From the NCBI RefSeq assembly GCF_002081825.1, contig NZ_MUKU01000044.1, forward strand, positions 1-39,897: a DNA stretch of 39,897 nucleotides. Reading direction: 5' to 3'. Positions 1-39,897 of the stretch are shown here, piece after piece. Positions within the stretch are counted from its first letter, which is position 1. Each line of letters opens with the position of its first letter. The position numbers and the translations under genes are program-made. The notes beneath the pieces were generated by a model. It was given only the letters and a program-made list of their open reading frames with translations. It was not told the origin of the DNA and made no database searches. This DNA comes from Chromobacterium haemolyticum. GTDB lineage: Bacteria; Pseudomonadota; Gammaproteobacteria; Burkholderiales; Chromobacteriaceae.

Positions 1-166
1 ACCAATTTGCGGTGATGCCTCAACGTTGGGTGGTGGAGCGCTCATTTGCTTGGCTTGAGAAATGCCGACGGTTATGGAAGAACTGCGAGCGGAAACTCAA
101 TACCAGCTTGCAGTTCATCCATTTAGCCTTCCTCGTGCTGTTGCTCAAAAGATCGTGAACAGGCTC
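1..166 (+). mobile_element. 3' end of an IS5-family insertion sequence
   Basis: The left edge of the window holds the transposase 3' end and the right terminus of an IS5-family element; the rest lies outside. The terminus AGATCGTGAACAGGCTC (150-166) is followed by TTA (167-169) and then directly by repeat A1. It differs from the right end of the A repeats (AGATCGTAAACAGGTTC) at only two positions, which links this transposase to the repeats. The boundary at 166 is inferred from that match; the left end cannot be seen. Confidence 0.75.
3..158 (+). CDS. IS5-family transposase, C-terminal fragment (cut by window edge)
   Basis: This is an open frame from base 3 to the TGA at 156-158, giving 51 residues with no start in the window. 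It contains QRWVVERSFAWLEKCRRLWK, the typical C-terminal block of IS5-family DDE transposases. The glutamate in VERSF is expected to be the catalytic E of the DDE triad, with the R and W residues spaced as in the family. The tail (FIHLAFLVLLLKRS) is the usual hydrophobic end. The other two catalytic aspartates would lie upstream of the window, so whether the element is complete cannot be judged. The stop codon lies only 8 bases before the inferred IS end. Confidence 0.8.
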   Translation, partial: QFAVMPQRWVVERSFAWLEKCRRLWKNCERKLNTSLQFIHLAFLVLLLKRS

Positions 167-169
167 TTA

Positions 170-309
170 GAACGTGTTTACGATTTCGCGAGCGAGGGGG
201 AGACAAGGCGAAGACGGCTGAGAAAGCGGAATGTACGCGTGGTACATGAGCATTTCGAAGGTGTTCTCAACGCTGTATCGCCGAAGCGCAGCAGATCGTA
301 AACAGGTTC
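170..309 (+). repeat. Repeat A, copy 1 (MITE-like)
   Basis: A 140-bp element starting GAACGTGTTTACGAT and ending ATCGTAAACAGGTTC, flanked by TTA on both sides (167-169, 310-312), as expected for a 3-bp target duplication. The ends are inverted repeats of about 17 bp. The middle carries AAGGCGAAGACGGC and a GTAC-N5-GTAC palindrome-like core. The six-frame translations here are not genes: the same sequence recurs seven more times in this window, always between genes. The left TTA is shared with the IS5-family end. Confidence 0.85.
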
Positions 310-312
310 TTA

Positions 313-432
313 GTCCGCTAAGACCCGCAACAATACCTCGAAAAGGACCTGAGTCAAGGCGCGCCGCCGTAGGCAATACCAGTCATACGAAAAGAAGACG
401 CAAGGCAGGCCTTGGGATTTTGTTAGCGGGTC
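313..432 (+). repeat. Repeat B, copy 1 (Correia-like MITE)
   Basis: An element of about 120 bp starting GTCCGCTAA and ending TTAGCGGGTC, so the ends are imperfect inverted repeats. It follows repeat A1 with one TTA between them, and the same A-TTA-B arrangement recurs at 18016-18270. The core has CCTGAGTCAAGGCGCGCCG, an AGTCATACG segment and GACGCAAGGCAGG, matching copy 2 closely. The base run after the right end is CAA rather than TTA, so the outer target duplication is not intact. Confidence 0.75.
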
Positions 433-793
433 CAAATCGTTAGCCGGCATCCTAGATGCAGGGGTGTTTTGCCCTCAAGTTCTTTGCACAGCCCAACCCT
501 TGTATTTATCAGATGTATCGGCTGCTTATTTTTCACGGCAATGATAAATGCCGATGGGTGTATCGGTTGTTGAGCTGAATTCTGGAAGTGAAATAGATGT
601 ATTTAAATAAATGCGAATCCATTGGTGGTTTGTGAAAGTAAAATGACAATTAAATAGGATTAATCCTATGTTTTATAAGTATTTGAACGAATAGAATCGA
701 CCACGGATTTAAAGATTTGGGATTGACGCACTTGTGTCGTCGAATGTCGCGAGCTTATGGCTGGCGGTTTTTTTAATCTGTGGGAGATTTTTC
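433..793 (+). promoter_or_regulatory. AT-rich leader region of the fimbrial operon
   Basis: This 360-bp gap before the pilin gene is clearly richer in A and T than its surroundings and contains no credible gene. It holds a direct repeat TGTATCGGCTGCT (514-526) and TGTATCGGTTGTT (559-571), 45 bp apart. It also holds a perfect 16-bp palindrome ATAGGATTAATCCTAT (654-669). A run of seven T (768-774) after a weak stem lies 20 bp before the start codon and could be a leaky terminator. A TAGAAT (692-697) could be a -10 box, but no good -35 box pairs with it. The regulatory role is inferred from position and repeats only. Confidence 0.45.
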
Positions 794-1384
794 ATGAAAA
801 TATTGAGCAGCAAGAAAGGACAAGTCGTTTTGGTGGCACTGGCCGTGTTTGCCGTCAGCCCGGTGTTTGCCGAAACCCTGTCCGGTCAGATTGATTTCAC
901 GGGCAGTATTACTTCGGACACTTGCCGGCTTAGCTCGCCCAATGGCGACGCATCCAGCATCAAGGTGGAAATGGGCACGGTGTCGGTGGAAGACATTGGC
1001 ACGCTGGCTAATCCCAAGTTCACTGGCAGCGGCAGCCGTCAGGTGAATTTCGACATTATTTGCAAAACCGCCAGCAAGGTATCGATGAATTTGGCGGGGT
1101 CCGCGCCGGAGGTTTTGAGTGGCAATAGCATTCTGCGCGTCAACAATGGCACCGCATCGCCGGGTTTTGCCAAAGGCGTTGGTATTGCCGTGTTCGACAG
1201 TGCCGCCGTAGCCAACCCCAAGGCCTTTAACTTGACCGATGGCGCTTTGCTGAAGGAAGCGGACGCGGGAGCGGCCGACGAGGTCCGCCGCGTCAGTTTT
1301 GCCGCCGCCTATGTCACCACGGGCGGCGCGCTTGAGCCGGGCATCGCCAATGCCAGCTTGCCGTTTACCCTGACCTACGAGTAA
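794..1384 (+). CDS. Fimbrial major subunit (chaperone-usher type)
   Basis: The protein has 196 residues and is the likely structural pilin exported by the chaperone and usher encoded next to it. A Sec signal peptide (KKGQVVLVALAVFAVSPVFA) ends near residue 27. The mature part shows the pilin fold signs: a Cys in SDTCRLSS and a second in DIICKTAS that should form the disulfide of the incomplete Ig fold, and the C-terminal beta-zipper ASLPFTLTYE with the penultimate Tyr. The start at 794 has GGGAGA 6 bases upstream; a longer frame from 734 would only place extra residues before the signal peptide. It is first in the operon and is separated from the chaperone gene by stem-loops and repeat A2, which may favour higher pilin expression. 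Confidence 0.88.
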   Translation: MKILSSKKGQVVLVALAVFAVSPVFAETLSGQIDFTGSITSDTCRLSSPNGDASSIKVEMGTVSVEDIGTLANPKFTGSGSRQVNFDIICKTASKVSMNLAGSAPEVLSGNSILRVNNGTASPGFAKGVGIAVFDSAAVANPKAFNLTDGALLKEADAGAADEVRRVSFAAAYVTTGGALEPGIANASLPFTLTYE

Positions 1385-1557
1385 GCCGGCTGCGTGGCGC
1401 CGTCCGGCGCCAAGAACCCGCTTTACATTCGGCCGAGTTACAAGGCGATGAAGGAGGAGGAGCGAGAAAACGGCCAGGCTTTGCTGGTCTGCTCCTGGCC
1501 CATTCCGTTTTCCTTCTGTTTCGCTTTGCTTTTCTGGATTGTGGGCGGGTGCTCTTG
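1385..1557 (+). other. Intergenic stem-loops after the pilin gene
   Basis: No gene is supported here. Eleven bases after the pilin stop there is a perfect stem TGGCGCC-GTCC-GGCGCCA (1395-1412) without a following T run. A second stem GGCCAGG/CCTGGCC (1472-1478, 1494-1500) is followed by a T-rich stretch. Such stems could stabilise the pilin mRNA or partly end transcription before the chaperone gene; this is inference. Confidence 0.4.
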
Positions 1558-1697
1558 GAGCGTGTTTTCGATCTCGCGAGACAAGGCGAGAACGACCGAA
1601 AAAGCGGAGTGTACAAGTGGTGCCTGAGCATTTTGAGGTTGTTTTCAACGCTCTTGTCTAAAACTCCGCTGAAGCGCAGCAAACCTTGAACAGGTTC
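1558..1697 (+). repeat. Repeat A, copy 2 (diverged, inside the fimbrial operon)
   Basis: A 140-bp copy with a left end GAGCGTGTTTTCGAT and a right end CCTTGAACAGGTTC, preceded by TTG and followed by TTA. It keeps the core order of the family (GCGAGACAAGGCG, AAAAAGCGGA, GTACAAGTGGTGC, GAAGCGCAGC) but has more changes than the other copies. It lies between the pilin and chaperone genes, in the same transcribed direction. Confidence 0.75.
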
Positions 1698-1746
1698 TTA
1701 TCGCACCCCGGCCGCGTCAGCTGCCCGGGCCCTTGTTGGACACTCC

Positions 1747-2502
1747 ATGGCGCTATCTATCTCCATGAAAACCATTTTGCCCTTGATTCTGGCCTTGGCT
1801 ATGAGCCCGGTTTGGGCCGGCATTGCCCTTAACGGTACCCGCATCATCTTTGACGGTAATAACAAGGAGGCGTCCATTACCGTCAGCAACTTGGGCGAAG
1901 AGATTCTGGTCCAGTCCTGGCTGGAGCCGGCGACAGGGGCGCAGGGGGAGTTGCCGTTCGCGGTGACACCGCCTTTGGCGCGCTTGCCAGCCAAGCAGCA
2001 ACAACTGCTGCGGGTGCTGTACGAAGGCAGCGGCGCGCCCGATGGTCGTGAGTCGGTATTCTGGCTCAATGTGCAGGAAATTCCTCAGACGGCGAACGGC
2101 GACAATGTGCTGCAGTTGGCGGTTAGACAACGCATCAAAGTCTTTTTCCGCCCTCCGGGCCTGGACGGCGATACCGCTTTGCAAGCTCCGGAAGCTTTGC
2201 AATGGAGCATTAGACAAGCCGAGGGCAAGCGGGTACTGCGCGTGGACAACCCCAGCCGTTACCACGTGACGGTGGTGGATTTGAAGCTTCAGGCCGGCAA
2301 AGGCGGGCAGGAGCTGGCCAGCGCTTACATGGTGGCGCCCGGCGGTAGCGGGCAATGGCCGCTGAAACCGACCGCCGGCGTTAATTCCGCACAGCTGCAA
2401 TACGGCATCATCAACGACTTTGGCGGCCATGTGGAATACGAAGTCTCGCTAGGCGCGGGCCAAGAGGCACGTCCTCGCCCGCGCGACCCCCGCGTTAAAT
2501 GA
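1747..2502 (+). CDS. Periplasmic fimbrial chaperone (PapD/FimC family)
   Basis: The protein has 251 residues and should bind pilins in the periplasm by donor-strand complementation and deliver them to the usher. A signal peptide (MKTILPLILALAMSPVWA) precedes a two-Ig-domain chaperone. Visible family marks are the N-terminal Arg in LNGTRIIFDG, the alternating hydrophobic G1 strand region ending in RESVFWLNVQEIP, and the basic residue in RQRIKVFFRP that anchors the pilin C terminus. The F1-G1 loop is short (LPAKQQQLLRVLY precedes it), suggesting the FGS type used for rod-like pili. The start at 1747 has only a weak ribosome site; the ATG at 1765 gives a more typical signal peptide and is an alternative. 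Confidence 0.9.
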   Translation: MALSISMKTILPLILALAMSPVWAGIALNGTRIIFDGNNKEASITVSNLGEEILVQSWLEPATGAQGELPFAVTPPLARLPAKQQQLLRVLYEGSGAPDGRESVFWLNVQEIPQTANGDNVLQLAVRQRIKVFFRPPGLDGDTALQAPEALQWSIRQAEGKRVLRVDNPSRYHVTVVDLKLQAGKGGQELASAYMVAPGGSGQWPLKPTAGVNSAQLQYGIINDFGGHVEYEVSLGAGQEARPRPRDPRVK

Positions 2503-2557
2503 CGCCGACCATGCCGATTTGAGCGTGGACGGCCGTCTGTTTTCATAAAGCCCAGCC

Positions 2558-5125
2558 ATGCGTATACGTTCAGACCCATTGCCAAGGAGCCACACCTTAC
2601 CCCGTTGCCGTTCTGCGTTGAAGCCCGGTTGCCTGGCCTTGTTGCTGGCATTGGCGGAGCTGTCCAGAGCGGAAAAGACGGAGCGGGGAGAAACCGCCGC
2701 TCCGCCCACTCTGTTGGCCTTTAATACCAACTTCATCAACGGTTCCGGCCGGATACCGGATTTGAGCGCGGTGCTCAGCGCCGGCAACGCCCTGCTGCCC
2801 GGCAGCTATCGCGTGGATGTGTTGGTCAACGACCAGTTGACCGGACGCCGAGACATCGTGTTCCGGCAGAATGCCGCCAACGGCAAGGTGGAACCCTGCA
2901 TTGATGCCGATTTGCTGCAAACCGTCGGTGTCAAGCTGCAGGAATTGACGCCGCCATTATCCGCGGGCGATCCCGCCTGTCTGGATTTGCCCGCGCTGAT
3001 GGAGCTGGCCTCGGTGGATTACGATCCAAACCGCTTGCAGCTGCGATTGAGCCTCCCCCAAGCCTTTTTAAGCCGCGGCGCCCGCGGCTACATAGACCCG
3101 GAGCTATGGGACGCCGGGGTGGCCGCCGCCTATGTCAATTATCAGTTCAGCGGCAGCGAAAGCCGCAGTAGCGAACCGCGGGGGATAGACAGCCGCAGCG
3201 TTTTTCTCGGCCTGCAAAATGGTGTCAACCTGGGCGCCTGGCGGTTGCGCAACGACGCATCGCTCAATTGGGCCGATGGCCAATCGATGAGCGCACGCAG
3301 CAACCGCACCGTGTTGCAGCGGGACCTGATCGCCTGGAAAAGCCAGTTGGCCGTGGGGGAACAATATTCTGACTCCACTTTGTTCGACAGTGTGCGTTTT
3401 CGCGGCGTCCAGTTGGCCAGTGACGACGCGATGCTGCCGGACAGCGAGCGAGGTTACGCGCCGGTAGTGCGTGGTCAGGCGCAGAGCAACGCGGTGGTGG
3501 AGGTGCGCCAGAACGGCTACACACTGTATCGCGCTAACGTGCCGCCGGGGCCGTTCGAACTGACGGATATCTTTCCGTCCGGTTCCAACGGCGATCTGGA
3601 AATCTCCGTGACCGAGGCCGACGGCAGCAAGCGAGTGACGCACCAGGCCTTTTCCAGCCTGCCGCTGATGCTGCGCAAGGGGCGCTGGCAGTACAGCGCC
3701 GCCGCGGGCGAGTACCAGGGCAGCCAGGCTGTTCGTCCCGGTTTCGCCGCCGGCACCCTGACGTATGGCGTGGGCGACGATAGCACTGTGGCGGCGGGCT
3801 TCCAGTTCACTCCGGACTTTCAGGCGATCAATCTGGGCGTGGGCACCAACACGCCGGTGGGCGCGCTGTCGTTGGACATGACCCAGTCCACCAGCCGCGC
3901 CCAGGGCGAGCGGCAACGGGGGCAGAGCGTGCGGCTGCTTTATGCCAAAACCTTTACCCGCACTTATACCAACCTGACGTTGGCGGCCTATCGCTACTCC
4001 ACCTCCGGCTACCGTAGTTTCAATGATCACGCCAACGATCTCGCGGGCAATAGCCAGGGGCAGTTCGGCCGCAGCCGTTCACGCATTGATTTGACCACCC
4101 AGCAGGATTTGGGACGCGAACGGCGCTTTGGCAGCCTGTATCTGAACCTGAGCCAACAAAGCTTCTGGGGCCAAAGCGGAACGACCAGCAGCGTGGGGCT
4201 GGGTTATGGCAATAACTGGAAACGCCTGGGCTACAACTTCACGCTGAGTCAGAGCCGCGACAGCCGTCCCGGCGGCGTCAGCAGCACCCAGGCGATGCTC
4301 ACTTTCACGTTGCCGCTGGGCGACAAGCCGCGCTCGCCGCGGCTGTATAGCAACCTGAGTCATACCACGGGCGGTGGCGCCTCGCTGCAAAGCGGCGTTA
4401 GCGGTTCTTTGAGCGAAGCCACTTCTTATTCCGTGCAGGCGGGGTACGCTAGCCGGGATGGCCGCGGCACCGTAGGGGTGAGTGTGAACCACCGCGCGGA
4501 CTTTGTTCAACTGAGCGCGGCATACAACGCGGCGCGCAATTATCAATCCGGCAGCATCGGGGTATCAGGCGCCGTAGTCGTCCACGGCGGTGGCGTCAAC
4601 CTGAGCCGCACCGTGGGTGACACCTTCGCGCTATTGCAGGTGGAGGGGTTGTCCGGGCCGGCGCTGCGCGCCGGCGACGGCGGCAAGCTGGGGCGAAATG
4701 GCTATGTGCTGCAGCCGTACGCGCAGCCTTATCGTGTCAACACCTTGAGTCTGGATACCCGTCAATTGGGCGCGGATGTGGAACTGGAGGATACGGTCAA
4801 GCTGGTGGTGCCACGGCGCGGCGCGGTGGTCAAGGGGGTGTTCAAGGCTCATCGCGGTCAGCGCGCCCAGTTCACTTTGCTGTGGCCGGACGGCGGAACC
4901 GCGCCGTTTGGCGCCAGCGTGGAAGACAGCGAGGGCAAGCCGTTGGGGATTGTCGATCCCAGCGGCAAGGTGTTGCTCTTGCTGAAGCAGGCTACGGGCC
5001 GGCTGGCGGTGAAATGGCGCGATGGCCAATGCGTGGCCGAATACCGGTTGCCGCCGGCCAAGGCTGGCAGGTATTACCAACGTCAGACAGTGATCTGCAA
5101 CGGAAGCGAGAAGGAGTCTAGATAA
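2558..5125 (+). CDS. Outer-membrane fimbrial usher (FimD/PapC family)
   Basis: The protein has 855 residues, the usual length for ushers. A signal peptide (CLALLLALAELSRA) is followed by the N-terminal chaperone-binding domain (LLAFNTNFINGSGRIPDLSA, from about residue 50). Next comes the long 24-strand barrel with the plug (GYAPVVRGQAQSNAVVEVRQ and PPGPFELTDIFPSGSNGDLE are typical). The C-terminal domains follow (LVVPRRGAVVKGVF), ending with a Cys pair in DGQCVAEY and QTVICNG. It forms the pore for pilus secretion. The gene lies 55 bases after the chaperone gene, and its TAA is immediately followed by the ATG of the adhesin gene. No clear ribosome site precedes the ATG, so translation may depend on coupling. 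Confidence 0.95.
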   Translation: MRIRSDPLPRSHTLPRCRSALKPGCLALLLALAELSRAEKTERGETAAPPTLLAFNTNFINGSGRIPDLSAVLSAGNALLPGSYRVDVLVNDQLTGRRDIVFRQNAANGKVEPCIDADLLQTVGVKLQELTPPLSAGDPACLDLPALMELASVDYDPNRLQLRLSLPQAFLSRGARGYIDPELWDAGVAAAYVNYQFSGSESRSSEPRGIDSRSVFLGLQNGVNLGAWRLRNDASLNWADGQSMSARSNRTVLQRDLIAWKSQLAVGEQYSDSTLFDSVRFRGVQLASDDAMLPDSERGYAPVVRGQAQSNAVVEVRQNGYTLYRANVPPGPFELTDIFPSGSNGDLEISVTEADGSKRVTHQAFSSLPLMLRKGRWQYSAAAGEYQGSQAVRPGFAAGTLTYGVGDDSTVAAGFQFTPDFQAINLGVGTNTPVGALSLDMTQSTSRAQGERQRGQSVRLLYAKTFTRTYTNLTLAAYRYSTSGYRSFNDHANDLAGNSQGQFGRSRSRIDLTTQQDLGRERRFGSLYLNLSQQSFWGQSGTTSSVGLGYGNNWKRLGYNFTLSQSRDSRPGGVSSTQAMLTFTLPLGDKPRSPRLYSNLSHTTGGGASLQSGVSGSLSEATSYSVQAGYASRDGRGTVGVSVNHRADFVQLSAAYNAARNYQSGSIGVSGAVVVHGGGVNLSRTVGDTFALLQVEGLSGPALRAGDGGKLGRNGYVLQPYAQPYRVNTLSLDTRQLGADVELEDTVKLVVPRRGAVVKGVFKAHRGQRAQFTLLWPDGGTAPFGASVEDSEGKPLGIVDPSGKVLLLLKQATGRLAVKWRDGQCVAEYRLPPAKAGRYYQRQTVICNGSEKESR

Positions 5126-6484
5126 ATGCAATGGGATTTGAACAAGGGGGCTAAGCCAGCTCTGCTGCCCTTTTTGCTTCAGGCCGCTTTCAAGCGTCGT
5201 CCGGTGGATATGGCTTGCCGTGCGCCGGGGCTGAGCGGAGTGGGGGGGGCAGAGGCTTGCAAGGTCGCCCACCCTCTTGGCTGTTGTCGAGAAAGCGCAG
5301 GGCGGGCAGGTGCGCATCCCGCCATTCAGCCGGCCTTGGGACTAAGCCAATACACTTGGCCCCTACTGCTATGGTTTGGTTTTTGCCTGCCCGTCCAGGC
5401 AAGGATCACGAGTTGCGATGATAGGGCAATAATCGATAGCATGATTGAGGTGCCCGGTGTGCCGCTCAGCAGCGCCTCCCGGGCTGGCGATGTTTTGTTG
5501 CGACGGGTTTTTACCTTCTCTATTGGCTACCGGGTGGACTCTCGTATCAACAATGACCGGATGCGCTTGGGGGCGGGCTGGGCGGATGTTCCTAACCCAT
5601 TGAAATTCGATACCCACCGCTTAGTTCCTGGGCTGGGCGTACGTTGGCGTCATTTGGACAGCGTTGGCAATTATACGGGGCGAATCATCGGTGGCGGTCA
5701 TGGTTCTACTCCAGGCTCCAATACCTGGAGTCTTTTCGATGACACCCCACAAGCGGCGGGGAGTTACAGCAAACGAGGGGGGTTTGTCCAGGAGTTGGTT
5801 CTTACCGACCCCACCCTATACAAAGGGGGGGAGGGCGCGGTCATAGCCTCTCCTTTTTCCATCTATGCCCATGGCACAGGCTCCGGCGCTAGTCAGAATG
5901 TGCCCAATGGCTGTAATTCTAATGCGGGTGGTGCTGAAGGTAATGGTAATGATTGGAAGAGCCCTAAGCCTGTCTACCCCTTTATTTACACGAATTGGAG
6001 TGGCGGTACGGCCCCGCCGCTACCCTCTCCCACCTGCAAAGTGTCGCTAGCCTCGCAAAAACTGGGTGTTTCCATGAATTCGATTGATGTTTCTAAGCTG
6101 GACCGCAAGGACGCGGTGTCCCAGGACAGCGTGCCTTTCAGCATCCGCTTGGAGGAATGTGCGATCAACGCCAAGCCGTCGATCAACTTTACCGATGCCG
6201 GCACCCCTGCCAATAACGGCAATACCCTGATGCCCAATAATGCCAATGCCGGCCGCAGCGCTCAAGGGTTGGGTGTGCGGCTGCGACGCAATGTCCAGAC
6301 TGATGTGTATTTTGGTCCGCCCAGTAGCTCTGACAGCCGCCGCCGCATTCTGGTCGGCACCGCCAGCAGCGATAATCCAGTGCTGATGCTGGACCTCAAC
6401 GCCCATTATGTGCGCACCACGGACGAATCCATTAAGCCGGGAGCGTTTGCGGCGACGACTACCTTTGTACTGTCTTATCCGTAA
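5126..6484 (+). CDS. Fimbrial tip adhesin (FimH-like, two-domain)
   Basis: The protein has 452 residues and is likely the receptor-binding tip of this fimbria. The C-terminal 160 residues are a pilin domain (PTCKVSLASQKLGVSMNSID, a second Cys in RLEECAINAKPSINF, end FVLSYP). The N-terminal part would be the lectin domain, with GGGHGSTPGSNTWSLF and other Gly/Ser-rich loops. A hydrophobic signal core (YTWPLLLWFGFCLPVQA) lies at about residues 76-92, so the first 75 residues form an unusual extension rich in Cys, Arg and Gly. The ATG at 5126 has GGAG 9 bases upstream and touches the usher stop codon, which supports this start. No better start near the signal core was seen. Confidence 0.82.
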   Translation: MQWDLNKGAKPALLPFLLQAAFKRRPVDMACRAPGLSGVGGAEACKVAHPLGCCRESAGRAGAHPAIQPALGLSQYTWPLLLWFGFCLPVQARITSCDDRAIIDSMIEVPGVPLSSASRAGDVLLRRVFTFSIGYRVDSRINNDRMRLGAGWADVPNPLKFDTHRLVPGLGVRWRHLDSVGNYTGRIIGGGHGSTPGSNTWSLFDDTPQAAGSYSKRGGFVQELVLTDPTLYKGGEGAVIASPFSIYAHGTGSGASQNVPNGCNSNAGGAEGNGNDWKSPKPVYPFIYTNWSGGTAPPLPSPTCKVSLASQKLGVSMNSIDVSKLDRKDAVSQDSVPFSIRLEECAINAKPSINFTDAGTPANNGNTLMPNNANAGRSAQGLGVRLRRNVQTDVYFGPPSSSDSRRRILVGTASSDNPVLMLDLNAHYVRTTDESIKPGAFAATTTFVLSYP

Positions 6485-6643
6485 TGGCTATCAACTTAAA
6501 TCATTGGTTCAACCGACGTCCTCCCAATGTCGCGGCGCGTGGACTTGCCGCGCGACATATACCGCTCTGTGCCTCAAGCGTTCTTCAAGATTTGGCGAAC
6601 GTATCATAAAAACTCACCCCCAGAAAACACTGGATTTACCTTA
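6485..6643. other. Intergenic region after the fimbrial operon
   Basis: No gene is supported here. An imperfect stem built on GTCGCG/CGCGAC lies between 6526 and 6560 and is not followed by a T run, so a terminator is not convincing. The region leads into repeat A3. Confidence 0.3.
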
Positions 6644-6778
6644 GAACCTGTTTACGATCTGCTCACGCGTCGTGAGACGCGCCCACGGTGAGCACCCCTT
6701 CGAAATGCTCATGTACCGTGTGTACACTCCGCTTTCTCAGCGGTTTTCGCCTTGTCTCGCGAGATTGTAAACACGTTC
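6644..6778 (-). repeat. Repeat A, copy 3 (inverted)
   Basis: A 135-bp copy in the opposite orientation to copies 1 and 2, with ends GAACCTGTTTACGATCT and AGATTGTAAACACGTTC. It is preceded by TTA and followed by TAA, so the two flanks differ. Together with copy 1 it brackets the fimbrial operon as an inverted pair. Confidence 0.85.
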
Positions 6779-6842
6779 TAAGTTTTTTCTTGTGTCCAAA
6801 AGTTTGTTTAGGGTCTGGCGGGATCTGTCAGCGCTGGCGCTG

Positions 6843-7475
6843 TCAAACCTCGTCCGAGCGCAGCCTCTGCACGCCGGCGGCCAGCATGTGCGCCCAGGCG
6901 CTGCTGAGCGATCCGTTCAGATTGATGCCGCGGCAGGCATCGTCCACCACCATGGTTTCCAGGCCGGCGGCGCGCGCGTCCAGCGCGCTCCAGGCCACGC
7001 AGTAGTCCGTGGCGAGCCCGGCCAGCCACACCCGCTTGACGCCGCGTCCGGCCAGATAGCCGGCCAGGCCGGTTGGAGTCTGGCGATCCGCTTCGACAAA
7101 GGCGGAATAGCTGTCCAGCGCGGGGTTGCAGCCCTTGCGGATGATCAGCTGGGCCTGGCTGGTGTCCAGCTCCGGGTGGAATTCGGCGCCGTGGCTGCCG
7201 GCCACGCAATGGTCCGGCCACAGCGTCTGCTCGCCATAGGGCAGCGGTATGCTGTCAAAGGGCTGCTTGCCGGCATGTTGGCTGGCGAAGGACACATGTT
7301 TGGCCGGGTGCCAGTCCTGGGTCAGGATCACCCGGTTGAAGAACTGCATCATGTGGTTGATCAGCGGCACGATCTGATCGCCGTCGGCCACCGCCAGTTC
7401 GCCGCCGGGACAAAAACTGTTTTGCATGTCCACCACGATCAAAGCGCAATCGTCGCCGTAGCGTTTCAGGGGCAT
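6843..7475 (-). CDS. pncA: Nicotinamidase
   Basis: The protein has 210 residues and hydrolyses nicotinamide to nicotinate and ammonia for NAD salvage in the cytoplasm. The isochorismatase-like fold shows the catalytic triad: Asp16 in VVDMQNSF, Lys114 in IIRKGCNP and Cys159 in LATDYCV. The metal site is visible as Asp54 and His56 in TQDWHP and a His in WPDHC. The length and motif order match PncA from gammaproteobacteria. The ATG at 7475 is preceded by AGGAA at a normal distance; a TTG five codons upstream is less likely. It is transcribed away from copA and no operon partner is seen. Confidence 0.93.
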   Translation of the reverse strand: MPLKRYGDDCALIVVDMQNSFCPGGELAVADGDQIVPLINHMMQFFNRVILTQDWHPAKHVSFASQHAGKQPFDSIPLPYGEQTLWPDHCVAGSHGAEFHPELDTSQAQLIIRKGCNPALDSYSAFVEADRQTPTGLAGYLAGRGVKRVWLAGLATDYCVAWSALDARAAGLETMVVDDACRGINLNGSLSSAWAHMLAAGVQRLRSDEV

Positions 7476-7568
7476 AGCGTTTTCCTGCAAGGGTTCTCAG
7501 CCTTTCTTGTTACCACGCGGCCGCCGGCGCGGTAAAGCCCGGCACCGTGACAATCGCGAAAAAAGGGT

Positions 7569-7599
7569 TTGCCATTGATACCCTGTGGGGGTATATAAT
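7569..7599 (+). promoter_or_regulatory. copA promoter with CsoR-like operator
   Basis: A -35 box TTGCCA (7569-7574) and a perfect -10 box TATAAT (7594-7599) are 19 bp apart. The spacer contains ATACCCTGTGGGGGTAT (7578-7594), close to the operator described for CsoR copper repressors in Bacillus. A 19-bp spacer is also usual for MerR-type activators such as CueR, but the known CueR site has a different sequence. Binding by CsoR is inferred; no regulator gene lies in the window. Confidence 0.65.
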
Positions 7600-7617
7600 T
7601 CAGCCTAGGAGGTCATC

Positions 7618-9975
<2,358 letters not shown>

Positions 9976-10022
9976 GGCGGCATCGGCGCTAGCGGAGTTT
10001 TGAGTTTTTTCAGGAGAAAGCA

Positions 10023-10232
10023 ATGTCCGAATTGATCATGAAAGTGGATGGCATGACCTGCCAGGGTTGCGTGAAAAGCGTCAGCGGCGTGCTCAGCGGC
10101 ATGGCCGGCGTCAGCGAGGCCGAGGTCAGCCTGGAGGCCAAGCAGGCCAAGGTGGTGTACGACGCGGAGATCGTGTCGCCGGAGGAGTTGGCGGCGGCGG
10201 TGGAGGACGCGGGTTTCGACGTGACGCGCTGA
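10023..10232 (+). CDS. copZ: Copper chaperone CopZ
   Basis: The protein has 69 residues and forms a single heavy-metal-associated domain with the motif GMTCQGCVKSV, whose two Cys bind Cu(I). It would carry copper to CopA in the cytoplasm. The gene follows copA with an AGGAGA ribosome site and is closed by a strong terminator, so copA-copZ forms a complete two-gene unit. The TCQGC variant rather than TCAAC matches free-standing chaperones of proteobacteria more than the CopA domains. Confidence 0.92.
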   Translation: MSELIMKVDGMTCQGCVKSVSGVLSGMAGVSEAEVSLEAKQAKVVYDAEIVSPEELAAAVEDAGFDVTR

Positions 10233-10254
10233 GCCTTAAACGGCGGCGTAGCGG

Positions 10255-10290
10255 AACAGGGCATGGCTTGCGGGCCATGCCCTGTTTGTT
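10255..10290 (+). terminator. Terminator of copA-copZ
   Basis: A perfect 13-bp stem AACAGGGCATGGC (10255-10267) pairs with GCCATGCCCTGTT (10274-10286) around a 6-base loop, followed by a short T-rich tail (TTTGTTT). It lies 22 bases after the copZ stop codon. Confidence 0.8.
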
Positions 10291-10336
10291 TGGAGGACCT
10301 GCGTGTTGTCCACTGGGCCCGGCATGCGGGACAGCT

Positions 10337-10364
10337 TGTTTTGGTCCCGTATTGGGACTATCCT
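10337..10364 (+). promoter_or_regulatory. higBA promoter with palindromic operator
   Basis: A -35 box TTGTTT (10337-10342) and -10 box TATCCT (10359-10364) enclose the inverted repeat GTCCC-GTATT-GGGAC (10344-10358) in the spacer. A palindrome in this place is typical of toxin-antitoxin operons repressed by their own antitoxin. The assignment of the HigA protein to this site is inferred. Confidence 0.55.
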
Positions 10365-10370
10365 GTGGCC

Positions 10371-10676
10371 ATGAAGATCATCGCCACCCGCGTCTTGAAA
10401 ACTTTCTGGGCGCGGCATCCCCATGCCGAGCAAGCGCTGAAAGCGTGGGTAGATGAGGTGGGCCAGGCGTGTTGGGCCAGTCCACAAGACATCAAGGACC
10501 GGTATCGCAGCGCCAGTTTCATCAAAGCCAACCGGGTGGTGTTCAATATCAAGGGCAATGATTATCGCTTGATCGTTGCCGTCGCTTATCGGGTGGGCAT
10601 TGTCTACATCAAGTTCATCGGCACCCATGCGCAGTACGATGTCGATGCCGCCACCGTGGAAATGGAGTCGCCATGA
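10371..10676 (+). CDS. higB: HigB-type mRNA interferase toxin
   Basis: The protein has 101 residues and belongs to the HigB branch of the RelE-like toxins, which cleave mRNA on the ribosome. Family marks are MKIIATRVLKTFW at the start, the central YRSASFIKANRVVFNIKGND block and the YRLIVAVAYRVGIVYIKFIG strand pair, followed by HAQYD. Toxin before antitoxin is the usual HigBA order. The ATG at 10371 directly follows the operator-promoter; a longer frame from 10263 would run through the copZ terminator and is rejected. The stop codon overlaps the higA start by 4 bases. Confidence 0.9.
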   Translation: MKIIATRVLKTFWARHPHAEQALKAWVDEVGQACWASPQDIKDRYRSASFIKANRVVFNIKGNDYRLIVAVAYRVGIVYIKFIGTHAQYDVDAATVEMESP

Positions 10677-11032
10677 ATATCCGTCCCATCCGCAGCGAGG
10701 CCGACTATCAGGCCGCGCTCAAAGAAATATCCGCACTGGTGGAGATGGACCCGGCGCTGGATTCGCCGGAAGGCGAGCGTCTGGACATTCTGGCGACGCT
10801 GGCCCAGTCCTATGAGGCCAAGCACTTTCCCATCGATTTGCCGGACCCGATTGAGGCGATCAAATTCCGCATGGAGCAGGGCGGTTTGACGGTGGCGGAC
10901 ATGCAGGTTTATCTGGGCAACCGCAACCGCGTCTATGAAGTGTTGAATCGCAAGCGGCCGCTCAGCCTCGCGATGATCCGCCGCTTGCATGAGGGCCTGC
11001 ATATTCCCGCCGAGGTGTTGATCCGCGGCTGA
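10673..11032 (+). CDS. higA: HigA-type antitoxin with helix-turn-helix
   Basis: The protein has 119 residues and should bind HigB and repress the operon. The N-terminal half (IRSEADYQAALKEISALVE, EGERLDILATLAQSYE) matches the toxin-binding region of the YddM/HigA group. The C-terminal part is a Cro/C1-like helix-turn-helix (GLTVADMQVYLGNRNRVYEV, then NRKRPLSLAMIRRLHEGL). The ATGA overlap with higB indicates translational coupling. Nothing looks broken, so the pair is probably functional. Confidence 0.9.
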   Translation: MNIRPIRSEADYQAALKEISALVEMDPALDSPEGERLDILATLAQSYEAKHFPIDLPDPIEAIKFRMEQGGLTVADMQVYLGNRNRVYEVLNRKRPLSLAMIRRLHEGLHIPAEVLIRG

Positions 11033-11075
11033 ACGATTCGAGCCGTCCCTCGTCCTTGATGCGACGGGGGGACTC

Positions 11076-11396
11076 TTATTCCTCCTCCCCCAGCACGCCG
11101 AACTCCACCGGCGTCTTCACGTAAAACACCTTGACCCCGGCGGCGGCGAGCGCGGCCAGCAGCCGTTCGGCTTCGTCGGCGCTGACCACCAGCGTGACTT
11201 CCTCGGGCTGGTCCGCCAGTTCGAAGAAGTGAGCGGAGTGCAGCCGGCGGTGGCGGCCGTAGCCTTCGCTGGCGGCGAACAGCGTGGCGCCGCGGATGTC
11301 CATCCGCCGCGCCTGTTGCACTATCCATTCCGCCAGCGGCAGGCCGTCGTGGCTGTGGTCTTGCTGGGTGAAGAAGGAGAGTTGATAGCCTTGCAT
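11076..11396 (-). CDS. DUF190-family protein (PII-like fold)
   Basis: The protein has 106 residues. It resembles DUF190 proteins in FFTQQDHSHDGLPLAEWIV, then IRGATLFAASEGYGRHRRLH and the late VTLVVSADEAERLLAAL strand-helix. The family has a PII-like ferredoxin fold and its molecular role is poorly known. The gene lies 18 bases after the metallo-beta-lactamase-fold gene, with GGAGG before the ATG, so the two are probably one operon. It converges on higA. The function cannot be stated beyond a possible small-molecule sensor. Confidence 0.75.
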   Translation of the reverse strand: MQGYQLSFFTQQDHSHDGLPLAEWIVQQARRMDIRGATLFAASEGYGRHRRLHSAHFFELADQPEEVTLVVSADEAERLLAALAAAGVKVFYVKTPVEFGVLGEEE

Positions 11397-11414
11397 GGCC
11401 TTGGCCTCCGGCAG

Positions 11415-12182
11415 CTACAGTTCGATCAGCATACCTTCGCGCAGCGGGCAGACGCGCAGGCCGTTGGAGTATTCCGAGCGCAGTTGTTCCAGCAGGTGTT
11501 CGCGGCAGCCGGGGTCGATGTGGCTGATCCACAGATGCGTGTTGGCCGGCAGCAGCGGCAGGAAGGGCAGCAACAGCAAGGGCGTCATATGGCCCTGACG
11601 CGCGGCTTCGCCCTGGCGCTCGTCGGTATAGGTCAGTTCGCAGATCACGTCGGTCAGCGAGGGCACATTGGACACCCATTGCCAGAAGGCCGGGCAGGGG
11701 CCGCTGTCGCCGCTGAAGGCGAGCGCGCGCCAGCTGCCCTCTATCAGCCAGCCCAGCGCCGGCACGCTGTGATTGGCCGGCAGCGCGGTGGCCAGGCCTT
11801 CGCCTATCGGCAGCGCGTAGCCGGGCTCCACCGCGTGCAGCCGCAGCCAGGGCTGTTCCGCGCTGGGTTGGCGGGTGTAGTCCGGCCAGAGTTCGCCGTT
11901 GAACAGGTGGGCGCGCAGCGCGTCCAGGGTTTCTTGCTGGCTGTAGACGGTGAGGCCGGGGCCGCGGCGGCTGGCGTGAACGTCGGCCAGCAACGGCAGG
12001 CAGCCGCAGTGGTCGGCGTGGCTGTGGGTGAGCAGCACCTGGCGGATGGACAGCATCTCGTCCGCGCGCAGGCTGGTGACGCCGGTGCCGCAATCTATCA
12101 GGGTGTCTTCGTCAATCAGAAAACTGGTGGTGTGGCCGGGGTGGCCGATGCAGGCGGCGGCGCCGAGAACCTTGATGTGCAT
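11415..12182 (-). CDS. Metallo-beta-lactamase-fold hydrolase (class II cyclic-nucleotide phosphodiesterase-like)
   Basis: The protein has 255 residues with the metal motif THSHADHCG (His53, His55, Asp57, His58). It also has the later ALPANHSV, FSGDSGPC and WISHIDPG segments that supply further ligands. The N terminus MHIKVLGAAACIGHPGHTTS and the overall order resemble CpdP-like class II 3',5'-cyclic-nucleotide phosphodiesterases and related hydrolases, but the substrate is not certain. No signal peptide is seen, so it should be cytoplasmic. It is first of a probable two-gene unit with the DUF190 gene and lies downstream of the M14 peptidase terminator. Confidence 0.75.
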   Translation of the reverse strand: MHIKVLGAAACIGHPGHTTSFLIDEDTLIDCGTGVTSLRADEMLSIRQVLLTHSHADHCGCLPLLADVHASRRGPGLTVYSQQETLDALRAHLFNGELWPDYTRQPSAEQPWLRLHAVEPGYALPIGEGLATALPANHSVPALGWLIEGSWRALAFSGDSGPCPAFWQWVSNVPSLTDVICELTYTDERQGEAARQGHMTPLLLLPFLPLLPANTHLWISHIDPGCREHLLEQLRSEYSNGLRVCPLREGMLIEL

Positions 12183-12291
12183 GGGTTTCTCCTGGTTGCG
12201 GCTGTTGACCGGCCACGCCGGTCCGCCGCTGCAAACATGGAAACGATCTGCTGCCCGCTCCGCCTGATGCGAGTTATTGTCGCGCCCGCGC

Positions 12292-12338
12292 CCAAGAAAC
12301 CGCCGGCTTGAATCTTTTTAGTATAGACAAGCCGGCGG
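12292..12338 (-). terminator. Terminator of the M14 peptidase gene
   Basis: An 11-bp stem CCGCCGGCTTG (12300-12310) pairs with CAAGCCGGCGG (12328-12338), with a 17-base AT-rich loop. Read on the minus strand it is followed by TTTCTTGG. It starts about 20 bases after the peptidase stop codon. Confidence 0.6.
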
Positions 12339-12357
12339 CCGCCTGCGCGGCGCGGGG

Positions 12358-14250
12358 TTAGCGCACGATGCCCACCGGGTAGAGGAAGCGGTTGCTGTCG
12401 GCAAACGGGGTTTGCTCATAGAACCAGTTGAGCCGGGCGTTGCGGTCCTTAGCGAATTTGGGGTCCTTGAGCCTGGCCTGGAAGGCCTGGCGCAAGGCCG
12501 GGCTTTCCGCCAGCATGCGCCGCGCCATCGGTTCCATCACATAGGCTTCGGGCGCTTCCGCCGAGGTGAGATTGGCGTTGAAGAAGCCCCAATGCAGGAA
12601 GGAGTCCGGGCTGGAGGGTTCCAGCAGCAGCATCGCCAGCGTGCCCAAGGGTTGTTGCGGGTCCACCACCACGGAGCCGGCCGGATAAGTGACTTTGCGT
12701 TGCAGCGGGCTGGGTTTGCCGTCTATCAGCAAGCGGCCTTCGTAGCCGGGAATCTTGTCGGCGGATTCGCGGTCTGGTTCAAACGGCGTGCCCAGCTTGA
12801 TGTCGTCCAGTCGGTAGACGGTAACGTCTAGGGTTTCCGGCCGGCTCAGCACGCGCAACTGGACGCCGTGAGCGCGCAGCCGGGCGATCACCTCGTGCCA
12901 TTGCGCCGGCACCACATAGGCTTTGGGCCGCGCCGCGATCAGGTCCGGCACGGTTAGCGGGGTGATGGGCAGGCGGTAGTCGCGCGGCTGATTGCTCCAG
13001 CGCACGATCTTGTCGCCGGTGATAGGAGATGGCACTTTGTCGAACTTGACGCCCTTGAAGTCCACCAGTTTGGGTGTGCCCTCGGCTTCCTTCCAGCTCA
13101 GCGTCACCGGGTCCGGCCGCGCGGCGCGGTCCTTGGCGATGGCGGCGCGCAGGCCGTCGTAATGGCGGGACACGCTGTCGAAGATGGAACGATAGAGCAC
13201 GTAGTTGCCCAGCACTTGCTGCTTGTAGGGCTTGAGCGCGTGCAGTTCCACCAGGATGGCGGGGATGCCGCGGGCGTCGGCGTACTGATTGGAGAAGCGC
13301 GCCAGATCGCTGTAGTACGGGTAATAGCCCTTGTCGGGGTTCTCGTTGTCGTTCATCGAGATGCAGACATTGGGTTCATGGCCGTAGCGGCGCAGCTCGC
13401 GGTAGACCTCGGGCGTCATCACCTGATCCATCCAGCGGCTGGATTCGGGCGACCAGCCCTGGCCGTTGTTGCAGTAGGTGACGTCGTACTGATAGTTGAC
13501 GCCGTCCGTGCTGTGGGTGTCGATGAAGAAGTCCGGCTGGTAGTCGTTGAGCGCGCGCGCCACGTTGCGGATTTCCGGGCTGTCCAGCTTGGTGAAGTCG
13601 CGGTTCAGATTGAGGTTGCGGCCGTTGACGCGCCAGCCGGTCTGTTCCGGCCCGTTCTGGTTGATGCGTCCGTATTTGCCGTAGCGCATGTCGCCGTCCA
13701 CGTTGACGGTGGGGACGAACAGCAGGTTGACCTTGGACAGCCGCGCGTCGTCGCGGATCAGCAGGTCGCGGATCAGCATCAGTCCGGCGTCCTTGCCATT
13801 GGCTTCGCCGGGGTGGATGCCGGCCTGCACATAGATCAGCGGCTTGCCGCTGGCGCGCAGGCCTTGCGGCGATTTATCGGCGGCGGCGGACACCACCGCC
13901 ATCATCATCTCATGGCCTTGATCGGTTTTCTCCGTCATCGGGCTTAGCTTGAGCAGCGCCGGTTTGGCGGCGGCCAGCTTGTTCAGATAGGCGATGGTTT
14001 CCGGGTAGGCCGGCGTGTGCTTGAAGCCGCTGGCCTCCAGCGGCGTGGCCCACGGGTCGTCCGCCTTGACCGCGAAGCGCTGGCTGTCTCCCTGCCAGGG
14101 GATGTCCGGCGGCAGCACGCGCTGGCGCGCGGCGGACAGGTATTGGCTGTCGTCGACGTAGTCCGGCGCGGCCGGCATGGCGTGCGCGGGCGGGCCGAGG
14201 TGCAGGGCGGCGAAGGCGGAAACAATGGCGAGGCGTAGCGGCAAGTGCAT
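12358..14250 (-). CDS. Exported M14-family zinc carboxypeptidase
   Basis: The protein has 630 residues and is a predicted periplasmic or secreted metallopeptidase. The signal peptide is MHLPLRLAIVSAFAALHLGPPAHA. The zinc motif HPGE (His146, Glu149) lies in YVQAGIHPGEANGKDAG; the third ligand is in FFIDTHSTDG. NGRNLNLNRDFTKLD carries the substrate-binding Asn-Arg pair. The C-terminal 250 residues (SWKEAEGTPKLVDFKGVKFD onward) are an extra domain seen in large M14 peptidases of this type. The start at 14250 was chosen because it begins the signal peptide; the longer frame from 14343 adds residues over the intergenic region. It is divergent from the S9 peptidase gene. Confidence 0.88.
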   Translation of the reverse strand: MHLPLRLAIVSAFAALHLGPPAHAMPAAPDYVDDSQYLSAARQRVLPPDIPWQGDSQRFAVKADDPWATPLEASGFKHTPAYPETIAYLNKLAAAKPALLKLSPMTEKTDQGHEMMMAVVSAAADKSPQGLRASGKPLIYVQAGIHPGEANGKDAGLMLIRDLLIRDDARLSKVNLLFVPTVNVDGDMRYGKYGRINQNGPEQTGWRVNGRNLNLNRDFTKLDSPEIRNVARALNDYQPDFFIDTHSTDGVNYQYDVTYCNNGQGWSPESSRWMDQVMTPEVYRELRRYGHEPNVCISMNDNENPDKGYYPYYSDLARFSNQYADARGIPAILVELHALKPYKQQVLGNYVLYRSIFDSVSRHYDGLRAAIAKDRAARPDPVTLSWKEAEGTPKLVDFKGVKFDKVPSPITGDKIVRWSNQPRDYRLPITPLTVPDLIAARPKAYVVPAQWHEVIARLRAHGVQLRVLSRPETLDVTVYRLDDIKLGTPFEPDRESADKIPGYEGRLLIDGKPSPLQRKVTYPAGSVVVDPQQPLGTLAMLLLEPSSPDSFLHWGFFNANLTSAEAPEAYVMEPMARRMLAESPALRQAFQARLKDPKFAKDRNARLNWFYEQTPFADSNRFLYPVGIVR

Positions 14251-14329
14251 GATGATTATCCTGATTGTCCGAGACCGAAACAGGCTACGCCCGCCGGCCT
14301 GGCGGACGCACGGGCTGTTGCATGGCGGC

Positions 14330-14343
14330 TTGATCGGGATCAA
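14330..14343. promoter_or_regulatory. FNR/ANR box between the divergent peptidase genes
   Basis: TTGATCGGGATCAA is a perfect match to the FNR/ANR consensus TTGAT-N4-ATCAA, set in an 18-bp inverted repeat (14328-14345). It lies 80 bp before the M14 start codon and 111 bp before the S9 start codon, so it could serve either promoter. A TATTAT (14392-14397) is a possible -10 for the S9 gene. The oxygen response is inferred from the sequence alone. Confidence 0.55.
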
Positions 14344-14453
14344 GCGGTGCCAGCGGGGGAGTGTGGCTCGAGAATGGATATTTTTGTGGCATATTATCGC
14401 AGGGGTCCAGCGCGGCTGCGCCGGATCGGGATCATTTCAGAAAAGGGGTTTCC

Positions 14454-16319
14454 GTGAAAACTTTGGTATCGAGCCTGGTCTTGGCAGCGGCGTTGTCCGG
14501 CGCGGCCTACGCCGCGGACATTCCGCTGCGCGATTTTTTCCGTAATCCGGAGCAGAGCAATTTCACCTTGTCGCCGGATGGCAAGAGCGTGGCTTTCCTG
14601 ACGCCTTGGGAGGCGCGGCGCAATATCGTGGTGCGCCGGCCGGGGCAACCGGACCGGCGCGTCACCGCGGTGAAGGACCGCGACCTGTCCGGTTATTTTT
14701 GGAAGGGCAATCAGCGGCTGGTCTACAGCAAGGACAATGGCGGCGATGAGAATTTCCACCTGTACGCGGTGGACCTGGCCAGCGGCAAGAGCCGCGATCT
14801 GACGCCGTTTCCCGGCGTGCGCGCGGAGATCGTCGACGAACTGACCGAGCGGGACGATGAATTGCTGGTGGGCCTGAACAAGCGCAAGCCGGAAGTGTTC
14901 GACGTTTACCGAGTGAACCTGAAAACCGGCAAGCTGACGCTGGAGGCGAAGAACCCCGGCAACGTCACCAGCTGGAGCACCGATCACAATGGCCGCATCC
15001 GCATCGCCACCACCACCGACGGCGTCAACAGCACCTTGCTGTATCGCGATCAGCCGGGCGGCGCCTTCCGCAAGCTGATGACCACCTCCTTCCGCGATAG
15101 CTTCAATCCCTTGTTCTTCACTTTCGACAACCAGCGTTTCTACGCCGCCAGCAATCTGGGCCGCGACAAAAGCGCCATCGTCGAATTCGATCCCAAGACC
15201 GGCAAGGAAGTGAAGCAGATCTATCAGCGCGACGACGTGGATGTCGACGGTCTGGGCTTTTCCCGCAAGCGCAAAGTGATCACCTGCGCCCGCTTCGAAA
15301 CCGACAAGCCGGGCAGGTTATGCCTCGACGAGAAGAGCGAGGCTCTGCTCGCCAGGCTGGAGGCGCGGCTGCCCGGCTATCAGGTGGACATCCAGTCCGC
15401 CAACCGCGCGGAGAACCGCTTCATCGTGGCGGCCTGGAACGACCGTACCCAGGGCAAGCGCTATCTATACGACGAGGCCGGCGACAAACTGGAACTACTG
15501 GCCGAGATCACGCCCTGGTTGAAGGAGGGCGAGATGGCGACGATGCGGCCGGTGCAGTATCGCAGCCGCGACGGTTTGACCATCAACGGCTACCTGACCC
15601 TGCCCAAGGGGAAGGAGGACGCCAAGGGGCTGTCGGTAATCATCAATCCGCACGGCGGGCCATGGGCGCGCGACAGCTGGCGCTTCAACCCCGAGGTGCA
15701 GTTCTTCGCCAGCCGCGGTTGGGCGGTGCTGCAGATGAACTTCCGCGGCTCCACCGGCTATGGCCGCGATTTCTGGCAGGCTTCGTTCAAGCAATGGGGC
15801 GGCACCATGCAGGACGACGTCAGCGACGGCGTGGACTGGCTGGTCAAGCAGGGCGTGGCGGATCCAAAGCGCGTCTGCATCTACGGCGGCAGCTACGGCG
15901 GCTATGCCACGCTGGCGGGCATTACCAAGACGCCGGATTTGTATCGCTGCGCGGTGGATTACGTGGGGGTGTCCAATCTATTCACCTTCATGAACACCAT
16001 ACCGCCGTACTGGAAGCCGATGCTGGACATGATGCACGAGATGGTGGGCGATCCGGTCAAGGATAAGGCGATGATGCGCGAGCGCTCGCCTGTGTTCCAG
16101 GTGGACCGCATCCAGACACCGCTGCTGGTGTTGCAAGGCGCCAAGGACCCCCGCGTCAACATCGACGAATCCAATCAGATCGTCAAGGCGCTGCAGAAGC
16201 GCGGCGTGGAAGTGGAATACATGGTCAAGGACAATGAGGGCCATGGTTTCCACAACGAGGAAAACCGCTTCGACGCCTATGGCGCGATGGAGCGTTTCTT
16301 CCATCAGCATTTGAATTAA
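14454..16319 (+). CDS. Exported S9-family serine peptidase (prolyl oligopeptidase type)
   Basis: The protein has 621 residues and a signal peptide (VKTLVSSLVLAAALSGAAYA). The N-terminal two thirds form the expected beta-propeller (DGKSVAFLTPWEARRNIVVR and similar strands). The C-terminal alpha/beta-hydrolase domain has the catalytic Ser480 in GGSYGGYA, Asp565 in GAKDPRVN and His597 in NEGHGFHN. It would cleave short peptides in the periplasm. The GTG start at 14454 was chosen because it begins the signal peptide and has AAAAGGGG just upstream. The TAA stop (16317-16319) directly borders the 10-bp remnant of repeat B. Confidence 0.9.
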   Translation: MKTLVSSLVLAAALSGAAYAADIPLRDFFRNPEQSNFTLSPDGKSVAFLTPWEARRNIVVRRPGQPDRRVTAVKDRDLSGYFWKGNQRLVYSKDNGGDENFHLYAVDLASGKSRDLTPFPGVRAEIVDELTERDDELLVGLNKRKPEVFDVYRVNLKTGKLTLEAKNPGNVTSWSTDHNGRIRIATTTDGVNSTLLYRDQPGGAFRKLMTTSFRDSFNPLFFTFDNQRFYAASNLGRDKSAIVEFDPKTGKEVKQIYQRDDVDVDGLGFSRKRKVITCARFETDKPGRLCLDEKSEALLARLEARLPGYQVDIQSANRAENRFIVAAWNDRTQGKRYLYDEAGDKLELLAEITPWLKEGEMATMRPVQYRSRDGLTINGYLTLPKGKEDAKGLSVIINPHGGPWARDSWRFNPEVQFFASRGWAVLQMNFRGSTGYGRDFWQASFKQWGGTMQDDVSDGVDWLVKQGVADPKRVCIYGGSYGGYATLAGITKTPDLYRCAVDYVGVSNLFTFMNTIPPYWKPMLDMMHEMVGDPVKDKAMMRERSPVFQVDRIQTPLLVLQGAKDPRVNIDESNQIVKALQKRGVEVEYMVKDNEGHGFHNEENRFDAYGAMERFFHQHLN

Positions 16320-16329
16320 GACCCGCTAA
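16320..16329 (+). repeat. Terminal remnant of repeat B
   Basis: GACCCGCTAA equals the reverse complement of the TTAGCGGGTC end of repeat B. It sits exactly between the TAA stop of the S9 peptidase gene and the first base of repeat A4, whose flanking TAA it supplies. A 10-bp match could arise by chance, but the same order of stop codon, element end and TNA at two other B ends makes a deletion remnant likely. Confidence 0.5.
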
Positions 16330-16469
16330 GAACGTGTTTACGATCTCGCGAGCCAAGGCGAGACAAGGCGAAAACGGGCGAAAAAGCGGAATGTACACGT
16401 GGTACATGAGCATTTTGAGCTCGGTTTCAACGCCGTATCGCCGACGCGCAGCAGATCGTAAACAGGTTC
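16330..16469 (+). repeat. Repeat A, copy 4
   Basis: A 140-bp copy with ends GAACGTGTTTACGATCT and AGATCGTAAACAGGTTC. The left flank is TAA (16327-16329) and the right flank is TCA (16470-16472), which is the stop codon of the neighbouring permease gene read on the minus strand. The unequal flanks suggest recombination between two copies. Confidence 0.88.
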
Positions 16470-17159
16470 TCAGGCCCTGGCCGGCAGACTCCAGCGCCTA
16501 TCGCTCCAGCGGCCCAGTAGCTGCAGGCCGCCGCAGACCACGAAATAAGCCAGCGCGATGAAGGCGAAAATCTCCAGCGGGTAGACCTGTTCGCGGTTGT
16601 TGACCTGGGTGGCGACGAAGGTGAATTCGGCCACGCCCACCACATAGGCGAGCGAGCTGTCCTTGATCAGGGTGATCCACTGGTTGACGAAGGAGGGCAG
16701 CATCATGCGCAGCGCTTGCGGAAGCACGATCAGTCGCAGCGTCTGCCAGCGGTCCAGGCCCAGCGACAGCCCGGCCGCCCATTGTCCGGGGCCGATGGCG
16801 GCGATGCCGGCCTGCACCGACTGGCTCAGATAGGCCGCGTTGATCAAGGCCAGCGCCAACACCACGGTGAGCACGCCGGGGATGTCCACGCCAAACAGGA
16901 TGGGCAACAGGAAATAGCACCAGAAGATCAGCATCAGCACCGGGATGGCGCGCAGCAGCGCCACCAGGGCGCCCAGCGCGCGGCGCGGGCCGGGCCCGCA
17001 CATGACCAGGGCGATGCCGCCGGCCAGGCCCAGCAGGCTGGCCAGCGCGCCGGCGGCGGCGCTGATGCCCAGGGTCAGCAGTAGGCCGCCGGGTTCTCCG
17101 TGGGCCAGATTGCCCCACAGCAGATAATCGAGATTGTCCTGAATCACTGGCGGCATCAT
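16470..17159 (-). CDS. Amino-acid ABC transporter permease (GltK/HisM family)
   Basis: The protein has 229 residues and is an inner-membrane permease of the polar amino-acid uptake family. About five membrane segments are visible (LLLTLGISAAAGALASLLGL, ALGALVALLRAIPVLMLIFW and others). The conserved cytoplasmic loop that contacts the ATPase reads GLDRWQTLRLIVLPQALRMM. The ATG at 17159 overlaps the upstream permease stop by 4 bases and has GGAGG 8 bases before it; an ATG at 17174 is also possible. The TGA stop is exactly the trinucleotide that borders repeat A4. In E. coli gltIJKL an ATPase gene would follow here, but none is present. Confidence 0.88.
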   Translation of the reverse strand: MMPPVIQDNLDYLLWGNLAHGEPGGLLLTLGISAAAGALASLLGLAGGIALVMCGPGPRRALGALVALLRAIPVLMLIFWCYFLLPILFGVDIPGVLTVVLALALINAAYLSQSVQAGIAAIGPGQWAAGLSLGLDRWQTLRLIVLPQALRMMLPSFVNQWITLIKDSSLAYVVGVAEFTFVATQVNNREQVYPLEIFAFIALAYFVVCGGLQLLGRWSDRRWSLPARA

Positions 17160-17896
17160 CGCGGCGCCCTCCATGCCGGCTCGCCGCGCTGGCTCAGCGC
17201 CTGGGTCAGCAATACCAGCAGCAGATAGGCGGCGGTGGCCACGGCGAAGGCCTGGAAGGCGAGCAGGGTTTCGGTTTCCACCTGACGAGAGGTATAGGAC
17301 AACTCGGCCACGCCTATGGCCATCGCCAGCGAGGTGTTCTTCACCACCGCGGTGTATTGGCCTACCAGCGGCCGGCGCGCCAGCGCCCAGGCCTGCGGCA
17401 GCACCACCCAGCGGAATTCCTGCCAGCCGTTCATGCCCAGCGCGCGCGCGGCCTGGCGCTGGCCGGCGGCGACGCTGCGCAGCCCGGCCTGCAGCTCGCC
17501 GCAGATGAAGCTGGCGCTATAAAGGGTTAGCCCCACTAGCGCGGCCAGGAATTCGAAGGACGGCCAGGGCAGCGCCAGGCCGCCCGGCAAGGGCAGGCTG
17601 CGCGGCGTGTTCAGCCACAGCATGGCGGCTTCCGGCAGCAGGCCCGCCACGCCGAAATACCACAACAGCAATTGCACCATCAGCGGTGTGTTGCGATGCA
17701 AGCTGACCCAGAGGCCGGCGCCGCGGCCGAGCGCGCGCCAGCGCGATTCCAGCGCCGCGGTCAGCAGCATGCCGAGCGCGGTGGCGGCGACGCAGACCAG
17801 CAGCGCCAGCCAGCCGGTGAGCAACGCGCCTTTGAGCAGCCAGCCCAGATAATGGGGCTCCAGCCAGTGGTGGCCGAGCCAGGAGGGGGGATTCAT
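17156..17896 (-). CDS. Amino-acid ABC transporter permease (GltJ/HisQ family)
   Basis: The protein has 246 residues and should pair with the next gene product as the transmembrane heterodimer. The start of the permease domain (GALLTGWLALLVCVAATALG), the motif LHRNTPLMVQLLLWYFG and the ATPase-contact loop ALGMNGWQEFRWVVLPQA are typical for polar amino-acid permeases. VVKNTSLAMAIGVAEL is the usual late segment. It is separated from the upstream binding-protein gene by 374 bases that hold a palindrome and repeats A5 and B2, so expression of the permeases may be weaker than that of the binding protein. Confidence 0.9.
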   Translation of the reverse strand: MNPPSWLGHHWLEPHYLGWLLKGALLTGWLALLVCVAATALGMLLTAALESRWRALGRGAGLWVSLHRNTPLMVQLLLWYFGVAGLLPEAAMLWLNTPRSLPLPGGLALPWPSFEFLAALVGLTLYSASFICGELQAGLRSVAAGQRQAARALGMNGWQEFRWVVLPQAWALARRPLVGQYTAVVKNTSLAMAIGVAELSYTSRQVETETLLAFQAFAVATAAYLLLVLLTQALSQRGEPAWRAPR

Positions 17897-17962
17897 TGCT
17901 TGCTGTCCTGTATTGCGATTGCGCTCCGCCTTTCAGCGCCGGCGGCGCTTGAAATGGCGAAA

Positions 17963-17982
17963 CCGCCGGGCGCGCCCGGCGG
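17963..17982 (-). terminator. Palindromic stem between binding-protein and permease genes
   Basis: CCGCCGGGCGCGCCCGGCGG is a perfect 20-bp palindrome, followed on the minus strand by TTT. It lies 67 bases before the permease start codon. A stable stem in this place often lowers expression of the permeases relative to the binding protein; whether it ends transcription is uncertain because the T run is short. Confidence 0.4.
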
Positions 17983-18015
17983 CTGGGGATACGGATGGAA
18001 AAACGCGCCGTCTTA

Positions 18016-18155
18016 GAGTCTGTTTACGATCTCGCGAGCTAGGGAGAGACAAGGCGAAAACAAGCGAAAAAGCGGAATGGTCAAGCGGTACATGAGCATT
18101 TTGAACTCGCTTTCAACGCCGTATCGCCGACGCGCAGCAGATCGTAAACAGGTTC
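18016..18155 (+). repeat. Repeat A, copy 5
   Basis: A 140-bp copy with ends GAGTCTGTTTACGATCT and AGATCGTAAACAGGTTC, flanked by TTA on both sides (18013-18015, 18156-18158). The intact 3-bp duplication agrees with an undisturbed insertion. It lies inside the ABC transporter operon, opposite to the direction of transcription. Confidence 0.9.
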
Positions 18156-18158
18156 TTA

Positions 18159-18270
18159 GAGCCGCTAAGAAAACCTCGCAGAGAACCTGAGCCAAGGCGC
18201 GCCGACGCAGGCAGTACAAGTCGTACGACAAGGAGGCGCAACGCAGGATCAGGGGTTTTGTTAGCGGGTC
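18159..18270 (+). repeat. Repeat B, copy 2 (Correia-like MITE)
   Basis: A 112-bp element starting GAGCCGCTAA and ending TTAGCGGGTC, flanked by TTA on both sides (18156-18158, 18271-18273). The right TTA is also the stop codon (TAA on the minus strand) of the binding-protein gene. The core has CCAAGGCGCGCCGACGCAG, then an AGTACAAGTCGTACG palindrome-like centre and CGCAACGCAGGATCAGG. As far as I recall the Correia consensus of Neisseria, this order of blocks is very similar, while the ends are different. Confidence 0.8.
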
Positions 18271-19074
18271 TTAGCTGGCTTCGCCGATTTTGAAGTCCCT
18301 AGGCAGCGGCGCCTTGGCGGCCGGGCCGAACCACTGATTGTAGATCTTGGCAGCCTGGCCGGATTTTTCCAGTTCCAGCAGGCTGTCGTTCACCGCTTTC
18401 AGCAGACGCGCTTCGCCCTTGGGCAGGCCGATGGCCTGGTATTCGCGAGTCAGGGTGAACGGCGCCAGTTCGAACTTGGCCTTGTCCGGCGCGTTGGCCA
18501 GCAGCGCGGCCAGCTTGGAACCGTCCTGGCTGATGGCCTGGACGTTGCCGTTGCGCAGCGCGGTGAAGGCCAAGGGGGTGTCGTCGTAGGCCACTACGGT
18601 GGTCTTGGGGTATTTGTCGCGCAGGTTCACTTCCTGGGTAGTGCCCTTGTCCACGCCCACGCGCAGTCCGGCCAATTGCTCCGGCTTTTGCAGCGAACCC
18701 TTGCGGGCGATGAACTGCTGGCCGGAGGCGAAGTAGGGCAGGCTGAACGCCACTTGCTTTTTGCGCTCGTCGGTGACGGTGAAGTTGGCGGCTACCAGAT
18801 CCGCCTTGCCGGACACCAAGAGCGGCACGCGGTTGGCCGGATTGGTGGGGATCAGGCTGAGTTTGACGCCCAGCTTCTTGGCGATGTGCTGGGCCACGTC
18901 CACGTCCAGGCCGGAGATCTGGCGAGTCTTGGCGTCGAGAAAGCCGAAGGGCGGGTTGCTGTCGAAGGCGGCGACGCGCAGCACGCCGGCTTTCTTGATG
19001 TCGTCCAGACGGTCGGCCCAGGCGGCGCCGGCGGCGGTGCTCAAGGCGATGGCCAATGCGATGGCGTGTTTCAT
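18271..19074 (-). CDS. Amino-acid ABC transporter substrate-binding protein
   Basis: The protein has 267 residues and is a periplasmic solute-binding protein of the type-3 amino-acid family. The signal peptide is MKHAIALAIALSTAAGAAWA. Family motifs are LRVAAFDSNPPFGFLD, GLDVDVAQHIAKKLGVKLSL, ADLVAANFTVTDERKKQVAF and LRVGVDKGTTQEVNL. The substrate is probably an amino acid such as glutamate, aspartate or glutamine, but this cannot be decided from sequence. The start at 19074 is chosen because it begins the signal peptide; the frame extends to 19155 without meaning. It precedes the two permease genes on the same strand. Its TAA stop borders repeat B2. Confidence 0.9.
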   Translation of the reverse strand: MKHAIALAIALSTAAGAAWADRLDDIKKAGVLRVAAFDSNPPFGFLDAKTRQISGLDVDVAQHIAKKLGVKLSLIPTNPANRVPLLVSGKADLVAANFTVTDERKKQVAFSLPYFASGQQFIARKGSLQKPEQLAGLRVGVDKGTTQEVNLRDKYPKTTVVAYDDTPLAFTALRNGNVQAISQDGSKLAALLANAPDKAKFELAPFTLTREYQAIGLPKGEARLLKAVNDSLLELEKSGQAAKIYNQWFGPAAKAPLPRDFKIGEAS

Positions 19075-19378
19075 GATGATGCCCCTTGTCTGAAGACGCG
19101 CCGCGGGTTTCGTTCGCGCCGTTTGGCGACGCGTTTTCAGAAGATGCCGGCGCATCGTGATTCCGAGAAATTTTCTGCCATGGATAAGCCCATGACATGC
19201 GATGGAGTGATGCTAAGGCATCCTGCAAATTCTTGGAAATTATTAAAAATTAGTCTTATATATTAATTTGTTTTTATTGTGTGATTTTCCTCATCGGAAC
19301 AATGCCTTGTCCAAATCGAGGCAGTGGCGACGGCGGGCCGATATTTTTGTTCGAGGTAGGATTGCCAAACAATTTCCT
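19075..19378. other. Intergenic region upstream of the binding-protein gene
   Basis: No gene is supported here. An 11-bp inverted repeat, CTGAAGACGCG (19090-19100) and CGCGTTTTCAG (19130-19140, one mismatch), would form a stem in the leader of the binding-protein mRNA just before its ribosome site. An AT-rich stretch (19229-19285) is the likely site of the divergent promoter for that gene, but no clear -35/-10 pair could be chosen. Confidence 0.4.
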
Positions 19379-19407
19379 TTGCCGCGCTTTTCTGCAATCG
19401 GCATAAT
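19379..19407 (+). promoter_or_regulatory. Possible promoter of the ynb cluster
   Basis: TTGCCG (19379-19384) and CATAAT (19402-19407) are spaced by 17 bp and would start transcription about 110 bases before ynbA. No operator-like repeat overlaps it. The match to the sigma-70 consensus is moderate. Confidence 0.4.
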
Positions 19408-19524
19408 CGCGTTTTCCGTGCGTTGCCCATTAGCGGACGCGTCGACGGATTTGCAACTTTTCTTGACGACTGTGATGACTGGCGCGAAAGCGCGTCGGGA
19501 CGAAGCAGACGAGCCGAAGCCGAA

Positions 19525-20133
19525 ATGCCCAGCATCTATCAACTCAAATCCCGTTTTCAGGACCTGCTGCGCCCCTTGCTGCGCGGCCTGGTTTCCCTTG
19601 GCGTCACCGCCAACCACGTCACGCTTGGCGCCATGCTGGCTTCCATCGCCTACGGCGGCTGGCTGGCCTGCCGGCCGGATCAGGCCTTGCCCTGGCGGTT
19701 GCTGCCCGTATTCCTGTTCCTGCGCATGGCCTTGAACGCCATCGATGGCATGCTGGCGCGCGAGCACGGTCAGAAGTCCCGGCTGGGCGGCATTCTCAAC
19801 GAAGTGGGCGACGTGGTGTCCGACGCCGCGCTCTACCTGCCGTTCGCCTTCTTGTTGGCGGAGCCGGCCTGGGTGGTGTTGGCGGTGACGCTGGCCTTGC
19901 TGACCGAATTCGTGGGCGTGCTGGGCCCCAGCCTGGGTGCGAGTCGGCGCTACGACGGGCCCATGGGCAAGAGCGACCGCGCCTTTGTTTACGGCGCCTA
20001 CGCGCTGTTGCTGGGCCTGTGGCCGCAGGCGGCGGCCTGGGGAGCTTGGGTGTTTGGACTGAGCGCCGCCTTGATGGCGCTGACCTGCGTCAACCGGGCG
20101 CGGGCCATTTTGAAAGAGGGCGAAGATGTTTAA
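19525..20133 (+). CDS. ynbA: CDP-alcohol phosphatidyltransferase (YnbA-like)
   Basis: The protein has 202 residues, about the length of E. coli YnbA, and is an inner-membrane enzyme that would transfer a phosphatidyl group from CDP-diacylglycerol to an alcohol or alcohol phosphate. The family motif is NAIDGMLAR then GGILNEVGD (residues 71-96). Compared with the canonical DxxDGxxAR-x8-GxxxDxxxD, the first and third Asp are Asn (Asn71, Asn92), while Asp74 and Asp96 are kept. Hydrophobic segments follow (ALYLPFAFLLAEPAWVVLAV and others). The ATG at 19525 was chosen over the frame start at 19423 because homology to the family starts at MPSIYQLKSRFQ. The gene overlaps ynbB by 8 bases. Confidence 0.85.
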   Translation: MPSIYQLKSRFQDLLRPLLRGLVSLGVTANHVTLGAMLASIAYGGWLACRPDQALPWRLLPVFLFLRMALNAIDGMLAREHGQKSRLGGILNEVGDVVSDAALYLPFAFLLAEPAWVVLAVTLALLTEFVGVLGPSLGASRRYDGPMGKSDRAFVYGAYALLLGLWPQAAAWGAWVFGLSAALMALTCVNRARAILKEGEDV

Positions 20134-21073
20134 ACCGCTGTTGCCGCAGGCATTGATCTGGGCGCTGGGCGCCGTATTCGCGTTGTTGGTGATCGCCAGC
20201 GTCGCCATCCGCGTGCTGGAGAGCCGTTCGCCGCAGAAGAACTGGCTGGAACTGAAGCTGCGCATCCGCACTTGGTGGTGGATCGTCGCCTGCTTCTCGC
20301 TGACCCTGCTGGGCAATGTGCCGCTGGCGCTGGTGGTGTTCGCGCTGATCAGCTTCCTGGCGTTGAAGGAATACCTGACGCTGTGCGCCACCCGCACCGC
20401 CGATCACGTGGTGCTGTTCTGGGCTTATCTGAGCATCCCGCTGCAGTATTACTGGCTGGGCATTCACTGGTACGGCATGTTCATCATCTTCATCCCGGTT
20501 TACATCTTCCTGTTCCTGCCGATGCGCATGGTGCTGATCGGCGAGACCCAGGGCTTCCTCAAGGCGGCCGCCTCGCTGCAATGGGGGCTGATGATTTGCG
20601 TGTTCTGCCTGAGCCATATGGCCGCCGTGTTGACCCTGCCGCAGCTGACCCATATCGGTGAACCGGCCCAGGGCGCGATGTTGCTGTTCTACCTGGTGGC
20701 GCTGACTCAGCTCAACGACGTGGCGCAATACCTGTGGGGCAAGGCCTTCGGCCGGCGCAAGGTGGCGCCCAAGGTGTCGCCCAACAAGACGCTGGAGGGC
20801 TTCCTCGGCGGCGCGCTGACCACCTGCTTGCTGGGCTGGCTGCTGGGGCCGCTGCTGACGCCGTTCTCGCCGCTGCACGCGGCCTTGGCCGGTTTGTTGA
20901 TCGGGGTGATGGGGTTCATCGGCGACATTGTGATTTCCGCGGTGAAGCGCGACATCGGGGTCAAGGACTCCGGCCGCCTGCTGCCCGGCCACGGCGGGGT
21001 GCTGGACCGGCTGGATTCGCTGACCTATACCGCGCCGCTGTTCTTCCACTATGTCCACTACTTGTACTTCTGA
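20126..21073 (+). CDS. ynbB: Phosphatidate cytidylyltransferase (CdsA family, YnbB-like)
   Basis: The protein has 315 residues with about eight membrane segments. It should convert phosphatidic acid and CTP into CDP-diacylglycerol, the donor for the YnbA-like enzyme. The CdsA signature is present near the C terminus: SAVKRDIGVKDSGRLLPGHG followed by GVLDRLDS, which carries the metal-binding Asp residues. NDVAQYLWGKAFGRRKVAP and SPNKTLEGFLGG are further conserved segments. It overlaps ynbA by 8 bases, indicating translational coupling, and is followed by the acyltransferase gene after 4 bases. A second, housekeeping cdsA is expected elsewhere in the genome. Confidence 0.92.
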   Translation: MFKPLLPQALIWALGAVFALLVIASVAIRVLESRSPQKNWLELKLRIRTWWWIVACFSLTLLGNVPLALVVFALISFLALKEYLTLCATRTADHVVLFWAYLSIPLQYYWLGIHWYGMFIIFIPVYIFLFLPMRMVLIGETQGFLKAAASLQWGLMICVFCLSHMAAVLTLPQLTHIGEPAQGAMLLFYLVALTQLNDVAQYLWGKAFGRRKVAPKVSPNKTLEGFLGGALTTCLLGWLLGPLLTPFSPLHAALAGLLIGVMGFIGDIVISAVKRDIGVKDSGRLLPGHGGVLDRLDSLTYTAPLFFHYVHYLYF

Positions 21074-21077
21074 GCCG

Positions 21078-21734
21078 ATGATGAGCCGATTGCTGCGCAT
21101 TCTGTTCGTGTTGCTGCTGGCCCGGCCGGTGGTGCGATTGTGGTTGGGGGTGACGGTGCGTCATCAGGAGAGGCTGCCGCTGAACGGCCCGGCCATCGTG
21201 GTGGCCAACCACAATAGCCACCTGGACATCCTGGCGCTGTACAGCCTGTTTCCGCTGGGGCGCATCCCCGAGGTGCAGCCGGCGGCGGCGGCGGACTACT
21301 TCCTGAAAAATCGTCTGTTCGCCTGGTTCGCCACCCAGGTGGTGGGCATTATCCCGGTGGTGCGCGGCGGCGTGGCCAAGGGCCTGGACCCGTTGGAGGG
21401 GTGCCGCGAGGCGCTGCGCCAGGGACGGATTCTGATCCTGTTTCCGGAAGGCTCTCGCGGCGAACCCGAGGTGCTGTCCGAGATCAAGTCCGGCATCTGG
21501 TATCTGAGCCGGGATTTCCCCGACGTGCCGGTGGTGCCGGTCTACCTGCACGGCCTGGGCCGGGCGATGGGGCGCGGCCAATGGCTGCCGGTGCCCTTCT
21601 TCGTCGACATCGCCGTTGGCCGGCCGCTGCAGTGGCTGGAAGAGAAAACCGCTTTCCGCGACCGCATCCGCGAATCGCTGTTGTACTTGAAGCAAAAAAC
21701 GCTGCCCGCCGCGCCGGCGGAGCAGGAGGCTTGA
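21078..21734 (+). CDS. PlsC-type 1-acylglycerol-3-phosphate acyltransferase
   Basis: The protein has 218 residues with one N-terminal membrane anchor (LLRILFVLLLARPVVRLWLG). The acyltransferase motifs are NHNSHLD (HX4D, catalytic His and Asp), GIIPVVRGG, FPEGSRGEP (phosphate-binding) and VPVVPVYLHG. The expected reaction is acylation of lysophosphatidic acid to phosphatidic acid, the substrate of the CdsA-like enzyme encoded just before it. E. coli ynbABCD, as I recall it, has no such gene, so this is an addition that makes the pathway more complete. Start at 21078 (an ATGATG pair, so 21081 is possible). Confidence 0.9.
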   Translation: MMSRLLRILFVLLLARPVVRLWLGVTVRHQERLPLNGPAIVVANHNSHLDILALYSLFPLGRIPEVQPAAAADYFLKNRLFAWFATQVVGIIPVVRGGVAKGLDPLEGCREALRQGRILILFPEGSRGEPEVLSEIKSGIWYLSRDFPDVPVVPVYLHGLGRAMGRGQWLPVPFFVDIAVGRPLQWLEEKTAFRDRIRESLLYLKQKTLPAAPAEQEA

Positions 21735-21747
21735 AAGGAGCCCGAGC

Positions 21748-23070
21748 ATGCGCCAAGCCGAAGAATCGCAGTTCGTCAGTTTTGACGGTCAAACCCTGTT
21801 TTATCGGCATTGGCCGGCGCTGACTCCCGGTCCGCGGCCGCGCGCCGTCGTGCTGCTGCACCGCGGCCACGAGCATTCCGGCCGCCTGCAGCACTTGGTG
21901 GACGAGTTGCAACTGGCGGATACGCCGATGTTCGCCTGGGACGCGCGCGGTCACGGCCGCAACGAGGGGCCGCGCGGCTACAGCCCCAGCCTGGGCGCCA
22001 CGGTGCGCGATCTGGACGGCTTCGTCCGCCACCTGTGCCAGCGTCACGGCCTGGCGATGGAGGAGATCGTGGTGATCGCCCAGAGCGTGGGCGCGGTGCT
22101 GGCGGCCGCCTGGGCCCACGACTACGCGCCGCGCGTGCGCGCGCTGGTGCTGGCCTCGCCGGCCTTCAAGGTCAAGCTCTACGTGCCCTTCGCCCGGCTT
22201 GGGCTCCGGCTGATGCAGTGGCTGCGGGGCAATTTCTTCGTCAACTCCTATGTCAAGGCGCGCTTCCTGACTCATGATCCGGAGCGCATCGCGTCCTACA
22301 ACAGCGACCCGCTGATCACCCGGCCGATTTCCTCCAACATCCTGCTGGACTTGTACGACACCGCCGAGCGCATCGTCGCCGACGCCGGCGCCATCACGCT
22401 GCCGACCCAGTTGTTGATGTCGGGCGCTGACTTCGTCGTGCACCAGGGGCCGCAGCGCGAGTTCTTCCAGAAACTGGGCAGCCCCCTGAAGGAAATGCAC
22501 CTGCTGCCGGGCTTCTACCACGACACCCTGGGCGAGCGCGATCGCGCGTCGGCGCTGGACAAAATCCGCGCCTTCATCCAACGAGTGGAGGCCGGCGCGC
22601 CGGCGGTGGACCTGAGCCGCGCCGACGCCGCCGGCTATACCGCGCTGGAATACCAACAACTGCAACAGCCGCGCTCCTGGCTGTCGCCGCTGCGCTGGCA
22701 GTTTGCGCTGACCCGGCTGACCCTGGCCACGCTGGGCCGCCTATCCGCCGGCATACGCCTGGGCTGGCGCACCGGTTTCGATTCCGGCAGCACCCTGGAT
22801 TACGTTTACCGCAACCAGGCGTCCGGCTTCAGCCCGCTGGGCCGCTTGGGCGACCGCGCCTATCTGGACAGCGTGGGCTGGAAGGGGATACGCCAGCGCA
22901 AGCTGAACCTGGAGGAGCTGATCGCCGCGGCGATGGCCGGCCGCTGCGCCTGTTGGACATCGCCGCCGGCCATGGCCGCTACATTCTGGACGCCGTGGCC
23001 GGCCAGCCGGTGGAACATGTACAGCTGCGCGATTACAGCGACATCAATGTCGGCGCCGGCCGACGCTTGA
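21748..23070 (+). pseudogene. ynbC: ynbC-like gene, N-terminal alpha/beta-hydrolase part (frameshifted)
   Basis: The first 395 or so codons match a YnbC-like protein: an alpha/beta-hydrolase of the monoacylglycerol-lipase type. It has AWDARGHGRNEG, the nucleophile Ser113 in IAQSVGAV, a likely acid in MSGADFVVHQG and the catalytic His in GFYHDTLGE. After about 22935 the frame leaves the family sequence and ends in unrelated residues at 23070. The true continuation is in the -1 frame (next entry). Joined, the product would be about 589 residues, near the length of E. coli YnbC. AAAGGAG precedes the ATG. The frameshift could be real or a sequencing error in a GC-rich run. Confidence 0.8.
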
Positions 23071-23516
23071 TCGCTGAACGCGGCCTGGAAGCGGTGGCGC
23101 GTTTCGACCAGGGCAACGCCTTTGACCGCGCCAGCCTGGCCGCGCTGCAGCCGGCGCCGACGCTGGCTGTGGTGTCCGGCCTCTATGAGCTGTTTCCCGA
23201 GAACGAGCCCATCCGCCAATCGCTGGCCGGCCTGGCCGAGGCGGTGCCGCCCGGCGGCTATCTGGTCTACACCAACCAGCCCTGGCACCCGCAGCTGGAA
23301 CTGATCGCGCGCACGCTGAGCAGCCATCGCGGCGGCGTGGACTGGATCATGCGCCGGCGCACTCAGCAGGAAATGGACCAACTGGTGGCTGACGCCGGCT
23401 TCGAGAAGCTGGAGCAGCGCATCGACGAATGGGGCATCTTCAGCGTCAGCCTGGCGCGACGCCGCGCCGACGTTGTAACGGAGCTGCCACAGCCGCTGGC
23501 CGAGGCCGAGGCGTGA
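22953..23516 (+). pseudogene. ynbC: ynbC-like gene, C-terminal methyltransferase part
   Basis: This frame continues the ynbC product after the shift. It starts inside the family sequence with LLDIAAGHGRYILDAV, an S-adenosylmethionine-binding motif I. It goes on with VVSGLYELFPENE, YLVYTNQPWHPQLELIART and WIMRRRTQQEMDQL. The role is probably a class I methyltransferase domain fused to the hydrolase. A separate start at TTG 22953 is unlikely because the motif begins at least 12 bases before it and no ribosome site is seen. The TGA stop overlaps the GTG start of ynbD. Confidence 0.8.
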
Positions 23517-24838
23517 ACCCGCCGGCCCCGGCCGGCCGCCCCTGGCGGCTGGCCTGTCTATGGCTGTTGCTGTTGGGACCCAGCTTCTTCCTGCTCTACG
23601 GCGCGGCCAATCAATACGCGGCCGGCCTGCCGCCGGAGCGGGTGGGTAATGTGGCGATGGCCTGGGAGCGGGCCATCCCGCTGTGGCCGTGGACCATCGT
23701 GCCGTATTGGAGCATAGACCTGCTCTACGGCCTGTCGCTCTTCCTGTGCGTCAGCCGCGCCGAACTCAACGCCCACGCCAAGCGCCTGCTGGCGGTCACC
23801 CTGCTGTCCTGCCTGTGCTTTCTGCTGTTCCCGCTGCGCTTCGGCTTTGAGCGCCCGCCGCTGGACGGCGTTTTCGGGCAACTGTTCGACCTGCTGATGG
23901 GCTTCGACAAACCGTTCAACCAGGTGCCTTCGCTGCATATCGGCCTGTTGGTGGTGCTGTGGCTGCGCTACTGGCAGCACACGCCCCGGCGCTGGCTCTG
24001 GCTGCTGCATGGCTGGTTCGCCTTGATCGGCGTGTCGGTGCTGACCACCTGGCAGCATCATTTTTGGGATGTGCCCAGCGGTTTCGCGCTGGCGGTGCTG
24101 GTCTGCTATCTGTGGCCGATGCCGGCGCCGACGGCGCCGTCCTGGCGTTCGCCCGAGCCGGGCCGCAGCCGCGTTTTGGGCGCGCGTTACGGCACAGGCG
24201 CGGCGTTGCTGCTGGCGTTGGCGGCGGCGCTGGGCGGCTGGGGCTGGCTGCTGGCCTGGCCGGCGCTGGCCTTGAGCGTGCTGGCGTGGGCTTATTGGCG
24301 GCTGGGTCCGGTCGCGCTGCAAAAACACGCCGGCCGCCGCCGCTTCGCCGCGCGTGTGCTGCTGTGGCCTTACAGCCTGGCCGCGCGGCTGGCGCATGCT
24401 TATTTTCTGCGCCGCTTGCCGGGCGCGGAGGAGGTGATAGAGGACGTTTGGCTGGGGCCGGTCAGCGCGGCGCGCGACGCCCGCTTCGTCGCGGTGCTGG
24501 ACCTGGCCGCGGAATACGACCGTCAGGCGGCCGGAGCCGTGGTATACCATAGCCAGCCCTTGCTGGATCTGCTGCTGCCGGCGCCGGCTCAATTGCGGCT
24601 GGCGGTACAGGCCCTGAATCGATTGCGGGCCGGCCAGCGCGGACCGTTGCTGGTGCATTGCGCTTTGGGCCTGACACGCAGCGCGGCAGTGTTGCTGGCC
24701 TGGATGGTGCTCAGCGGACGCGCGGGCTCGGTGGAGCAGGCGCGCGCGCTGCTGAGGCAACGCCGCCAGCGCGTGGAGCTGAGCGATGCGCAATGTGAGG
24801 AACTGGCGCGCCTGTGCGCGCGATTGGAGCCCTTGTGA
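23513..24838 (+). CDS. ynbD: PAP2 phosphatase fused to a dual-specificity phosphatase domain (YnbD-like)
   Basis: The protein has 441 residues, close to E. coli YnbD. The N-terminal membrane part is a PAP2-like lipid phosphatase with PSLHIG and the late TTWQHHFWDVPSG, which hold the catalytic His residues. The C-terminal domain is a dual-specificity phosphatase with the P-loop VHCALGLTR (Cys383, Arg389) and a LDLAAEYD segment before it. Either domain could remove a phosphate from a phosphatidyl-alcohol phosphate. PTPMT1, a mitochondrial dual-specificity phosphatase, does this for phosphatidylglycerophosphate. The GTG at 23513 overlaps the ynbC stop by 4 bases and was chosen over the longer frame from 23429. 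Confidence 0.85.
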   Translation: MNPPAPAGRPWRLACLWLLLLGPSFFLLYGAANQYAAGLPPERVGNVAMAWERAIPLWPWTIVPYWSIDLLYGLSLFLCVSRAELNAHAKRLLAVTLLSCLCFLLFPLRFGFERPPLDGVFGQLFDLLMGFDKPFNQVPSLHIGLLVVLWLRYWQHTPRRWLWLLHGWFALIGVSVLTTWQHHFWDVPSGFALAVLVCYLWPMPAPTAPSWRSPEPGRSRVLGARYGTGAALLLALAAALGGWGWLLAWPALALSVLAWAYWRLGPVALQKHAGRRRFAARVLLWPYSLAARLAHAYFLRRLPGAEEVIEDVWLGPVSAARDARFVAVLDLAAEYDRQAAGAVVYHSQPLLDLLLPAPAQLRLAVQALNRLRAGQRGPLLVHCALGLTRSAAVLLAWMVLSGRAGSVEQARALLRQRRQRVELSDAQCEELARLCARLEPL

Positions 24839-25224
24839 CGTCTGATCTTGCGCAGGCGCGGCTGAGCGCCGCGGTTCTGGCTTCCTGCCGCTGGCTGTGC
24901 TGGCCTAGTTGGGGCTTGCTGGCCTTGTCGGCGCTGATGCCGGCGCCGGCCTTATGGCTGCCGTTGTGCGCTGCTGTCGCTTTATGGCAAGCCTGGCTGG
25001 GCTGGCGTCTGCAATTGGACGCGGCCTTGTTGCAGGCCGTGGATTCGGCTGGCACTCTTGAGGAGCTGGACCTGGCCTTGTCACGGCTGTTTGGGCGCGA
25101 CTTGGCCGGGCGCTCGCTGGAGGCAAGGCAGCGCGGCATGGCCCGCTTGCTGCGCGGATTTTTACTGGCGACCGGCCTGTGCTGGCTGCTGTGCCTGGCA
25201 GGGCTGTTGGCGGGGCGGATGTGA
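24835..25224 (+). CDS. Small membrane protein of unknown function
   Basis: The protein has 129 residues and is not recognised. It shows hydrophobic segments at LCWPSWGLLALSALMPAPAL with LWLPLCAAVALWQAWLG, and a last one near the C terminus (GFLLATGLCWLLCLAGLLAG), with a soluble acidic-basic stretch between them. The GTG start at 24835 overlaps the ynbD stop codon (GTGA), so the gene is coupled to the phospholipid cluster and probably serves it as an accessory membrane protein. An alternative start at 24814 lies inside ynbD. Confidence 0.65.
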   Translation: MTSDLAQARLSAAVLASCRWLCWPSWGLLALSALMPAPALWLPLCAAVALWQAWLGWRLQLDAALLQAVDSAGTLEELDLALSRLFGRDLAGRSLEARQRGMARLLRGFLLATGLCWLLCLAGLLAGRM

Positions 25225-25265
25225 ATAATAAGAAGATTCAAAAGCGTGGGAAGAGGAGAACCGTG

Positions 25266-25475
25266 ATGAGCAAGAGAGCATGGTATGGCGGGGCGGTCTG
25301 CGCTTTGCTGGCCTCCGGGGGCTTGGCCTGGTTGGGTTTGATGCTGGCGGGCTTTGGCGCGTCCGGCAGCAATGGCGGCACGCCGGAGTGGCCGTTCTTG
25401 GTGGCCAAGGCGCTGGGGTTCGCGGGTTTCGCGATGTTTGTGTGTGGATTGGTCGCCTGCAAGGAAGCCAATTAA
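25266..25475 (+). CDS. Small two-helix membrane protein
   Basis: The protein has 69 residues and is not recognised. Two membrane helices are visible: AVCALLASGGLAWLGLMLAG and ALGFAGFAMFVCGLVAC, joined by a short Gly/Ser-rich loop (GASGSNGGTPEW). GAAGAGGAG lies a few bases before the ATG, which supports the start; a GTG one codon earlier is possible. It is the last gene of the ynb cluster and is followed by repeat A6 after 34 bases. The function is unknown. Confidence 0.6.
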   Translation: MSKRAWYGGAVCALLASGGLAWLGLMLAGFGASGSNGGTPEWPFLVAKALGFAGFAMFVCGLVACKEAN

Positions 25476-25509
25476 GCATGGGATGAAAATGGACGGGGCG
25501 GCAGGCTAA

Positions 25510-25639
25510 GAACCTGTTTACGATCTGCTGCGCGTTAGCGATACGGCGTTGAAAATCCCTTCGAAATGCTCATGTACCGTATGTACATTCCGCTTTTTCG
25601 CTTGTTTTCGCCTTTGCTCGAGAGACTTTGAACAGGCTC
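25510..25639 (-). repeat. Repeat A, copy 6 (inverted)
   Basis: A 130-bp copy with ends GAACCTGTTTACGATCTGC and GACTTTGAACAGGCTC. The left flank is TAA (25507-25509). The right flank is TCA (25640-25642), the stop codon of phnE on the minus strand. The unequal flanks recall copy 4. The right end AACAGGCTC equals the IS5-family terminus at 158-166 more closely than the other copies do. Confidence 0.88.
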
Positions 25640-27208
25640 TCAGCCCAGGCGCCGGCGCAGCGCGCGGCTCAGCTGTTCCACGCCCCAGGACAGCGCCACC
25701 ATCGCCAGGATGATGGCGGCGGCGGCCTGTTGTTGGAACAAGGAGAGTGCCAGGTAGAGTTGCTGGCCCAGGCCGCCGGCGCCGACGATGCCGAGCACGG
25801 TGGCGATGCGGATATTGTTTTCCCAGCGATACAAGGTGTAAGCCAGCCATTGGCTGGCGACCATGGGCAAGGGCCCGTAGCAGAAGGCGGCCGCGCGGCC
25901 GGCGCCGGCGTGCAGCAGGGCCTGCTCCGCCTGCGCCGGCGCGTTTTCCAGGGTTTCCGCAAACAAGCGGCCCAACACGCCGGCGGTGTGCATCGCCAGC
26001 GCCAGCACGCCGGCCGCCGGCCCCAGGCCCAGCGCCAACACCGCCAGCGCCGCCCACAGCAGGTCCGGTATGCCGCGCAGCATGTTCAACAACAGCCGCG
26101 TCGCGCTCTTGGCGGCGACGCCCAGCCGGCCGGCCGCCGGCAAGGCCAGCGGCATGGCCAGCAAGGCCGCCAGCACCGTGCCCAGCGCCGACATCGCCAA
26201 GGTTTCCACCACGCCCTGACCCAACTGCCTCAACGTGGCGGGGGAGAAGTCCGGCGGCAGGAATTCCATGGCGAAGCGCGGCAGGCCGCGCCAGTCGAAG
26301 CCGTTGGCGCGCCAGTCCGGCCATAGCCAGCAAAGGCTGAAGGCGGCCAGCGCGCCAACGGCCAGCAACAGGCGGCGGCCGCCGCCGTCGCGTTCCAAAG
26401 CGCGTCGCGACCAGCGGCTGACGCCCTCGCTCAAACCCACCAGCAGCAGGAACATCAGGAGTAGAGTGCCCACCTCGCCGCCGTTGAGCATTTTCAGGCT
26501 GCTGTCCAGCAACTGACCGATGCCGCCGGCGCCGACGAAACCCATCACGGCCGACGCGCGAATCGCGCATTCCCAGCGGTAGACGCTATAGCTGATCAAT
26601 TCCGGCAGCGCTTGCGGCCACAGCGCCCAGCACAGCCGTTGCCAGCGGCTGGCGCCGGCGGCCGCCAGCGCCAGCGCCGGCGCGCGCGGCTGGGATTCCA
26701 GAATTTCCGCGTAGACCTTGCCCAGCATGCCGCCGTAAGCCAGGCCCAGCGCCAATACCGCCGGCAGGCTGCCCAGGCCGGCTGCGCGGACGAAGAGCAG
26801 CGCCCAGACGATGTCCGGCACGCCGCGCAGCCATACCATCAGCCCGCGCAGCAGGCTTTGCGCCGCCAAGACCGCGCGGCGCGGCGCGGCGGCGGTGAGT
26901 TGATGATCGTCCAGCGCGCGGCTGGTGGCGAAGGCCAATGGCGCGCCCAGCAGCATGGCCAGGACCAGGCCGGCGCTGGCCACGGCCAGCGTGACGGCGG
27001 TTTCCCTTATTACCTCTTTCAGGAAGTCGCCGTCGTGGGCCGGCGGCAGAAAGCCGGCGGCGAAGCGCGCCAGGCTGAGCCAGGTATCGCCGTTGAGCAA
27101 GGTGCTCAGTGTGAACTGAGTCAGCGGCAGCGTGGGCAGAAGCAGCGCCAGAGTCAGCAGCAGCCAGCCCAACCGCGAGCGCGCGGCCGGGTCGCGCGGC
27201 TTCAGCAT
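25640..27208 (-). CDS. phnE: Phosphonate-type ABC transporter permease, two PhnE modules fused
   Basis: The protein has 522 residues, about twice the length of a usual PhnE. Two homologous permease modules follow each other (about 1-262 and 263-522). Each has a MLRGIPDLLWA or WLRGVPDIVWA segment and a late EAA-type loop: YSVYRWECAIRASAVMGFVG in the first, YTLYRWENNIRIATVLGIVG in the second. The fused pair replaces the PhnE homodimer in the inner membrane. The true start is ATG 27208, overlapping phnC by 7 bases; the longer frame up to 27646 is a shadow inside phnC. The TGA stop borders repeat A6. No phosphonate-degrading genes follow. Confidence 0.9.
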   Translation of the reverse strand: MLKPRDPAARSRLGWLLLTLALLLPTLPLTQFTLSTLLNGDTWLSLARFAAGFLPPAHDGDFLKEVIRETAVTLAVASAGLVLAMLLGAPLAFATSRALDDHQLTAAAPRRAVLAAQSLLRGLMVWLRGVPDIVWALLFVRAAGLGSLPAVLALGLAYGGMLGKVYAEILESQPRAPALALAAAGASRWQRLCWALWPQALPELISYSVYRWECAIRASAVMGFVGAGGIGQLLDSSLKMLNGGEVGTLLLMFLLLVGLSEGVSRWSRRALERDGGGRRLLLAVGALAAFSLCWLWPDWRANGFDWRGLPRFAMEFLPPDFSPATLRQLGQGVVETLAMSALGTVLAALLAMPLALPAAGRLGVAAKSATRLLLNMLRGIPDLLWAALAVLALGLGPAAGVLALAMHTAGVLGRLFAETLENAPAQAEQALLHAGAGRAAAFCYGPLPMVASQWLAYTLYRWENNIRIATVLGIVGAGGLGQQLYLALSLFQQQAAAAIILAMVALSWGVEQLSRALRRRLG

Positions 27209-27999
27209 TGCAGGCCTCTGAGCCCCGTGGCGGGCGCGGCCGTTTCCGTCGCCGCGTCGGGCGCGTCGCCGGAGTAGAGTTCGGTCAGCCGCGCGGAGTC
27301 GACCTGTTCGCGCGGCAAGTCGAAGGCGACGGCGCCGTCGCGCAGGCCGATGATGCGCGGGAAGTGCTCCAGGGCCAGTTGCACCGAGTGCAGGCTGACC
27401 AGCAGGGTCGCGCGGCGCGCGCGGGCGTCCTCGCATAGCAGGCGTATGGTGTCGTCGGCCAGCCTGGGGTCCAGAGCCGACACGGGTTCGTCGGCCAGCA
27501 AGAGTTCCGGGCGCTGGTACAGCGCGCGGGCGATGCCGACGCGCTGGCGTTGGCCGCCGGACAGCTGGTCGCAGCGCTGCCACAGTTTGTCGGACAGGCC
27601 CAGCCGCTCCAATTCGGCGGCGACGCCGGCGGCGTCGTCCGGCCACAGCAGCCGGCGCAGGGCCGCCAGTTCGCCGCTGCGGGCCAGCCGGCCGGCCGCC
27701 ACCGCGTGGATCACCCGCTGGCGCGGCGGCAACGGCGGCGTCTGGTAGACGCTGGCGATGCGCGCGCGCAAGGCGCGCAGGGCGCGGCGCGGCAGGTGCC
27801 AGGGGTCGGCGCCCAGCAGCCGGACCTCGCCGGCGTCCGGGCGCAGGCCGGTGTTGGCCAGCAGCAGCAGCGAACTCTTGCCGGCGCCGGACGGCCCGAT
27901 CAAGGCCGCTTGCTCGCCGGCGGCCAGGCGCAGCGTTATGCCGCGCAGGATGACGGCGCCGTCCAGCTTCAGGCCGGCGTCGTGGAACTCCAGGCTCAC
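27202..27999 (-). CDS. phnC: Phosphonate-type ABC transporter ATP-binding protein
   Basis: The protein has 265 residues and drives uptake through the fused permease. The ATPase motifs are complete: Walker A GPSGAGKS (35-42), signature LSGGQRQRVGIARAL, Walker B ELLLADEPVSALD and the switch His in LLVSLHSVQLALEHF. The order and the text after the signature fit PhnC. It overlaps phnD by 4 bases upstream (ATGA) and phnE by 7 bases downstream, so the three genes are translationally coupled. The last 25 residues are Ala-rich and may be a species-specific tail. Confidence 0.92.
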   Translation of the reverse strand: MSLEFHDAGLKLDGAVILRGITLRLAAGEQAALIGPSGAGKSSLLLLANTGLRPDAGEVRLLGADPWHLPRRALRALRARIASVYQTPPLPPRQRVIHAVAAGRLARSGELAALRRLLWPDDAAGVAAELERLGLSDKLWQRCDQLSGGQRQRVGIARALYQRPELLLADEPVSALDPRLADDTIRLLCEDARARRATLLVSLHSVQLALEHFPRIIGLRDGAVAFDLPREQVDSARLTELYSGDAPDAATETAAPATGLRGLQC

Positions 28000-28838
28000 T
28001 TCAGCAGCCCGGCGGCCGTGGCGGCGGCTTCTATGCCCTGATAATTGTCCGGCTTGGTGGGAATGAAGCGGCTGGCGCGCTGCAGATCCAGCACGGCTTT
28101 CTGTTCCGGATTCTTGGCGTCCAGCTTGAGGAAGGCCTGGCGGATTTTGTCCTGCAAACCCTTGTCCATGCTGCCGCGCACCGTCCAGTTGTAGTCGTAG
28201 TAGGGCGGGGTGGTGGCGATTACGCGCACTTTGGCGCTATCCACTTTCTTGCTTTCCACCAGCTTCTGCCACACGGAGCTGTTCAACACGCCGGCCTCCA
28301 CCTTGCCGGCGGCCACCCAGGCCACGGTGGCGTCGTGGGCACCGGAATAGGCGACGTTCTTAAAGAAACTTTCCGGTTTGATGCCGTCCTTCTGCATGAA
28401 ATAGCGCGGCATCAGATGGCCGGACGTGGAGGAGGCGGAACCGAAGGCGAAGCTGTCGCCCTTGAGCTCTTTCAGACTCTTGGCCGGGCCGCTGGTGATG
28501 AAGGTGGAGGTGAACTTGCTGTCCTCCTCGCGCTGCACCAGCGGCACCACCTTGCCGCGTTGGCTGGCCTGCACATAGGTGAAGCCGCCCAGCCAGGCCA
28601 TGTCCAGCTTGTCCGAGGTCAGCGCGGTGACCACGCCGGCGTAATCCGACACCGGCACGAACTGCACCTTCATGCCCAGCTCTTTTTCCAGATACTGGCC
28701 CAACGGAGCGAATTTGCGCTGCAACTCGGTGGGAGATTCGTCGGGAATGGCGGAGACCTTGAGCACGGTCTGGGCGGCGTTGGCCAGGGTGGCGGCGGCC
28801 AGCAGCGCGCCGGCCAGCGTCAGTTTGATGGCGGTCAT
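27996..28838 (-). CDS. phnD: Phosphonate/phosphite-type ABC transporter substrate-binding protein
   Basis: The protein has 280 residues with a signal peptide (MTAIKLTLAGALLAAATLANA) and is periplasmic. Family segments are VSAIPDESPTELQRKFAPLG, VSDYAGVVTALTSDKLDMAWLGG, FGSASSTSGHLMPRYFM and VAYSGAHDATVAWVAAGKV, typical of PhnD/PtxB/HtxB-like proteins. The ligand could be a phosphonate, phosphite or hypophosphite; the binding residues do not settle this by eye. It is the first gene of the phnDCE operon. No Pho box was recognised upstream. Confidence 0.92.
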   Translation of the reverse strand: MTAIKLTLAGALLAAATLANAAQTVLKVSAIPDESPTELQRKFAPLGQYLEKELGMKVQFVPVSDYAGVVTALTSDKLDMAWLGGFTYVQASQRGKVVPLVQREEDSKFTSTFITSGPAKSLKELKGDSFAFGSASSTSGHLMPRYFMQKDGIKPESFFKNVAYSGAHDATVAWVAAGKVEAGVLNSSVWQKLVESKKVDSAKVRVIATTPPYYDYNWTVRGSMDKGLQDKIRQAFLKLDAKNPEQKAVLDLQRASRFIPTKPDNYQGIEAAATAAGLLK

Positions 28839-28887
28839 GGCAGTGTTTTCCTCTATTGCGGACGAAAAGCCGCAAGGGCTAGGGATT

Positions 28888-28916
28888 CAAAAAGGCCAGT
28901 CATTAAGACTGGCCTT
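28888..28916 (-). terminator. Terminator of lgt
   Basis: A perfect 10-bp stem AAGGCCAGTC/GACTGGCCTT (28892-28901, 28907-28916) with a 5-base loop is followed on the minus strand by a T run. It lies 55 bases after the lgt stop codon and before phnD, so it separates the two minus-strand units. Confidence 0.8.
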
Positions 28917-28970
28917 GAAGCGGCGGACTAAAGACCGCCGCGTATAGCAAGCATTCTAGCCTAGCCCGGC

Positions 28971-29822
28971 TCAGGCCGCCTTGCGCTTGCCGAACAGGTA
29001 GAACAAGGCCATGCCGATCACGATCATAGGCAGGCTCAGCCATTGGCCCATGCTGATCACGTCGGACTGGCCGAAGATGCCGGCGTCCGGCGTGCGGAAG
29101 AACTCGCTGCCGAAGCGGGCCAGGCCGTAGCCGATCAGGAACAGTGCGGACACCTGGCCGCGGGCGCGCGTTTTGGCGCTGAAGCACCACAGCAGCGCGA
29201 ACAGCGCCAGGCCTTCCAGCGCGAATTCATACAGCTGCGAGGGGTGGCGCGGCAGGCCGCCGTAGTTGAGCAGGGTGACCATCAGGTCGGAGGACTGCTG
29301 CGCCTGGATCAGATCGTCCATTTTGGCCTGCGGAAACAGCATCGCCCACGGCAGCTTGGGATCGGCTACCCGGCCCCACAGTTCGCCGTTGATGAAGTTG
29401 CCGATGCGGCCGGCGGCCAGTCCCAGCGGCACCAGCGGCGCGATGAAGTCGGTGACTTCCCAGAAGCTGCGGCCGTGTTTGCGCGCGAACAGCGCCACGC
29501 CGATCAAGACGCCGATGAAGCCGCCGTGGAAAGACATGCCGCCCTTCCACACCATCAGGATTTCCAGCGGGTGGCTAAGGTAATAGCCGGGCTGGTAGAA
29601 CAGCACTTCGCCCAGGCGGCCGCCCAGCACTACGCCGACGGCGCCGTACATCAGCAGATCGTCCAGCAGCTTGGAGGTGAGGAAGGCGTGGCCGCGCTTG
29701 ATGCGGTAATTGCCTAGAATCAGGAAGCTGGCGAAGCCCAGCAAGTACATCAGGCCGTACCAATGGATGGCCAGCGGGCCCAGCTGGATGGCCACGGGGT
29801 CGAACTGCGGATGAATGATCAT
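28971..29822 (-). CDS. lgt: Prolipoprotein diacylglyceryl transferase
   Basis: The protein has 283 residues and transfers diacylglycerol from phosphatidylglycerol to the Cys of prolipoproteins in the inner membrane. About seven membrane segments are visible. Signatures are [15 protein letters not shown] and [15 protein letters not shown], with the essential Arg and His of the family, and the late [15 protein letters not shown]. The length is normal. It is divergent from ilvD. The start ATG at 29822 has no strong ribosome site. The enzyme uses phosphatidylglycerol, the lipid that the nearby ynb cluster might make, but the genes are not linked transcriptionally. Confidence 0.96.
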
Positions 29823-30019
29823 TTGTCAGCCGTGTGCGTTTGCGGTAAAAGAATGTGGACGGATTATATGGGAAAGCGTTCCCGCGCGTCGCGCGGCCCA
29901 CCCGCCGCCCGACGCATTTTTGCCTTGAGCTCCCCGGCACCCGGAGCCAGGCGGCCCGGCCTTAAAGCAGGCCAGGCCCGGAGCGCCTTTCCCCTCATGT
30001 AGAAATTAAGGAATCAGCA

Positions 30020-31873
30020 ATGCCCCAATACCGCTCCCGCACTTCCACCGCCGGCCGCAATATGGCGGGTGCCCGCGCTCTATGGCGCGCCACCGGCATG
30101 AAGGACGACGACTTCGGCAAACCCATCATCGCCATCGCCAATAGCTTCACCCAGTTCGTGCCCGGTCATGTGCACCTGCACAATATGGGTCAGTTGGTAG
30201 CTCGGGAAATCGAACGCGCCGGCGGCGTGGCCAAGGAATTCAACACCATCGCCATCGACGACGGCATCGCCATGGGCCACGGCGGCATGCTCTACAGCCT
30301 GCCCAGCCGGGACTTGATCGCCGACAGCGTGGAATACATGGTCAACGCTCACTGCGCCGACGCGCTGGTGTGCATCTCCAACTGCGACAAGATCACCCCC
30401 GGCATGCTGATGGCGGCGATGCGTTTGAACATCCCGGTGGTGTTCGTTTCCGGCGGCCCGATGGAGGCCGGCAAAGTGCAGTGGGGCAACGACATCCGCA
30501 AGCTGGACCTGGTGGACGCGATGGTGGAGGCCGCCAACAGCGCGGTGTCCAATGAGGACGTCGAGCGCGTGGAGCGTTCCGCCTGTCCCACCTGCGGCTC
30601 TTGCTCCGGCATGTTCACCGCCAACTCCATGAACTGCCTGACCGAGGCGCTGGGCCTGTCCCTGCCGGGCAACGGCAGCCTGGTGGCCACGCATGCGGAC
30701 CGCAAGGAATTGTTCCTGCGCGCCGGCCGTCTGATCGTGGATATCACCAAGCGCCATTACGAGCAGGACGACGCCAGCCTGCTGCCGCGCGCCATCGCCA
30801 CCAAGGCCGCGTTTGAGAACGCGATGAGCCTGGATGTGGCCATGGGCGGCTCCACCAACACCGTGCTGCACCTGCTGGCGGCGGCGCAGGAAGCCGGCGT
30901 GGACTTCAAAATGGCGGACATCGACCGCATCTCGCGTTCGGTGCCGTGCCTGGCCAAGGTGGCGCCGGCCACCCAGAAATACCATATGGAAGACGTGCAC
31001 CGCGCCGGCGGCGTGGTGGCCATCCTGGCCGAGCTGGACCGCGCCGGCCTGATCCGCCGCGAGGTGCCCACCGTGCACAGCGCCACGCTGGGCGAAGCGC
31101 TGGAAGCTTGGGACATCTGTCGCCATGGCGAAGACAGTGAGGCGCGACGCTTCTACCGCGCGGCGCCGGGCGGCGTGCCCACCACCATTGCCTTCTCGCA
31201 ATCCATGCGCTACCCGACGGTGGACGACGACCGCGCCGAAGGCTGCATTCGCGATTGCGAGCACGCTTACTCCCAGGACGGCGGCCTAGCGGTGTTGGCC
31301 GGTAATATCGCCGAGCGCGGCTGCATCGTTAAAACCGCCGGCGTGGACGACTCCATTCTCAAATTCAACGGGCGAGCTCGCCTCTTCGAAAGCCAGGACG
31401 CGGCGGTGGAGGCCATCCTGGCCGACCGCATCGTGGCCGGCGACGTAGTGGTGATCCGCTACGAAGGCCCCAAGGGCGGCCCCGGCATGCAGGAAATGTT
31501 GTACCCCACCAGCTATCTGAAATCCAAAGGTTTGGGCAAGGACTGCGCTTTGCTGACCGATGGTCGCTTCTCCGGAGGCACCTCCGGCCTGTCCATCGGC
31601 CATGTGTCGCCGGAAGCCGCCGAGGGCGGCGCCATCGGTCTGGTGGAAGAGGGCGACCGCATCGAGATCGATATCCCGGGCCGTTCCATCCGCTTGGCGG
31701 TCAGCGATGAAACCTTGGCGGCGCGACGCGCGGCGATGGAAGCCAAGGGCCGCGACGCCTGGAAGCCGCTGGGCCGCGACCGTGTGGTCAGCCCTGCGCT
31801 GCGCGCCTACGCGGCGATGACTACCAGCGCCGACACCGGCGCGGTGCGGGATGTGACGCAAGTGGAGAAGTAA
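30020..31873 (+). CDS. ilvD: Dihydroxy-acid dehydratase
   Basis: The protein has 617 residues, nearly the length of E. coli IlvD, and dehydrates dihydroxy acids in isoleucine and valine synthesis. Iron-sulfur ligands are Cys122 in [10 protein letters not shown] and Cys195 in [22 protein letters not shown] text ([12 protein letters not shown]) and [16 protein letters not shown] are conserved. AAGGA lies 7 bases before the ATG. The gene stands alone and is followed by a strong terminator. No leader-peptide attenuator was seen in the 200 bases upstream. Confidence 0.98.
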
Positions 31874-31904
31874 GCGCGCGCGGCCAGAGGCCGCAGCGTG
31901 CGAC

Positions 31905-31929
31905 ACGGCGGCCGTAGGCCGCCGTTTTT
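31905..31929 (+). terminator. Terminator of ilvD
   Basis: A 9-bp stem ACGGCGGCC/GGCCGCCGT (31905-31913, 31917-31925) with a 3-base loop runs into TTTT. It lies 31 bases after the ilvD stop codon. Confidence 0.85.
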
Positions 31930-31940
31930 GCGCCCACTTA

Positions 31941-32085
31941 GAAGCTGTTTACGGTCTGTTGCACTTCGTGGCGCGTCACACGGTGAGTACCTCCTTCGAA
32001 ATGCTCATGTACCACGAGTATATTTCGCTTTCTCAGTGGTTCTCGCCTTGTTCCGCCTTTGCTCGCGAGACTTTGAGCCAGGTTT
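31941..32085 (-). repeat. Repeat A, copy 7 (inverted)
   Basis: A 145-bp copy with ends GAAGCTGTTTACGGTCTG and GACTTTGAGCCAGGTTT, more diverged than copies 1, 4, 5 and 8. Flanks are TTA (31938-31940) and TCA (32086-32088), so they differ. With copy 8 it brackets the orphan adhesin gene as an inverted pair. Confidence 0.8.
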
Positions 32086-32126
32086 TCAAGGGGAGGGGTT
32101 GTTGTTTTTGAGGGGTTTCTTCCGTG

Positions 32127-33221
32127 TCAGTCGAATTTGAACTTCAGCGTGGCGTTGCCGGAGTAGCTGCCGGGGGCGGGTTTGTCCACCAGGCGTACCG
32201 GGTAGCTATTAAGCTCAAACTGCAGGTCTTTCACTTTGATGAGCTGGTCGCCGCTGGGGCTGGCGTTGGGCGGGGTGGGGGGGACCAGCTTGTTGTCGCT
32301 GCTTACGGCGATGCCCACTCCCGGGTGGCTGCTTATCAGGTAGTGCGGCGCAGCGGGAGGGGAGGCTGACTCCAGCGACAGCTCGATTTTTCCGGCGGCG
32401 GGATTGGTGCACTGGATGGTGAAGCGACGTTGGATCGCGTGTTGGCCCGGCTCGCCGGGCCTGGCGAGCTGTTGCGGCGACAGCGCGCCAAAATCAAAGG
32501 TGGTGATTTGGCCGGCGGTCAGTTGGCAGTTTTGCGGCACGGTGACCGTGCCGCTTAAACTCACAGTGGCAATGGCTTTTCCGCGTTGGGGAGAATAATT
32601 GGCGCTGTCTATGCGGTCATGGATGTCAAACAGCTTGGTAAGGGGGATGCTCAGGCTGCCGACAAAGGGCTGTGTCAGCAATAAATGGATTTTTCCTGTG
32701 CGCCCAACTGAAAAATGGCTTGACAGGGCAACTCCCGGATTACACCACTTCACGTCATGCCCGCTACCGTCCTCAGCCTGAGAGGAAAACGGGACTGCCA
32801 CATAGTTGGTTCCTCCCGGTATATGTAGTTCAGCGGCGATCTTCACCGCGTCAATGTCTGGGAGGCGATAAAAGTTTACCGCTTTACCATCGACTGTTCG
32901 AGTCTCTCTATTCGTAAGCCTGGAATTCATCACAGTTTCATAGTATTGCCTGTAGCTGACCGTGGTTCTTATTGGGCAGGCGTCACAGCTCGCTCTCAGA
33001 GAGTAGTCTTTTAGCCAGTTGGTCTTGATGCCAGGGTAGAGGGTGTTGGCGCTGGCGTTGTTCAGGCTTTGGGTAAAGTTGACGTTGATAGCTTGGGCGC
33101 CGCCGCTGGCCGGTGAGCAGGAGTAAGCCAAGACTGCGCTGGGTAGCAGGGCGAGGCTAAGCCACTGTGTCGCGGTGCGCCACAAGGTCGCTTGCTTGTC
33201 TGAAAATAGAAAAGTATCCAT
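32127..33221 (-). CDS. Orphan fimbrial adhesin or minor tip subunit
   Basis: The protein has 364 residues and looks like a chaperone-usher tip protein without its own chaperone or usher. A signal peptide core (LSLALLPSAVLA) is followed by YSCSPASGG. The N-terminal part has Cys residues in SCDACPIRT and KWCNPGV. The C-terminal pilin domain has NCQLTAGQITTFDFGALSPQ, a second Cys in FTIQCTNPAAGKIELSLE and the end GNATLKFKFD, which is a donor-strand motif. It could be assembled by the fimbrial system at 1747-5125 or by another one. Many Cys residues suggest extra disulfides. Repeats A7 and A8 lie on both sides. Confidence 0.78.
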   Translation of the reverse strand: MDTFLFSDKQATLWRTATQWLSLALLPSAVLAYSCSPASGGAQAINVNFTQSLNNASANTLYPGIKTNWLKDYSLRASCDACPIRTTVSYRQYYETVMNSRLTNRETRTVDGKAVNFYRLPDIDAVKIAAELHIPGGTNYVAVPFSSQAEDGSGHDVKWCNPGVALSSHFSVGRTGKIHLLLTQPFVGSLSIPLTKLFDIHDRIDSANYSPQRGKAIATVSLSGTVTVPQNCQLTAGQITTFDFGALSPQQLARPGEPGQHAIQRRFTIQCTNPAAGKIELSLESASPPAAPHYLISSHPGVGIAVSSDNKLVPPTPPNASPSGDQLIKVKDLQFELNSYPVRLVDKPAPGSYSGNATLKFKFD

Positions 33222-33340
33222 ATAACCTCAATAAATATAGGGTTAATAGTGGTGATAGTCTCACTTTCCTTTTTCTTTGGACACCGTTCATGGTCTGCCC
33301 CCACTCCCTCATGAGCAATGGGTCAAGCCGCAGCATCTAA

Positions 33341-33483
33341 GAGCCTGTTTACGATCTTGCGAGCTAAGGCGAGACAAGGCGAAAACGGCTGAGAAAGCGG
33401 AATGTACAAGTGGTACATGAGCATTTCGAAGCGGCACTCACCGAGCCACGTTTCACGACGCGCAGCAGATCGTAAACAGGTTC
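33341..33483 (+). repeat. Repeat A, copy 8
   Basis: A 143-bp copy with ends GAGCCTGTTTACGATCTTG and AGATCGTAAACAGGTTC, flanked by TAA on both sides (33338-33340, 33484-33486). The equal flanks fit a 3-bp target duplication with TAA instead of the TTA seen at copies 1 and 5. Confidence 0.9.
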
Positions 33484-34357
33484 TAAGGCCATCATGGCAA
33501 GGCTGGTCCGTGGATGACATGGCGGGGGAAGACAAGCGGGCCTACTTGGCGAGAGAAGTGCGAGGAAGAGTTGGGGATAAGGCCCGGCGCGGCAGATAGA
33601 CCGCCATTGATATTTGTCATATTTCCTTAACCGGTTTCCGGATAGGATTCGGACCGTGTGGTTTTTGTCGTGCGGCCCATTGTTTTTTGGGGCGCTGCAA
33701 CCATCTGCTCCTCATTCGCCCGCCGCCGCTTTCCACTGGCGCGGCCTGGACTGTCCCCAGCCTCCCTGTTGCCGGCGGCATCTTAGTCTTGTTCATTTGT
33801 TTTCGAATCCAACAGTTCCATCCTGTTTGTTTTCCTAAATTTTCACAAACGAAATCTGTTCTAATGTCATTAATCATAAGATTGGTTTATTTAAATCTAA
33901 ATGGCATTTTTGGGGATGGAGCATAGATGGGCCGGGGTAGGGGAGAGATGGGGGAGAAGCAGAAAATGGAGAGGTTGATCGGCGCCGGCATGCCAGTTCC
34001 CTGTCTACATGGATTTTAATAATTTTATTGATTTAACAGAAGCTTAGCGTTTGCTTAGCATGGGGAGGTGCGGGGGAAAGGCAAAAAAAATGCGCGGTAC
34101 CGTTAGGTCCGCGCCAAGTCTACAAAGGAGAAATAGAGGAGAAACTATCAAGAAGCAATTGCTGCATCTCAACGAGAACGAATTATCCAGATTGCGGTAT
34201 CGAGTGTCAACATGTTGTTTTTCGCAAATGTGTGAAATTATAATTTTCTGTCGCGCATCTGGTACATCGCGGCCGAGGCCGCCGCTGTCGCGGCGCACCA
34301 TGGCCGTCGCAGCTGTGCCAAAATAGCGGTTTTCCGATTGCCGCAGGATTCCCCTTC
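33484..34357. other. Long intergenic region, AT-rich in part
   Basis: No gene is well supported in these 874 bases. The part from 33800 to 34060 is AT-rich and has no long frame of normal codon use. At 34136-34141 a strong ribosome-site-like GAGGAG stands 5 bases before ATC (34147), which opens a frame reading IKKQLLHLNENELSRL and then a Cys-rich stretch (STCCFSQMCEIIIFC). A normal start is missing, so this is at best a dead or unusual small peptide gene. The promoter of the gene at 34358 should lie near the end of this region but was not identified. Confidence 0.4.
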
Positions 34358-35437
34358 ATGGACGCCGTACGCCACACCCTTCCCGATCCTCGCCAGTACC
34401 ACCCGCAAGTGGCGCTGACCAATATGCTGATTCACAACGCCCAGTCGGCGCTGAACGCCAAGACCGAGTCCGATCGGGAAATGTGGTTCTCCGCGGTGCG
34501 CGATGCGATGGCCGAGATGCTGGCGCGCGGCGAACTGCTGTCCATTTCGGTGGCGCTGGCCATGGTGCCGTCTCAGCAATGCTATCAATTGGTGTGGGAC
34601 GCGCTGCGCGACGCGGTGGAAAACGCCGGCGGCGGCCGCGCCATCGTCTTCGCCATGCCGCTGGTGTTGGTGGCAGGCAGCAAGAGCCAGACCACGCTGC
34701 CCGGCGAGATTGCCGACGCGGCCGGCCTGAACCAGTTGCTGCGCGAACACGGCGTGTTCGCCGCCGACGCCGACGTCGCCCTGGGCGGAGCGTTATTGCA
34801 TCCGGACAGCGTGGTGGGCTTGGATTCCGCCCAACTCTATAAGCTGTCCCGCGATCCTGCCCATGCGCGCGCGCTGTTGCCGCAACAGTCGGCGCCGATC
34901 ACGGTGAAGGAAGAGGGCGTGTTCCTGCGCTACCTGCTGGGCGTCGCGATCCAGCCGGAAGGCGCTGAGCCGCCGCTGCGTCTGGGCGGCGCGGTGGGCG
35001 CTTGGGGCATGCCGCTGATGAAATTCCTGGGGGAGCAATTGAAAGCCGAGGGCGTGACGCTGTTCCCCATCGCCCGCCCGCCGATGCCGGCGATGCAGGC
35101 CATGGTGGCCGGCAACTACGCTCGCTTCGAGGTGGCGATGCAGGTGTTTGCCAGCAGCCAGATCCGCAGGCTGCGGGAACTGAACAAGGAGCCGGTGGCC
35201 ATCCTGTCCGCTCACGACAACGGCGAGTTGCACATCACTCTGTCCGCAGAAGGCGACGAGCGTAATTGGGAAGCCTTCGTCTGGCCGCTGGCAGCATTGG
35301 ACAATGTGCAGTTGATTGAGGAAAGCTTCCGCGAATTGATGGCGGAATGCCATGTGCGCGAGGTGCATGTGCTGCCGGAACTGCATCCAGACAGCAAGGA
35401 TGGCGTGCCCCTGTTCTTCACCGCCGACGATTTGTAA
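34358..35437 (+). CDS. Conserved protein of unknown function
   Basis: The protein has 359 residues and is not recognised. It has no signal peptide or membrane helix and looks cytoplasmic. Codon use and GC match the neighbouring housekeeping genes and the frame is complete, so it is a real gene. Features are an N-terminal helical part (HPQVALTNMLIHNAQSALNA), a central block with GGAVGAWGMPLMKFLGEQLK and a C-terminal acidic part ending FFTADDL. It stands alone between a long intergenic region and a strong terminator. Confidence 0.8.
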   Translation: MDAVRHTLPDPRQYHPQVALTNMLIHNAQSALNAKTESDREMWFSAVRDAMAEMLARGELLSISVALAMVPSQQCYQLVWDALRDAVENAGGGRAIVFAMPLVLVAGSKSQTTLPGEIADAAGLNQLLREHGVFAADADVALGGALLHPDSVVGLDSAQLYKLSRDPAHARALLPQQSAPITVKEEGVFLRYLLGVAIQPEGAEPPLRLGGAVGAWGMPLMKFLGEQLKAEGVTLFPIARPPMPAMQAMVAGNYARFEVAMQVFASSQIRRLRELNKEPVAILSAHDNGELHITLSAEGDERNWEAFVWPLAALDNVQLIEESFRELMAECHVREVHVLPELHPDSKDGVPLFFTADDL

Positions 35438-35464
35438 GCCTCGTCCCGCCTTGTTCAATGATCC

Positions 35465-35489
35465 AGCCCCGCCCTGAGCGGGGCTTTGT
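35465..35489 (+). terminator. Terminator of the gene at 34358-35437
   Basis: An 8-bp stem AGCCCCGC/GCGGGGCT (35465-35472, 35478-35485) with loop CCTGA is followed by TTTG. It lies 27 bases after the stop codon and between convergent genes. Confidence 0.75.
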
Positions 35490-35498
35490 CATGGGGCT

Positions 35499-36431
35499 TC
35501 AGCGTTCCGCCTCCGGCTGCGGCCGCGCCCACGGCGCGACGGCCAGCCGCGCCGCCAGATAGTCGATCAAGGCCTGTACCCGCGCCGGCCGGCTGCGGCC
35601 CGGCGGCGTCAGGATATAGAGCGCGATCGGGTCCACCTGCCAATCCATCATCACGGTTTCCAGTTCGCCGGCCTGCAAGTCTCGCCAGGCCAGGAATTCC
35701 GGCTGCAGCGCCAGACCCAGGCCGGCGCGTAGAGCCGGCGTCAACGCCTCGGCGTTGTTGACCCGCAGCGGCGAGGGCATTTCCAGCGCGAACTCGCCTT
35801 CATCCGCGTGGCGGAAGCGCCAGAACTGGCCGCCGGGCGCGTTGCTGTACAACAGCGCGCGGTGTTCGGCCAGTTCGCGGGGATGGCGAGGCCGGCCGTG
35901 GCGCGCGAAATACGCCGGCGAGCCCACCAGCAGGATGCGCACCGCGCACAGGCGGCGGGCCAGCAGGCTGGAGTCGGCCAGCGAGGCGATGCGCAGCGCC
36001 AGGTCCAGCCGTTTGGCCACCAGATCCACCTGTTCGTCGCTGAAATGGAAATCCAGCTCCACTTCCGGATGCCGCGCCATGAACTCCGGCAGCAGAGGCG
36101 CCAGATGGGACAAGCCAAAGGACATTGGCGCGGTCACCCGCACCGGCCCGCGCAAGCTGGTGGAGTGTTCAGCGATGTCCGCCTCCACCGCCTCGCCCTC
36201 CGCCAGGATGCGGCTGGCCCGCTCCAGCGCGGCGTGGCCGGCCTCGGTCAAGGACAGCCGCCGCGAGCTGCGGTGCAACAGCATGGTCTTCATCCGGGCT
36301 TCCAGGCGCGTGATGGCCTTGGACACCGTGGCTTGGGACAGCGTTAGCTCCGCGGCGGCGCGCGCGAAGGAGCCGCATTCCGCCACCTTGGCGAAAATCG
36401 CCCAGGCTTCCAGGTCGGGCAGTCGTTTCAT
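35499..36431 (-). CDS. LysR-family transcriptional regulator
   Basis: The protein has 310 residues. The N-terminal winged helix-turn-helix reads AIFAKVAECGSFARAAAELT followed by LSQATVSKAITRLEARM. The effector domain starts with GPVRVTAPMSFGLSHLAPLL and belongs to the CrgA/AaeR-like branch of the family. It is divergent from the pirin gene, a common pairing, and probably regulates it. The start at 36431 fits the usual family N terminus (MKRLPDLEAW); the frame can extend to a TTG at 36476. No clear ribosome site precedes either start. Confidence 0.92.
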   Translation of the reverse strand: MKRLPDLEAWAIFAKVAECGSFARAAAELTLSQATVSKAITRLEARMKTMLLHRSSRRLSLTEAGHAALERASRILAEGEAVEADIAEHSTSLRGPVRVTAPMSFGLSHLAPLLPEFMARHPEVELDFHFSDEQVDLVAKRLDLALRIASLADSSLLARRLCAVRILLVGSPAYFARHGRPRHPRELAEHRALLYSNAPGGQFWRFRHADEGEFALEMPSPLRVNNAEALTPALRAGLGLALQPEFLAWRDLQAGELETVMMDWQVDPIALYILTPPGRSRPARVQALIDYLAARLAVAPWARPQPEAER

Positions 36432-36492
36432 AAATAGGCAGGAGTTGGATAGATTGATTCCAATTTTAGCGTTCAAAAATCAGTATGGCGCA

Positions 36493-36505
36493 TTGATTGC
36501 ATCAA
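36493..36505. promoter_or_regulatory. Possible LysR-type operator (T-N11-A)
   Basis: TTGATTGCATCAA is a perfect dyad with the T-N11-A spacing of LysR-family sites. It lies about 73 bp upstream of the expected transcription start of the pirin gene, the usual activator position. It is not an FNR box, because the spacer is 3 and not 4 bases. Confidence 0.5.
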
Positions 36506-36536
36506 AAATGGAAAGAATGCTATTCGATCCCTCGGC

Positions 36537-36565
36537 TTATCAGCCCCTGGCCCGCTGCGTATAGT
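36537..36565 (+). promoter_or_regulatory. Promoter of the pirin gene
   Basis: TTATCA (36537-36542) and TATAGT (36560-36565) are separated by exactly 17 bp, a good sigma-70 match. Transcription would start near 36572, about 50 bases before the start codon. Confidence 0.55.
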
Positions 36566-36623
36566 GGCTGCATCGGACGCGTCGCCGCGCAGGCGGCGCC
36601 TCGCCACAATATTGGAGGACCAT

Positions 36624-37325
36624 ATGATCGAGCATCGTCCCTTCGCCGCCTTGGGCGGCGCCCATCATGGCTGGCTGGACGCCAAGCACCATTTCTCCTT
36701 TGCCGAATACCACGACCCGGCGCGCATGCACTGGGGCGCGCTGCGGGTATGGAACGACGACGTCATCGCGCCGGGCACCGGCTTCCCGCCGCATCCGCAC
36801 GCGGACATGGAAATCGTCACCTATGTCCGCGAAGGCGCGATCAGCCACCGCGACAATCTGGGCAACCAGGGCCGCACCGAGGCCGGCGACGTGCAAGTGA
36901 TGAGCGCCGGCCGCGGCATCGTGCATTCCGAATACAATCTGGAAGCCGTCGACACCCGCATCTTCCAGATCTGGATCATGCCGGAGCGACGCGGCGGGGA
37001 CCCGTCCTGGGGTAGCAAGCCCTTTCCCAAGGCGGACCGCTCCGGCGCCTTCATCGCGCTGGCCAGCGGCATGGACGGCGACGATCAGGCCTTGCCCATC
37101 CGCGCCGACGCCCGCGTGCTGGGCGCCACCCTCAAAGCCGGCGAAAGCGCGGACTATCCGCTGGGCGCGGAGCGCCGCGGCTACCTGGTGCTGGCCCGCG
37201 GCCGGGCGGAAGTCAACGGCGTGGCGCTGCAAGCCCGCGACGGCGCGGCGATTAAGGACGAGGCGCTGTTGCGCATCGTCGCCAGCGAAGACGCCGAGCT
37301 GATTCTGGTGGATAGCCGGGAGTGA
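36624..37325 (+). CDS. Pirin-family protein (YhaK-like bicupin)
   Basis: The protein has 233 residues, the usual length for bacterial pirins. The metal-binding residues of the N-terminal cupin are His57 and His59 in PPHPHADME, His101 and Glu103 in IVHSEYN. The segment TYVREGAISHRDNLGNQGR is typical. Some relatives have quercetinase activity or respond to oxidative stress; the substrate here is unknown. GGAGG lies 5 bases before the ATG at 36624; the longer frame from 36564 has no meaning. It is divergent from the LysR gene and probably controlled by it. Confidence 0.93.
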   Translation: MIEHRPFAALGGAHHGWLDAKHHFSFAEYHDPARMHWGALRVWNDDVIAPGTGFPPHPHADMEIVTYVREGAISHRDNLGNQGRTEAGDVQVMSAGRGIVHSEYNLEAVDTRIFQIWIMPERRGGDPSWGSKPFPKADRSGAFIALASGMDGDDQALPIRADARVLGATLKAGESADYPLGAERRGYLVLARGRAEVNGVALQARDGAAIKDEALLRIVASEDAELILVDSRE

Positions 37326-37338
37326 GGAGATGAAAGAC

Positions 37339-37366
37339 AAAGCGCCGGGTATCCGGCGCTTTTTTC
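37339..37366 (+). terminator. Terminator of the pirin gene (possibly bidirectional)
   Basis: A 10-bp stem AAAGCGCCGG/CCGGCGCTTT (37339-37348, 37353-37362) with loop GTAT runs into further T bases. It touches the stop codon of the convergent small gene and may serve both strands. Confidence 0.88.
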
Positions 37367-37550
37367 AAACCACGCGCAGTTTGCGCGTTGGCGGTTTCTT
37401 CGATGATGGTGGGTTGGATTCCACCTTGACTACAGTTCCTTTGGAACAAGCCTCACCGAGATCATGGCTTAGCTTAGCCAAGCTATGGGCGGTGCTCTGG
37501 GACACATAGATCCGCTTCTTGGCATTGGGTGATTTAACGCTGTTTTTCAT
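37365..37550 (-). CDS. Small basic protein of unknown function
   Basis: The predicted protein has 61 residues and is not recognised. It is strongly basic (KSPNAKKRIYVSQSTAHSL at the start, PPSSKKPPTRKLRVV at the end), so it may bind nucleic acid. The ATG at 37550 overlaps the end of the upstream gene by 17 bases and no strong ribosome site is seen; a longer frame reaches 37658. The region has lower GC than its neighbours, so it may be acquired. Real expression is uncertain. Confidence 0.45.
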   Translation of the reverse strand: MKNSVKSPNAKKRIYVSQSTAHSLAKLSHDLGEACSKGTVVKVESNPPSSKKPPTRKLRVV

Positions 37551-38121
37551 AGCCGATATACCCCGTATCCTCAAGCCCCGCGTTGTGGATGGCGCTAAAG
37601 CCCAGTTCTTGGATGAGCCGGTGATTACAGTGACAAACTCCATCATAGAACCTGCCAAGCCCCGGAGCCGGCTTGTAAAAGTACTGCCTTGCTTCAGCTA
37701 CAAGCCGACTATGGTAGACAACAATTTCAAGTAAATGTTGCCCAAAACTGAAAATTTGGCGGGGGTTGTCCAAGCGCCATGAGGCCGGCTCGTAGATATG
37801 GTCGCGGCTGATAGCATCGGCTCGCATGAACTTTACCAACCGGCTTGTGTGCATGTCGGGTTCAAAGTCATGCGCCCAAGTCCGGATAAAGTCACGCACC
37901 TCCTGCTCATCGTCTCCAGGCACTTCTCCCGCCAGGCTGGCAAAATACATTAGGTAGCGGTAGGCGCCAAAAACAAATGGCACGACTTCGAAGAAGCCAT
38001 TGGCATGATGGGCTAAGGAGACGCGGTAGATATTTCCCACCCACGCGGAGCGCTGATCCGGCGTGAGTGCACCTGCGAACCACTCCGTCGGCATGGCTTG
38101 GTTTTGATCCAGCCAAAACAT
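37534..38121 (-). CDS. Protein of unknown function in a lower-GC patch
   Basis: The protein has 195 residues and is not recognised. It is rich in aromatic residues and His (HHANGFFEVVPFVFGAYRYL, WAHDFEPDMHTSRLVKFM, GFGQ-like FSFGQHLLEIVVYHSRLV), with no signal peptide and no clear catalytic motif. The base composition is less GC-rich than the flanking pirin and glyA genes, which suggests horizontal acquisition. The start MFWLDQNQAMPTEWF is at 38121; an ATG nine codons in is possible. It overlaps the small gene at 37365 and both end near the pirin terminator. Confidence 0.65.
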   Translation of the reverse strand: MFWLDQNQAMPTEWFAGALTPDQRSAWVGNIYRVSLAHHANGFFEVVPFVFGAYRYLMYFASLAGEVPGDDEQEVRDFIRTWAHDFEPDMHTSRLVKFMRADAISRDHIYEPASWRLDNPRQIFSFGQHLLEIVVYHSRLVAEARQYFYKPAPGLGRFYDGVCHCNHRLIQELGFSAIHNAGLEDTGYIGYEKQR

Positions 38122-38415
38122 TCATCTTTCTCCACTGAGACGAACCATTGGAAGAGGGCGCTTGCCACAAGATGAGATGCAAGCAAGGCCGTAGCCCTTG
38201 CAAAGCGATCCATGGGCGCTTGGCATTGTTGCTTTATCCAATGCTGGGCTGCAAATCGCGGTGGCTTTGTCTCCTTACCGGTGGGGTGTGGGAGCGATGG
38301 AAGTGGCGCGCGGGCGCTTGCCGTTTCCTCTCGCAATTGCTTCACGTTAAGGATTTCGCTCTGGCATTTCGTGTAGAATGCCCGCATCGTTAACCCTTTG
38401 ATGGATGAGTCAAAG

Positions 38416-39663
38416 ATGTTCGCTGCTGACCAGACGATTGCCAAATTCGACCCCGAACTCGCCGCCGCCATTGCGGCCGAGTGTCAACGCCAGGAAGATC
38501 ACATCGAGTTGATCGCCTCGGAAAACTACACCAGCCCCGCGGTGATGGAAGCCCAGGGCTCCCAACTGACCAATAAGTACGCCGAAGGCTACCCGGGCAA
38601 GCGCTTCTACGGCGGTTGCGAACACGTGGATGTGGTGGAACAGCTCGCCATCGACCGCGTCAAGCAGCTGTTCGGCGCGGAATACGCCAACGTGCAGCCG
38701 CACTCCGGCAGCCAGGCCAACCAGGCGGTGTACTTCTCCATCCTGAAGCCGGGCGACACCGTGATGGGTATGAACCTGGGCCACGGCGGCCACCTGACCC
38801 ACGGCTCCCCGGCCAACCTGTCCGGCAAGATGTTCAACATCGTTGCTTACGGCCTGAACGACAAGGAAGAAATCGACTACGACGACATGGAACGCGTAGC
38901 GATGGAAACCAAGCCCAAGCTGATCATCGGCGGCGCTTCCGCTTACGCGCTGCGTTTCGACTTCGAGCGCATGGGGCAGATCGCCAAGAAATGCGGCGCT
39001 TACTTCATGGTGGACATGGCGCATTACGCCGGTCTGATCGCCGCCGGCGTTTACCCGAACCCGGTGCCGTTCGCCGACTTCGTGACCTCGACCACCCACA
39101 AGACCCTGCGCGGTCCGCGCGGCGGCATCATCCTGGCCAAGGCCGAGTTCGAGAAGAGCATCAACAGCAATGTGTTCCCGACCCTGCAAGGCGGCCCGCT
39201 GGAGCACGTGATCGCCGCCAAGGCCGTGGCCTTCAAGGAAGCGCTGCTGCCTGAGTTCAAGGTGTATCAGGAACAGGTGCTGAAGAACGCCGCCATCATG
39301 GCCAAGACCCTGGGCGAGCGCGGCGTGCGCATCGTATCCGGCCGCACCGAGAGCCATGTGTTCCTGGTGGACCTGCGCGCCAAGGGCCTGACCGGCAAGG
39401 CCGCCGACGCGCTGCTGGGCCGCGCTCACATCACTGTGAACAAGAACGCGATTCCGAACGACCCGGAAACCCCGTTCGTGACCTCCGGCATCCGCATCGG
39501 CTCCCCGGCCATCACCACCCGCGGCTTCAAGGAAGCCGAAGCCATCCAGGTGGCCAACTTGGTGGCGGACGTGCTGGACAACCCGAACGACGACGCGCTG
39601 ATCGCCCGCGTAGCGGAGCAAGCCACCGCGCTGTGTCACCGTTTCCCGGTGTACTCCAAATAA
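38416..39663 (+). CDS. glyA: Serine hydroxymethyltransferase
   Basis: The protein has 415 residues and interconverts serine and glycine with tetrahydrofolate, supplying one-carbon units. [37 protein letters not shown] and the pyridoxal-phosphate Lys229 in [12 protein letters not shown] are diagnostic; the Lys has the same number as in E. coli. The start at 38416 (MFAADQTI) fits the family; an in-frame ATG at 38401 would add five residues, and neither has a clear ribosome site. A TAGAAT (38374-38379) may be the -10 box. The sequence from 38122 to 38415 has no supported gene or riboswitch. Confidence 0.97.
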
Positions 39664-39704
39664 GCCAAGCTGGTCTTGGTCGCTGAAAGACGCCCTCAGG
39701 GGCT

Positions 39705-39738
39705 AATGCCAGTCAGTTAACGCTGACTGGCATTTTTC
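39705..39738. terminator. Strong stem-loop downstream of glyA, inside the IS4-like end
   Basis: A 12-bp perfect stem AATGCCAGTCAG/CTGACTGGCATT (39705-39716, 39723-39734) with loop TTAACG is followed by a T run. It can end glyA transcription, yet it is formed by the terminal bases of the insertion sequence and overlaps the transposase stop codon. Confidence 0.75.
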
Positions 39739-39896
39739 GTTGGATATTTGTGTGCCCTGTTCTTCACGACTCGCGGGCAATGTCGGCCTGGTCTGCGTGG
39801 TGGCAGCACAAACAGCCTCGACTGCTCCAGTAAGCGCGCCAATTGGGCGGGTAACGTACCTGCTGATGCCAGACTGGCAAAGCACAACACATTCAA
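39717..39896 (-). CDS. IS4-family transposase, C-terminal fragment (cut by window edge)
   Basis: On the minus strand the frame is open from the window edge to the TAA at 39717-39719. It reads LARLLEQSRLFVLPPRRPGR, then CPRVVKNRAHKYPTKNASQR. The pattern of PPRR, PRVVK, a basic stretch with KYP and a short polar end is typical of IS4-family transposase C termini. The catalytic DDE residues lie outside the window. The overlapping frame 39703-39885, shifted by one base, has no such similarity and is rejected. Confidence 0.65.
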   Translation of the reverse strand: MNVLCFASLASAGTLPAQLARLLEQSRLFVLPPRRPGRHCPRVVKNRAHKYPTKNASQR

Positions 39897-39897
39897 T

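What the first reader, a model, noticed from the sequence alone, without database searches (positions are those of the whole stretch)
18159..18270. Repeat B resembles the Neisseria Correia element in its core but has different ends
B (also 313-432) has blocks CAAGGCG, CGCAGGCAGTACAA, TCGTACG, CAAGG and GCAACGCAGG in the same order as the Correia repeat, which I recall from memory, around the same GTAC-spacer-GTAC centre. Its ends (GACCCGCTAA/TTAGCGGGTC) are unlike the TATAGTGGATTAA end of Correia elements. Repeat A also has a GTAC-N5-GTAC centre and CAAGGCG blocks. This suggests a wider family of repeats in Neisseriales with a conserved core and exchangeable ends, perhaps because the core has a function such as binding IHF or RNA folding.
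Basis: partly seen in the sequence, partly recalled or inferred. Interest (0 to 1): 0.75.

Follow-up and report, generated by a model that had tools for sequence, protein, structure and literature searches.

The report
Shared hairpin core in bacterial repeats
The repeat is a small mobile DNA piece that wears the ends of a transposon around a folded core, and the same core sits inside the long-known Neisseria "Correia" and pneumococcal "BOX" repeats, so repeats long treated as unrelated seem to share one old working part.

Summary
B (18159-18270) is a mobile element: close relatives have the empty site, and its left 19 bp (18 identical) and right 17 bp are the ends of an 863-bp IS5-type element found in 14 copies in a related genome, with the same TTA/TAA duplication. 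Inside lies a hairpin core: two conserved internal loops (AAGGC/AACGC and GCAGRCA/GRCAA) around a stem that changes sequence but stays paired, topped by GTAC-N5-GTAC. A covariance model trained without the genus Neisseria or Firmicutes finds this core in N. gonorrhoeae (106 copies, Correia elements), Streptococcus pseudopneumoniae (15, BOX), Avibacterium, Clostridia, and 89 of 300 genomes of the window's order. Ends differ between genomes while the core stays. Pairing statistics point to selection on one folded strand. What the fold does is unknown; RNA bound or cut by a general host factor is my best guess (RNase III about 1 in 4). Repeat A shares the layout, but homology is unproven. None of the papers listed by ten library searches links Correia and BOX by a core; conservation of boxA across bacteria by hybridisation was already reported.

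The parts
18156..18158 (.). left target-site duplication TTA of B (also the right edge of the neighbouring repeat A)
   Evidence: empty site with a single CTTAG in G928 and G925
18159..18177 (+). left end of B, 18 of 19 bp identical to the left end of the 863-bp IS5-type element of G931
18177..18262 (+). hairpin core with inner arms (R2 model match, 73.1 bits, E 1.8e-17)
18194..18198 (+). internal loop 1, 5' side AAGGC
   Evidence: sequence; conservation
18199..18206 (+). inner stem, 5' side GCGCCGAC
18207..18213 (+). internal loop 2, 5' side GCAGGCA
18214..18226 (+). apical hairpin GTAC-N5-GTAC
18227..18231 (+). internal loop 2, 3' side GACAA
18232..18239 (+). inner stem, 3' side GGAGGCGC
18240..18245 (+). 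internal loop 1, 3' side AACGCA
18254..18270 (+). right end of B, identical over 17 bp to the right end of the same IS
18271..18273 (.). right target-site duplication TTA, which is also the TAA stop codon of the gene on the minus strand
18271..19155 (-). neighbouring gene, family 3 solute-binding protein (SBP_bac_3)
313..432 (+). second, degenerate copy of B (R2 match 339-424, 28.5 bits, E 3e-5)
18012..18159 (+). repeat A copy directly left of B; inserted too; membership in the core family unproven

Best explanation
B is a non-autonomous mobile element made of two modules. Module 1 (shown by sequence): short ends that are those of an IS5-type insertion sequence of the same genus, so that its transposase can be expected to move B and leave a 3-bp TTA/TAA duplication. 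Module 2 (shown by sequence): a hairpin core that is older than any one set of ends and recurs in Correia elements, BOX elements and many unnamed repeats. Strongly supported by statistics, without correction for relatedness: selection keeps one strand of the core able to fold, with two sequence-specific asymmetric internal loops. Inferred (about 0.6): the folded strand acts as RNA rather than as single-stranded DNA. Inferred (about 0.25): the conserved loops position a widespread double-strand-RNA protein, RNase III first of all, whose cutting of transcripts through the element makes insertions near genes tolerable. How both ends are exchanged together is not shown.
For: Mobility: in the genus sample 17 of 19 genomes (own included) match the joined flanks; 14 run straight through the site, own, G929 and G936 are split by A and B (six of the genomes aligned with the window). 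TSD identical on both sides in 10 of 12 own-genome copies looked at, of 30 fetched (L002 and L024 differ; L026 reads TTAA on both sides). Ends: 14 of 14 PF13340 loci of G931 carry the 15-bp B ends 862-863 bp apart; one copy read in full has GAGCCGCTAACAAAACCTC / GACCCGCTAACAAAACC. End exchange: of 24 elements with the same shoulder (AGCGAAGCGGTTCTGG type) most have B-type ends or variants of them, but L090, L112, L120, L126 and L139 have other outermost ~16 bp at both ends. Core: A2, 46 copies: 83.5% of cells paired against 61.1% shuffled, 326 double changes against 108, registers slid by 1-3 columns 30-42%. R2 from A2 finds 106 copies in N. gonorrhoeae, 95 in N. bergeri, 119 in Streptococcus sp. 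121, 15 in S. pseudopneumoniae, 18 in Avibacterium, 34 in a Clostridia MAG (up to 150 candidates scored per genome). Strand: G.U 89 against A.C 41, G.A 94 against U.C 21; sequences with GU>AC 29 against 8, GA>UC 37 against 2. Loop 2 swaps A.G for G.A: 109 and 28, against 10 A.A and 10 G.G and one T.A. RNase III binding and cutting is reported for Correia transcripts (PMC2649163 Background; PMC2229807 passages).
Against: No transcript of B was examined. Where a gene ends at the element, the structured strand is more often antisense to it (48) than sense (18), and between co-directional genes antisense 42 against sense 26 (134 placed, 53 dropped at locus edges, home-made gene calls; an earlier, smaller count gave 16 against 14); this is against a role inside the neighbour's mRNA. 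Paired arms could partly come from templated correction of palindromes rather than selection. G.T and G.A are also the milder mismatches in DNA (recalled), so the strand test does not separate RNA from ssDNA. In the window's own draft genome no ends of an IS were seen: by eye, the end pairs are B-sized or belong to two whole B copies. The IS is known here from one other genome, and an exact IS partner was found for B's ends only.
Confidence: 0.6

Rival explanations
1. The folded strand acts as single-stranded DNA: the element folds when one strand is exposed (replication, conjugation, natural transformation), the paired arms present double-stranded ends to a transposase, and the core is bound by a DNA protein.
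For: Strand-specific pairing fits ssDNA as well as RNA; orientation is not biased to sense with the neighbouring genes.
Against: No clear replication-strand bias: G253 14 minus and 14 plus in one arm, 14 minus and 8 plus in the other (p 0.40, arms set by GC skew); G205 and G936, cut at half length, p 1.0 and 0.33. B's 3-bp duplication is that of an ordinary double-strand (DDE) transposase (family knowledge).
Confidence: 0.25
2. No selection on folding: the core spread recently by horizontal transfer, and paired arms are kept by templated palindrome correction.
For: Palindrome correction is a known process (recalled) and would make double changes. Relatedness was not corrected for in the pairing counts.
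Against: Stems differ widely between genomes while loops stay, which is not recent spread; correction would turn the unpaired loops into pairs, yet they are the most conserved part; the G.U and G.A asymmetry is unexplained.
Confidence: 0.08
3. It is a host-serving 3'-end element (terminator or mRNA stabiliser) shared by descent.
For: Elements often sit at stop codons (66 gene ends abut an element).
Against: Insertion polymorphism within the genus; the TTA/TAA duplication explains stop-codon sites because it rebuilds the stop; the abutting gene ends are mostly antisense (48 of 66).
Confidence: 0.05
4. The core is conserved because it binds IHF.
For: Long Correia elements carry an IHF site (PMC2649163).
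Against: [quoted passage not shown]
Confidence: 0.02

Closest known systems
Correia repeat enclosed element (CREE, NEMIS) of Neisseria
   Same: Same core, loop for loop; TAACAAAA(A)CC in one of its end variants; short form 104-108 bp; long stem. R2 trained without the genus Neisseria finds 106 copies in N. gonorrhoeae.
   Different: Outermost ends TATAGYGGATTAA in CREE (PMC2649163 Methods) with a TA duplication (recalled), GAGCC/GACCC and TTA/TAA in B; B has no 26-bp Correia repeat and no IHF site.
BOX element (boxA + boxC) of Streptococcus pneumoniae and relatives
   Same: Copies in S. pseudopneumoniae are core hairpins (L213, L232, L153); the BOXA1R primer (PMC7291552) matches the core's 3' half with 2-3 mismatches of 22.
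   Different: Other ends (TATACTC...GAGTATA), Firmicutes, boxB inserts. The BOXA2R primer fits poorly (7-8 mismatches at the adjoining place in L213 and L232; in L153 its best place lies elsewhere).
IS5-type element of 863 bp in the same genus (G931)
   Same: Ends (18 of 19 and 17 of 17 bp) and target duplication as in window B.
   Different: Carries a transposase in two frames; B has no gene. The core was not looked for in the IS beyond reading its 863 bp.
Beta-proteobacterial repeat element (BRE) of Bordetella and Comamonadaceae (PMC3110155 section 14)
   Same: About 90 bp, repeated, overlapping genera (Acidovorax, Delftia, Rhodoferax), found through the small RNAs bprJ1/bprJ2.
   Different: Its sequence is not in the text held, so identity with the core was not tested.
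REPINs / BIMEs
   Same: Palindromic repeats; some gamma copies here are inverted pairs (L237, L240-L243, L245, L246).
   Different: Core sequence and size differ (recalled for REPINs); no RAYT link was looked for.

Membership tests
IS5-derived MITE | terminal ends shared with an IS of the same lineage | tested here: met
   15-bp ends in 14 of 14 PF13340 loci of G931; window B left 18 of 19 and right 17 of 17 bp as in the copy read in full
IS5-derived MITE | same target-site duplication as the IS | tested here: met
   TTA/TAA(TTAA) identical in 10 of 12 B copies looked at and in 8 of 10 IS copies printed; site without insertion in 14 genus genomes
IS5-derived MITE | mobilisation by that transposase | not testable with these tools
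   needs an experiment
CREE | 26-bp Correia inverted repeats (four published patterns) | tested here: not met
   no match in the window at up to 5 mismatches
CREE | characteristic core | tested here: met
   alignment 0 of 2000 shuffles as high; R2 matches both
CREE | RNase III processing of transcripts | not testable with these tools
   reported for CREE, not for B
BOX | boxA and boxC modules with TATACTC-type ends | tested here: not met
   B's ends are GAGCC/GACCC
BOX | shares the core hairpin | tested here: met
   R2 finds 15 matches in S. pseudopneumoniae, best E 6.3e-11; three of four copies read have BOX-type arms (L153, L213, L232), one does not (L222)
core superfamily: repeat A | significant match to the core model | tested here: inconclusive
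   R2 on A 13.2 bits, E 0.46; a model of A matches the core element in 1 of 30 other loci searched, L088, E 0.0095; alignment not significant; motif order in 0 of 20000 shuffles, but chosen after seeing A
BRE | BRE sequence | not tested
   sequence not in the section read
Rfam families | match at gathering score, or E up to 1, on the core | tested here: not met
   gathering: window and 18 loci; E up to 1: 9 and 16 loci; the one row that covers a core is a microRNA model in L257, 34.3 bits against a threshold of 90

The most novel reading that the evidence does not exclude
One ancient structured nucleic-acid motif, probably an RNA with its own still unknown protein partner, rides inside small transposons across Proteobacteria and Firmicutes and changes its transposon ends to fit whatever insertion sequence its host carries; Correia, BOX and dozens of unnamed repeats are its local forms.
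Probability: 0.4. Interest if true: 0.95.

Novelty: new variant of a known kind. Interest (0 to 1): 0.85.

Why it matters
Correia (first described 1986) and BOX (1992) repeats are known orphans, described as found only in Neisseria or nearly absent outside a few streptococci, with unproven movers and unknown core function. A shared, covarying core makes their function one question that can be tested once for many bacteria, and offers a sequence basis for boxA being conserved so widely. IS ends around a constant core suggest how such elements pass between hosts with different transposases, and the IS partner found in the window's genus makes mobilisation testable.

Tried and rejected
IHF site as the reason for core conservation: absent from B and A. 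Replication-strand bias: a first count that put the origin at base 1 in three genomes gave a pooled p of 0.037 (50 of 51, 24 of 25 and 39 of 39 matches typed in; G429, also searched, was not counted); GC skew of sampled stretches showed that this was wrong for G253, and the corrected G253 count is not significant. Sense orientation with neighbouring genes: no bias in the first count (16 antisense, 14 sense), antisense excess in the larger one (42 against 26). Autonomous partner in the window's own genome: no IS-sized end pair seen by eye (the assembly has 88 contigs, so IS copies may be collapsed; its transposases were not searched). Partner IS for other end types: of 15 genomes, 5 have PF13340; only G942 has a related IS (GAGACTGTTTCAAAA ends against GAGACCGTTTAAGAA of the element L126), not identical. 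Rfam: nothing on the core at threshold. Conserved position at groEL: noticed by eye in a few loci, not counted.

Literature: 10 searches, several with more papers than were listed (for example 20 of 52, 20 of 79, 15 of 11,396); in the listings, and in the parts read, no paper joins Correia and BOX by a core. PMC2267715 (passages) lists the NEMIS core, BOX and Bordetella families as separate stem-loop families. PMC7291552 (passages) says that hybridisation showed boxA to be highly conserved, in a passage that cites Koeuth 1995, which is not held. Read: PMC2649163 (outline with abstract, sections 3, 10, 16); PMC3110155 (passages, section 14); PMC3049150 (passages, section 5); passages only of PMC5039591, PMC10969869, PMC2229807, PMC2267715, PMC7291552.

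Full report
1. The observation. B lies at 18159-18270, flanked by TTA on both sides, with a decayed copy at about 313-432. The two are 81% identical over 104 nt (family D7). In both places B stands directly right of repeat A. The window is one contig of a 5.29-Mb draft genome, by its relatives probably a Chromobacterium (inference), where B has at least 42 places and A at least 44 of 133 nt or more, with 381 first-look candidates of which 40 were scored. Similarity of window B to a fetched Correia copy is far beyond shuffles: 67 against a maximum of 32 in 2000.

2. Anatomy. Thirty own-genome copies align over 112 bp. As RNA the element is one long hairpin (typed consensus -50.3 kcal/mol, z -6.0; window copy z -4.6; its other strand z -2.5; second copy z -2.5). 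From the outside in: IS-like ends that pair with each other; outer arms; internal loop 1 (AAGGC opposite AACGCA); an 8-bp inner stem; internal loop 2 (GCAGRCA opposite GRCAA); GTAC paired with GTAC; a short loop (4-6 nt by the pattern used).

3. Relatives. A covariance model of the 30 own copies (R1) hits 74 of 300 genomes of the window's order at E 0.01. In the taxonomy used this order should be Burkholderiales with Neisseriaceae inside (recalled).

4. The stem test. The pattern fixes only the loop-2 and apex letters, so the inner stem and outer arms are free. Among 105 unique copies, none picked, the inner stem is paired in 71% of cells; partners shuffled among copies give 51% (maximum 54% in 1000 shuffles). 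For a cleaner test and a training set I picked 46 of the 80 loci listed, one copy each. The 34 left out: 14 Neisseria, 4 Firmicutes, Avibacterium, Cardiobacteriaceae, and 14 other loci, some from organisms already in, two (L119, L166) with long inserts near the stem, the rest not chosen for no recorded reason. On a structure written by hand 83.5% of cells pair (shuffled 61.1%), 326 cells show changes on both sides (shuffled 108), and no slid register exceeds 42.1%. RNAalifold on its own finds nearly the same structure. On the 30 own-genome copies alone covariation is almost nil, as expected of close copies. In A3, 111 matches from 93 loci across phyla, even the GTAC helix shows changes on both sides; that alignment was fitted to the model, so it counts for less.

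5. Which strand. In A2, G.U pairs (89) outnumber A.C (41) and G.A (94) outnumber U.C (21), against shuffled expectations of 151, 112, 131 and 75; 29 sequences have more G.U and 8 more A.C; 37 have more G.A and 2 more U.C. In the inner stem alone, before this count, A.C (37) exceeded G.T (23) at positions 2-7 when all copies were taken, and 13 G.T against 11 A.C in well-paired stems; the asymmetry comes mainly from the outer arms, 60 against 9 when well paired. On the other strand the outer-arm positions would be the worse mismatches, so selection seems to see the strand written here. In loop 2, columns 36 and 54 swap A.G for G.A (109 and 28) rather than A.A (10) or G.G (10), plus one T.A, over all loci; in A2 alone 31, 9, 4 and 2. 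Relatedness is not corrected for in these counts.

6. Correia and BOX. R2, built from A2, finds 106 copies in N. gonorrhoeae (150 of 844 candidates scored), close to the "over 120" Correia elements of PMC2649163. Of nine Neisseria copies tested for the published 26-bp ends, six (N. gonorrhoeae, N. bergeri) have them and three, from a Neisseria MAG, do not, so Neisseria holds copies with other ends. In S. pseudopneumoniae R2 finds 15 copies; of four that I read, three have TATACTC...GAGTATA-type arms (L153, L213, L232) and one (L222) does not. The BOXA1R primer printed in PMC7291552 fits the three with 2-3 mismatches in 22, the BOXA2R primer poorly. I infer that boxA and boxC are the two halves of the same hairpin and that boxB sits at its apex; no boxB-bearing copy was examined. 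PMC3049150 (section 5) had noted that boxB folds apart from boxA and boxC. Own-genome copies L019 and L025 carry a 22-bp insert near the apex.

7. Breadth. R2 at E 1e-6: 89 of 300 genomes of the order, 55 of 134 genera. Class sample at E 1e-3: 47 of 321, 44 of them outside the window's order. Sample of the phylum of Streptococcus sp. 121: 9 of 299, the centre genome included; so most genomes there give no hit. Weak hits of 30-45 bits are often deviant forms with a longer apex (L256-L264) and need care.

8. Ends. In the genus, 14 of 14 PF13340 loci of genome G931 carry B's two 15-bp ends 862-863 bp apart. One copy read in full has open stretches of 152 and 160 codons in different frames, ends GAGCCGCTAACAAAACCTC and GACCCGCTAACAAAACC; the 3-bp flanks are identical in 8 of 10 copies printed. 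B keeps even the GAG/GAC asymmetry. Elsewhere the same shoulder is found with other ends: one search prints 24 elements, most with B-type ends or variants, but GAGACCGTTTAAGAATG (L126), GAGGTTGTTTCAAAATG (L120), GAGGCTGCTGCAAAATG (L139), GGAGACGCCAGCAAAACG (L112) and a further one in L090 are different. Both ends differ together, so ends seem to be replaced as a pair. A second IS match is only approximate (G942).

9. Movement. With the window's flanks joined as a query, 17 of 19 genus genomes match, own included; 14 run straight through the site, among them G928 (95% identity) and G925 (90%); own, G929 and G936 are split by A and B. In the sequences aligned, CTTAG stands once in the empty site of G928 and G925 and CTTRG at each of the three junctions when filled. 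The right TTA is the TAA stop codon of the minus-strand gene at 18271-19155, a family 3 solute-binding protein; the duplication rebuilds the stop, which may explain why such sites tolerate insertion. Over all loci 66 gene ends abut an element, 48 antisense and 18 sense.

10. Repeat A. It shares CAAGGCG, GTAC-N5-GTAC and CAACGCC in order, and inserts at the same target. By R2 its best copy reaches 13.2 bits, E 0.46, at noise level; a model of A (R3) finds 8 copies in the window, but among 30 other loci it touches a core element only in L088, at E 0.0095. I leave it open.

11. Mechanism. What the sequences show: a mobile element with the ends of an IS and an old folded core, with pairing statistics that point to selection on one strand. 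What is inferred: that the fold acts as RNA (0.6) and that a general double-strand-RNA protein, RNase III first, is its partner (0.25), by analogy with Correia transcripts. The antisense bias and the lack of transcript data speak against a role in the neighbour's mRNA and are reported as such.

12. Prior knowledge. Correia repeats were said to be found only in Neisseria (PMC2649163 section 3). BOX repeats were seen in S. pneumoniae, at lower density in S. mitis, with related ones in S. suis (PMC3049150 passages). boxA conservation by hybridisation is old (PMC7291552 passage). A beta-proteobacterial repeat (BRE, PMC3110155) may be a partial earlier sighting. Among the papers listed by ten library searches I saw none that joins these by a common core; the library lacks most subscription papers and several lists were cut, so this is not proof of absence.

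Noticed in passing
window 34086-34175 (-): Match to Rfam RF02877 NmsRb, a Neisseria metabolic switch small RNA (96.9 bits, gathering 52).
   Followed up: no
window 186-293, 1566-1673, 6660-6770(-), 16346-16453, 18032-18139, 25526-25623(-), 31957-32068(-), 33357-33467: Eight copies of repeat A in 40 kb; an abundant family (381 first-look candidates in the genome, 40 scored) whose inner stem varies between copies.
   Followed up: partly
L237, L240, L241, L242, L243, L245, L246: In some other genomes of the class two cores in inverted orientation lie 20-38 bp apart inside one longer outer inverted repeat.
   Followed up: partly
L212, L254, L264: Core elements in tandem, same orientation, in a Clostridia MAG and two genomes of the Streptococcus phylum sample.
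   Followed up: no
L019, L025 (near apex), L079, L086: Inserts and short tandem expansions at or near the hairpin apex.
   Followed up: no
L127, L131, L148, L150: Core copies that by eye sit just beyond a GGM-type groEL tail, on the opposite strand; this reading was not checked by any search.
   Followed up: no
G000:C78:11592-11667 and 182622-182700: Pairs of B-type ends only 76 and 79 bp across, in size like the 69-73 bp Correia type.
   Followed up: no
L319 (G942): PF13340 locus with GAGACTGTTTCAAAA ends and TTA on both sides, related to but not identical with the ends of the core element L126 of the same genome.
   Followed up: partly
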